The notes under the pieces were generated by a model that was not told the origin of the DNA, searched no databases, and saw nothing but the letters and a program-made list of their open reading frames with translations. The position numbers were made by a program, and so were the translations under genes. From contig CAJNOJ010000082.1 in NCBI GenBank assembly GCA_905250025.1, positions 248,001 through 312,000 on the forward strand: a DNA stretch of 64,000 nt. Direction: 5' to 3'. This document shows, piece after piece, positions 1-64,000 of this stretch. The DNA is from Adineta ricciae (taxonomy: Eukaryota > Rotifera > Eurotatoria > Adinetida > Adinetidae). Within the stretch, counting starts at the first letter, position 1. Each line of letters begins with the position of its first letter.

Positions 1-2
1 TA

Positions 3-1454
3 CTTTCGAATGATAATAAACAACGACTTAACGAAATTGATATATTATCTCCACATTCTCTAAAAACAAGAGTGTCGAATCTTCGTATTGGTCAATACAA
101 ATTTCAGTTGACATTAACAACCAATGACGAAGAATATACATCGAAAAAAGATGTTCTTGTCGTTGTTTACACTCAAAATGGTAAACCACCGAAAGTGTCC
201 ATTAATCTTGAAACAAGCCGTGTCAATATTCTGAATAATCTCATCATTTTGAATGGATCTGCAACAACTGCTGATTATGGGATCGACCGATGGCAATGGA
301 AAAAGAGTCCATCGAGTCCAGCCATCGGAAACTTTCTCAACAATTCCGATCGATCGCCGATGGCATACGTAACGAACTTGATCGAAGGTTCCTATGTTTT
401 CATTCTTCAAGTTTATGATGATCGACAGCAAATGAGTGAAGCCAATATCACTGTTCGTGTTGGTGGTATACCAAATGCTGAACAATTAGTTGAAATCATC
501 TTTTTATCTAAGCCATATCTCCATCAACAAACACTTGACAATCTTCTTGCGCAGATTCGCGTTTTTCTCATTGATATTCTACCAAACATCGATATAGTCA
601 TGATTGGAATGCCAAAAGAGAACACTTTGTTAATAAAAGCAATCGACTCCAAGACCAACGCGATTGTTTCACCAAAATTAGTTGCCAATCATTTACAAGA
701 CAAAATCAAATCGTTACGCTCGGCATCAAATATGAATATCATATCTATCGATACTTATTTATGTTTATCAAATTGCTCAAACCATGGTAAATGTGATCAT
801 AAGACGAAGCATTGCGTGTGCAATCGATACCGTATGGAAAACTGGTTTAAATCTCTCGTTCAAAAAGAACCCAATTGTGGTAAGAATTAATGTCAGACAC
901 TTTTTCGAAATACAAATGAAATTTTTCTTTGATAGATTTTATCGTGCATTATGTGGTTTTAATATCAATTGTTACTGTTATTTTTGCGCTTCTCTTTTGT
1001 TGGCTATGTTTATGCTGCTGTTTGCGTTGGCGTCGTCGTCGAAATTTATTGGAACGTCGAAAACGTATTCGATATCAATTATTACACGAAGATGACGAAG
1101 ACATTAATGACACTGAAAGTCCACGAAGTCCGAAAGAGAAGCTCAAGAGTAAATTTCGTTTGACGAAAAAGAGTATGTTCAGGTGAAAATGTCACTTTCT
1201 CTCTGTAGGAGAATTTCGTTTTAGATAAAACCAAACCATCCAATTTGATTATTTCCGAATCGGATTGCGATGTTTCAGATGAACATGGCGAACAAACACT
1301 TTATGATAAACCACTTCTTACCGCCAAACTACAAATGAGCTCATCCTTCGGCAAAAATCGTGGATTGAAAGTTCCAGTACAAGATAGTAATGGTAGTCCG
1401 ATGTTACGCAATAGTGGACAATCGCCAACAACCACCGACAATAGTGTCGCTTAA
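3..1454 (+). CDS. KIAA0319-like PKD-domain membrane protein, C-terminal part
   Basis: The reading frame is already open at the window edge, so the 5' end is missing. Exons are about 3-879, 936-1172 and 1225-1454, with GT-AG introns of 56 and 52 bases. The first exon encodes the end of PKD-type beta-sandwich repeats (for example 'EGSYVFILQVYDD'). A short cysteine cluster follows (CSNHGKCDHKTKHCVC), then a single hydrophobic span (residues FIVHYVV to CWLCLCC) followed at once by basic residues, and a cytoplasmic tail rich in Ser and acidic residues. This order (PKD repeats, Cys cluster, one TM, short tail) is that of KIAA0319/KIAA0319L, single-pass glycoproteins of the plasma membrane and endosomes linked in vertebrates to neuronal migration and receptor trafficking. 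The tail contains YDKPLL, a possible tyrosine endocytosis motif. The orthologue assignment is inferred from architecture. Confidence 0.75.
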
Positions 1455-1708
1455 GAATTTCAAGCGAATCTCTTCCGTTGTGATAAACTAAACAAAACAA
1501 AACAAGAACTCTCATGTTTTTTTTTGCTTTATTGTGTTTTTCTTCAAATTCTATATTATTCAACGACTGTTTTCAACTGATTTCATCTATTTATCTTTAG
1601 TATCAAAGTTTATTATTATATATATTTTTTCTTTGATAGTGAACAAGAAAAAGACATGATATTTCTTCATTTTTAGATTCTCTGTATTCTTCTTTTTTCA
1701 AATTAATC

Positions 1709-3865
1709 ATGTCACTCATCTGTTCTCGTAAGTAAATATTCGATTCTCATCGGAGATAAGATCAACTCTGTACAATATTGTTTTAGTTTCGAACGAAGTA
1801 CCTGAACAGCCAGTTCTTTCACCTGTCTCTGGTTGTATTTATGAAAAACGCTTGATTATTAAGTATCTACGAGAATCACCCAATGATCCAATCACTGGCC
1901 AACCATTGACAGAAGAACAGCTCATCGAAGTGAAAGGTATGACGCGCATCGATTGAATCTTGACCGTTTATGTCGTAAATTATAGTTACACCACTTGGCA
2001 AGCCCAAACCACCATCAGCAACTAGTATTCCAGCTATTCTTAAAATGCTACAAGATGAATGGGATGCTTGTATGTTACATAGTTTCACACTTCGCCAACA
2101 ATTACAAACAGCTCGACAAGGTTTGTTTTCAGATTTTCTACATTAAATTATGCGCATTATTATGTCTCGTTTATCAATAGAACTTTCACATGTTATGTAT
2201 CAGCATGATGCTGCGTGCCGTGTCATCGCACGTCTCAACAAAGAAGTTACAGCAGCACGTGAAGCTTTAGCTACATTGAAACCACAAGCAGGCATTTCAC
2301 AACCGACTGCGGCGGTAAGAACAATTGAATTTCCATCGATAAAGCCTATCTGAATGATGTTTAGCAATATACCAATGACCAGTCAACACCGACAACTCAT
2401 CATGGAGGCGGTGATGCTTCACAAGCGGGAGCAAATGCTTCCGAAGGCATGACCGAAGAAATAATTCAGAAAGTAAACACAATAAGTCGTTGCTTTTTTC
2501 AAGAAAAATATCTTCTTCGTTTCATTTACAGTTACAAGACAAAGCATCAGTTTTGACACAATTACGTAAACAACGTGGCAAACATGTTCCTGAAGGTTTA
2601 ACTACGGTCGACGAAATGAAAAGCTTTCGTTGTTCTGCCACACATACAGTATGGATCCACATCATACACTTTTTTCCACTCCACTTCCTTCTCGTCATAG
2701 GCTTTACACAGTGCCAGCAATCCCGGTATCCTAGCACTGGATATTTCATCGAAAAACTCCAGTATTGTAATTACTGGTGGAAATGATCGTCAAGCTGTAG
2801 TATTCAATCGAGATAGCGAACAAGTGGTAGCAACATTGAAAGGTCACCAAAAAAAAGTTACACATGTTATTCACCATTTCGAAGAAGTATAAAAACACAC
2901 ATTAACCTACACAGCTTGTCAAACTTATTTCACTTCTTCAATTCTCGTTTCAGGATATTGCTGTCACAGCGAGCGCAGATTCAAGTATTCGTGTTTGGCA
3001 TATACCATCAGCTCAGTGCTTGAAAGTTCTCAAAGCTCACGATAGCGCTATAACTGGTCTTTCACTTCATCCAACTGGTGATTATGTTCTCTCGAGCGCA
3101 ACTGATAATTACTGGGCACTGTCAGATTTACGCACGGGAAAATTAATTACCAAAGTTCAAGATTCAACATCACAACGAGGTATAAAGAAAAATGTCATTG
3201 ATTGATTTGATATGAAAGTTTGTATAGGATTAACTTGTGCACAATTTCATCCTGATGGTATTATCTTTGGTGTGGGAACACAGGATAGTGTGATTAAAAT
3301 TTGGGACTTGAAAGAGTGCAATAATGTTGCTGATTTTCCAGGCCATGCTGGCAGTATAAATACAATTGCCTTTTCAGAAAATGGTACTACCCAAACGCAT
3401 TTTCTTTACTAATAATTGTTGAATTTAATTTGGTCTGTTAAGGTTATTATTTGGCAACAGCAGCTGAAGATGCATCGATCAAATTATGGGATTTACGTAA
3501 ATTAAGAAACTTCAAAACCATTACACTTGAAGACCGCTATGAAGTGAAGTTCTATATTTCTTCTTACGGTTAATTTATAAGTTTTCTTCTCTTTCAGATT
3601 CGCGATCTTGTCTTTGATCAAAGTGGAATGTATCTCGGTGTCGCCGGTACTGATGTTCGGTAAGAGCATCTAAAAATAGATTGTTTTCTTTTACTCATGT
3701 GGTATTTGTAGAGTATATCAAGCCAAACAATGGGATTTACTCAAAGTCTTCAATGATCATACAGCAGTAGCAACTGGCATTCGATTTGGTTCTAATGCGA
3801 AGTATATCGCTAGTTCAAGCATCGATCGTTCATTGAAATTTTACGAACGATTGTCTCAAGAATAG
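1709..3865 (+). CDS. PRPF19: Pre-mRNA-processing factor 19 (U-box E3 ligase, Prp19/NTC complex)
   Basis: Twelve exons join in frame to about 515 residues: 1709-1727, 1787-1936, 1986-2120, 2181-2314, 2365-2472, 2532-2648, 2701-2886, 2954-3179, 3228-3383, 3443-3543, 3598-3659, 3712-3865. The N-terminus [20 protein letters not shown] is the PRP19 U-box. The coiled-coil region follows ([20 protein letters not shown]), then a C-terminal seven-bladed WD40 propeller (for example 'IKIWDLKE', '[14 protein letters not shown]'). The human protein is 504 residues, so the length fits. PRPF19 is the ubiquitin ligase scaffold of the spliceosomal NineTeen complex and acts in the nucleus in spliceosome activation and DNA-damage signalling. 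All introns are 49-67 bases. A polypyrimidine tract ending in AG lies about 33 bases before the ATG. No lesion is seen. Confidence 0.97.
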
Positions 3866-5410
3866 ATATCGTAGGATGATTAGACAGATCAATATGAACA
3901 TTTCTTTGATGAGAATTTTCTTTTGTACGTGTGTGTATGACTTTTGAAGAGAGAAAAAGCTGTGTTGTTGTTATTATTCTTCTTGTTTTTTTTTCTGTAG
4001 TTATTCGAATAAAAAAAAACAACAAATGATGTGAATGTATACAGAAAACCCCCGAATAGTAATTATTGAATCAACAAGAAAGAAAAAAAATAGTAAATGG
4101 AAAGAAGAAAAGTTCGAATTCATTAGTGAAGGAATTTCAATGACATACAGGAAATTAATGACAAATATCACAAAGCAGAATCTGTTAAAAAGATTTGTTT
4201 TCATTTCCTTTGGTTTTCCTCCTTTGTGCACTCAGTCAATGTTTGTCGCATCGCTTAGAATTGAAAGAACTTTGCTTGTTAGTGACTCTCTACTCAAAGC
4301 TCAGCATGTAATCTATCAAGTATATCAACACAGATCTTTCATTACACATTTCTTGACTTATAACTATCATTTTATAGTTATCTATTTATCTATCGCGTGT
4401 GTCTAATGAGATTGTCGTCTTTGATTAGTAATTTTTTTATTTTTGACGCTCTTTTCCTCGATTGAAATGCCAGGACAAGCTACTTGTTAATCCTAATAAA
4501 TGGATGTACACATATTCCAGCACTCATCATTTTGCTTTTGGTTAATCATCGATTATTGATGTGTTTAGATCGTAGAAAATATGAAGATTCTAATGCAAAC
4601 AGCCGAATACATCGACAACATGTGTAATATATCCTTGAGCGATGTGTGTCGTCACAGTAAGAGATAGGGAGAAGAACGTTTACAATCGAAGACCTGATAC
4701 TGTCGTTGATTAGACTTGTCAAGCTGTTAAAGATCGACGCCATAAAAAGCAAGTCGACTGCAAAGAAGTGTATTTCCTTATTGACGAAACGGTTTCTATG
4801 TCATGTATTACTTTCGTCTAAGTTGATCAGGTCAATAAGCTCAAGAACAGAAGTGAATGTAAGAACGAGTCTACTTGTGCTATTTCCGTTGTCTTTTTCT
4901 TCGTATTGAAATCCTATATCGACGGAAGTTAGTTGATGCCACTTCTTTCTCTTGTTATGTGCTTTTTTTCTGCTAATCTCCCGTTTGATTGTCAGATATT
5001 ATTAACGTATATCATACATATGATGTCGCCAAAAACAATAACTAGTCATCAGATGCGTTTAAGATGAATAATATATACAAACATGAATTAATCAATAAAA
5101 ATATTGTTCTCTACGCTGATCTCGAGAGAATTTTTCATCAGAATGAGTTTATTTAAGAGTTGACGGATAATAAGTAATACATTTTTTTTCTTCTTCATTC
5201 TTCATTTTTTGTCATTACCAGCATCGTTTCTTGGACCGACCGGAGACAAAGATTATCCACGCGCACGACTTCACTTTCTCTCTCCCTTGAGGTTTTCTCC
5301 CCTGTCGAATCTTTTGACATTGCATCTAAACGCACTCCTTATGTTTGACGTCTTGGTTTCTTCCAGTTAGATAGTAATCATCTATTTTCTTCGTATATTT
5401 ATCAGATAGA
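3866..5410. other. Intergenic, AT-rich
   Basis: The PRPF19 3' UTR begins here; AATAAA-like signals occur near 4010. The longest open frame (4035-4406) has no recognisable domain and low-complexity composition, so I do not call it a gene. Nothing else is identified up to the next start codon. Confidence 0.5.
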
Positions 5411-5890
5411 ATGTTTGGATCGCGAGCATTTACATCAACACAAACTGGTCATAGATGTACGTCATCGGCGAAATTCACCTCTACTAGACAAGCTGAAAAT
5501 GATATTGCAGGTCAATTGAAATGAAACTTTTCCACATGATAAGAGATTCTTTTTCGAACGCTTAGATCGATATCGACTCGATGAAGTAGAAGATGAAACA
5601 CATCCAAAACGAAGTCTAGCGTGTGCTTTAATCTCCACATTGTGTTGTCCGCTTTTAGGTAAATAGTTTCATGAAGTTTGAATTATTTGTAAGAGATTTA
5701 TTCGTCAGGTATTCTTGCTATTTATTATGCGACTCGTGCAGTTCAAGCACATAATCAAGGGTTTTATGCTGAAGCAACAACATTCTACAAAAAATCAATA
5801 CGATGGTCATTGATTACGTTCATTATCGGTCTCGTTCTCGGTTCCATTGTCGCTTTTGGATTCTTTGTCAAAGCTGTTCTCGCTGTTTGA
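5411..5890 (+). CDS. Small two-TM CD225/dispanin-like membrane protein
   Basis: Three exons (5411-5510, 5566-5658, 5709-5890) encode about 124 residues. After a 40-residue polar N-terminus the protein has a first hydrophobic segment with a Cys-Cys-Pro motif (ALISTLCCPLLGILAIYYA), a polar loop with a GFYAEATTFYKKS stretch, and a second TM segment (WSLITFIIGLVLGSIVAFG). This is the layout of the CD225/dispanin superfamily, small membrane proteins that include interferon-induced transmembrane and synapse-differentiation-induced proteins. Membership is inferred from the TM1-loop-TM2 pattern and the A-x-x-x-S-K/R loop. Cell role and location cannot be told from sequence. The ATG lies 5 bases after an AG preceded by a T-rich tract, a possible trans-splice acceptor. 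Confidence 0.7.
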
Positions 5891-6546
5891 ATTACTCAAA
5901 AATGATCTACTTATCTTCATTGTAATTTCTAAATTCACATACATTGTCTGCGACTAATGTCCATAGACATTCAGAATATTATTGGCATTTCAAATAGACA
6001 ATGTCGACTATAGTTAGTTGTGTACATAATGAATGTCATACTCTAGTCTGATATTGAAAAGCAAGTATGATATGCGTACAATTGGAACTACTCATGCGGT
6101 GGATCTTTTCGTTTTGTTTTGTTTTGTTTTTTTCTCTTTGTATTTGTATCATCAATAAATTGAAAAAGTACTTAAAGTGAGATTTATCTATTCGAAAGGA
6201 TTATTAGCAAATCGCCTACATAAAGCGTTTAAATAGCATCGGTATGGTTTGCTTTCAAGCAAAAGTCATGTTTTCACGTTTCGTTCTTTCTGATCTAATG
6301 GCCTTTTTGTTGTATACCCAATCAGTTATCTTTTTACATACGAAACAACTAGTGAAATATGTTATTGATTTATTTTGAAAGCTAATCTATTCTGTTTTAT
6401 AGAAGCAAATCAAAGTACAAGAGAATAGATCACGACATTTCGACAAAGTTCTGAAAGGATAAAGAGAATAAAAAGGATAATATTCATTCTTGTACAATAG
6501 CATTAGTTTTTTTGATTGATTCTCAATTACGTTCGACGTCGAAAAG
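5891..6546. other. Intergenic
   Basis: Non-coding AT-rich spacer between the CD225-like gene and the Kunitz gene, with a likely polyadenylation signal (AATAAA) near 6154. No open frame or RNA gene is recognised. Confidence 0.5.
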
Positions 6547-7415
6547 ATGTTTCTTTCGGTTGTCATATTTCTATTCTTCTCCTTTGGCCACGCGCAATAT
6601 TCTTATCAACAAGGGCGATATGCGTATAATAATTTTAACCCATGGTCAACCTATTCAACATGGAATCAAGGAGCTCGACAAAGTAAATCTTGAAGTGAAT
6701 GTATCATATTATCCTACAGATCGATTGATTTGATCTTTGTTAGCACAAGCAACTGTTCGTGGAAATCTCCTCAATGAAGATACATCTCCATTACCATACG
6801 GTTCGCAAATCAGTGTTTCACTTGTCGATGTTTCTCTTCAAGATGTTGCATCTCGTCCACTGAATACAATGGTCCTCTACGGATCTTATCGTTTTCCAAT
6901 CGCTTTCGAAATTCCATATTCAATGATGCAAGTTCAACAGAACGGAAATACCATTGGACAGTACGCGATTCAAGCACGTATTGAAAAAGATGGTCAGTTA
7001 CTTTACATCAACGATCAGTACACACCAGTACAGTTAATTCCGGCGCCGATCAATCCTGTGAATGTAATGATGAAAAAAATCGGAATCACGACAAATCCTG
7101 GTAAGACAATTTGCGGTATTTATCTGTGCGAAGGATACTTTTTATTTAGGAGCGGGCGGAATTTACACAACCGGATCGCCGATCACAAACAACATATACA
7201 ATTGTCAACAGATTCCCGATGTTGGACCGTGTCGAGCCTTCATTGAACAGTACTATTTCAATTCACAATTAGGTAGTTGCCAAGTTTTTATCTGGGGCGG
7301 ATGCGGTGGCAATCAAAATCGATTCGAAACTCGTTATGATTGTGAACGTGCTTGTTCATCCTATCAACGACCACGCATGTCTTTGAATAACATTCGACAA
7401 AAATGGATACAATAA
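6547..7415 (+). CDS. Secreted protein: YbaY/YscW-like domain fused to a Kunitz inhibitor domain
   Basis: Exons 6547-6682, 6744-7100 and 7150-7415 join to about 252 residues. Residues 1-17 (MFLSVVIFLFFSFGHAQ) form a signal peptide. Residues about 48-160 resemble the bacterial YbaY/YscW lipoprotein family: TVRGNLLNED, LPYGSQISVSLVDVSLQDV and FEIPYSMM match the 'V-x-G-x-V ... LP-x-x-x-x-x-V-x-L-x-D-x-S-L-x-D' pattern. The last part is a textbook Kunitz/BPTI domain with cysteine spacing C-8-C-15-C-7-C-12-C-3-C. Its residue after the second Cys (the usual P1 position) is Arg, which in this family favours trypsin-like protease targets. The protein is probably extracellular. The domain combination is unusual and is discussed as a finding. 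The domain calls are from pattern recognition, not a profile search. Confidence 0.85.
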
Positions 7416-8574
7416 AAATGTTCTTTTTTTTCTCCACAATTTACAGAACTCAAACAGTTGAATTTCCGATAACGTGCATCAATAATCCACAGAGTGAATT
7501 CATATCGTAGTTATAGTGTACAATAATAGAATGAAAATCTGGGTTATTGTTGTGCAAGAACATCGCTATGTTTACATTTGCTCGCGAAAAAGAATTTCCA
7601 TTGCATCGACACTATGGTTACGAAAAATATCTGCACGTGTATGTTGTAAGATAAAAATACTTTGTTTTTCGGAAGTAGGACGTCATTCAAGAGTCAGATG
7701 GAAGGGTAATGAAAATCTTTGTATCTGGAGCGAAAACATATAGAACAATGTATGTTAGTTGAATATCAAACGATAAATCTGACTTTTACATACTTAAGAG
7801 GCAAACAACCCTGGATAAGCGACATATGACACATGTCATCCATAGAAAAATCACATGACAGAACCTCTCATATTTATACGTACACGAGGTTTAAGAACAG
7901 AATAACGCCTCACCTATGCTTATTTGACATGATTATCAACTGATAAAATATTATGTTCTATTGCGTCGTATGTTGAGAGAAAAAAAACGAGATTGTTGCT
8001 GTTTATTCAGAATGTTAATCAAATAACTTTCCATGCTGCGTCAGTTTTAGTTTTATTTAAGTTTTTTTTGTGTTACACAGAGAGAAGAAAAACGAAAGAA
8101 CAAAACAAAATGGTTAGTTTGTTGTTGTTTTCACAAGACTAGGCAAAACACCAAAGAATAACAACCGACAAGAAGAATTTTCTATTCTTCTTTTTCGATC
8201 TTTCTCATTTTGAGCAAGACAAAACCATTACGTATATATGAAACATTCCAAGACAAGTTTGCTAACAGAAAGACATATACACCAACAATAAAAAAGAGAA
8301 AAAAAAAAGAAAAGAAACGGACATCTAATCTAACAACATCCATTGAAACTGCTTCATATATATGCATATATATATGTAGAACAAAGAAAAAATAAGCACA
8401 CCGGAGTAGAAGAATAGAACTGTTCTATACGAAAGGATTTGGATAATACAAGAAGAAGAAGAAAAAACAAATTAAAAAATCAACGAGCTGGTGTATCAGT
8501 TTCATTTTGGTGATATCGATAAACTCGAATATGATTTCGTTTTATCATACAACAGAGAAACAAGTAAACGAAGA
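7416..8574. other. Intergenic, low complexity
   Basis: AT-rich spacer of about 1.2 kb with A-rich tracts (8280-8320, 8440-8480) and a TA-rich stretch near 8355-8380. Open frames here (7516-7743, 8182-8395 on both strands) are short, compositionally biased and unlike any family I know. No gene is supported. Confidence 0.5.
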
Positions 8575-9116
8575 TCACATATCCATCGAAAATTGATCAT
8601 CACCGTCTATACAGAAGAAGTTCATTCGAAAAGAAATTTTACGATCAATTGATCTAACCTTTTTTAACTGATTTTGAACGATCAGATTTCGATAAGTTCG
8701 ACTTATCAACTGACGATCCTGCTCGGTCCTTTTTATCTGTGCTATGACCATTTTCCACAACATCACCATTCTTGTCCGGCCCCGGAATCAAGGTAACTAT
8801 TACAAAACATACATTGTTCCTACACGCTCCTCGTTTCCTTCTTATGATACGAACCTTCCGGAATAAATGGCAAATTCGGCGGCGAACGTGTCATAGGTGA
8901 GTCGCGACGAGAAAGTAAGAAAGCCCGATCGTAATAAATACGACTGCCTAAATTGTTTCTTTGAAATAGCATCAAAACAAAATCACGTCTTTTCTTTCTA
9001 CCTCCTGGTGTTGTTGAAAAAATGCTTCCACCTGGTGTTTCACCGTAATGAAGTGGCATATCTTTTGGATCATGTACAACCAAACGACGGATTGGAATAC
9101 CTTCAGTGCTACTCAT
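8575..9116 (-). CDS. EIF4EBP: Eukaryotic initiation factor 4E-binding protein (4E-BP)
   Basis: Four exons on the minus strand (9116-9002, 8947-8855, 8796-8659, 8606-8575) give about 125 residues, close to the 118-120 of human 4E-BPs. The protein begins MSSTEGIPIRRLVV. It carries the phosphorylation-site region SIFSTTPG (Thr37/46 type). The eIF4E-binding motif is RIYYDRAFLL (Y-x-x-x-x-L-phi), followed by SPMTRSPPNLPFIP. It ends in the TOS motif FSMDM, the raptor-docking equivalent of FEMDI. 4E-BP sequesters the cap-binding protein eIF4E and represses translation until mTORC1 phosphorylates it. The last coding exon is only 32 bases and carries the TOS motif. An AG acceptor lies 18 bases upstream of the ATG. 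Confidence 0.95.
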
Positions 9117-9579
9117 CGCGTGAATTCTGTTTTCCTGAAATAAATCTAAAACAGTAATATCACTCTTTGCTGGCCTCATAGAAAGAATAAAACGTATATA
9201 CGCAGTAAAGATAAAAGAAAATACGCGCATATATATATAGTAACCAGCTCCCATTGTGTGCGTACTAAATAAATATGCACTGCAGAGCACGTGCGTTTAG
9301 ACTCCGTCGTTTCCTTATATTGGCCGGAAGATTTTCTCCAATAGAGAAATACACCATAGAGTTCGCTGTTCATCATGCCTATCTAGAGCTGAATATCTAT
9401 ATATTTATGACATGTGGATTTTTCATAGAAAAAGTGACAAAAAAAACACTAGAGATCAAAAGTATACATATATATAAGGAAACATAAGATATCTGACACG
9501 AAAAGAGAAAAAACAATATAGAGAGATATACAAATCACATCATCAGACTCACTCAAGGTTAAATTTTTATGCACTGAGC
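9117..9579. other. Spacer between HP1 3' end and 4E-BP 5' end
   Basis: Contains the short 4E-BP 5' leader (9117-9134 after a splice acceptor) and AT-rich sequence. Nothing coding is recognised. Confidence 0.5.
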
Positions 9580-10318
9580 TCATTTTGGCGTATTCCACAC
9601 GATTTTTTTCTGAAAAAATTCGATTAGTTCACGTGGAATATAGATATGAGCTATTTCTGATGGAACATATTCACGTAAGATCGGTGAGCCTTGAACATAA
9701 TCAACAGCATAGAGTACTGATGAATCTTTTTGCTTAGCTGCTCCGATGACTGCGCGTACACGCCAACCTTTTTCCACACCGAATACTTTTTTTCGCACTT
9801 CGTTTGTTGCTGCTACTGGTGTCGTAGTCGGCGTCGTGGACAATGGTGGAGATGGCGATGGTGGTGATGATTTTGCATCTTTTGGTGTTACAATAACTGA
9901 GTTTGACGTTTTTTTCTTCTTTTTCGCTGGTGGTGAATCTGCATGATTCGAAGATGACGAAGTAGCTGATAGCGATACACGCTGTTTCTTAGGTGGATCT
10001 TCACCTAAAATCGAGTAAATTGGATTCGAAGTATCAGCATCCACTTGCTGACGTTCAAATTCAGCAATTAAATCAGGATGAATATCATGCTGAGCTTCCC
10101 AAGTATTATCAGCATCGCTGACTAAAAAATAGTACATGTGAATTGCATTAACACATTTAGCAGCACATACATCCAGCCCATTTCAGCAGATATTCACATT
10201 TGCCTTTACGAGTCCGTCTTTTAGCAATAATTTTTTCGACGACGTATTGATCATCAGCTCTTGCTTCGTCCGGTAAATCGAAAAAATCGTTTGGTCTTGT
10301 CGAAGTCGAGCCCGACAT
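9580..10318 (-). CDS. HP1: Heterochromatin protein 1 (chromodomain and chromoshadow domain)
   Basis: Two exons (10318-10171 and 10121-9580) give about 229 residues. The N-terminal chromodomain reads DDQYVVEKIIAKR, EYLLKWAGFSDADNTWEA and keeps the aromatic cage (Tyr, Trp, Phe) that binds methylated histone H3K9. A basic, Ser/Pro/Thr-rich hinge (PPAKKKKKTS) follows. The C-terminal chromoshadow domain (VDYVQGSPILREYVPSEIA to IEFFQKKIVWNTP) retains the terminal Trp used to bind PxVxL partners as a dimer. HP1 proteins pack and silence heterochromatin. The hinge is somewhat longer than in CBX1/3/5. An AG acceptor lies 23 bases before the ATG. I cannot tell which HP1 paralogue it is. Confidence 0.93.
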
Positions 10319-11433
10319 TGATGGTGACAAGAATTATTGATCTAAAAAGAGGATTCATTATAAAAAATTTCCATTCACTCGCAAAAGAATGAACGATGCA
10401 CGAGAAAATATTGATCAGCTTTTTCTTTTTTTCTATTCAACAACTAACAGTAAGCACGAATGAAGGATGTCAGACAGACTGCGTATAAATAATCAGAATT
10501 GAAAGAAGACAATCATGTCGAGATAGAGAACGAGAAAGCCGAACATGCATGTGCATAGCCGGTCGATCGGTGTCTATCTTCACATTCTTTCTCTTTCTCC
10601 TTTTTCTGTCTATATATCTGTGTTTGCCTGTTCGCATTCTATATACATGTGTATACGTGCACTGAGAAGGATTATACACAAGAAAATAAATTATCTTTAT
10701 CTTTAAATCTTCTGTTTTAGTTGATGAATGAATAAACACGAAACAAACAAGATGAGAGATTGTCGAGAATTGAGGTTCGAATGATTTTGATAAATGAACA
10801 AATACTTGTATCGATAGAGGTGATAAAATCTCCTATTGAATTATTCAAAAGATGCGCAATTATGTATCGAAATGTGTCAATTCCGATGTGAACTAATAGA
10901 TCAATCATAAAAGGTGATAAAAGTGTTAGCCAATGATTTATCACTTTCAAAGATCAGCAAAAGAGATTGTTTCATATCATTCAAAAATGAATATCATGGA
11001 ATTATTACAATTGGTGTGAGGCAAAAATGATTGATGTAACCCATCAAAGACCTGAAAGTTATTTCAAGTGCAATCATCGAGAAAAGCGCATCATCGACAT
11101 CAAAAGTTGTACTTGATACAGACGATTTACTTTTGAACAGAAATGTCCTTTTAATGCATTTAAAAGCGTCTCAGGCGAACATGATTTTGCTGTATGTAAT
11201 TAGAATAGACATACATTGCAGTAAGATGAGCGATGGGAGGTGACAGTGCTTCTTTCCGACAGAAATAGAAATCAAATTGACCTTTTTTGAGTACATTTAT
11301 GATGATTACATGAAATTTTATTGTTTCTCAAACGACCATTTTACATGACAACAACAAAAATAGGATAACAACATTTAGTAAACGTCTTTGAATCATTAAT
11401 GTCAATTCTATTGACGAATGGGGCAGACTGACT
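10319..11433. other. Intergenic
   Basis: About 1.1 kb of AT-rich DNA between the HP1 5' end and the P450 3' end. Open frames at 10470-10950 (minus) are short and featureless. A tRNA-like B-box string near 10772 lacks an A box and cloverleaf. No gene is supported. Confidence 0.5.
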
Positions 11434-13088
11434 TTAGCCTTTTATTCGTTGCTGCAGTTGTACTGGAACTTGTTTGGGAGATATTGTCACTAGTTCAACC
11501 AGTTCTAAATCATCATCATTCTTGACTGTTGTTGGTAGTACTGTGAACTTCTGCAGAAGTCTAATGATCGTTATTTTCATTTCGGTGAGTGCAAAGCGCA
11601 TTCCAATGCATTTACGTGGACCAACACCGAACGGAATCCATGCTGCGGCATGTCGTTTCGTGGCAAATCTTTCTGGATAGAATGTTTTTGTGTCTACGGG
11701 TCCCCATAGCTCATTATCAAAATGTAAACTGTACATATCCAATGTAACTTTCGTTCCGGGATGTATTTGACCTAATCCTGGCAAGTCAATCGGTTCGGAA
11801 CATTCTCGATTGATAATGATAGATGTAATGGGATACATCCGTAGTGTTTCTTGAATGAACCATTCGAGATAGTTCATTTTATGAATAACTTCATAATCCA
11901 AATCATAGCGATCTTCGAGATAATAATCAATGTGGTCTTGTAATTTCTTCTGCTCTTCGGGATGTGTTGCTAATACATGTGTGATATAAGCAAGAGCTGT
12001 GCTGGCTGTTTCATATCCAGCGATCATGAATAGATAAATGTTTTGCTTGACTTCATCGATCGATAGAACTCGTTCAGATGCGCTATGCTAAAAAACACAA
12101 ACGTTTCGCCTTGAAATATATCTTGTCAATGTACTACCTGATGTATTTCACGGAATTCCGTGTCAAGTGTCGCGTCAAGCATCAATTGTAACAAATCAGG
12201 CGATTTGATGATGTTCTCATTATAATCACTCTTACTCTTCTGACATGTTAACGCTTTTTCAATAAAATAACTAACATTATTCTTTAACCATTCATTTGGA
12301 TCATCATCAATTAATTTTTCGCCCATGGGTAATAAACAGCGCAATTGCGTCTTGATGCTATTCATCCAGCAATGTATACGCAGCCAGATTGGCTGTAATT
12401 CTGGAATGAATATGGCCAATATAGTTGCTAAATAAGTCGAATTTTCTCTTGCGAAGACATCTTGAGAACGTTTCAAATAAGGATCATTTGGATCATTTTG
12501 CATATTGGTTTCAATGCCGAAGCAACATCGCCAAATGAGATCCATTGTTAACGATTTGTATGATTTGTAAATGTCAAAACCTTCGTCGGATGTTTTCATA
12601 CTTTCTTCCAATTTCATCAGTAATTTTTGCACACAACTTTCGATAAGTGGTAACATACGTTTCATTTTGAGCTGTGAAAACGTCGGAGCGATAATTGCGT
12701 GTTGACGTCGCCATTGATCACCGGTTGCACTGAATAGATGAACGCCTTTTGTTGTTCGACGATCTTCCAATGGAAATTGACGACGTGAATGAAATTTCGA
12801 GAAATGATTGATGAAAATTTCATGGAGAATATCGGGATCAGACACAACAAGTACCGGAGTGTGACCTTCGAAGTAACCGTAAATATGACCGAATTGCTGA
12901 GTCCAATTGTGAATGGACATGGAGATACGTTTTGTTCGAATGAAATCTGCCAGATTACCGAGCAGAAACGTTGGCCGTGGGCCCTTGATACCGAGTTGTT
13001 CAAAAAATGAATAACATCGATAGATATGAAGCAGATAGATCAGCAATAAACAGATAAAGATACTCAAAAGAAAAATAAACGTGAACAT
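11434..13088 (-). CDS. Cytochrome P450, CYP3/CYP4-like microsomal monooxygenase
   Basis: Two exons (13088-12138 and 12087-11434) give about 534 residues, normal for a microsomal P450. A hydrophobic N-terminal anchor (MFTFIFLLSIFICLLLIYLL) precedes the proline hinge (GIKGPRPTFLLGN). Hallmarks in order: C-helix W-R-R-Q-H, I-helix AGYETAST, K-helix ETLR (ExxR), YPERF (PERF motif) and the heme loop FGVGPRKCIG with the axial Cys. The pattern fits the animal CYP3 clan best, judged by the AGYET and heme loops, but CYP4 cannot be excluded by eye. The expected role is oxidation of lipophilic endogenous or foreign compounds at the ER membrane with P450 reductase. The intron is 50 bases, phase 0. No damaging change is seen. 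Confidence 0.93.
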
Positions 13089-14317
13089 CGATACTGTTCA
13101 GTTAGGTTGAAAAAGATCAAAGAAATGACAATCTGAAATTAGATAATATTGACATCATATTTATCAAAATTCTATGCAAACCAGGAATATATGCAGTAAG
13201 TCAGTGATATTGCTAATCTGAACACTTCCAAATTGTCTGCCACGAAACCAGAAGAACTGAACAAGCAGACTATTCTCATTATTGACAAATGCCTTCGTAG
13301 GGAAAAACCATGATTTCTAAATGGACATGTCGGCTTATTTCATAATTTACTGGCGAATCCCGACAATAACTTTGATACACTATGTAAACCTGTAAAAGCA
13401 TGACTTTGGCGACTATTACATTTCTCTCTCTCTCTCTATCTGTCTTTATGCTTTTATTAAGTATTTTTAAATAGAAGGAAGACACAAGTAGGTAGTGAAA
13501 AATAAAATACCTTACGCGTACGCATTTCCGCTATAGTTAAATGTATTTTTGACTGCATGACGCAAAGGAGAAAATAGCAGACGGGAAAACGAGAACAAAT
13601 TAAAATATGATTTTTTTTTATACTAAAATACTCCTACACGAACCTGCGTGAAAAGCAAGTATCTATGCAATTAGGTGCCCTATTTGATTTATAATTATTA
13701 TCAATAATGTAACGTTCTTTTAGTTTGACATGGAAATTTGCTGGAATGAGTAATTCGGCGCAAGTCGCGTATTATCGATGTTCAGCGTGCGAAGAACACT
13801 TAGATATTGAGAGGTGTGCTCAATGGTGTTTCTTCTTTTTTAAATAGAGATTTAAAGTATTTAGACTTAAGCTTGAGACATCGACGTCATCATTAGTCGA
13901 TTTTAGAAAATATAAAAAAAGATTGATAATATATCCGGTGGAGATATAAACAAAAACAGTTTTTTTTTCATTTATTTTCCATTGTAAGGTGTGCGTTAGT
14001 GGAAATAATTATTCACGTCAAATAAATCGCTTCTGAGCATTGAATTTCTTTAAGACTGGTCATATTAACCTTTTAGGAAAAATATTTCCCTTTTGTTCAG
14101 GTAAATCTTTGCTTGAGTGTTCTTTTATCAGAATAGTTCTAAGTAGATTTATTTTTCTGGATTAAATCAAAACAAATGTATAGACAACAAAGAAAAAGGC
14201 ACAAGTACTTTTATGGATAGTTAATGTCTGTTGAAAGGGCAAGAGAACAGAAGAAGACAAGTTGTCTGTTTCTTCATGAATCTGTTGCTCAACACTATGG
14301 AAAAAGAACAGAATCTT
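13089..14317. other. Intergenic
   Basis: About 1.2 kb without a supported gene. It includes a short (CT)n run near 13424-13438 and T-rich tracts near 13610 and 13960. Nothing else is identified. Confidence 0.5.
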
Positions 14318-15085
14318 TCACATGACGCGACAATGTTTGCCATGATGTTGATGAAGTCGTCGCCGTGCTTGTAATGCTGCTTGTTTAGCAACAGTGTCTT
14401 CCACGGTTTCTAACATTCGGCAAACTTCTCTGAACAACAAGACTAAATGCCAATGGTATTTCGCTGAACATTGAATTGTATTAGCTTTGAAGTTCTTCTT
14501 TACATATTGTTGTATATCACGTGAATTCGTTAGTGTTATATTAGAAAAGCGCAGATCTGTTGAAATTGAATCGACTTTATTTGCTACAACAATCACAGGC
14601 ACATAAGTTTTCGTTGAGATTTGTTGTTGTTGTTCTTCATCGTCACCACCAGTCAGATCCGCGAGGATTTGAGATTGATGATGCGAATGCGAATGAGAAT
14701 GATGGTGGTGATGATGATGATAATGATAATGATTGTGACCAAGACGAACGCGAGCTATTTCACGGTAGATATGTTTGATGTAATTAAATGTTTCTTCACG
14801 ATTAATATCAAAAACTAATAGAAATAAATGAGCACGACGAAAGCAGTACATGCGAACCCATTCCTGTTGAGGATCAGTATTATTTGTATCATCAAATCGT
14901 GGAGTATCAATAATACGAATATGAAATAATCGATGGCCATTAAACAACGATGTGAAATGATATGAAGCTAAATTGGTTTCGGAGTACACGTTAGAAAAAT
15001 CATTGTATAACCATTGACGAATAATAGCTGTTTTCCCGACAGATTTATCACCAAGAACAGCAATTTGTATCGGCTGATCACACAT
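14318..15085 (-). CDS. Ras-like small GTPase, RASL10-type, with histidine-rich insertion
   Basis: A single-exon gene of 255 residues. The G1 P-loop is GDKSVGKT (about residues 12-19). The switch II position reads DTPRFDD instead of DTAGQE. G4 is ANKVD and G5 is CSAK. The combination of FNGHRLF, QQEW, the degenerate switch II and CSAKYHWHLVLLF is characteristic of RASL10A/B, a Ras subgroup lacking the canonical catalytic Gln. It ends CRVM, a plausible CaaX prenylation box after basic residues. Two additions are unusual: a histidine/serine-rich segment (about residues 117-136) and a glutamine/acidic stretch between G3 and G4. The low-Gln switch II suggests weak intrinsic GTPase activity (inference). 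A splice acceptor lies 15 bases before the ATG although the coding region itself has no intron. Confidence 0.88.
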   Translation of the reverse strand: MCDQPIQIAVLGDKSVGKTAIIRQWLYNDFSNVYSETNLASYHFTSLFNGHRLFHIRIIDTPRFDDTNNTDPQQEWVRMYCFRRAHLFLLVFDINREETFNYIKHIYREIARVRLGHNHYHYHHHHHHHSHSHSHHQSQILADLTGGDDEEQQQQISTKTYVPVIVVANKVDSISTDLRFSNITLTNSRDIQQYVKKNFKANTIQCSAKYHWHLVLLFREVCRMLETVEDTVAKQAALQARRRLHQHHGKHCRVM

Positions 15086-16615
15086 ACTATTCTATATTAT
15101 CTAAAAAGCAAACTGAGCACTTTGAATAGCTTCTTCTGACATGTGATTAATATTCCAAGATGAAAATATTTCTGTTGAACTTATGGTTTTTTGCCCCAAG
15201 AGAAGTGTTTTCATGCCCGTAAGGCATCATCGTCTAAAAATAATTTCAATGATTGTCATGAAATAATCGACGATCAAGTTTATTTGTTGTTTTTCTCGTC
15301 TATAGTGTATTCTCCATTGAGAGAACAAAGAGAAGAAGACGAAGCGGCATTCCAAAAAAAGAAGAAGAAGAAAACCTTGCTGGATCTCCCTATTAAAAAA
15401 AAAGAAAGTCATTTTTCTCCAGTTGTTTCTTCTTCGTTATTTCTTATTCTTTCTTTTTCCTCGGTTTTTGTCTCAGTTTCCGCATAGGCTCTCGACTAAA
15501 CAAGTACTAGCCTTGAAAGCACATATACATGCATGCACCGCAAAAGAAATGTTCATCTGGAAGAGGGAGAGGAAAAGAACTTGGATGACATGCAGCAAGA
15601 AACGCGAAAAGAAAATGAGCGATGAAGTCAGTCATATTGCCGCTGTCGTTGTTGTTGTTGTGTTATCTTGTTTTTCTGATGTCTCCAGCGAGCTGAACAT
15701 TAATCGAGTAATAGTCCGCAGGATTTCGATGTTTAACTAAGAAAATCTCATTCGATTACGTAGCAGAAGAGCCGTTATGTCGTCAGTACATTGCCTTTCT
15801 TACACGGGATTTTCACTGTTATTTTTATTGCTTAAATCTGTTTCTCATGGGAAATTGCAATGAAGATAAGTTCTATCTTCTCGGACGAGCTCGATTTAAT
15901 CTAGAAGACACACACACACACACATAAAAAAAAAGAAAAATCCAATCTTCTTTTCTGTTCTTTCTTTTATTGACATTTAGGATTATTCGACGTCCTACTA
16001 GCAACCTATTATACGAAGATTGAATTGATCATTTGTCTCCATTGAATTTCGCGTCTGTGTTTTCCCGAATGACTTATTATAGAGAAAGTTAAAAGAACAA
16101 TATTGCTTTCTTAGACAAAAGACTTACGTCTCTACCTTCTAATCTATCGACGCATCGAACGGCGCAATATAAATATTAATGTTTGAAAATCTATCCGATG
16201 TGGAATAGGAGAGACGATAAAAGTTCTACAATTTCTTTGCGGGAGACTAGGTCGAATACGTAGATTGATTAGAAAAATGAAACGTAGGCGAATGAAGGAA
16301 GTTGTAGTCACGTAAAACCAAGATCAATTCGATAACATGACAAAGTTCAGTGAATTATTGATGATGGTTAGAAAAATTAATTAGGATTTTTGTTATGTAT
16401 AATCAAATGAGATTCATTTACAGCTTATTGCTTTTATATTACATGAGATTTTATCTTTAATAAGCATTCTCGTAAATAAACAAAAGCTGATTTGTCCGTC
16501 AGATCAAATAAACAAAGTCTAAGTTGAGTTTTATTAATCAAACGCACGAGATACTGATAGAAAAGAGAAAAAAAAGGGAAAAAGAACTTCAGTTTGAGTT
16601 ATTAATGTCGATGTT
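15086..16615. other. Intergenic
   Basis: About 1.5 kb with no supported gene. It contains an (AC)n microsatellite near 15909-15924 and A-rich runs near 15350-15410. Open frames 15191-15487 and 15423-15740 overlap in different frames and are dominated by Lys/Phe/Ser runs, so they are rejected. Confidence 0.5.
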
Positions 16616-17569
16616 TTATGTCGTTACACGCAGTGGAATCACTTGATATCCTTCACCTAATAATCGAACAACGGCTGCGAGCGCGATGCAACTAATGACT
16701 GCTAAACAAGCAGCAACAATTGTTGTAAAACCTTGTCGTTGAATACGTTCGAACTTGTAACGTGCAACAACTGGATAGCAACCATTGGTGTAATAACGAT
16801 TGATCGGACTAGTGTTATTTCCAAACATGTCAACGCAGAGATTATCAGCGGAGAGATATTTTTTATTACAGCAACTGATAGGTAATAAGACAGGAAGATT
16901 TGATGCGGCAGAATTTCGTTGAGTCGATGTTGTTCGACTTCGAGCACCTCCGCCGCTACCACCAGATGATGATGACGAAGGATTTAATGACCCAAATGAT
17001 GACTGTTGTCGACTGCGATAATCATCAATTGGATCAGCTAGTCCGCAACATCGATATTGTTTTTCTAGTCTTGCCATTTTATTGGTGTTATCTACAATAA
17101 GAGTATTTCCAACTCCATAACTGAATCGAGTTTCATCTAATTCTTTGACAATCGTATTATTGATCGATGCGGGTAATTGTCCACTTGTTAGTGCTAAAAA
17201 TGACCAAATACTGAATGCAATCAGACCGAGTGAACAAACACCGATCAGAACAGCCGCTAGAACAGCTAACGTTTTGTTCACTTTCACGATTCCCACACTA
17301 ATGATAATGAATGTAACAAGTGAAAGCAAGCCAAAGAAAAGTAGCAATGCTCCCGTTATATGCAGAGGATGTTGACCGATATCAACAAAATATCGAAGTC
17401 GCCCGAAAGCGATTCCGCCATGGAGAATTAGTATGGTACTAACAGCAATCGTACCGGAGAGAGCAACTACTAATGCAATACGAAATAGCGTACGTCTTGC
17501 TGGTGTAGATGTCGCATTCATGGAAGTGATTGTAACGGGTCCAGATTTCATTGTTCGTATGTAAAACAA
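16616..17569 (-). CDS. Divergent tetraspanin-like four-TM protein
   Basis: An intronless frame of 317 residues (start 17569; an in-frame ATG at 17551 is an alternative). It has four hydrophobic segments at about residues 28-52, 68-95, 98-128 and 280-305. Three TMs come first, then a large extracellular loop, then the last TM, as in tetraspanins. The loop has the hallmark CCG (YRCCGL), a second Cys pair (PISCCNKK) and a later GCYPVV, giving a cysteine pattern compatible with EC2 disulphides. A Ser/Gly/Arg-rich low-complexity insertion sits between the CCG and the second Cys pair. Tetraspanins organise membrane microdomains and partner proteins. Divergence from named families prevents orthologue assignment. 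Confidence 0.8.
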   Translation of the reverse strand: MFYIRTMKSGPVTITSMNATSTPARRTLFRIALVVALSGTIAVSTILILHGGIAFGRLRYFVDIGQHPLHITGALLLFFGLLSLVTFIIISVGIVKVNKTLAVLAAVLIGVCSLGLIAFSIWSFLALTSGQLPASINNTIVKELDETRFSYGVGNTLIVDNTNKMARLEKQYRCCGLADPIDDYRSRQQSSFGSLNPSSSSSGGSGGGARSRTTSTQRNSAASNLPVLLPISCCNKKYLSADNLCVDMFGNNTSPINRYYTNGCYPVVARYKFERIQRQGFTTIVAACLAVISCIALAAVVRLLGEGYQVIPLRVTT

Positions 17570-19012
17570 ACGAGATCGAATGAATGAATGAATGAAGACA
17601 AATTTCCAGTTAGTAATTTCGCTTTTCTCCTGTTTGATTCGCCTTGAAAGTAAGCAAACGAAGGATCGATAATGATCAATCGGATTGTTTCTCTAATGAA
17701 TAACAGAACTTATTCAGCTCAAATTTCAAATCATAGAACATCTGTCAGTGTCTAGTTTTGCTTGAATAATATAAATAGAAAGGGAAGAAAAAGCAAACTT
17801 TTGAGGTCGATCAATATATTTTAAATGTTAATGATGTAAGAGCAATCACGTTTTTTAATACTCTTAACTAGTAATTATGATAAAAAGCTAAATTAAATAC
17901 TTTCTACAAATAAACTGTTGAACCCAGAGTTTCTTTTTATATCAGACAGATTAGTTTTCTGGAAATTAATGCCGTTATGATTAAAGTCATAAATAGACAT
18001 AATAATTTCACCGTACGTTTCGATGAATACTAACAACAATGGACATGGCACAAACGAATGAACTACAAGTGCTTTTATCCCAAACAGATCGAGAATCTCC
18101 TCCCGATAACGTCAGTAGTTTTCATCTTTTGTCGACATGATGTACAGAATAGACTTTACGTCATCAGAATGAACTCAGCGATTCGAACATGACGCATGTA
18201 TCTGCTGGTTGGTTATATACATAGTATATGACCGCACAGAATTGAAACTGTAATTAAAAAAGATTCTCATCCCAACCAGATATCCTGTCTTAAGGGAAAT
18301 TACTTATTTTTTGACAGTTCATCCTATATTGTCTCAACGACTATTGACGCAGTTACAAGTATAATTAAGATCAGATAGTGTCTACGTCATACTATATTGA
18401 TCGTCTTACAGAATTAAATCAATTTTGTACGCTATTTTGGTGTTAGAAAGTGAAGTACACAAGTATTTAAGATTAACCTGTTCATACACTCGATAAAGAA
18501 CCGTGGGTTGGAGAATTCGCAATTACTGACGCCTCTTCAATCTGATAAATGACTCGTAACATATGTCGGTCATTAATATGATCTTGAGCATAAATTGATC
18601 CAATAATTTAATTATGTTTGAAGCCAATAGTTCGCACAATCTGATGGGTTTGATTATTAGGATAATGTTCCATGATAATAAAATATTTTTGATAGGACCT
18701 GTCTTGATAATGAATTATTAATATTGAAGAGAAATCAAATCTGTATATATCAGACATCTCAATTGGCCGCACACGGACGACAAAACTGGAAAAGTTTTCA
18801 GTTCGTTAGATGTCGCTCTAATGCGCCCATATTCACACTACTGAATATTTATTCAGCCAATAATATGTGGATTGTTTGGAATAACATTCATAAACTACCA
18901 AGCGCTGTGGTCTGTGTAAGAAGAAATTATCGTTTATTTTTGGTAGTTCGAAACGACAATTTTCATTGCATCAGCGATCGAATTGTCCCATTTCAGATTT
19001 GTAAAATACATC
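17570..19012. other. Intergenic between divergent tetraspanin and IF1
   Basis: About 1.4 kb of AT-rich DNA. It must contain both promoters. An open frame from 18724 overlaps the first IF1 exon in another frame and is a shadow. No other gene or RNA is recognised. Confidence 0.5.
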
Positions 19013-19524
19013 ATGTATCGTGCGCTAACTTCATCGAGTCAAACACTTGCTCAGCGAGTAGTTCGTTCGACATTGACTTTTACTCGGTATAATGAATAAT
19101 GCGAGTTTATTTTCAACGTATTTTTTGTGATAATTTTAGTTTATCAAGTACTGACCCAGAAGCTGGTTCCGTCAGGTGTGTGGTCAATGATTAGCATAAA
19201 ATACAGTTCTAATAGTTTCCTTTCTCGTTAATAGTGGTCAAGACGCCTTCAATAAGAGAGAAAAAGCAGAAGAATCACGATGGGCTCGTCGTTTCGTAAG
19301 ATTTTTTGTGCAAATTGCAAGATTGTGTTGGAATATTTTGTGTATAGGAAGCCGAACAAGCTGAAAAGTATCGTAGTAGTAAAGGCGCTCAAAGCGGTGG
19401 TCAGAAGCAAGCAGGTAGACAAAGTCCTGCCGGTGGTTCGAACCAACAACGTCTAGCTGAACTCGAAGCTGAAAAACGCCGAATTGATCAAGAAATTGCT
19501 GATCTCAAACGTCAAAAACGTTAA
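19013..19524 (+). CDS. ATP5IF1: Mitochondrial F1F0-ATPase inhibitor IF1
   Basis: Four exons (19013-19086, 19140-19175, 19235-19295, 19348-19524) join to 115 residues. The first about 25 residues are Arg/Ser/Thr-rich with no acidic residue (MYRALTSSSQTLAQRVVRST), a mitochondrial presequence. The core GSV-SGQDAF-NKREKAEESR matches the minimal inhibitory region of IF1 (GSxRxxGGAFxKREQAEEER), which enters the F1 catalytic interface and blocks ATP hydrolysis when the matrix acidifies. A Gln/Gly/Ser-rich linker and a charged C-terminal coiled coil (LAELEAEKRRIDQEIADL) for dimerisation follow. The GG before the AF is not conserved. The gene converges on ArgRS with about 315 bases between stops. Confidence 0.88.
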
Positions 19525-19839
19525 ATAATGACTTTCATTGGACCAATTCTTTCTTTTGTCCCACACGAATACCAATGCCTCTCCATTTTCGATTTTATCA
19601 TGTAATTAGAGTTCATAGGATGTCTTAGTTGTCCTTTATCTTTAAGCTTGCATCAATAAATACTAACGACTTCTTCGTCTAATCAAAATCGAACGCTAAT
19701 CATCATACCGATCGATATGAAATGAAAGAATTCATTTGAATAACATGTTTCTTGTGTGTTTTTTTATTTTCTTTTGAGAAAGAAAAAATATCGATGAAAT
19801 TCTCAATATAAAGCAAAAAACCGGAATCAATCATGAGAA
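19525..19839. other. Convergent 3' spacer
   Basis: Space between the IF1 stop and the ArgRS stop. An AATAAA at 19654 suits the IF1 polyadenylation signal. Nothing else is seen. Confidence 0.5.
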
Positions 19840-22800
19840 TTACATTCGATCTAACGGTTGGATGCCTAAAATTTCAAAACATTTGCCCAATACATTGGCC
19901 GTTGCTTCGCAAAGAAGGATTCGTCGATAGTTAATTCGGACTTCGCCCGTTGTTTTATCCTTTTCCACACAATAGCATCGATCGTAGAAGTCGGTAAATG
20001 CTGTGGCTAATTGATACATATATTCGCAGAGACCATGCATCAATAATTCATCGATGACTCGAGTGAAGATATCGGGATATTTNCTTTTTTGCAATTGTTC
20101 TTGATGACATAAATCAAGAACTTATTTAAGAAAAAGATCTATTAAAAGCCGAAATGAAATCAAACTAATGAAGGAACCGTCGCAGGTGATTTAGCCCATT
20201 AGACATCACTTTTTCACGGTAGATGTAAGTGGACGGGTCTAGGACAGTTGCTCGCAGAATAAACTATTATTAGAATTATGAATGAAATAATGGAATCATG
20301 ACTAGTTAAGTAAATCAGAAAGATATTGACTGGATTCAGTGAAAAAAGGATTTTTAAAAGTCTCATATCTCGGTCATAATGATTTGGTAACAAGAATGAT
20401 TTGAAAGTTGCACTACTCGAGTAAGGCTGTAAACTCAGAGGGATCCGTTGATAGACATGTTCTTCCACAGTTCGATGCACAACTGATTACGCTAAAGTAG
20501 TGACTACGACCAATCTACATATGTCTGTGATCTGAGTAAAACTCAGTCGATCAATACAGCTTCAGTGAGCTTATTGCCATCAGAATAACTGGTGCCACAG
20601 GATTAGTGAGACTGTATCAGCTCCGTCTTCTATCCATGCTACGCATAACCAGTATTAAAATTTCGTTAAAAATGTTCGCTCAGAACTCAGTCAGAATCTT
20701 ACTGATTTATTTAACTAGTCTTGATTCTATTATTTCATTCATAATTCTAATAATAGTTTATTCTGCGAGCAACTGTCCGAGCAAGTAAATGTCCTAGCAC
20801 GCAAGTGTCCTAGCGATTAAGTGTCTATTTCCCATTTGAAATTTGATTCAAATATTTGAATACGATGTGATTCTTTTAGTATTAATATATGTACACTAAT
20901 TAAACTATTTGTTATTCCAATTGAACAAATAAAAAAGAGAATTATTAGTTTCATCATTTTTATTTTTAAAAGCAAAAGCAATGATTAACATTAAATATTC
21001 AATTAATTTTTCTCACTAAAAAAACCTTATCTAAGTCGAGGTTAAACTTTAATGATTTTTTTTCAAGAAAAACAAAAAAAAAAGATTGATAAGAAAAAAA
21101 ATTACATTTTTTGTGCAAGAATTCTTATTCCTCCAACATTATTTTCATGAAAAAGTTTCACAATTGATTGATAAAAATATTTTAAACGTTGATAAAGATC
21201 TTCTCCATGTATTTCAATTAAATTCTTTTGATTCTTTTCAAATAAATCTAAATATTCAGTTATCTAATTTTTCCAATCATCTGATACATCAATAATTTTA
21301 ATAACGAGCACAGCCACCTAAATTTGATCCAATTTGTCTTATCCAACGATTTTCATTTTGATTTTTATCAAAATAATTTCATTTATTCATAGCTAAATCG
21401 AAAACATCTGTACCGTGATAATGATTTTGATCATATAGAAGTAAATCTTCATCAGATATTGGATCTTTTGATAAATGATTTGCACGTCAATTATTTCTTA
21501 ATGATATATTATTAAGACGGATTGATTGAAATATTTTCTAAACGTATCAACAAATGGCACCATCTAATCGATAATATTGGAAGATGTATCTGTGGTCGAC
21601 CAGTGATAAACTATGAGATTTATCAGTAGAAAGATCAGTGTTGTTAAATAGATATTAGCACCATCTATCAAGGAAGTTTGCGAAGAGCACCGATGGTGGT
21701 TCTTACACAAATGAGAATTTTTGTAATATTGAAAAGAAGAAGAGATTTGACTATGGGTGTATAACTAAAATAAGGTGATTGTTTCGTTTGAATTGCCAAC
21801 CATTTTCTTCCTCGTTTAACCAGCTTTGATATCCAATGGAGGGCTACAAAAATATCTTCGTTGATAGACGAATCGCTCTCCAACACGCGGCATTGGATAC
21901 AAATGCGCATCTTCACATAGAGTACAAATGCCTAACGAAAGGATTTATCGTTGTCGACTCGGCATACTCATTCACTTTTCAATGTAGTCTCGTTGTCTTT
22001 TCACCTTATTTTTCGATATAAACGAAACAATCGACAGTTCTGCATGATCGGATTTGTTTGTGTTTCCTTTAGATAGATATAGAAACTTTTTTTGTTCATT
22101 GAACAAACGATGTTTAAGCTCGTCTCATTGATTGTCGTTGTTTTGGCGGCAATTACTTTTGCCAAAGAAGATGCCGGTGGAAAGAAAANTGAGAAAACAT
22201 AATCGGAATTTCGATTGTGTGATAAATCTGCATATTTGATACAACCGTAGGCAACTGATTTTTGTGCCTTTTCAAGTTCTTCAGGTGTCAATACCTAAGA
22301 AATAGACGAACAAAAATTAATCGCTGGAAAAGCAAAAGGAAGGAATGCTCACTTCGTGTCGACCCTTTTCTTTTAATTTCTCCATTGATCTATCAACACC
22401 TTCTTTGAGTAAATCTCGTAAACGAATCGCTTCGCCCTCTCGTGTTTTCAATTTCTTTCTAAAAAAGAAAATGAAAATACTAATGACTTCCTCTTCCATC
22501 TCATTCATACCCATTTTCACCAAGTACAACACCGAATCCCATGTGATCAATTCGAGTATTCTTTCCTTCAGTCCATCCCGCCAATTTCGCTCCAGCAAAT
22601 ACTGATTGCATATGTAAAGCCTATTCACAACAATAAACTTAAGTCTTATCTTTCAACAACAACAATTCTTACTTGTCCCAAATCGATGACATAGATTATC
22701 CAATCAGCATTTTCTTCTTGAAGGCGTTGTTTAATTGTTGCCATATCACTTGTATCGTAGGTATAGCTTCCATCAGATTTAACGATTGTCATTGGTACTT

Positions 22801-24525
22801 CAATGTCGGGTAAAAACATGACTTTTCGGCCTTCTTCTAATTTTAATAGATCTATTCGAAGAGAAAAATGAATTCTTTATTGTACATGAATTCAATCGTG
22901 AATTTACTTTTTGATTCGAGTTCTTTGACAACTTCTATCATTCGACTCTGATAAAATGATTCACCTCGATCAATGATTCGAATATTGAGTTCTTTGTAGA
23001 TATACTCGAAATCTAAAGGAATACTTCTGATAATGAAAGCGAAACGTTGCTCACTGCATATTTTACCTTGTCGAGAAACTTCACAAATTAATTTCCAAGC
23101 ATGAATGATATCCGGATCGAAGGCTTGAAGCTTCACCACACAATCATAGGCTCGTTTTTTGAAGTCTTCTTCCGAATCAAATCGTTTCTTCGATGCCTGA
23201 AGACCGATAATCAACATCAGTTTCAATTTCAATGAAATCTCTTACTTTGTAGAACGCAAGAAGATCACCGATAGGTGGTGATTTTGTTTTGTAATCCGGA
23301 AAGATTTCTTGTAAATGAGCAATTAACATACCAAATTGTGTACCCCAATCACCAAGATGATTCAATCGAAGGACATCAAAACCGGTATATTCAAGCATAC
23401 GAGCCATACTATCGCCAATAATCGTTGATCTGGATACAAACAATGTTCATATCAATATGGAGTGGTAGTAGATGTGGTAAACTTACCGTAAATGACCGAC
23501 GTGCATTTCCTTCGCGATGTTTGGTGAGGAGAAATCGATAACAACTTTTGGTCTTTTGTTGCTGTCGTTGGTGCTCATATTTCCAACGAGATTCAAAACA
23601 TTAGGTGGTAGGACACCTTTCGTTAGAATATTTCGAATTTGTGTGGAAACAAATGCGGGAGAGAGTGTTATATTAATAAAACCAGGGCCAGAAAATTCTA
23701 CCTAGTCGATGTAAAACAAACTAAATGGTATTGATTACAGTAATCTCGAAACCCACTTTGTCGATCATTTCGTGTTGAGGAAGATTGTTAGCGATGACCT
23801 TAGCGACTTCTGTAGGTGGAATCTTTTTGCCAGCCGTAGCTAATTTCTACAAGAAATATCTTTATAAACCGAATTTTCTCGCAATTAATACTGAACGGAC
23901 CTGAGCGATAGGCATAGCTGAGTTGCATTGATAATCGGTCTGTTTACCAGGTACAACAAGAACTGGATAAGATTGATCCTCTGGAAAAGCTTTTCGAATA
24001 GCTTGTTCGAAAAGACTTATCAATGTATCCAATGTTCGATAGGAGTGCTCATCATCACCTTGAGCACCTGCGGTAAAATAGGTTTTCACTGGTGTCGGGT
24101 TGTTTGATGCAGGAGCTTTTGCTTTCGCATCTGCTGGTTTCTGTCCGTCAGATTTTTTCTCCTTGGTATCACTAGGTTTCTTTTCAGCTGATTTCGCCGC
24201 TTTTTCCTTAGTTGCTTCAGCTGCCTTTGCTTGTCCTGGCTGTTTTTTCAATTCTTCGATGCTCTAAATAAAATACCACGTGCTATGAAAATTGGTAATT
24301 GACGTGGATTTACTCGAGTAAGAATGTTGGCTCGGTAGTTCAGTTTTTCATTTTCTGCTCGTAATTCTTCGAGTTTTTTATTATCTTTAAACTCTGGTCG
24401 ATCGAACAGTTGTGCTTCCAATTCTTTCACTTCATCTTCCTATCAAAATAAAAGATCAGTAGAATATTTATCACCTTCAGAACGAATCCAACCTGTTTCT
24501 TTAATCGTGCAAGAAGTTCTTCCAT
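19840..24525 (-). CDS. RARS1: Cytosolic arginyl-tRNA synthetase, interrupted in the assembly
   Basis: Class I ArgRS, which charges tRNA-Arg. Twelve exons run in frame from 24525 to the N at 22189: 24525-24493, 24439-24314, 24263-23901, 23846-23757, 23701-23487, 23429-23246, 23196-23067, 23012-22908, 22851-22673, 22620-22511, 22458-22353, 22294-22190. They begin with a leucine-zipper-like [11 protein letters not shown] and a Lys/Ala-rich linker. Then come the Add-1-type domain (TDYQCNSAM), the HIGH motif as HVGH in [18 protein letters not shown], the DWGTQFGML and ERGESFYQ-type blocks, and [13 protein letters not shown]. The last 80 residues, including the DALR anticodon-binding end ([20 protein letters not shown], ending QPLDRM), lie at 20082-19840. 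About 60 expected residues are missing between the two N bases, replaced by a 2.1 kb unrelated segment. Either the assembly is wrong or this copy is disrupted. Confidence 0.9.
20242..20778. mobile_element. MITE-like element with ~100 bp terminal inverted repeats
   Basis: The left arm (about 20242-20345) and right arm (about 20685-20778) are imperfect inverted copies. The outer 48 bases are nearly identical (GGACAGTTGCTCGCAGAATA at the left, its complement at the right). The interior of about 340 bases has no coding capacity. Non-coding interior with long inverted ends resembles a miniature inverted-repeat transposable element. No clear target-site duplication is visible. Degenerate TGTCC-AGC repeats continue outside the right end to about 20825. 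Confidence 0.55.
21102..21530 (-). pseudogene. Decayed AT-rich coding fragment, unknown family
   Basis: Minus-strand reading gives protein-like stretches broken by stops: [20 protein letters not shown] then DVFDLAMNK, a stop, [19 protein letters not shown], a stop, then an open 50-residue run ([20 protein letters not shown] ... [10 protein letters not shown]) ending at 21102. Composition is much more AT-rich than neighbouring genes. I do not recognise the family. Because both strands are partly open in such AT-rich DNA, the call is tentative. Confidence 0.35.
22110..22188 (+). CDS. Orphan first exon with signal peptide, truncated at N
   Basis: ATG at 22110 begins [20 protein letters not shown] followed by DAGGKK, a good secretory signal peptide with a predicted cut after Ala. 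The frame is cut off by the N at 22189, after which unrelated ArgRS sequence follows on the opposite strand. A TATAAA at 22017-22022 lies about 90 bases upstream. The rest of the gene is not in the window, so the product is unknown. Confidence 0.5.
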
Positions 24526-25137
24526 ATTGATGAATTTCAAACGTAACTTTTCTTGTTGGTTAAGATCTAAAACAAGCAGTTCTATTTGTCAATATTTATA
24601 TGGATATTCTCCGGCGATGATGCAAGATTCTTATTACGATTTAGACTTGCATCACCGTCAATTAATTCAAATCAATTGCGCTGTGAGATCATCCACGGTT
24701 TTTCCCTCATTCGTTACTTCTATGGATCGAAAGAAAGTCAGTCGGAAACTCGATCGAATAGTAAACTAGTCCAATAAAATAATATAGAAATTTTACATCG
24801 TATTGGCAGTATGCGACATCTACAGGCATGGCTACTTTTTCCCCGTGTATACATCATTCATATGAAAGATCGTTCCGCCCATGATAGATTCAAACGGTTT
24901 ATTAATGAGCATCACTTTCAGTTGATGAAAAGAAAATGACAATTATGTTTAGGAAGTATATGCTAGTTGAGCGAAAAACAGGAAGAATTCTCGAACCACA
25001 GGTTTTCCATCACAAGTTCATACACTGTTTTAGCAATCTTGATGATCTTAGTGCACAGTCACTCGAATTGTTGGTTGAACACACGTTGTTTGATTAATAT
25101 TCCACGTCGAACAGCAGCAAGCATGCTTCAACGCTAT
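24526..25137. other. Intergenic upstream of ArgRS
   Basis: No supported gene. Open frames at 24527-24777 and 24967-25149 are unconvincing. The left flank should contain the ArgRS promoter. Confidence 0.45.
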
Positions 25138-25976
25138 TTACTTCACTGATTTCTTCATAAGAAAGAATGCGACAACCATAAATGCTCTAAAAACTTATAT
25201 TAAATTCGCGAATAATAAATAGAATGATCCCGGCGGAGAAGATGATTAAGTCACGTGCCAAATAACAATAATCAAATACAATATTCCTCCCAGCGAAATA
25301 GAACTTGATTTAATGAACATATTCTTCATTAATTTCAATTCGTGTTTTCCATTTCGTATATGAATTTGACATTGAATTGAAGTATACCTATCCGTCGCGT
25401 TGATTGATGAGCATAGTGAAGAATAATACCATACACGATCACTACTGTATTCAGTGGAATGAAAAAGATGGTGCACAATGATACGGATTTATCTTTTGAC
25501 GTCATAACACAAATATGAGATTCGGCTTCGAGTTGAAAACTATTCGGAGAGAAGAATGGTCGAATAGATACCAGAAAACCTACAAACCAATTGATTTAAA
25601 TCAAAATCCAATGACTGTACTACGTAAGAAGATATCGATGTTTATAGAAAACAGTAAAAAATAGACGACTAATTGCTTGAATGATATACGAATAGTAAAA
25701 ACAAGCGCATAAGACAAGTGTACAGATGCACAAAAAATACAAAACAGTTGATAGAATTGCCAATCTCCACGTAAACCATAAATAGATTCCGTGATACGAA
25801 ACGTAGAATAAAAGGCCACGACGATACACGTGTTACACGTAAGTTCGTTGGATACGGTATGACATTGTCGATGAATAATGACAAGGATAACAAAATGAAC
25901 AACAAAATATCAAACTTCTAGTCGAAGACACAATCATTACGGAAAAAATTATGGTGTAGAAGATATCTGCGAGCAT
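25138..25976 (-). pseudogene. Rhodopsin-like GPCR pseudogene
   Basis: Minus-strand reading in shifting frames reproduces a complete seven-TM receptor. It starts MLADIFYTIIFSVMIVS (25976). TM2 is TCNTCIVVAFYSTF with YGLRGDWQFYQLFC. TM3 reads CACFYYSYIIQAISRLFF (degenerate DRY position) then VFYKHRYLLT. TM4 is INWFVGFLVSI, TM5 FFIPLNTVVIVYGIILHYAH, TM6 ISLGGILYLIIVIWHVT and TM7 AFMVVAFFLMKKSVK, ending at 25138. At least two frameshifts (near 25830 and 25735) and several in-frame stops (around 25620, 25595, 25250 and 25185) make it non-functional. The blocks look like the orphan receptor family I associate with bdelloids. It may be a relic of a duplication. Confidence 0.75.
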
Positions 25977-26233
25977 GATCTACCGAGTCTGATTAGTGAT
26001 GTATTTTAGAAAGAATATTTTGCACATTAAGTTTGTCTTTTTTGTAACTCATTTTCTAACGAATACTTTTGCCATAGTACTTCCGTTAGTGTGTTGGAAT
26101 ACAGTCATGCCTCCGTCTGCCATGAAATGTTCATTTTCTCGAGAGATATAGTTTTTATTATCCTATTTCATATAAGATGTTTATTTTCAATAAACATTAA
26201 AGACCGAATAAAGAATAATAGGGAGATATTTTC
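25977..26233. other. Short intergenic spacer
   Basis: Between the receptor pseudogene and the TTC14 stop codon. Nothing is recognised. Confidence 0.45.
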
Positions 26234-29018
26234 TCATTTCTTGCGTTTCTCCATGCTTTGTTTAGCTTTCAATTCCATATAAAGTTTTTCGATGTCTTGT
26301 GCCTCTCGATCGTTTATTGTAGACGTCTTCTTATTCGTAGTCGATGAAGATCTTTGTTGTTGCTGTTGTTTGGTCGATAGAACAGGTTCGACTGTTGCTG
26401 GTAAAGTCTTCCGCTGTGAAGTGGATTGGTTTTTATCTAATGAGTGATCATTGGAATGTGAGCGATTCCACTTGAAATTGCAACTTTTATATAAAAGACA
26501 CGCTCAGGATAAGAGAAAAGAATGAGTTCATTACAAACCTATTTCCATTTTTATTCGATTCTGCTGAAGACGGTTTCTTGTTTGATGAATGTATTTGTTC
26601 AGAGGATTTAGACGGCACACTATACAAAATAAAATGGATAGAAGAATACACTTCCTATCTTATTCTAAAAACACACTTGGCTCGGGTAGTAGTCGATGCA
26701 TCCCTAGAATAGAATGGCACGCATTAGAATAAATGAATTTCGAATTTATACTTGTCTGTAATGTCAATGACTGGTATTGATTTCGACTTTTTCTGATCAG
26801 TGGAGGATGATGATGAGATAGTTGATACGGAATGACTGGTCGTTGAATCACTCAACGATGAAGATGAAAATGATGATGACGAAGATGAACTTGATCGACT
26901 ACTACTCGTACGAGATCTGGTTCGTTTTCGTTTCCGTTTTGATCCATTGTGAATGGACGATGAACTCAAAAGAACGCCGACGGAATGCCAGAAAGAATAT
27001 ATTTACGGCCAAGGTTCTCACCCTTTCACTGATGATCTTTTCCTTTTCGGCGATTTTGATGATCGAATCTTTTTGGACGACCGCAAATTCGATGGCAATG
27101 TTGGTCCATATTCCAACTTTCGTATGGCCTCTTTTTTCTAAAGATCATCAACTACATTTTTGCGAATCAAATTCAAACTTGTCCATTACTTTCGCGCGTA
27201 ACATTTCTAATTTTCGTTCGGTTTCATTGTCATCTGGTTTGTACCTCAATGCCTTTTCCAAATAATAGATCGCATCATCATAATCATCCATACTGAAAGA
27301 AGAAATTCGATGTTTTCTTTTACCGGTAATATTGATCGTTGACTATTTACTCGTTAGCAATGTTATTTAAGACATCGTGTAGATATTTCAACGCGTTGAT
27401 ATGTTTACTATCAATTTTTAATGCATCTTCGAAATCTTGCATGGCCCGTTTGTAATGGCCTTGGTTGGCTGATAATGCACCGCGTGCGACAAGTGCATCT
27501 ACACACTTTGGATCCGTGGCCAACGCTTTATTGAAGTGAAGTACAGCTGAACTCGAATCGTTTTCTTTCATCAATCGTACACCCTCAGCAACGCTAAAAA
27601 AAGTCAGAAGATAGGGACAATCCGATGTTTAGTGTGAAATTCACTTCTCCAATTTCACTGAGTGTATTTCGATGATTAGAATTTGATTTACCTTTCAATA
27701 GCCCACTGATGATCCTGCTTTTGACGTAATTTATCAAAATATTCATCCGATGGAATCTGTTTTCTATTTACAAAAGTAAAAAAAAGTTCTAATGATCATT
27801 AGATTTCGTCATGCATAGATCGTTTACCGTTTGAAGGAATCAATTAAAGTCATATGCAATATGTCATTCGTTGCTTCGCTATCATTATTCTGTACAGGGA
27901 AATGTTCAAATCGCTTCTTTAATCGTTGGTATAGGGTTTGAACGCATGCTCGGTTATTCAATGCTTTTGACGTCTGGAGAATATCTTCATAAGATTGACA
28001 TTGATCTTCTTGACGACGCAATAGTCTAAAAACAAAAGTGGAAAATCGATGAACTCTTCCAGAAGCATTCTCGGATTTTTTTACACAAAATGTGGAGGTA
28101 AATCATCTTCATTGATAAGACCCTAAAACGAAACAAGAACTTAAACAGATGAAATGAAACTGTATTAAGAGTTCCTACCAATTTTTTCGAAGATTGACAA
28201 CGTTCTAATAGATGAAAGACATTCGAATTAGACAAGTGACAATTCAAAGTTAAACATACGGTTTGCAGATGGATCGATCGTAACGTGAATTTCTTCTTTT
28301 TGTACATCGACATGGCTCACACATACTAAATCCAAATTCAAATATCCAAATAGAACTAAGAAGAACAAACTTACCTCGTACAAAATCGCCGCTCTGATAT
28401 TCTCCATCATCGTTCTCTTCATCACTTATCTCATCTTTATCTCGATTATATCGATATTTTCTGTACTGATCATGCTTTTTACTACTCGTAGTATTTAATA
28501 AACAAGTTGCCTAGAACAGAATTCAATGCTAATCTGAAGATTGTTGAAATAAAAATGTTGACATACAGTGAGTTTAAGATCATGTAGTGCTCGGCGATGT
28601 CCATCATCGAAACATAGAATTCGCATAAGCATATCACGTGAATTAGCGGTGAGAACAGTACAAATGAGAAGATGACCAAGACGAATTAACTAGAAAACGA
28701 AATTTTTTCGAAGAAAATCTGCAAAACGACGGAGGAGTAACCTTGAAAAACTCTTCTCGACAAAGTCGAGATGATACATGGAGAAAATGCTCGATTGGTG
28801 GAGTTATAACAAAAAGATCTAAAGAAAAAAGTTCCGCATTGTCCACAATGAAGACAAACTTGAAAGAACAAACTTGGATCTTCATCTTCGATATCAAGAT
28901 TCGACGAAGAAAACCGACTTAGTCGATGACGATGTGTCTCATTTGCATTGTCTGATGAGAAAAGTGTGGACGAATGTTGTTCAATAAACTCTTGTACACA
29001 ATTGTTAAGAGAACTCAT
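26234..29018 (-). CDS. TTC14: Tetratricopeptide repeat protein 14 (TTC14)-like
   Basis: Many short exons on the minus strand: first ATG 29018, first exon to about 28874, then 28818-28742, 28689-28567, 28510-28375 and onward, stop at 26234. The order fits TTC14. An N-terminal segment with ITPPIEHF is followed by a diverged S1-like region (GDFVRAV). A TPR pair (HFNKALATDPKCVDALVARG and MQDFEDALKIDSKHINALKY) is followed by a third helix pair (YDDAIYYLEKALRYKPDD). The tail is Lys/Arg/Ser-rich (KRKRKRTRSRTSSSRSSS, then serine runs), as in human TTC14. TTC14 is a poorly studied, probably nuclear RNA-associated protein. Some small exon borders are uncertain, especially the first donor (28874 versus a site nearer 28855) and those at 26740-26560. 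The gene lies 391 bases from the WDR5 stop on the same strand. Confidence 0.85.
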
Positions 29019-29409
29019 CGTATCAAATCAGTTTATTCAAATGACGATCGTAGAAAATACATATATCAAAAATATCCATCGGATAGGACATACTATGTCC
29101 ACATGTATTATTAATATTCTTTGATAGGATTATGAACTAGATCCAATAGGAATATGAAATATTTGCATACAAGCAGTACTCAGCGACATCTCTATGGAAA
29201 GCAATATCAACATTTTTCACGGCAATAATCACTTTCGCTGTTTTTTCTCTTTTGCGTAAATTACATGATTTGGCTGGTTCAGCATAGTTTTTCTTTGTTT
29301 GTTTATATTCAATAAACGACAATGACAATAGGATAAAGAACAAACTCTCAATTAATACAAAACAGAAAGTATAGATATCTACATATAGAGACAATAAAAC
29401 AAATGTCGT
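29019..29409. other. Spacer between WDR5 stop and TTC14 start
   Basis: Non-coding AT-rich sequence carrying the WDR5 3' UTR and the TTC14 promoter. The open frame 29137-29394 (minus) is featureless. Confidence 0.5.
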
Positions 29410-30497
<1,088 letters not shown>

Positions 30498-30650
30498 TCA
30501 ATAGATATCTGAAAGTAAAACATAATTCAGAGAATGTTGACGCATGTCTGCAGAGAATAATTTGAAAATAATCAGCTGTTTTTATCATTCAACAGTACCT
30601 ATTTTTTATGTATATTTACAAACGAAAGAAAAATAATAACAAAGAACGAA

Positions 30651-32858
30651 CTAAACATTCATACGTTGGCGTCGTGTAAATTCCAAACTCTTCGCCTGAT
30701 TCCAATGAGTTTCAGTCAAAATATTTTCACCATGAGATAATGTTTCCAATCTAAATCCACCAAAATTAACCGAAATTCTTCATTCAAATAAAACTACTTG
30801 CCTTGCTAATACAAGTAAAAGATGAAAATCATCGAGATTTGTCAATAATTTCTGTTTTCGCATATTAACAAAATCTTCTTGAATGTAAGTATTGATATCT
30901 GACGATGCTTGGTTGATTGTCTGATCAAGTTCGAGTTGTTGACCAATATAAGTTAAATATCGACGTATGTTATCAATCTGCTCTTTAGAAAGATTTGGAA
31001 ATGTGATTTGATCGACTTCTTGATCAGTTTGATAACGAATGTAAACATCACAGGGTAGAACGGATTTCGTCGATGAAACGATTAAACATCGAATGTCACA
31101 ATCATAATCGAGTTGATATATATGAAATTCATATTTCAATGTTTGTTGACGAAGAAGATCTTGAAGAAGTTTGATATTATTCAGACCTTCAAGAAAAGAA
31201 AAACATGCAATCATTAGTTTTCTCGTCTTTTTCTTTTGATCAATAGAACGTATGTATTACCTAGTGTAGTTAATTGTCCACATTCCATTTTAGTTTCATC
31301 GATGAGCAAATGCGAGTTAAATGGTAATTGAAGTGGAGTTTGCATTAGAAAGTTGTCGTTTTCATCGTCTTTAGCCACATTTTTATTCGGCATTAGTTGC
31401 GTCGTGTTTAGTGTTTGCACGGTAATTGATAACGTCGAATGAAGCGAGAGAATAGTTTGCAGTAATTGTTGAAGCGTTTGCAATTGTTCAGATGATACAT
31501 GAGAAATATTTAATGATAATTTGCCATACGCCGATGATGGTTGACGAACGTATGTGCGCGAAATGAGATGTAGAAGTAAATATTCACAGAGAAGTTTGTC
31601 ATTGGGAAAAATCGATTCAAATAATGAGAGGAGACACTGACGAGCCATTTGTACTGAAAGAGAAATCGAAGTGAAATTGAAGGAAATGAAAAATGTCGAA
31701 GAACGTACTTTGGTTTAATTCAAGTGTGGGTTGGTAATGAAGAAGTGGATTGATATGAGACAATTTCTTGTATTGAATACAATGAATTGTTTTTCGTGGT
31801 AAAGACTGATCTTGATCCGTTTCGTTTCTTTGAAGAAATGATATATTATAGATAAATGTAAGGAACTTAACTTACGCTGATTGTAAACTGTCAGCTTTGA
31901 CTACACCGTGATCGTAATAAATACCAATAAATTCAACCATTGTGTTCAATAAAATATCTTCTGATGAGTCATATACCTGTTAGGAGATAGAATAGAAGAT
32001 TTCGATAGGAATTATTCGTTTTCTTTACTTTGACAATATATTCAGGTTTTGAAATAGCTTCCACTGGTTCTGTTTTGACTGTTGTTTCACTGCTTTCACT
32101 ACTTGTTTCCATTGGCGCTGTTGTTTTCAAACGTTTCATGGGTGATAATAACTGTTGAATATTACTGTAATCATCAAATGATCTGCAAGACAAGTTTGTT
32201 CATCTGACGATCGAATGTTGGTGATAATTTACCTTTTTTGCATTGTAAACTCCTCTCCAAAATGAGCTCGATAACCTTCTTTAACCCACTGTGTTTCATT
32301 GGGGACAGGAATGCATGAAAAACATTGACGCGAACTGAATTTTTCTCGTGGAGGCTCCTGATCAATAACAGTATATCCCGGCTAAACGAAAACGAAGGAG
32401 TTCATCACCAAAGTCAACTTTTTCTCTTACTGGACAAATAAATAAATCAGTGTACTTGGCCGATTTTTCCACTTCGACTTGTTGATGATCATTCGAACGA
32501 ACTTTGTAATGTGCTACAAAGCAAAACATTATCAAAAGATCAATCTATGGTCGAACACTTACTGCAATAGATTTCGTCATCCCCCATATCTTGGATCATT
32601 GCTCGATAACGTACGAGACAGCCTGAAGGTAATGGATGTTCACTTTCTCGATCATTCAATGATGGAATTTCTTTGTACAATTCTGGATTATCGATATTTG
32701 TTCGAAAGTAAGCTTGAACGTCCTGTTCAAATGTTGCTGGTGATTTTTCTGGAAATGAAACCTTTCATAAGAAAAAGAAAGGCCAATGAATAAGTCTTAC
32801 CATGCAACCGATTGATGATTGTCATCGGATGCGTAATCCAGTCCTCAATGAAAGGCAT
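30651..32858 (-). CDS. MCMBP: Minichromosome maintenance complex-binding protein (MCMBP)
   Basis: A multi-exon minus-strand gene. The N-terminus MPFIEDWITHPMTIINRLHG matches the MCMBP start (MPxxEDWxxHP). The second exon contains PSGCLVRYRAMIQDMGDDEI, like the family 'VKFRCMIQDM' block. Later blocks include ECEYLLLHLIS-type helices near 31560 (CEYLLLHLISRTYVR), HLLIDETKMECGQLTTLG, YDCDIRCLIVSSTKSVLPCD, and IQEDFVNMRKQK with DDFHLLLVLARQV. The last exon is LTETHWNQAKSLEFTRRQRM. MCMBP binds MCM3-7 and helps supply and unload MCM helicases at replication. I did not fix every splice site. An acceptor lies only 2 bases before the ATG. Confidence 0.92.
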
Positions 32859-33001
32859 ATCTAAAAAAAGCGAGCAATCAAGAGAAGACAAAGATGATTT
32901 GAATAGTTTAAAGTTCTTGTTTAAGAAACTGAAAAAAAGAAAAATTCGCTTTTGTTTAACAATAAACGTAAATAAAGTCTAGTTGGTATTCGTTTGATAT
33001 C

Positions 33002-33869
33002 CTAATCTTTACGTAATGGATGAACATCTGTTTCAATTCCTTTGTCTTTTGTTAATACATGGATCACAACACCATCACCAAGTTCAACATTACGTTCACA
33101 AGCAGCCATATAAATATCCTTAATCATTTTAACTGTTTCTTCCTTTGTACGTTTAACTGGACCTGGTTTCGAGGTATTCTTACCAAGAATCTGCGAATAA
33201 ATTATGTAAAATTCAGCAAAATACTCCCTCAAATTACTTACATGCGCATCAAGGATAGGTAAAATAAGTGGCATAGCGCTACCTTCACATGCGTAAAGTT
33301 GTTGTGTCATGGAACCAACGGGATCGAAGGCGAACACACATCCTTTACCGTCAGTATCCAAACCAGTAATAACAGTATTTGTATAGTAAGGAAAAAAGCG
33401 TCGACCATACATCATAATTGAAATCATCTGAGCTAAAGCAGGTGTTGATATTGGTTTGTTATGTGTATATTCATACGTCTAAACCAAACCATTCGCATAT
33501 TCTCTCTGATTTCTCCATTCTAAACTTACTTTAATACGACCTTCCAATGTTTTCTTCAATGTAAGAACATCACCGAGAAAACCTGTTGATAAAAGTAAAG
33601 AATTGTTGTGCCTACAAACAGAAATACTGTCTATTATGTTTTGCTTTTTCCAAAATTGAATGTCTACATTTTGTACACATTGCTATGTGTACGAGATAAG
33701 ATAGCATGGTTTTCAGTTAAACGTGTGTCACTTGCAACAACGACGTAATCATCACCGGCAACTGCAACTGTTGTGCTAGAAAAGAGAAAAATGGAAACTA
33801 TTCGTTGTGAACTGATGTTTCTTACCCAGATTGAAATTCATATGGATACCAACCGTGTTCCTTAACCAT
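33002..33869 (-). CDS. PSMB1: 20S proteasome subunit beta type-1 (beta6)
   Basis: The start at 33869 gives MVKEHGWYPYEFQSGTTVAV; exons continue through VVASDTRLTENHAILSRTHS, STGFLGDVLTLKKTLEGRIK, MMYGRRFFPYYTNTVITGLD and FAFDPVGSMTQQ to the stop at 33002 (ending DVHPLRKD). These blocks match PSMB1, including the RRFFPYY and AFDPVGS signatures. PSMB1 is a non-catalytic beta ring subunit: there is no processed catalytic Thr, as expected for the subunit. Introns are short. It is packed between MCMBP and IDE with only 147 bases to the IDE stop. A splice acceptor about 49 bases upstream of the ATG may mark a trans-splice site. Confidence 0.95.
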
Positions 33870-34015
33870 TTTATTGATTGTTCGGCGATCGGATAGAAGC
33901 GAAAGAAAGCCTGTTTATCTGAAAAAGAAATTATCTTCTTTTGAATTCGATGAATATTTGAAGGACAATGCAAGTTGTTTTAAAAAGAAAAATGAAACGA
34001 ATGAAAATTTTCTCT

Positions 34016-37000
34016 TTATAATTTACAGAGAACGGGCACGTCAATTTTTTCGTAGGATTGAGCAAGTGGATAGCATGGCAGTTTACTCTTCCAGATATGA
34101 ACGTTGTCAATCCAATTTGTCTAGAAACGAAAACAAAATTATCTTTCATCGAAATAGACATTTCTTGATTTACCGGAGGTAGTTTGAGTTCTTTTTCGGG
34201 TATAACCGTATCGTTTGTGATAGTATCGGTTTTCACATCGACAATCGAAGGTTGTTCAGTTAATTTAACTGGCTCTTCGACAACTTCTCTTATGATTTGT
34301 TCAGTATTTTCCGATGAAGTTTCCGAAGGTAAATCTTCATCAGTAGCCGCAGTTAATTCCTCTCGATGTTGACCATCCGCTTTCTTATCATTGGGAATGT
34401 GAAGTGCTACTGGTGATGGATTCACATGAACAGATAATTTCCGGCGATGGACTGAACATGGTGATATGTAATGATCATAGAAGCTTAGAAGATCACTACG
34501 TTCAATCGACTTGATAAGATCAACTTCCAGTTGAGCTAGAAAAGGAAAGACAATCTTGAAAAAAATATGAAATTTCACATTAAGATGCTTTACGTCGATC
34601 AAAACAAAATTGATGATTGGTTATTTCACTCCAAAATTTATTTCCTTGGCTATGCATTTTCTTAGGAATTTCCACTTTTTTCACCATATAACCTTCACGT
34701 TGTTTTTTAAACAATTCATCTGGCATTTGAATTATATAATCCTATAGAAATCAAGTCAGATTAGTGATCATTCTGTCTTCGACATACTCTTATCGAATCA
34801 ATAAATAGTTCAATACGTTGATTAACATGATCGAGTTTTCGAGCTGATTGAACAATCACTCGAAAGCCTTGTACGCCGCGTGATCGACGTGCGCCTGCAC
34901 TGACAATATAACCTAATTGTTCTTTTGTTCTTAATTGATCAAAACAACGTTCATCAACTAAATGACAGAATAATTCTAACAGAGCATTGTTTTCCAATGT
35001 TTGTTGAAAACATTGAAGATAAATCTCAATCGCGTGTAGTTTATGAGCATCGTTTAACATTGTGTAAGCATAATTACACCCTACAAAGTATTGGAATTCA
35101 GGAAAAAATTGGCAAAAGAATCGAAACAAACCTTCCGGTAATGTTAATTCACGTTGATTGAACCACATACTGGGAAACAACGGTTGATAGAAACGTTTTT
35201 CTTGAAATTTTCGTTCAATTAATGTGATGTAATCCAATGCATGCTAAAAATTCAAATGGTTAACACTCATAATTCCAATCTAGAGTCTCCTTACATCTTT
35301 GGTTAAGTTTCCATACATTAAAGAGTCAATGAAGAATCGAGTTAACATCCGAGGTATAAATGCTTCAATGTCCTCGATTGTAATACCTTTCAATAGGAAA
35401 GAATAGCATAAGTATAGTTGCATTTTGTCGGAATTTACCATCGATACAACTGAGTAATTCGTCTTTATTCCATTGATGTTCAGCTGTTAGATAAGTGACA
35501 CCAAAATGTGCCATTTGATATGGAACATCACGACGAAAGTTTTGTAAAGATCGTTTTATCTATCGATAAGTATTCGTGAGATTCAAAAGACTAATTCATT
35601 TAGTTTACTTTTTCTTTCATTATTTCAAATCGTTGAGGTTTTACTTTAATATTGACCATACGATCAATGATTGTTTCCAACAATTGTTTGATTTTATGAT
35701 TAAATCCATGAATAGTTAACTGAATGAAAAGCGAAATCATTTGAGTGTCTTTCGAGAAGAAATCCAAAGGTATTTACCTGAATTCCATAATTTAATGCCG
35801 ATAATTCGTATTGTAATCCACCAAGTTGTGCGGGATAAACAAATTCCGTGAGAGAATCTTCGATTAACTCGGAATAAAGTGCATTCATATTGGAATGTAA
35901 TGGATCCGCACTTCCCAATGGACTAAATTTCACAACCACAAAAATGTCAACTAACTGGTCAAACGAAAAACTTACTTTCGAAATTCGAAATAGATGTAAG
36001 CTTTTGGTAGTTGATAGAATGTATCAGCTGCATAGTAAAGCCGACAGAATTCGTTTTCCTAAAATCATTAAAAGGAGTTTCTGATCTTGTTTGATATATT
36101 ATTTAAGTTTTTACTTTGATTTTCGTTGGCAATTGTGGTCGTACGGTGTGTATATCTTTGGAAAATAATTGAAAATCAGTAGGAATAAATTCATTAAGTG
36201 TCGGTAAATGCAATTCTGGAATAAGTTCACATGTTTCACATAACTTAATCAATTCTTCAGGTAAATATTCTTGTTTATATTTTGTACCAAACCATTTTTC
36301 TGTTTCTGTAGCAATTGGCACAAAATCTTTACTTGCAAGAAAGACCCTATAGAAAGCGAGATAGTTTCCAAACAAGATTTTCATTAGGCATTACCTCATT
36401 TTACTTGGAATTAAATATTCATCGAGAGCTTCATTGATTAAATCGGGACGAAACTCACGCATTTCATAATCACCCGAAAGACATTCAGTCAATGGATAAT
36501 CCTTTAAAAGAGACATCTAGATTAGTGTTTTACAATTTCGATTACAATTACCCGCATACGACCAGCTAAGTTCGAAACGAAATCATCGGGCCGTTCTTTT
36601 TCACGAAATTGAAAATGCATAGCGTTTAGATTCTAAAAATTAAGACATACTGTACGTCTGTTGCTTTAGTTCATTACGTTACCTTGCACTCCTCAAAAAT
36701 CCATTCTTTTGGACCTTCTTTTCGTAACATAGCGATATATTGATAAACAATATAAATCACTTTTTCCCATTGATCTATTATTAAAGAGAAAAATACAAAA
36801 ATAATTCTTCTTGCAGTTCATTTACTTAATCCTTCGATTGTCAATTCGATGTCAACAGTGAAGAAATTGAAACCGGGCGCTGAGTTTTTTTCACCCGAAA
36901 CTAATTCGATAGCTAAACCTGATTTTTTCAAATATGATAGCAATGATCCATCGCCTTCATGTCCAATTAAATGTGATAAATACGATTCAGGCTAAATAAA

Positions 37001-38172
37001 TGTTATTTATTCTTCAAGATACGAAGATAAAAGGCAAATCCGTCGACTCGTCATCGATACTTACATTACAATAATATAATTCTTTATGATCCGGTATAAC
37101 CCAATTGATAGTTAAGTGCCGATGTTCTTTGACAGGAACAACGTACAAAATTGTCTGAGAAAAAAAATAACTATAGTGCATTTTAAAGGAACTTTCTCTG
37201 CAAACTTTTCGTTTATTTTCTCCATATGGATCGGCAGGATATGTGGCCTTTTTTAAGTGTTTATTTGGTACATCTTTAAAGCTCTTGATGACCAGTTCTT
37301 GAAGTTCATCCAGTGATTCTAAATTACCAAAGTATTTTCATGATTTTCTACTGAGAAGAATGACAATCACATACGATTGCCAAGAACGGCCAAACTCATT
37401 CGATTCGACGAATATTCAGCTTTATGAAAATCTAACAGAACTTGTCGAATATCAATTCCACGCTGTTTAGGAATGGTTCTTAGTGATTCGGAATTTCCAA
37501 TGGCAAAGCTGGAGTACGGATGCTGAGGATCTGATGTCGATTTTTCTAATTGAGAAATGCGCCAAACATCTTTCGAGAGATTTCCTTCATATTCAGAATT
37601 GACCGCTTCTAATTCACGATCCGTTGCTGATACGGTAAATAACGGAGAGATGAAAAATTGTGCAAAACTAAAAGGAACACATAAAGACAAGAAACAAGCC
37701 TTCGTTAAACATACGCATCGAGGGCCTCAGGTAATAAACTCGGATTGATATCGAAATAGTAGTTTGTATGATCACCACTTGTAAAAGCATTGGAATAACC
37801 ACCATTTCCCTCAATTAATTTCGAATATTCATTTTCACCTGGGTACTAAAACAACAATTTTCGTAGAGTTTATATACAAATAACAAATAGTAAACAAAGA
37901 TTTACTTTTGAACTACCCATGAATAACATATGTTCAAGAAAATGAGCAATACCCGGAACATCTTTGGGATCTGCTAAGCTCCCAATCGAGACGTCAAGTG
38001 CAGCGGCGGCCTTGTCGATTTTCGGATGACTTGTCAGCACAACGAGCATCCCATTCGAAAGTTTTAGTGCACGGTAAACCCATGGGTCACTATCACTTTT
38101 CTTTATGTTATCAACAATCTGGACAATAGTGGATTCCGATGGTGAAATTTGTTTTTCAGATTCGATAGCCAT
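34016..38172 (-). CDS. IDE: Insulin-degrading enzyme (M16A metalloprotease)
   Basis: A multi-exon gene. The first exon (38172-37906) starts MAIESEKQIS with no signal peptide, and carries the inverted zinc motif HFLEHMLFMG (HxxEH). The next exon supplies the third zinc ligand region ATDRELEAVNSEYEGN and FHKAEYSSNRMSLAVLGNR. Later exons include EKWFGTKYKQEYLPEELIKL, PTLNEFIPTDFQLF, TKEQLGYIVSAGARR and FYDHYISPCSVHRRKLSVHV. The end is NWIDNVHIWKSKLPCYPLA. IDE degrades small amyloid-like peptides inside a closed two-half chamber. A 70-residue acidic, Thr/Glu-rich insertion sits between the SVHV block and the final exon (34400-34185), a region that is short in the human enzyme. A catalytically complete enzyme is likely. 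Confidence 0.96.
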
Positions 38173-38311
38173 GAAGAAAAACAGACTTTCAAATGAATAG
38201 ACAAGTTATGTCGGCGGGAAAGATGTAAATGTAGAAAAAGAAATGAATAAGTGACAACAACAAAAAAATATCAATATCCAATGAACGGTCTTTACTGTGA
38301 TGACCGTATAA

Positions 38312-38530
38312 TTAAACTTCTTCGAATAAGATTCTAGCGCCACACTCCACATTCATACAATAGAGGGAGTGAATGGCGGTATTCTCCATACTGTCGAATA
38401 TGGAGATGCTATTGGATGGTGCATTTCGCGAGTAAATCGTATGGTTGATGATGTATGTACGAGCATAATCAGTCAAATTGTCAAAGATAAAAACGCGTAA
38501 AATAAGCTGGACTTTGTCGGAATTTTCCAT
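38312..38530 (-). CDS. Hypothetical open frame, possible terminal exon
   Basis: An open frame of 72 codons starts MENSDKVQLILRVFIFDNLT and ends RILFEEV. It can be extended 5' to a splice acceptor (TTTCTTTAG) near 38570, adding FSTPSSENIRLIS. Composition is balanced and protein-like (SLYCMNVECGAR), but I know no relative and no convincing upstream exon. It may be the end of an unrecognised gene, part of a decayed gene, or chance. Confidence 0.25.
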   Translation of the reverse strand: MENSDKVQLILRVFIFDNLTDYARTYIINHTIYSRNAPSNSISIFDSMENTAIHSLYCMNVECGARILFEEV

Positions 38531-38965
38531 TGAGATGAGTCGAATGTTTTCCGATGATGGAGTGGAAAATCTAAAGAAAGAAATGATTTACTTGCTATCG
38601 ACAAAAACGTTGTCCTTTTTCGCACGATAATATTAACAAATGACTGTAATAATTGGATGATTTTGTATTTGTATTTTCGAGAACATGACAATATCACATT
38701 CGATTGCACAAGTACAATCGAGAGGAGAACAGGATATATATGTAACATTCAATACTTTTCTTTTGATTTTCGACTAGATTAGTCGTGAAAAAAGACAATA
38801 AAACTTTAGAAACGAAGTTTTACGGTCGAAATACGATGATTATAACATTTAAGTAAATCTCTCAGATTATTTCATGGATAAATTTTCTTATCAGCGTCTC
38901 TCTCTTCACTTCTCGTGCTTATCTTTATTCGAAAGTACATTTGATAAAAGAAAAATATTGTAACT
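38531..38965. other. Non-coding stretch upstream of secreted-protein pseudogene
   Basis: AT-rich sequence with overlapping short frames in the minus direction. No gene is supported. It may include the intron or promoter of the hypothetical frame at 38312. Confidence 0.4.
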
Positions 38966-39582
38966 ATGATTCTTACTCAGGTTTATTGTTTCCTTTTCCT
39001 GTTGGGAGCACTGATGATATATTTGGATCGCTAAGATTGTGCTCGTTTATGTGCGTTCATCGACATTCCAAACAACGATACCAAAGCTTGGAATGTATGT
39101 ACAACGGAAGAACGAAATATATCGTAATGCTTTGTATCAATAAAAATCGATCATCAGAGAAGCGTTTCTTCAGGTAGTCTACGAATAGAAAAATGCACTG
39201 ATGAACTTGTCTAACGTGCTCAACTAGTGTTACTACGAAATTATTCGTCATTATTACCAACATTTCAATATCATTGTCCGAAAGATAGCTGTGACTTTGA
39301 ATTTCTTAATAAAGTACTTTCGTATGATAATTCTAAATACGACAGCACATAACTAATGAATATAGATATGACATTTTACAATAAAACAGCTCAATCAAAT
39401 ACGATATGTGGTAGCAGGAATTGTACAATGGGTGGTTTCTGCCAAGGAATATTCATCAACGATGAAAACAGTACAGCTGTCAAATTTATATTGCAGGGAG
39501 ATTCTGATTGCATTGCTTCTGCAAAAGCGGATTATCTTTTATACATCCAACAAGAATATAAATCAGGTAAAGGTTATTTTTA
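38966..39582 (+). pseudogene. Decayed gene for a secreted Cys-rich protein
   Basis: ATG at 38966 gives MILTQVYCFLFLLGALMIYL, a good signal peptide, then a stop. The same frame continues as DCARLCAFIDIPNNDTKAWN with CTTEERN and another stop. Further stretches with even Cys content follow in shifted frames (FQYHCPKDSCDFEFLNK; SNTICGSRNCTMGGFCQGIF; ASAKADYLLYIQQEYKSGKG) to the stop at 39582. Several stops and at least one shift are needed, and splice sites do not remove them convincingly. The family is unknown. A real gene with mis-guessed introns is an alternative. Confidence 0.4.
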
Positions 39583-39945
39583 AATAACCTTCCGATATAA
39601 TATTGAACATCGTATGAGTGGAAGATCTGTAAATGAAATTTACACGCGTATTATTGAACTTGTCACAGTGCCAATACTTCTTTACTCATACTTTACAAGT
39701 ATCCTAAACTGCCTAGCAACAAATTCGACTAGTTTTTCAACTGGAGTTCTATCGTTCAATATCCTAATTATTAGTATTTGTTTTCGTTGAACATTCTGCA
39801 AAGTATGAGTTCGTATATTTCTTACATAGATGCATATTATACCCCTTCATATCTTGATATTTATTCTCTAATAATAAAAAACAAAATCGATAAAAAATAG
39901 CACCGCATAAAACTGATAGAATATTGTAAAAAGATTCTTGAATAT
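39583..39945. other. Intergenic 3' spacer
   Basis: About 360 bases between the decayed secreted-protein gene and the stop of the active aminopeptidase. No gene is seen. Confidence 0.45.
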
Positions 39946-42900
39946 TCACTCTTGTGAAAGTAAGTCAAACGCTTTGATCATATTTTCTTCTCGAGATTTG
40001 ATCCATTCGATATTCATATTCACTTGATCAATTGCCTGTTTACGTGGATATGTTCCAGCACCTGCATTTGGATGCAAGATGAAGAATTCATTCATCTAAA
40101 CAAAACACTTGCAAGATGAATACTTAAATAATAAGTCTCACTTCATCAAGATATAACTGCTTTTCAAATGAATGTGAGATTGTACCAATAGCTGTACCTA
40201 ATCGACGACTTTCGAGTGTATAACTAAACCGAAAAAGAAAATTTACAAAATGAGTTTCATTTTCCCTTCGGTAACTTACACATCAACAAGTCTTTGATAA
40301 TTCTCCTTGTAAAACGTCCATACTACATCTCGGCCGACTGGGTTACGACTCATATAGGTAATCATTGAAAAAAAATCCTGTCGTTTGATCGTATGTGGTT
40401 CACCTTTAATACCATCTTCCAACAAACGATTCAATCGATCTCGATTCTCCGTCGAACTGATCGCTATTAAAGCTCGTGTTTGTTCTTGTGGTGACACGGC
40501 AATTTTGTAATAATTATACATCATTTCCCAGTCACTTGCATTGTCATAATTACTTATATGACAGATGTAGATCGTTGACAAGAAATCTGCACTGATGCTA
40601 TAAAAAGAACAGAATTTCAGGGTAGAAATTGAATCGATGTTACTTTGTATCGACTTGACCACCGTTGAAGTATTCAACTGGAATCGATCGAAATAGTTCA
40701 CTAGCGCGTTTGATAGCGTCTTTATGATCCATTCGACAGAGAAATGCAAATCGTATACCTTTTATTAATCTACATGAACCAATAAACTATTGAAATTTAA
40801 TCGATGGAAAACATACCTGGTATTATGATCATCCGTCGAATTTGTTTCTAAAATATCGTCAATAGTTGACCTGGATAGGAAAATTTGTTTAATTGCGAAC
40901 TCCTATTTCGAAAAGAAAACTTTTTTTTTCAAAAATAAGACTCTTCTAACTTTAAATTTCGGCCAAAGATTAGGTAAGAATTCAACTAAATCAGTTAAGA
41001 CTTCCAAGTGCCATTGAAATGTACGCCAAATAACAAATTGTTTACTATCGATTTTCACTAACGATTGAATGATGCGCAATGGTTCAATGTAATCGACTAA
41101 ACCTCTATAAGCAAGTAAAAATGTGTCTTGAATTAAATTAACTTTATCTTCATCTGAAAAGAACTAAAAAGCAGAAAATTCGAAGAAGATGATTTTCATT
41201 AATATGAATTCTTTACTGTTGGATGAGATTCCAAAATATCTGAGAGATGCTGCCAGTTTGATGGTATGGACGCATCCGATGAATAGTTTGTGACGTAGAA
41301 ACCTTGAAAATCACGATTACACTTTATCCAAGTATAGAATTGTTCAGGCAAGTAGATGTTTTCTTCTTCAGTTTCAAGAAGAAAATTAATGGTACCATTT
41401 GCAATGACAACATCGGAAGAGTTTCCACCTAAAACACACTGAATATTGATCTTCCATCGATAATCACTAGTAAGATTCGATGAATCTAATGCATTAGAAA
41501 TGATAAAACGTGATTGGTTAAATGTGACGTATGTTCCACTATCATTTGCACGCAAATGTACATTCAAAATCGGAAAATTTGCTTCTTCGAGCCAATTCTT
41601 CATAAATTCTTCTCCACTGATATTAGTAAATAATTTGTTATAGAAGACCGTTGGATCGCCCACATCCCACGCATTTGAATACAAATAATCGCGCAAACCA
41701 TCACGAAATGTATCTGAACCGACAATTTTCTCTAACATACGTAGAACACTTGCGCCTTTTGAGTAAGTTATCGAGTCAAATATACTCGTAATATCAGCAG
41801 GACTCGTTACATTTCGAACAATAATAGCATGTGATGATGGTTTCGCATCATCCCACATAACAGGTATAACTTCTTCAGTCAACGCTTGTAATTCCTTTAC
41901 AAAACAAGAAGAAGTTCATGGAGTATTCAACGAGATGCATTACCATGTTCCAATCAAGATATTTCGTAGTGAATGGCTTGTAGGAAAGCCATGTTGCCAT
42001 CGCTTCATTCAACCATAAATCGTCCCACCATTTACATGTCACATAATTACCGAACCCTAGATGAATTCCAGATCGATTCATCGCTTGTCGGAGTGAAATG
42101 AGCTTACAGAAATGAGCGATTTCATGTGCCATTGTCTCGCCTAGTTGTTGTTTTTGAAGAATTGATGCGGATTTCTCATCGAAGATTATGCGATCCTCCC
42201 GAAATGAAATTAAACCCCAGTTTTCCATAGCACCCGAGGCAAAGTCAGGAACAGCCAAAAGATCTATTCGAATGATCGCCTTCCGAATGAAAAGTGAAGT
42301 AAAAGTTTATTTACCAATTTTTGAAGTAACAGGCTCTGATGTATTGAAATAATCCGTAAAATATGATACAGAATTGATTGCGATTTCCAATGCTAAGTCG
42401 GTATGACCTTTCTCTGTCGGTTCAGGACGAGCCCAGACAATTATCTATAAAATAAACAACGAAACGATTCATCTTTATCAGTATTCAGACACACCTCTGG
42501 TTCATTATGGGTGCTCGCTAGTTTTCCGTATGTATTTGGAAGAACAGCCCATGCAGCAAGGTAAGTACTCATGCGAAATGTGTCGGCAAATCTTGTTCGT
42601 CGTAGATCACCCTCCAAACTTTCTTCGATCTGTTAAAACCAAATGTTTAGTCTCAAAAGTGATCCAATGATTAACATACGCTGGGAAAATTTGCAATTGC
42701 AATTGTGTCAAGTGGATGAACAATAGTAATTTTGAAAATCGCTTTCAATTGTGGTTCATCAAAGCAAGGAAAAGCTTTTCGGGCATCAGTTGGCTGGAAT
42801 TTCGAAGCTAGCAACTTTCTAAACCAAACATCAATGTTTACATCTTTTGAACGAGTGTTTCTTTACCCTGCCGTTCCATTGCTATCTTTATACACGCTTT

Positions 42901-43408
42901 GATAAAAGCCAATATTACCATCGACCAAACTAACCCTAAATCTTTGTTTCAAAGTATATCGATTTGGATTAAAACTTGAGTTTGTTGTCATTAAACGCAA
43001 ACTGATGAAGTCATTGGGCGAATATACTCGCATTGATACCAAACGGTTCACACCATCTTCATACAGAACTGGTTCTTCAAGTTCTATGAAACGCTTCCCA
43101 TGATAGATAAGTTGTTGAATAGGTTCTTTCAATGTGAAATGGATCGTCACTTCTCCTTGAATTACTGTTTGGTTTGTATTATTGTAAATATATTCTAATT
43201 CATAACTATGAACTTCGATTTTAGCTGCTAAGCGTGCATTACATTCATCATCAATGCATTTCGATGGATCAACTTTCGTCGTAGGAGCTGCCGCCGTTGT
43301 TATTGAAGTTTGTTCGAAAATCGTATGAAATTCCGTTGGTTCAGGTAGAAAATGAGCATTTATGAGTGATAGATAATAAAATATCACAATAAGAGTAATC
43401 AATGCCAT
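39946..43408 (-). CDS. M1 zinc aminopeptidase (aminopeptidase N-like), catalytically intact
   Basis: A multi-exon minus-strand gene. It starts with a signal peptide ([20 protein letters not shown]) and Thr-rich N-terminus. Hallmarks: FPCFDEPQ (near 42765), GAMENWG exopeptidase motif (near 42225), then the zinc site. The continuous frame breaks HEIAH from WF, but a 52-base intron restores HEIAHFWFGNYV followed by [14 protein letters not shown], giving HExxH and the third Glu ligand. [16 protein letters not shown] carries the transition-state Tyr. The C-terminal ERAP1-like helical domain ends AFDLLSQE. Secreted or lumenal peptide trimming is expected. No C-terminal anchor is seen, so it may be soluble. 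It lies 357 bases downstream of a second M1 gene on the same strand, clearly a tandem paralogue. Confidence 0.93.
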
Positions 43409-43765
43409 TGAATATCCAGGAACTATCTTTCGTTGTGTTTAGTTACTTATCTACTTCAACGATATATAATAATCATTTACAGCTGTTCTTCTAATTGCCA
43501 ATATATCGTTAAAACCTTTTAGGAAACAATATATATATATATATCCTTTTCCACACAATAGAAATGGGATAGATGAATAAAAAAAGGTCTTCTCGCTAGG
43601 TTGCGCGTCTCTTCGTATGACCTCTTGTGTTTCCCAGTCAACAAAAAAAGAGTTATCCCATTTAAAAGATTCAGAGCGAATAAGTACCAATTACTAATTG
43701 ATTATCATTTTTTCCAAAACTTTTATTTGCTTCTATCAAAAAATGTGATGCAGAAAAAAATCAAT
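43409..43765. other. Spacer between tandem M1 genes
   Basis: Includes a TA-repeat near 43531-43546 and AT-rich sequence. It should hold the downstream gene's promoter and the upstream gene's 3' UTR. Confidence 0.5.
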
Positions 43766-46700
43766 TTAGTCTTTTCGGGCAATTCGATCACCTGCTGAGA
43801 CGGCCCCGTCAAGACTCTCAGCCATTCCATCGAGCAACCAGAGGAAATTGATTATAATTTGATCACTTGCTAGTTTTTGATATTGCGATGAACTTGGAAA
43901 TTCGCTGACAAAGTTTTGCATCTAAAAAGACAAGTTTTTACAAGCATTTTCAAGTAAAGATCAAGTACCTGAAAGTAATAGTATTCATTCTCGAATGTTT
44001 GTACAATATTCGTTATCAATTGATTAAATAAACGATTTGTTTCACCGTAGCTAGAAAAGATCACAAATTACACATTTTCTCTCACAAATTTCTGCTTACG
44101 TTGCCAGCAAATCTCGATAATTATGACGATAGAAATTCCAAACAATATCTCGTCCAACCGGATTTTGACTAATGGTGATAATTAAATCAAAGAACTCTTG
44201 TGTTTCAATTACATTTGATTTAGTATCAAAGCCTTGCTCCAAGATCCTAAGTGAATATCACACAAACTAAACTAACTTTGGCAGAGATGTGAAACTTACT
44301 TTTTCAATCGCCATGTTTCTTTCGAAGCACCAAGAGCTCGGAGGATTGTGCTTCGTTGCTGGCTCGTAGTCGCTTCATTTTCCGTAAAATAATACCAAAG
44401 GTTATCCCAATCATCCACATCGTTGGTATTCTGTATATGATAATAGATGACCGTTGCGAGCAAATTGGGATCAACACTGAAATTTAGACAAAACTATAGC
44501 TGACGATCAGAAATGAAAGAAACGCACTTGACAACACCAGTAGAATTCATGAAATAGCTTTCTGGAATGCGGTGAAAGAGTTCGGATGCTTTGTACAATG
44601 CATCTGGATTTTGAACACGACAGAGTAACTCGAACAGCATTGACTTGATCAATCTAAACAAAGGTTTGCCGAACTAAAAGGAAGACATGAAGTTGTTACT
44701 TGTCTTGGTGTGTTGTTCCAAGAGTAACGATGTTGTTGATATCACTACCGAATGGTGCTAATGTTTGATGAGTTGCAAACAACTACAACGCAAATAGTCT
44801 GGAAAAATATGTTCTTTGCTTCTAGTTTTTACTTTAAAATTCCAGAAGAATGAGGAATGTTCTTCCACGCCCATCAGATAATTCCAATGCCAAACAAACA
44901 CTGACCAAGGTAAGTAATTTGCCGCTGGATCGTCAAACAGAAAACGAACTAAACTGATCGTTTGATCATAAGTAACAATTTCACCACCATGAGGAAGAAT
45001 AAAAGCATCGTTGAGTAAATTCGCACGATCATTACCAGAGAAGATTTCATCCTATTGAAGAAACAAAACAGAAGAATTCTTTCGATTTGGTGTATTTCTT
45101 TTCATACATTTTTAAACAACAATTCTAAACGTTGCCAAATACCGTGTGGATCATCGTTCTCTAAGACGTATTCAGTAACTTGGTATGAATAGAAATCTTT
45201 ATTACATTTAATCCAGAGATATTCTTTGTCTAAGATTTGAACGACTTCTGTTGATGATTCGAGGATAAATTTGATTTTTGATTTATCCACATCAGTTGTT
45301 AAATTGAAATTATCATTTTCATTCGAACCACCGAGATCACATTCAACAAACATTTTCCATTTATAGTTGATATCCAATGAACCGGAATCTAATTCTGCTG
45401 AACCAAAATATCGTGCTTGACGGAAAATCAAAGTCGTGTTTTTATCTGTGACATTATTGGGAATGACGTCGACGGTTAAAATCGGATAATTTCGTTCTTC
45501 CAACCAAGAACGAAGAAATTCTTCAGCAGTAACATTCGTATTTACTGTTGAACTCAGATTAAAATTCGAATAGAATGTTGGCAAAATGTCCGACACACTT
45601 GATACAGAGAGAAGGCTCGTAACAGCTGTTTGAAACACATCAGCTTCGCAGATATGTTCGAGTAAACGAAGAAGTGAAGCACCTTTGCTATAGATATGTG
45701 TCGATAAATAATCAAGAATTTGCTCATTATTTGTTAAATTCTGCTCAGAAACAGGCCAGGTACTTGGTTTGAAATCATCCATCATCAATGGCATCATTTC
45801 ACGAATGGGAAATTGGTCCATCTAGTTGACAAAGTTGTTCCTTTAGTCATCGACGGATCAATAATTACTTACTAATTGAAAATCGGGATACTTTGCATCG
45901 ATCGCTTTGTATGCGAGAAATATCGAGAGAGATTTACCAAACCAAATGTTGTCCCACCAATCTGCAGATGAAAACCACTAAATGAAACAGATTTGCTTTC
46001 TTTTTCGGAGTGAAATAGTCGAATTTAGTTGTTTACAGGTTGTAAAAGATGTTCAACAAGAATTTTCGTGGTTGTTTGTTGTCGTTCTGCCGAATTCAAG
46101 CTCACATCTGTGGTGAGAAGTTCTTCACGGAATGTTATTAAACCCCATGATGCCGAAGCTTTTTCATCAAGAATCAAATCGGGTACGCCAATCAAATCTG
46201 AAAGAGATTATTTATATGCATAAGTTTTTCCTCTATCGATTAAAACTACCAAGTTTAGTTATAAAGTCCGTGGTTGTCACATTTGTATACTCTTGAATGA
46301 ATTGAAATGTTTTATTAACGACATCGAATGTCCAATCCAGGTTTGCATTGGATGCGCCGAGTAATTCTGGCCGAACACGAACATTGACCTGAACACGATT
46401 ATTTATGTCTTTGCAACGAACGCTAAAAAGAGAAGAAAACCTACTGTAACACCTTGAATCATTTGCGTGACCACTGGAAATTCATCAATAGGCAGAATAG
46501 CCCAGGCTAAGGAATAAGTACTCATCAGATCTGTTTTGGCAAATGTTGTCACCGTCCCAGAAGTTGCCTGAGAATGCAGAACTGAACTTTTGCTTAAGTC
46601 TTAATTCAAAATCGTACTTGTGTGGGAAGATTCGATAGTGCAACGGTGGTATTGGGATGCTCAAGTGTCAAGGTGAAACTTGCTTGCATACTCGGTTCAT

Positions 46701-47682
46701 CGAAGCATGGAAAAGCTGCAGAGAAATGAATTGCACAAAGATTTCATTTGATCTTCTTTCTTTTACCTTGTCGAGCATGAATTGGATGGAAATTGGAAGC
46801 TAATAAACTGTTAAATAGTTTTTAAAAAAGGATTAGGAGATGAAATGTTCATTCGTCCTCTTACTAGCTTATTTCACCAACTGATTTCCAGAACAGTTCG
46901 CGATAGAATCCGGTTTGATCTCGTTCGTTGATTTTTCCCGTATAAGTAATTTCCAAAGTAATCGAACCCACTGGAATTTGTGCAGGGAACAGCAAGTAAA
47001 CCATATCCGTGTCTGACAAATACGTAACTGTTGCTGCGTTAGAGCCGGCACCTGTTAATTTCGCTTCGGTAATATTCAAATTTTTGGAATGAAGAACCAA
47101 GAAATTTGTTTGTTGACTTAGATTGATACTGATTGTCACTCGACCGGTGAATGTGATCGATGTTAAGTTAGAAAAAAGCGCAAAGCAATCCGGACAAGCG
47201 ATATTCAATGTATAGTCGGTAGGTGTTGCAAATGGTGGTAAACGCCACGATGAATATGGCCGAGTGGTGTTTGCCCATGGATCTGGTGTTGTTGTTCGTT
47301 GTGTTGTTGGGTAAGTCGTGATCACTGGACGTGTTACTTTAGGCGTGCTTGGCGTAGATCTAGTAGTTGACACTGGTGAAGCAGTTGGTATTGTTGGTAC
47401 GGTCGACGTGGCACTACACATGGGTGGAATTGCTGGGCATTGTTCTTGTCGATTGATATCACGAACATATCTTCGATGAGAATTGGATGTTGTTTGAGAA
47501 GTATTCGATTTTGGAGGCGTAACGACTTTCTCGATGTAGATAACATCGCATTTCGTTGATCGATATTGAAGAGTCAACGGCCCGAGAGCAATTACACAAG
47601 CACTAGCAGCAATGATCAACGCTAGAAATTGCCAGATTTTGAATTCAATTTGGTTCGTCGTATGTTTGCTTATTGTCTTCAT
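43766..47682 (-). CDS. M1-family type II membrane protein with a lost zinc site (pseudo-aminopeptidase)
   Basis: A multi-exon gene. It begins with a cytosolic stub and a signal anchor ([20 protein letters not shown], about residues 17-36), then a long Thr/Pro/Ser stalk ([15 protein letters not shown]), as in membrane aminopeptidase N. The M1 N-terminal domain follows ([26 protein letters not shown] near 46705). At the catalytic site GAMENWG reads KASASWG. HExxH is replaced by EHLLQ directly before PWF. The WLNEG segment reads WFGKSLS, so both His ligands and the Glu ligand are gone. [17 protein letters not shown] and the ERAP-like C-domain remain, ending at 43766. The frame is open throughout, so this is probably an expressed non-catalytic paralogue rather than a decayed gene. 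Binding or decoy function is inference. Confidence 0.88.
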
Positions 47683-48228
47683 CTCTTCGTAGCAAAACCG
47701 ATGAAAAAACGAATAGATGTAGAGTTGTAGAAGGAAGAATGCTTTATGTACAGATGTTTAAGCAACTTAGCAATGTCGTAAAACTTGAAAATAGCTGATA
47801 AAACAGAAGGCTCTCTAGTCATTATTATCCCAAGAGAAATGGTTATAAAAGTAAAAGAAGCAATCTCATCGAAGTTATACAGCTTAACAATACGCTATAG
47901 AATGTTTGAAATCATGACATTGATGCTACGAATATCTTTCATTATTTAATTTTTTATGACAAGTTTGAGTAAGAGTTGTCACAGTAACTTGTCGATGATG
48001 TCCTCATCACTTTCGTTTCAAAAAAGAAGTATTATCTTGATGTAAGCGGTATTAGAGTTACCGACATCTTTTGACAAAATTCGATTTCACGATTTGTTCG
48101 TCGTAACTTACCAATGACTTTTTCTTAAAAAGAAAAACAATAGGTAGGAAAAGGAAGCTGGTTGAAGTTCAATAATTTCTTAATTGTTTTACATGAAAAT
48201 CGGTTATTCTTAAGTGCTTGCTATATTC
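47683..48228. other. Divergent promoter region
   Basis: 546 bases shared between the 5' ends of the pseudo-aminopeptidase and the ADAR-like gene. AT-rich; no coding sequence, RNA gene or clear TATA box is identified. Confidence 0.5.
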
Positions 48229-51081
48229 ATGGATGATACGGTAACTGTAAATGACAATTCGTCCACTGCGATATCCCACCAACAACATTCAGATCCAAAT
48301 GAAAACGTTCCGGATGTATGTTTTTCGTTACCAGAAAAGCAAACGCTCAAATTTCATCCTATCTTTAGCAGAATGTTCATCCGAAATTAGACTTCATATC
48401 AACATCTAATGGAAATATGGAATCAACGGAAACTTCAGTTCATACACCTACGAATACTCTCATTCCTGATCAAGCAGTAAAGTGCAATTATTCAAGAGAC
48501 GTTCATTTGCTTCGTTCTATTTTCGTCTAGTTGAATCATACGGTGAATGGTATGTCAAGATTATCGATGAATAGTAACATGTTCTATCCGAATTCTGATC
48601 GGTTTCGTCCTCAAAATACTCCATCATATTATCCGTCGAATGTTAACACATCCGATCATCGGGCACAACTAGCAGCTTTCACGCCACCGTTGATGTCCAT
48701 TCCTCTGCCATATCACGAATCGCAGTGGCAGCCACGAAACTATCAGTATTCACCGCGACCATACGTACCGAATCAGTCAAATGCAAAAACCTCTTCAATA
48801 CCAAAAAAGAAACCGGAATCAATAGCACCGCCAGTTGAATATTATGTCGATTGTTTTGCATCAAATTTCTCGGATAAACCACTTTCAAATACAGCTAAAT
48901 CGAAAACAAAACATGTGACTTTTCAAGAATCAGAGGCAACCAAGTTAGTTCTCTTGCTTTCTATTGACTCTCATACAGAAGCTTCATCCATATGTCATTT
49001 AGCGAATCCCTAAGATCAATTGCAAATAACAACCTATTCTCTCCGCCGCCACCTCTGTCAGTTCCGACATATCAATCTACACCTCATTTCAATACATATA
49101 ATTATTCGCATCAACAATTTCCATACCATAACTTTTATTCATCTTATTCCGGTATGACCGCAAATCCACGGTATATGCCTCGTTCTCGTGGAATGTATAT
49201 GATGTCGAGAGCACAGCGGTGGCCGTAAGTATTCACCCGCACATGAATAAGACATGTTTGTCCAACTGAACTCTCTCATTCAGACCTCGATTATACAATC
49301 CCAACTTTTATCAACAGCAACATCACACATCATACATGTATCCTACCTACGAACAACGGCAACTCTATGATCCTAATCAACCTAAACTAAACTCGATATC
49401 TGAATCTCAAAATTCATTTACAGTTATTCGAAATATTGCACCGAAACATAAGAAAAAATTCGATCAGACAAGTAGTAACGAGAGTTCCACACCTGACTCG
49501 ATGCCGGCACGGCCCATTACAATACTTCGCAAACCGAGTGCAGATACTGGAAGTGTCGTCACCGAGGAACCATCTGCGTCTTCCGATATACCATCTAATA
49601 CCGAACAAACCAGGCTCATTCCACCTGAAGCTTCCGAAATTCTTTCTCCTCCAGAAACTACCAATTTGCTGCAATCCTTGACAAGTCAAGCACTGTTATC
49701 CATTCTTCAGAGTGCAAACTGTATATCTGCATTGAATGAGTTCGCTCAGCAGAACAAATTAATAATCAATTATGAATTTTCGTCGGCATCTTCGTCGAAA
49801 TTTACATGTACAATGACAATCAGCGGTCGTCAGTTTCCCTCATCATCTCCATGTTCAACAAAGAACGAGGCACAAAAGCTAGCATGTGATCAAGCACTAC
49901 GTACACTCTACTATGAATCAAGTGTTGCTGAACGATCTCAACTCGAATTTTCTGATAAACACGATTACATTGCACATCGATCTTTAACCAAATTTCAAGA
50001 TTTGAATGTCAATGAATTACTACACGGTCGGAAGACTTTAGCATGCATGTTGATGGTTACTGATGGACAATTCGAACAAGCATTTGTGATTAGCATTGGA
50101 ACAGGGAACGCTTGTCTTGATGAAACCATTCTCAGCTACGCTAATGACGGAAAAGTGCTACACGATTGTCATGCGGAAGTGCTTGCACGTCGTGGTTTAA
50201 TCCGATTTCTATTCGTACAGATTCAGCAATGTCAAGATAAGCAAACATCTATTTTCCAATATGATTCTACAACTAGTAAATATCAATTGCAAGAAAATAT
50301 TACATTTCATATGTATATATCATCAACACCATGTGGCAATGCATCGTTAAGTACTTCTTCTAAAGTTATCCGCTACAAGCAAGGTCAAACGGAAGGTACT
50401 ACACTTGCATCGGCAAGTTCATTAAAATATCCGATAAAGTCTTGCAGTGATAAAATATCCCGATGGAATATCATAGGTATTCAAGGTGGTCTTTTGATTC
50501 ATTTATTGACAAAACCAATCTACCTCGAAACCATAACATTAGCGTGTGAATCAACATTTGATCGCAATCATGTGAAGTATTCTTTGAGTGAACACTTGAA
50601 TGAACATGTTCAGTTATTACCAGAACCATTTATATATCATTCACCGGATATTGATTGTCCGAAGACGAAATCATTCCAACAAGAAAGACAAGTCGCTAAA
50701 CTTCAGACAAGCGCATTTGCATGGAATATAACTCAACCGGATAGAAATGAACTATTGGAACCAATGATAGGAAAATTAAAGTAAGACAGATTAATTTTCG
50801 AAATCATTTTATCTGACTATAATTTTCCTTGCAGAGCCAATCGATCGATATCCTCGTTGAGCAAATATGAATTCTTTGTTGATTTTACAAATTTTCTACA
50901 AACAACATTACCCGAAGGTATAGATTTACCTTATAAAACTTATCAAGAAGCGAAACAACTTGATCCACTTTATCTCAAAGCAAAAAGTCGAATATCTGCT
51001 GCATTCCAAACAGAATCATCGGATGCGAATATTCCATGGCTAAGTAAAAGTGATCAACTGGAGCAATTTTCAATAGAATAA
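48229..51081 (+). CDS. ADAR-family adenosine deaminase with one dsRBD
   Basis: Six exons (48229-48315, 48372-48476, 48531-48943, 49003-49224, 49284-50780, 50835-51081) join to about 856 residues. The first about 400 residues are disordered, rich in Ser, Pro, Asn, Gln and Tyr. One double-stranded RNA-binding domain follows (INYEFSSASSSKFTCTMTIS to STKNEAQKLACDQALRTLYY). The C-terminal half is an A-to-I editase domain. It has the CHAE zinc and proton-shuttle motif (CHAEVLARRGLIRFL), PCG with the first Cys ligand (YISSTPCGNASLS) and SCSDKISRWN with the second Cys ligand, then GIQGGLLIHLL. The His, Glu and both Cys are kept, so activity is plausible, unlike many ADAD proteins. Whether it is an ADAR or an ADAD relative cannot be settled by eye. 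Nuclear RNA editing is the expected role. Confidence 0.88.
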
Positions 51082-51550
51082 TCGTCTGAACATGCAAATC
51101 TTTCACTTTTTTCGTTGTTTTTTTGATTTCTTCATTTTCAAAGTAATTCACGGTTCTATGCATTCACCATTTGATTTCTTTTCTAAAAACGAATACATGG
51201 ATAGTGCATGTGGGTAAGCCGAGCTCGGTAAATGATACGCACAGGATGGCGCCACATGTGTAGATTCTATTTTCCCAATTATTATTGGCAATTTTCCAAT
51301 GAAAGTAAAACTAATCTTCGGACGAAGTGTGGTTCCATCGGAACTCTAATAGAAGACTTCTGACTAAAGGTTGTTGGAGTAATAAAATTGTTTAAAGAGG
51401 TCACTGATGGTCATTTTTCATAACGATTGGGTGTACGCATGCCAAATCTTTCTTCTTCTGCCTTTGGTATGGTATAGCATGAAATATCTCGGCAGGACCA
51501 GGAATTATTAAATTTTATACCAGTAATCTTTCTTTCCCCTGTCATTTCAG
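51082..51550. other. Intergenic
   Basis: 469 bases between the ADAR-like stop and the bL9m start. It ends in a splice acceptor (CATTTCAG) directly abutting the bL9m ATG. No gene is seen. Confidence 0.5.
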
Positions 51551-52417
51551 ATGATCCGAACGTTTCTACGACCTTTACAAGCTGTTCGAGTTGTTCAAAT
51601 ACCAGTTCGAGTACGAAGAAATCGACTACACGTTTCGCATACTCACGTTTTGTTTTCTTTAGACAACCGTGGTTGTCGAACGAGTAAATCCGTTGACAAA
51701 ACTACGTCCATGGGAGAACATTTACGATTACAATAAATATAAATATGCTGACTTTCAATATCGTGTTGTTCGTAATACGGATGCAGACAAATGGGGAAAC
51801 ATCGATGTGATCCTTACTGAATATGTCGAAGGTAAAAGCAAAAGAAAAACTATCGAAGATTTCGTTATGCATATCTGATAATTAGGTGTGGGATATAAAG
51901 GCGAAATTGTGAATATTCCACGCGAAATGGCGTATACAGAATTGTTACCAGCACAATTAGCACTTTATCCAACACCGGACAATGTTGCCTTGTTTGAAGA
52001 GGAAAGAAAATTACTGGTAGATCGACCACAAATATCTCCGTTTGTTATGAAATGCCGTGATTATTTGACAACAATTCTTTTACAAATACCAATCAATATG
52101 AAAGTCAAAGATTGGTCATTAACGAGAGACAATGTTCGCATTGCACTTCGACGAATGGTACGTATCAACATTTCTTTCTACTTGATCAGATCTCTTTCTT
52201 TCTTTCGTCATTTCAGAATGTGATGTGCGATGAAGACGCTATTTTGTTAGAAGATGGTGCGATTAACAAAGATACTTATAAATTAGGAGAAGAATTTCAG
52301 GTTACATTGAAGATCAATCCACTCGTCGATGTTTCGATTAAATGTACACTCGTACCAGTGGACAAAGCGAAACTATGGGACGAATATCAATTATCGAAAC
52401 GACGTGCCAAAACCTAA
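51551..52417 (+). CDS. MRPL9: Mitochondrial ribosomal protein bL9m
   Basis: Four exons (51551-51610, 51663-51831, 51886-52157, 52217-52417) give about 233 residues. A basic N-terminus (MIRTFLRPLQAVRVVQ) serves as a mitochondrial targeting peptide. The L9 core follows: DVILTEYVEGVGYKGEIVNI, then LLPAQLALYPTPDNVALFEE, matching the bL9 'GxKGDxVxVxxxxxRNxLLPxGxAxxAT' layout. The C-terminal part (GEEFQVTLKINPLVDVSIKC) is weakly similar to the animal MRPL9 extension. It is a large-subunit protein of the mitoribosome. The ATG follows a TTTCAG acceptor with no spacer, the strongest trans-splice site candidate in the window. The first intron donor is ambiguous by a few bases. Confidence 0.88.
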
Positions 52418-52598
52418 TGTTTCATTTTTCTTCTTCGTAAATAGCAGATTTTGTTTAGAAAATAAAATAAATAAAAACTTTCATAATATCACTTATCAGT
52501 TTGTCGACATGAAACGATATGACAAGTAAGCATGTTTCTGCTTCTCATTGTGCGATAACAAGTGAGATCTCATAACAGATTTCAAGTTGACTAACTCT

Positions 52599-53884
52599 AT
52601 GTCTAATTTCATGGCAACACCGATGAGTGCCTCACTAAGAGCTCGCCGTTATCGACAACAACCGAGAATAAATGAAATCGAAGATGAGGATGAACTTAGA
52701 CAAAGAACACGAACAATTAAACATCGCGCTACAATTATCAATGTTCCACCAACACTTTCCCCATCACCTTCCTTAGAACAAACACCATCGACACACATCA
52801 GTCCAACCATTTATATCTATAACAGTGATTCATTCGAAACTCCCTCTTATACATCGATATCAAGCATTCGACCTATCCGTGCTGATGAACGTCTATGGAT
52901 TGATGTACCTACTGTAAATAATTTGAAGTTCTTTTTATTATAAACGAAGTCAAAACTATGTGTTTGATGTCTGTAGATTCAAGATCACGATTTAATAACA
53001 AATATTGGCAAACGATTTGATATTCATTCGCTAGTTCTTCAAGATATTGCAACGGAAGACCAACGTGCAAAATTGGATACATTTGATAATGCTTTATTTC
53101 TCGTTGCTAAAGTTATTTTCATCAACAATGTTTCGGAGAAGACATGCGTTGATCAAATTTGTTTTTATTTAAAAGAAAATGTTTTGATCACGTTTCAACA
53201 GCAGCCCAAGGATATTTTCGATCCAGTCAAAAGTAATTGATTAAATGTCAACAATTTCGTTGAAAATTGCTTTTTCTAGATCGGATTTGTCTAGACAGAG
53301 GCCGTGTTCGTCGGTCCAACATCGATTATCTATTCTATCTCTTATGTGACACGATTGTTGATCGATACATGGACGTCTTAGATCAAGTTGGCAGAAAGAT
53401 CGAAGATATCGAACATCATCTCATGCAAAAAACATCCCGTGATACACTCGAAACAATCTACGATCTCAAACGTGAGATGCTCTATTTTCGCGGTTCAATA
53501 TATCCATTAAAAGAGATCATCACTCGTATTCAAAAAGAAGAAGAAACACAAATCATTCAAGAAAGCACCGTTATCTACTTGAAGGATCTATTCGACCATG
53601 TTGTGCAAGTTAACGACACGATCGATGCGTATCGTGAAATGCTTTCATCGTTCATTGATTTCTATATGATGCTCAATTCGAACGCAATGAATGAAGTTAT
53701 GAAAACTTTGACAATTATATCGACGATATTTATTCCATTGACATTCATCGGAGGTCTTTATGGAATGAACTTCGACAATATGCCGGAGATTCATTGGAAA
53801 TATGGATACCTGGCTGTGCTGACATGTATGGTGTGTATAACTGGCATCATGCTGTGTTGTTTCAAACGAAAGAAATGGTTTTAG
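52599..53884 (+). CDS. CorA-type magnesium/cobalt transporter, copy 1
   Basis: Exons 52599-52913, 52977-53232 and 53280-53884 give about 391 residues. A variable, Ser/Thr/Pro-rich N-terminus precedes the cytosolic alpha/beta domain (RADERLWIDVPT, FDIHSLVLQDIATEDQRAKL, ENVLITFQQQPKDIFD). A long stalk helix follows (YDLKREMLYFRGSIYPLKEI), then TM1 (LTIISTIFIPLTFIGGLYGM) ending in the pore signature GMN with NFDNMPE, then TM2 and a terminal basic patch (FKRKKWF). The YGMNF-x-x-MPE form is typical of bacterial and archaeal CorA rather than eukaryotic Mrs2, so bacterial ancestry is likely. It would form a pentameric cation channel, compartment unknown. It is a tandem duplicate of the next gene. 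Confidence 0.93.
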
Positions 53885-54148
53885 CTTCGGAATGCTAGCG
53901 TGTACTCTTCGTATTTTACTTGATGAATATATGTTGATAAAGAAGGCAAATTTTTACTTTTGTAATCTATTCTTTTCTTCAAATAACAAAAAACTGATAT
54001 AATAGAATATTTCTTTTATCTATTATCAGCTGTCTTCGTAAGAGAAATACTTACAGAAATTCAGAAGTAGTCTATTGTTTGCTTCGAATGCTGGCGCTTG
54101 CGAAATTATACATTTTCTCGGCTCGAAATACGACAAACAACGCTTATC

Positions 54149-55442
54149 ATGACAGCCTCAGTACCTGAAAGCAATCCTGTTCGGTTGGAAAAAATTACTC
54201 GTCGTGCATCTACATCCGTTCACGAAATCTATACGGAAGAATATCTGTTCAATGAAGATAAAGTACGAGAGCGAACTTGTACAATCACTCGTCGTTCAGT
54301 ATCTGAACATGATGGGTCAATGTCCAATTTACAATCACAGGAACTGATGCTGGTAACACATATCAAACCGACTGTGTACATTTACAGTAGAGATGCAGTC
54401 GAAGAAAGAGTCTACGAATGTATTGAAGATATTCGTCCGATTAGAAATGGTGAATGTCTATGGATTGATATCATTGGAGTGGGTAAAAATTGTAAAATTG
54501 AAGCATTTTATATACTGATTTTATTTAGAATAAAGATAAATCACTGCTAGCAAGTATTAGTCGACGATTTATGATTCATCCATTGTTCATCTTAGATATT
54601 GAAACAAATGAACAACGAACGAAGTTAGATGTTTTTGAAGATGCTTTGTTTTTAGTTATGAAAATGATCTATCCAGACAAGATTACTCAAGAAACATGTT
54701 TCGAACAGATAAGTTTCTATGTCAAAGAGAATATCCTTATCACAGTTCAAGAAAAACCCAAAGATATATTTGATAAAATTAGAAGTAAACCTACACGTTT
54801 CAAAACATTTGCTTTTCAATCAGTTCTGTCCGTATAGAAAAGATCGTTCACAACATCGGTAAAACTCGAAAATCAAAAATCGATTATCTTCTATATTCAC
54901 TAATCGATACAATCGTGGATCAATATATGGATACACTCGATATCGTCAATACAAAAGTCGAAGCTATCGATCATCAGTTGATGAAGAACCTGTCTCGTGA
55001 CACACTTGAAACAATCTACGATCTCAAACGGCAAATGCTTGATTATCGTCGTTTAGTATCTCCTTTGAAAGAGATCATCAATCGACTTCAGAAAGAAGAA
55101 GAGACACAAATCATTCAAGAAAGCACCGTTATCTACTTGAAAGATCTATTCGACCATGTTGCACAAGTGAATGATACCATTGATACATATCGAGAAACGC
55201 TTTCTTCATGTATTGATTTCTATATGATGCTCAATTCCAATGCTATGAATGAAGTCGTTAAAACCTTAACAATTATATCTACCATATTCATTCCATTGAC
55301 GTTTATCGCGGGAGTGTATGGAATGAACTTTGATAATATGCCGGAGATACATTGGAAATATGGGTACTTTGTAGTACTTATAGGCATGGCAGCATTAGCC
55401 TCGGTAATGTTGATATTTTTTAAGCGCAAGAATTGGTTCTGA
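54149..55442 (+). CDS. CorA-type magnesium/cobalt transporter, copy 2
   Basis: Exons 54149-54478, 54529-54784 and 54838-55442 give about 396 residues. The second exon is 256 bases and the third 605 bases, exactly as in copy 1, with the same intron phases (0 then 1). The stalk block QKEEETQIIQESTVIYLKDL is identical in both copies; the pore loop reads GVYGMNFDNMPEIHWKYGYF. N-terminal sequence differs most (TSVHEIYTEEYLFNED). I start at the ATG at 54149; an upstream in-frame TTG region is not needed. The first intron uses a GTGGGT donor. It ends FFKRKNWF. Role as for copy 1, from family knowledge: Mg2+ uptake through a GMN-selective pore. Confidence 0.92.
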
Positions 55443-55838
55443 CAGGCGGTTTTTTCCTTTTTCTTTTCGTGTACAATCAAAATAGCCATCGAATAAATAA
55501 GCTTTCTGATATTCAGATCAAGAAATCATTTACTGTTACGCGAAAAGCAATGACAAACATTAATCAAGCGAAATGTCTTTCTATAATGCAGATATGCTGC
55601 CGAACAGGACTTGATAATTGTTTTCTATCAACGATCGGCTAGGAAAATTGACATTTACGAGGTACAAGTCGTATCAACCTCTGTTCGGAGTCAGATGTCT
55701 GGAGAACTCAATAAACTATTTCTCTAAGTTTATTCATTTCATACTTGTTAATCACTGCAAAGAACAATCTAAGATAAAATAGGTGAAGGCCAAGAAAACA
55801 CACACACGACAGGAAGTGATTTAAGTTCGTATAAATAA
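55443..55838. other. Convergent 3' spacer
   Basis: Space between the CorA copy 2 stop and the calcium-binding protein stop, AT-rich. No gene is seen. Confidence 0.5.
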
Positions 55839-56565
55839 TCAGAGAAAGCATAAGCAACAATTCGATATATGATCCGGATCATCCGTTTTTATGTAATCAA
55901 AAAACATCTTCTTCGCAACGCTTTCTTCCAGATTATCGCCGTGCGCTACTTGAGTGAATGATTGATCAGCGGTATCTTTGTCTACGCCAAAGAATTGGCA
56001 AGTTTTCACCCATTCGTCTCGGGCGATATGACCATCATGATTGAGATCGAGCATGTTAAATGTTGTGTTGATTCGTTGAGTTAATTGTGGTAATAAATCA
56101 GGATTAGCACCTGGTTTACGCAATTCGTTGGCAAGACGTCGATGAAAATCCAACCATTCTTCTACGAAAATGAATTTTTCCTCCGAAAATCGCTTTTAAT
56201 CAACAAAGATTTGTTTACCTAATGTTACTTTACCATCTTGGTTTGCATCAGCACGCATGATTTCTTGGCAGAGTGCTTTTCGAGCTGTAGCATACTCTTC
56301 GCGACGTTTCTCATCATCTTGGCCAACAAGTGTCGACAGTTTATCCGCAAGAATTTCAAAATCTGCCGGAGTTATCGAACCATCTCTGTCAATATCTGTC
56401 ATATAAGAAAACAAATGATACAAATGAACTTCACATTTCATTTCAACCTTTACCATAAAGATAGAAAAGACGTTTCATTTTTTCACTCCAGAATTCGTTC
56501 AAATTCTCAGCCTAAAGAACAAAGCGAAGTCAATCTCAATGTTAATCATTCCATCATCTTACCAT
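55839..56565 (-). CDS. Sarcoplasmic calcium-binding protein (EF-hand)
   Basis: Exons 56565-56563 (only the ATG), 56511-56454, 56395-56219 and 56161-55839 give about 186 residues, normal for invertebrate SCP. Three canonical EF-hand loops are visible: DIDRDGSITPADFE, DANQDGKVTLEEW and DLNHDGHIARDEW; the fourth hand is degenerate. The N-terminal AENLNEFWSEKMKRLFYLY and GDNLEESVAKKMFFDYI also fit SCP/calexcitin. These proteins buffer cytosolic Ca2+ in muscle or neurons. The start codon occupying its own exon is unusual but every junction is in frame. It ends NCCLCFL, with three clustered Cys that are odd for the family. Confidence 0.87.
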
Positions 56566-57369
56566 TGCTAGCAAATAAAAGAGAACATCGCCGTCGTTCT
56601 TCGTACATTTATATATAACTCTAAAAATAGATGCGAATGGAGAAATTAACAATTGATTATTCGTCGTTTATCGATGTTGCTCTATCTGTTGGAAAGATTA
56701 ATGAATTGCAGGATGATTACTGAATGTGAAAAACATCTTGCACATTCTTTGCAAAGTACATTCTTCTTCAAATGAGAAAGGTCGAATGGTGGCAATCAAA
56801 CTGATTCAGTGAGGAAACCAACGAGCATCTTGGTTCTTCTATTTCGAATACACTTTGAATAGACATCAAGTTGATTAAACACGAGTCTGTAAAAGTAATT
56901 TGGTACAGATTGCGTAAAGTGCGAACTAATTAATACAAACATCGGCTTTCATAGATCTTCGATCGAATATAGCTTTGTTTTATGACTGATGATGATATTG
57001 ATTGACCGATAGAGAAGGCAGTCAATATATTTGCCTATTTATAGATCCTGTTTTCTGCCTTGGGTGACATAATTTTACTTGGAAGTTAGATATTTCAGTG
57101 AATTAATTACAAATTTGATGTATCATCTAGGGAGAACGACTTATTTTTCTTTTTTGGGGCGTAGATTTTGTCATGTCAATCCCGAGACGATCCCTTCGAT
57201 GAATGTCCTAATAATCATCACAACATGTGGGTGATTACTAACGAAACGTGTTGAACTGCTCAATCCATGAAATTCAAGATTATTGATCTTTGTTTATTTC
57301 GTCAAGAAAAAAAAATAAGTATATGTTTTGCACTAGGGATATATACATTCCAACATAACATTAATTAAT
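56566..57369. other. Intergenic
   Basis: About 800 bases between the SCP start and the SSRP1 stop. No frame encoding an HMG box or other domain is seen here, which matters for the SSRP1 C-terminus. Confidence 0.5.
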
Positions 57370-59707
57370 CTAATCAGAATCATCTTCAACTTCTTCTTTA
57401 CTTTTCGGTGCTTTCTTTTTTGGTGATTCTTTCGGTTTGGATTTCTTTTTCGATGATTCGTCCGACTTTTTCTTAGAACTTGTGGATGATTCTGTTTTCT
57501 TGCGTTTCTTCGGTGATGATGGACTCTTATTTCCATCTTCATCTTCATCTTCTGTTGAATGAATTGAAGCATTACTGTCATATTCGAGAGCATCGTCTTC
57601 CTCTTCGTCACCTAAAACATTTCAATCAATATCGTTCAATGCAATTTCGACAATTGTCCATACCTTCGAAATCTTCATCTTCTTCTTCATCATCGCTTTC
57701 CTCCTGGAAAAGTTTCGAAACTTGATGGTTACCTTTCAGAATCAATTCAAACTCACATCATCATCTTCTCGCTCTTGTCCTTCGTTCTGCACGTGTTCCA
57801 AATAAATGTCCCGATCCTTATCGACGCCGTAATTGACTTTTTTGTCCTAAACATCGGCAATAATTTCTATTCAGAGATCGAACTTATCATAGCTATTCTT
57901 ACCCAATTACTAGCTGCATGAATACGAAGTTCTTTCGAACTAAGGAAATCTGACATCGGCTTCGCTTCCTCTCTAAATGAAACATTTGCCTTCGATACTG
58001 TCTGAAATCTACTAATCCTTGATCATACTTTTCGATATTACTGAAAACTTGTGATCCACCACTTTTCAGTTGAATTTCGAAGTCAAACGTTCGACCAGTG
58101 GCTGTATTGGAACGATTAAATCCACACGATGCCACATCATCATGATGAACGTATATCGGTGGTTTAGTTATATAAATAAAACCACGTTCCAGTGGATAAA
58201 GTAAACCAGCCGATGCTTTGTATGCGCAACTAACACATTTTGCTCCACTTTTACTAAACGAAGAAAACATTTGTTTCTACGAAGGAGAACATTTGTAAGA
58301 AAAATTTACCTTGTAAATGAACCGGGTACAGTAATACGTTGTTCCGTTATCGCACGAAAGAGACGCGAGACAATATCATGGTACGGACCATGCATTTCTT
58401 TTTGAAGATTATTACCATATTTTTCTTGAATAACTTCACTGAAAATGTGAACGTTTAGAATTAGTGAAAAGATCAAGAACAATTGGAAGCTTTTTTACGG
58501 CGTTAAGGACATTTCAACTGATGTTTCTTCTTCTTTTTTAAAGCCAAAGATGATGTATTGATACCGTGTTTGGCCATGTTTTATAGGTGGATCCAAGCTA
58601 AGCTAAATCGACACAATCATCGAAAATGGTAACACTTATCCGAACATGATCAATCCTACATACCACAAAGTACATTTGTCGATTATCTTTATGTGGAAGA
58701 AGAAATCCACGTGTAATTTGATTGTATGGAATCTTATAATCATATGATTTGCCATGTAAATCGAAAAATCCTGGATAGAATCGTAATTCATGTCGGCCAC
58801 TAGAACACGAAAACATCAATACTATTCTAGACGCTTCTCGGAACATACCGTGGTACGATACAATTGATATCGGATAAGCTACAAATTGCATCACCAGCTT
58901 TCGCTGTTAATACAGCAGCACCTTTCATAACATTTTGATGGAAATCCTATCGATTGACAAAATCAATGGAATATTTCAATATGTAAGCGAAATTTACCTC
59001 AACTGCATCACTATCAACATCGCCAGGAGGAACATAGAATCGAACTTCCATTAGTGATACTTTGGCATCATCTGCTTGATGAAATTGAAGTGTAATTTCA
59101 TTCTTGCCTTTGTTGGAGTTCGAAACATTTTTTAGTGGAACTTCAAATGCTTGTTTATGATCAACTTCAAACGCCAGATTTCCAGCTAAAGAGAATCAAA
59201 ATGATTTATTTGATCTGCAACGACTACTTTCCACCTACCTCCAAACTTAACTTGACCCCAGTTCCAACCATTAACAGCCATCTTCTGTGTTTCGACATTT
59301 TTTCCAAAATTGCTGGTTATGAACTCTTTTAATCGTTCGATATCCTGCAGAATCATGAATTGTTTCTCAACAGATGTTATTCGTTGAAAGAAGAACATCA
59401 CGTACCGTATCCTTGAATCCATCGTAACGTAATGATGTATCGTTCTTTGTAATAAACTTCAAACCATAACCACGCGCACGTTTCATCCACTTGACACTCT
59501 CAATTTCATCTTTAGTCAATGTTTCTAACTTGCCCGTGCGTAAATTTTTAAATACAATTGAGTTCGATGTGAGTTTCAAGCGACCAGGATTCTACAACGG
59601 TAGCAGAGAAGAGTTAATACTCAAAGATGATAATAACAACGATGAAAAAATCTTACGAGAACACCACGAATTTCTTCGTAGACTTCGTCGAACTCCACTG
59701 TCGCCAT
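57370..59707 (-). CDS. SSRP1: FACT complex subunit SSRP1 without HMG box
   Basis: A multi-exon gene. The first exon (59707-59657) gives [17 protein letters not shown], then [36 protein letters not shown] and [13 protein letters not shown] of the N-terminal dimerisation domain. The tandem PH domains follow ([40 protein letters not shown], then [20 protein letters not shown]). An acidic Asp/Glu stretch and a Lys/Ser-rich tail complete it, ending EVEDDSD at 57370. SSRP1 and SPT16 form FACT, which moves H2A-H2B around polymerases. Most animal SSRP1 proteins continue into an HMG-box DNA-binding domain; this one stops after the acidic and basic tail, like yeast Pob3. The final exon is read clearly to its stop. 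Confidence 0.93.
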
Positions 59708-60342
59708 TTGTAATCGGTATGAAAACTAATGTATCTGCTATGAAGACTACTGTCGACCGACTGTCGGAACGTTGAGAAGTGAAATGAATCGAACCGATCC
59801 AAACGTTCTTTCTTCGTCTTTTTGTAATATTTTGACATAAATTGTCCATTTCATTGGATTACAATTTCTTTTCAAACACAAGTCATAGCACCGGGTGATA
59901 GAGGGCGCTGATTGCTTGGATAAATATAGACATTAATCTTGTCTTAATATGATCCGAGTCGTTTTACGACTATTTACCGTAAAGTTCATGCATGAAACGC
60001 TCGTCACGAAGGAAACTACATCTCTAGTTTTTAATTCTGAAAAGTAAATCTAAGTCTAATATCTTACCATTCGGAAACTACTCTTATGAAATCGCGTGGT
60101 ATATTCTTCATTTTTCGAGGTCAACATTCTACTAATGCAGTGTGAAGAAGAAACATAGTCGTTTCGTAAACAAACTCATATCTCGATCGAAAAGTCACAC
60201 TTCCTTTCGTTGATTGACGTGTTTTCTTGGGGAAGACCAATTGATTCAGTCAGTGTTTTCAAATGTCTCGACGATTTTATTGCTTTTATGGCTCGATACT
60301 CTCACGTAAATGTGTTATCATTGCAAAAAATTTATTATTAAA

Positions 60343-60391
60343 TTGCTGACGTCGATTCCCAATGCAATAAACTTATCACTGACGTCAGCAA
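60343..60391. promoter_or_regulatory. Inverted repeat with CRE/ATF half and full sites
   Basis: TTGCTGACGTC at 60343-60353 and its exact reverse complement GACGTCAGCAA at 60381-60391 are separated by 27 bases. The right arm includes the full palindrome TGACGTCA (60380-60387), the consensus CREB/ATF site. It sits about 490 bases upstream of the calmodulin-like start. Function is inferred from motif only. Confidence 0.4.
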
Positions 60392-60767
60392 CTCAAAGCA
60401 GGCCACAGAAAGCGAAAGAGAATCCTATCTAATATCTGACGTAGATAAAATTTCGAAAGATAAATACTCTTCTTCAAGTTTTATTTAACTAACTTGCTAT
60501 ATATGTCGACACTGGTGTTATTTAGCCTTTTTTTAACACAAAGTAAATAAGAAACAAAAAAACCTTCCTTTTCTCTTTTTTCCCTTCTATTTTGTTTCGT
60601 TAAAGTTCTTTTCTTCGACTTGAATTACTCGAGAATAACAGCTCGCTTACATAAATAGGTAAAGTGACAAAACAAAGAAAGAACAGCAATCAGGTTCGAT
60701 TGTATGTGAGACAAAAGTTCGCTTTTCTTCACGACAGTCATGAACTTTTTCTTTTTCTAGAAAGATT

Positions 60768-60791
60768 TATATAAACAGATCCGATTCAGTC
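60768..60791 (+). promoter_or_regulatory. TATA box and initiator candidate for the calmodulin-like gene
   Basis: TATATAAA at 60768-60775 is followed by TTCAGTC (60785-60791), an initiator-like motif, and lies about 105 bases before the ATG. Spacing to the initiator is slightly short of the usual 30 bases. Confidence 0.45.
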
Positions 60792-60879
60792 TCCATAGAG
60801 TTGCACTACGCATAATAACATAACGAGAAACGTGTTAAAGGAAGGCTAGTTCCTTGTTTTGTTTTGTAGAACATTCAAC

Positions 60880-61465
60880 ATGTCTGATCAAACACTGAAT
60901 TTGACACAATTGCTCGATACATTTCAATTGTTTGACAAAAACAAAGATGGTTGCATTTGTGCGAATGAAGTATGAGATTTCTTGATGTCACGTTTGTAAA
61001 TCACCGTTGATTTCGATCATTTCGTTTTAGCTTCGTGCTGCTTGTCAGAAGCTACAATTGACAATCGACGAGACTCGAATGAGAGATTTATTTCGCAATC
61101 GCGAAAGCATCACATTCGACGAGTTTCGGCAAATCATGCAAGAATTCGGTCAACATGCACCCGACGCTTATCTTCACGAAACATTCCGAGCATTCGATCA
61201 CAACGCCGATGGATTCATTACAGCTAAAGAAATCAAAAAGACAATGAAACGTCTCGGCGAGCCGCTCACTGATAAACAAGCAAAAGATATGTTAAAAGCC
61301 GCTGATACCAACCAGGACGGAAAATTATCTTTAGAAGAATTTCGCACTTTATTCAACTATATCACTCAACAAGCAACAACGCCACCGCTATCACCAATAG
61401 CTCCGGCGCCAAACACTCCATCAAAGAAACGTTTCAGTAATCCATTTAAATCCCAAACTGATTGA
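60880..61465 (+). CDS. Calmodulin-like EF-hand protein with Pro-rich tail
   Basis: Two exons (60880-60969 and 61031-61465) give 174 residues. The EF-hand loops are: hand 1 DKNKDGCICANE; hand 2 lost its loop (RESITFDEF remains of the exiting helix); hand 3 DHNADGFITAKE; hand 4 DTNQDGKLSLEE. So three of four sites probably bind Ca2+, as in some troponin C and calmodulin-like proteins. A 30-residue tail rich in Pro, Thr and Ser (TTPPLSPIAPAPNTPSKKRF) follows, absent from calmodulin. It is a likely calcium sensor of unknown target. A TATA box lies upstream. Confidence 0.88.
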
Positions 61466-61957
61466 CTTTTATACAAATATACTTTCCACGCAGGTTATTA
61501 TTTATTTCATAGTTGTGTGTAATCTTTTTCTTCTCTCTTTTGTTATACATACATATGTGTAGAATACAATCATGAAATGACTCGATATGCTTGATGATGG
61601 ACTTGCCAAGGACACTTTTAAAAAGTGCAGTCAGTTATTGAAGAAAATGAAATATTAAGATGATGCAGAACATTTTCAATGCGAATTATAATGAATTTAG
61701 CTGAGCAAAACCAAACAATAGCACTGAGAGATATTCTAATGCTAAAGTAATGAAATACAAACACACGCACACGAATTTTGGAGAACGAACAAAACGTACA
61801 AAGACAGCGCTATTGCACAAGACGAAAAAAAAGAGAACTGGACGACACAGAATGAGGATTAACAGAGATCTTTATAACAAGAAGTAACAACGAATATTTT
61901 GCGTGCATAACATATAAATTGGAAAAGAAAACACATCTACCTTCTAATTTATATGTA

Positions 61958-61992
61958 TGTATATATATATATATATATCTATATATATATAT
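61958..61992. repeat. (TA)n microsatellite
   Basis: Alternating TA tract with one CTA interruption; AT-rich DNA surrounds it. Confidence 0.8.
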
Positions 61993-62636
61993 AAGTGAGA
62001 TAAGAAAGAAGAGAAAAACGAGCCAACTCGACAACAAGAAAACAATTGAAATAACTAGAAAATACTCTAAAACCTAAATTAACCAAATAAAACAAAAGAG
62101 AAGGAAGAAAGAGGGAGAAAAGAAGCTTTGTGTCCGTATTACGGCATTGATCGCTGCTTCTTGAATATGCATAGCACCCGTTAACTTCGGATTAGATTTA
62201 TTTTTGGTAAAAGACAAAACGAGAACGATTTTCATTGACAAAACATGATAATTAGCCATTGATACTTTGAATAATGAAACAAACATGTGCTCTCAACATC
62301 ATCACCTACGACAACGATGCAGAATTTAATAAAAGTAATCGAATATGCATGTTTACACTTTACCTATGATTGTAGAACAAAATCTGACTTGGAAGACGAT
62401 GAAATAGCACATTTACATGACACCATGATTTAGAAAATAGATCTGGATTTTTATAAGAATTTGTTTCTGAAGAGCAGACGCGTGATGTATGAAGAAAAAT
62501 AAGTAAAGAACAAAGAGATATCTATTTGAAGAAAATAAAGAACAAAAAGATATGGAAGATATTCGATCAAATCTGTACATACATATTGTCATTCAGATCG
62601 ATTGATCCAAATTGGGATTTCGCTTTCGGTTTCAAA

Positions 62637-62660
62637 TCATCATCATCATCATCATCATCG
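62637..62660. repeat. (ATC)n microsatellite
   Basis: Eight near-perfect ATC units; on the minus strand they would encode a run of Asp in the candidate exon ending at 62567. Confidence 0.8.
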
Positions 62661-62709
62661 AAAATCTAAATGAATCAAGTGAACAAACTGATAAATTTCT
62701 CGTCTATCG

Positions 62710-63899
62710 TTACCTGTACAATATATGGACAAGAATGATTGTGAGCAAAAACAATAGTGGACAAGAAGAAGAAAGTTTTGATGAATTATTGTTTAACAAA
62801 GCCTAGAACAGAAAGAAAACGTCCATTTGATTAATAAAACTATTCAAATTCAAGAACAAGCAAACCAAGTCGCATTATTAGTTCTTAACTCAGCGTCTAG
62901 TCAAAGCATGCTTAAGTTCAAGTAAATATTTACACACGCACACAACACGTTCGTTTATCAGTAGAATATATCTTATAAATACATATACATATATATTTAT
63001 ATATACATTAGAAAGGGTCAAAGGGGCTGTTGTGGTTTTTATCAAAACCGGGTAGATATCAGAGAAATTCATGAGATTAGAATAAATGTAATCTGTACAG
63101 TACAACATAGAAATACGATAATGGATGTATTTTAGCTAAGTTGTATGTACATAAAATGTAGCAAGAGTAGAAGTAAACACTTGAAATAGAGATGTTACCT
63201 CTTTGTACTTTGATTATAATCAAATACTAAATAACAATATAGTAAAGAAATCTAGAATGCATTCGAAAGAGCTTACAGAATCCATAACAATCAATACGTG
63301 TAACAGGTCTGCCAGGAGTACAAAATAAATCGTTAACCGGTAGAGATGACTGACGATTTTTACAATAAACCTGTCGAGTTTGTTCACCGCGATTACAATC
63401 CGATGAACACTAAAATGAATTTCAACAGGAAATAACCACACTTCTCCTTTGAAGTTCAATTCCATACTTTCGACCATGGTTCTACATGCCATAAGTATGG
63501 ACTTTCACAATCGCCCATATTACACGAAATGCGAGTTGTTGGTGCGCGATATGGATCACATTTGTTCGAATAATTGTTTTTTAATAGATATCCATTATTG
63601 TTTACTTCATGACAAGATATACCTCGATATTCAATACCTGCACCACATGTGGATGTGCACTACAAGACGAAAAGCAATATATTATCTTTCTAGTTGGACT
63701 GTGTATTTGTTTTTTCAGATATACCAATGACCACGGGTGTGTTGTCCACATGGGTGAGCAAGCGACTTGAAAGCATTGTTGTACACGAGTAGGTTGTGAT
63801 AAATGTCGACAAAAACGATCGGGAATTGTTCGATTGCGAAATATAGCAAAACATCGAACAGATCGATACTGTTCACCAACTCCACATGGTACATTACAC
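62710..63899 (-). CDS. Thrombospondin type-1 repeat protein, partial (papilin/ADAMTS-like)
   Basis: The gene runs off the right edge. Three TSP1 repeats are read: CNVPCGVGEQYRSVRC (exon from 63898 to about 63721), CTSTCGAGIEYRGISC (about 63660-63471) and CSSDCNRGEQTRQVYC (about 63410-63290). PWS linkers precede two of them, and Cys spacing is typical of the ADAMTS/papilin type. Repeats meet at splice junctions before the first Cys. The N at 63900 falls in the acceptor. Downstream structure is uncertain: an exon ending LIKTTTAPLTLSN (about 63080-63010) and a last exon (62802-62710) with ALLNNNSSKLSSSCPLLFLL and a hydrophobic end resembling a GPI-anchor signal fit in phase. Extracellular matrix or cell-surface role is inferred. 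The 3' part is low confidence. Confidence 0.6.
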
Positions 63900-64000
63900 N
63901 CTACCTGAGAAGACAATCATTGTTACAACTTTCCTTTTCATATGTATACTGTATTTTATATGCTATACAATAGGATGAATCATATTCTTTTCCATGAATA

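Follow-up and report, generated by a model that had tools for sequence, protein, structure and literature searches.

The stretch of DNA analysed here (the window) comprises 64,000 nucleotides, bases 248001–312000 of contig C82, in an assembly of the Adineta ricciae genome of 130.5 Mb in 1033 contigs, and has a GC content of about 35% (contigs of this assembly are labelled C, and loci L). At positions 6547–7415 of the window, on the plus strand, lies a gene modelled as three exons and encoding a protein of 252 amino acids. Exon 1 (6547–6682, +) comprises the start codon, a hydrophobic signal peptide of approximately residues 1–16, recognised by eye, and a linker rich in Tyr and Asn. It is followed by intron 1 (6683–6743, +; 61 nt, GT–AG, phase 1). 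Exon 2 (6744–7100, +; 357 nt, phase 1–1) encodes a domain of the YscW/YbaY family (residues 46–141, approximately 6744–7030), and is separated by intron 2 (7101–7149, +; 49 nt, GT–AG, phase 1) from exon 3 (7150–7415, +), which encodes a linker, a Kunitz domain (residues 183–233, 7203–7355) and a C-terminal tail, ending with the stop codon at 7413–7415. A possible polyadenylation signal, AATAAA (7411–7416, +), identified by eye, overlaps the stop codon.

A sequence-only reading of this DNA had proposed a protein with a signal peptide, a YbaY-like middle domain and a Kunitz domain with canonical cysteine spacing and Arg at position P1, encoded by three exons, with the intron at 7101–7149 separating the domains. 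These features were borne out: inspection by eye agreed on the signal peptide, the gene model gave exactly the same intron, and the Pfam profile searches were significant for both domains, i.e., 57.3 bits versus a cut-off of 22.6 for PF09619 (YscW; E 2.2e-15) and 64.9 bits versus a cut-off of 21 for PF00014 (Kunitz; E 7.5e-18). The cysteines of the Kunitz domain have the exact spacing C-8-C-15-C-7-C-12-C-3-C, and the P1 residue of its loop (GPC-R-AF) is predicted to be Arg193, encoded by the CGA codon at 7233–7235 (+). A search of NCBIfam with the whole window protein gave no match. The multi-domain Kunitz/BPTI proteins SmCI, boophilin, TFPI and bikunin, which are the best PDB matches, share the cysteine spacing, the P1 loop and the signal peptide with the window protein, but differ in that the partner domain of the window Kunitz domain is YscW. 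Upstream of the gene, at 5693–5887 of the window, there is an exon resembling CD225 (the interferon-induced transmembrane protein family), which scored 26.4 versus a cut-off of 27.1; its counterpart on C81 passes the cut-off with 37.9, so that the gene order is common to the window and C81.

The window gene is a member of a family. Six-frame searches revealed at least 21 places with PF09619, at least 37 with Kunitz domains and at least 29 with potato inhibitor I (PotI, PF00280) in the genome, these counts being lower bounds for domains, with some of the 29 PotI places being exon pieces of one gene. Ten of the 21 YscW places are followed, on the same strand and within 1 kb, by an inhibitor domain, which is Kunitz at four of them and PotI at six; this compares with a chance expectation, under random placement, of 0.003 Kunitz and 0.002 PotI neighbours, about 0.005 in total. 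The ten genes have three architectures: YscW–Kunitz in three genes (C82, i.e., the window gene, C120 and C81); YscW–antistasin-like–Kunitz in one gene (C10); and YscW–PotI in six genes (C82 at 345623, beyond the window, C120, C81 with two, C1 and C27). When eight of the ten spliced proteins (the window protein and seven others, with C120_P and C27_P left out) were scanned with Pfam, both YscW and the inhibitor were above cut-off in all eight; the antistasin-like part was below its cut-off (17.2 and 19.7 versus 21.2 bits). The PotI domain, of which chains of CI-2 are among the PDB matches, is absent from the window gene and carried by its six paralogues, so the head behind YscW varies. Thus, the fusion proposed in the sequence-only reading stands, whereas its supposed lone occurrence does not, as 10 of 21 YscW places precede inhibitors, six of them PotI. 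A lone recent transfer into the window gene was rejected, as the architecture is common to the C82 and C81 copies.

Several further observations concern this family. The YscW–PotI gene at C82:345623–345910 lies outside the window, roughly 91 kb away from the YscW–Kunitz gene there, and C120 and C81 likewise carry a YscW–Kunitz gene and YscW–PotI genes, 72–96 kb apart. The PotI domain of one of the C81 genes (C81_P1, L014:2864–3601) also matches peptidase inhibitor I78, a bacterial-type family, at the cut-off (25.8 and 23.7 versus 23.6 bits), which may connect PotI with I78. In the titles and abstract openings found in the literature, a search that mostly excluded subscription papers, a YscW–inhibitor fusion was not reported, and no paper was found joining YscW with Kunitz or bdelloid with Kunitz. 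Among the matches listed, no paper on rotifer horizontal gene transfer contained YscW, nor, in what is a weak test, did any on metazoa, nematodes or tardigrades.

In all ten gene models the order is the same: a signal peptide exon, a YscW exon, then the inhibitor exon or exons. YscW is on one phase 1–1 exon in all ten, and the introns are GT–AG introns of 48–63 nt. The class 1–1 arrangement of exons is familiar from animal extracellular modules. The features by which an exon-shuffled module is recognised are found here, i.e., a symmetric exon, a single phase class and three architectures, and the fusion at the level of exons, which had been proposed for the window gene only, is thereby strengthened. 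The phase 1–1 borders are the signature of exon shuffling, and mark the YscW exon as a shuffling module.

The C10 locus has two tandem inhibitor genes (L009:1732–2394 and L009:2871–3929), which differ in the YscW exon. The first, read by eye, has a signal peptide, an antistasin-like part and a Kunitz domain without YscW; in the second, which was modelled, YscW is behind the signal peptide. The Kunitz domains of the tandem genes are 59% identical, and the Kunitz domain of the C10 YscW gene is 42% identical to that of the window gene. Hence, YscW was gained, lost or exchanged between tandem copies, and the head of the C10 gene cannot simply be equated with that of the window gene. The alternative of a single C10 gene, in which Kunitz domains would flank YscW on both sides, was discarded, since inspection of the frames by eye pointed to two genes in tandem.

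The heads differ not only in fold but also in the residue at P1. In the Kunitz domains, P1 is Arg (window and C120), Tyr (C81) or Lys (C10). The position of P1 in the loop of PotI/CI-2 is well known, and by likeness to CI-2 the PotI loops, read by eye, have P1 residues Leu in SPVTL-D (C82 and C120), Met in SMVTM-D (C81, first gene), Lys in SKVSK-D (C81, second gene) and Met in SAMTM-D (C1 and C27). The Arg at P1 of the window protein predicts trypsin-like targets, and the combined set of P1 residues would correspond to trypsin-, chymotrypsin- and subtilisin- or elastase-like targets.

Rates of substitution were estimated by NG86 with Jukes–Cantor, which is saturated near dS 2. The window gene and its C120 copy are 93% identical (dN 0.033, dS 0.149, ratio 0.22), and the window gene and its C81 copy are 57% identical (dS 1.9, ratio 0.18). 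Pairs of PotI genes gave similar ratios (C82_P/C120_P, 0.21; C1_P/C27_P, 0.21; C82_P/C81_P1, 0.20), so that dN/dS is 0.18–0.22 for the five close or ohnologue-like pairs. Four more distant pairs gave 0.22, 0.29, 0.26 and 0.40, the range for all nine pairs tested being 0.18–0.40. By these ratios, the YscW–inhibitor proteins are conserved by purifying selection. The copies belong to two classes of divergence, with dS of 0.10–0.16 and about 2. For comparison, the published account of Adineta ricciae gives a GC content of 35.6%, a median intron of 55, a homologue KS of 0.14 and an ohnologue KS of 1.27 (PMC5916493); the dS of about 2 found here, a saturated estimate, exceeds that ohnologue value. 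As the architecture is common to the C82 and C81 copies, the fusion predates their split, and it probably predates bdelloid tetraploidy. A bdelloid spliced-leader sequence had no exact match in the genome.

At the other 11 YscW places neither Kunitz nor PotI was matched in the 1 kb downstream, which implies that YscW has uses without these inhibitors. At least five of the 11 (L015, L018, L019, L022 and L023) are single-exon frames without a signal peptide visible by eye, upstream exons being possible, and these five possibly represent intracellular uses. The YscW frames of L018 and L019 (C305) closely resemble each other and are separated by about 20 kb. Next to each lies a frame of 376 amino acids, which in L018 contains a TLDc domain; the pair looks like a local duplication. 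A different arrangement is found at L026:1492–4266 (C21), an open frame of 925 amino acids with two YscW stretches by Pfam, and four (one of them weak) by a custom profile, i.e., a multi-YscW protein.

Outside this genome, the domain was found in bacteria. In a sample of 299 genomes from the phylum of a Pseudomonas genome, PF09619 was above cut-off in 53 (56 at E 1e-3). A profile of 19 YscW domains from this genome matched a single PDB chain up to E 1, namely 5wec ('Lipoprotein'; 3.7e-23), and among the matches listed, the 5wec sequence is encoded in Vibrio genomes with up to 94% identity. A contig scan with a bacterial alignment, which reaches only near kin of the query, gave relatives whose titles, for the best 80 of 212 confirmed, name gammaproteobacteria. 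When genome contigs were scanned with an alignment built from three of the Adineta domains, there were 80 pattern matches, of which none was confirmed; viral contigs searched with the window domain gave no confirmed relative, and plasmids searched by tblastn with two YscW domains gave no match. The bacterial family is taken here to include ExsB. The fold of ExsB is a transthyretin-like β-sandwich according to one report (PMC3213119), and YscW is tabulated among families with Ig-like folds in another (PMC8877628). A third report terms YbaY poorly characterized (PMC9491580).

The bacterial YbaY/YscW lipoproteins (E. coli YbaY, ExsB, YscW and PDB 5wec) have the same domain by profile, behind an export signal, and in many of the bacterial frames scanned a second domain follows (META, MliC or NlpE). 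In 20 such frames, i.e., 17 of 31 listed (at least 190 amino acids) together with E. coli YbaY, L109 and L110, a choice which favours fusions, the partners were META in 12, MliC in three (one of which also has META) and DUF1481 in one, with YscW alone in five. One of the 12 META frames, L146:511–2073, also has NlpE, with YscW, the N- and C-terminal domains of NlpE and META in one frame. Fusion of relatives with a meta/hslJ domain was described in a study of Shewanella (PMC3219624). The META domain had no match in the Adineta genome. As the members of the MliC family are lysozyme inhibitors, the three YscW–MliC frames (L138, L149 and L157) show that in bacteria, as in the animal, YscW can be followed by an enzyme inhibitor; they share the order of YscW then inhibitor with the window protein, while the fold of the inhibitor, its target and its setting differ. 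Unlike its bacterial relatives, the window gene is spliced, belongs to an animal, lacks a lipobox and has partners that are eukaryotic-type protease inhibitors. There is no lipobox cysteine after the signal peptide, the first cysteine of the window protein being residue 183, within the Kunitz domain. A pilotin function was dismissed for the window protein, as the lipobox is lacking and an animal has no outer membrane.

A bacterial origin of the YscW domain, by the horizontal transfer that the sequence-only reading had put forward, is plausible, and was considered by means of two weakly resolved trees. The full tree comprised 21 animal and 58 bacterial domains over 107 columns, with Pseudomonadota and this genome only, and many of its forks were open; domains with E above 1e-8, L109, and L029–L108 except for nine chosen (E. 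coli L028 being the tenth) were set aside. In this tree the animal rows need two changes, and only 2% of 200 bootstrap trees separate them from the bacterial rows by a single branch; a single animal clade was nevertheless not rejected (p-AU 0.445). The reduced tree, picked after seeing the full tree and lacking its longest branches, retained 17 of the 21 animal and 25 of the 58 bacterial rows. It omitted the rows of L025, L026 and L027 together with the second YscW of L014, which is joined to an inhibitor, and thus held nine of the ten joined rows. Here a branch at 91/86, which is not among the starred ones, divides the animal rows from the others. Two changes are required for the nine rows joined to inhibitors, and their union in a single clade was not rejected (p-AU 0.229). 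The trees fit one acquisition followed by radiation, but they also fit an old eukaryotic domain. It is less probable, though far from negligible, that YscW is of old descent within eukaryotes or animals and looks bacterial due to poor sampling of eukaryotes. The 21 divergent places, the spliceosomal introns and the copies at dS of about 2 indicate that the domain is old in this genome. In a comparison of ten of the 21 animal domains, the best identity of the window domain was 35% to bacterial rows and 36% to paralogues outside the Kunitz group, i.e., it is about equally far from both. The argument against this view is weak: E. coli alone matched among 14 control genomes, but the five of these genomes whose names were given are all prokaryotes.

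What the YscW domain does in these proteins can be approached from the company it keeps. The N-terminal module stays the same while the heads behind it differ in fold and in P1, for which reason YscW is preferably read as a carrier. The best explanation, held with somewhat better than even confidence, is that the window protein is a secreted two-domain inhibitor of serine proteases, in which YscW is a constant carrier or docking module for interchangeable heads. By family and sequence, the C-terminal Kunitz head would block trypsin-like proteases via its Arg-P1 loop. The N-terminal YscW sandwich probably folds independently and, given that its bacterial kin dock envelope proteins, may dock the inhibitor to a partner such as an exosite of the protease, the matrix, the cuticle or the surface of a microbe. 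In this lineage the phase 1–1 YscW exon became a shuffling module, and the sequences show it preceding heads of three kinds (Kunitz, antistasin-like with Kunitz, and PotI) that differ in P1; a likely use is the control of foreign proteases, in defence, or of the animal's own digestive proteases.

It is unlikely, by comparison, that YscW is a spacer or a pro-domain that only aids folding, secretion or lifetime of the inhibitor, without binding any partner itself. Its position between the signal peptide and the inhibitor in 10 of 10 models, on a modular exon, would be in keeping with such a role, but purifying selection acts on the whole coding sequence, and the 11 YscW places without a Kunitz or PotI neighbour suggest that the domain has a function of its own. 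Quite improbable is a bivalent inhibitor in which YscW itself inhibits or binds hydrolases, the bacterial YscW–MliC proteins then being paired inhibitors that protect the envelope. The repeated pairing of YscW with an inhibitor (10 of 21 places in the animal, and MliC in three of 20 bacterial frames) points in that direction; however, the partner most often seen in the bacterial frames is META (12 of 20) and not the inhibitor MliC, and YscW is described as piloting a secretin. Contamination or a pseudogene has a negligible probability, in view of the animal-style introns, the 394-kb contig, the conserved copies on several contigs, the open frames and the dN/dS of about 0.2.

The reading of YscW as a carrier can be extended to its history, in a scenario that is offered tentatively and is on balance doubtful. 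A bacterial envelope-lipoprotein domain would have been captured once by an animal ancestor, become a phase 1–1 module, and then served as the constant dock of a combinatorial anti-protease arsenal, whose heads belong to two unrelated families at the least, and probably to three. Since the domain is paired with a lysozyme inhibitor in bacteria, its recurrent company with hydrolase inhibitors may stem from a common ability to bind hydrolases or the surfaces that they attack. If this is true, it would clearly exemplify the entry of a bacterial-type envelope domain into animal exon shuffling, where it came to precede unrelated inhibitors. It would make testable the ligands of YbaY/YscW domains and, in these animals, the action of a modular repertoire of inhibitors against the proteases of pathogens or of digestion.
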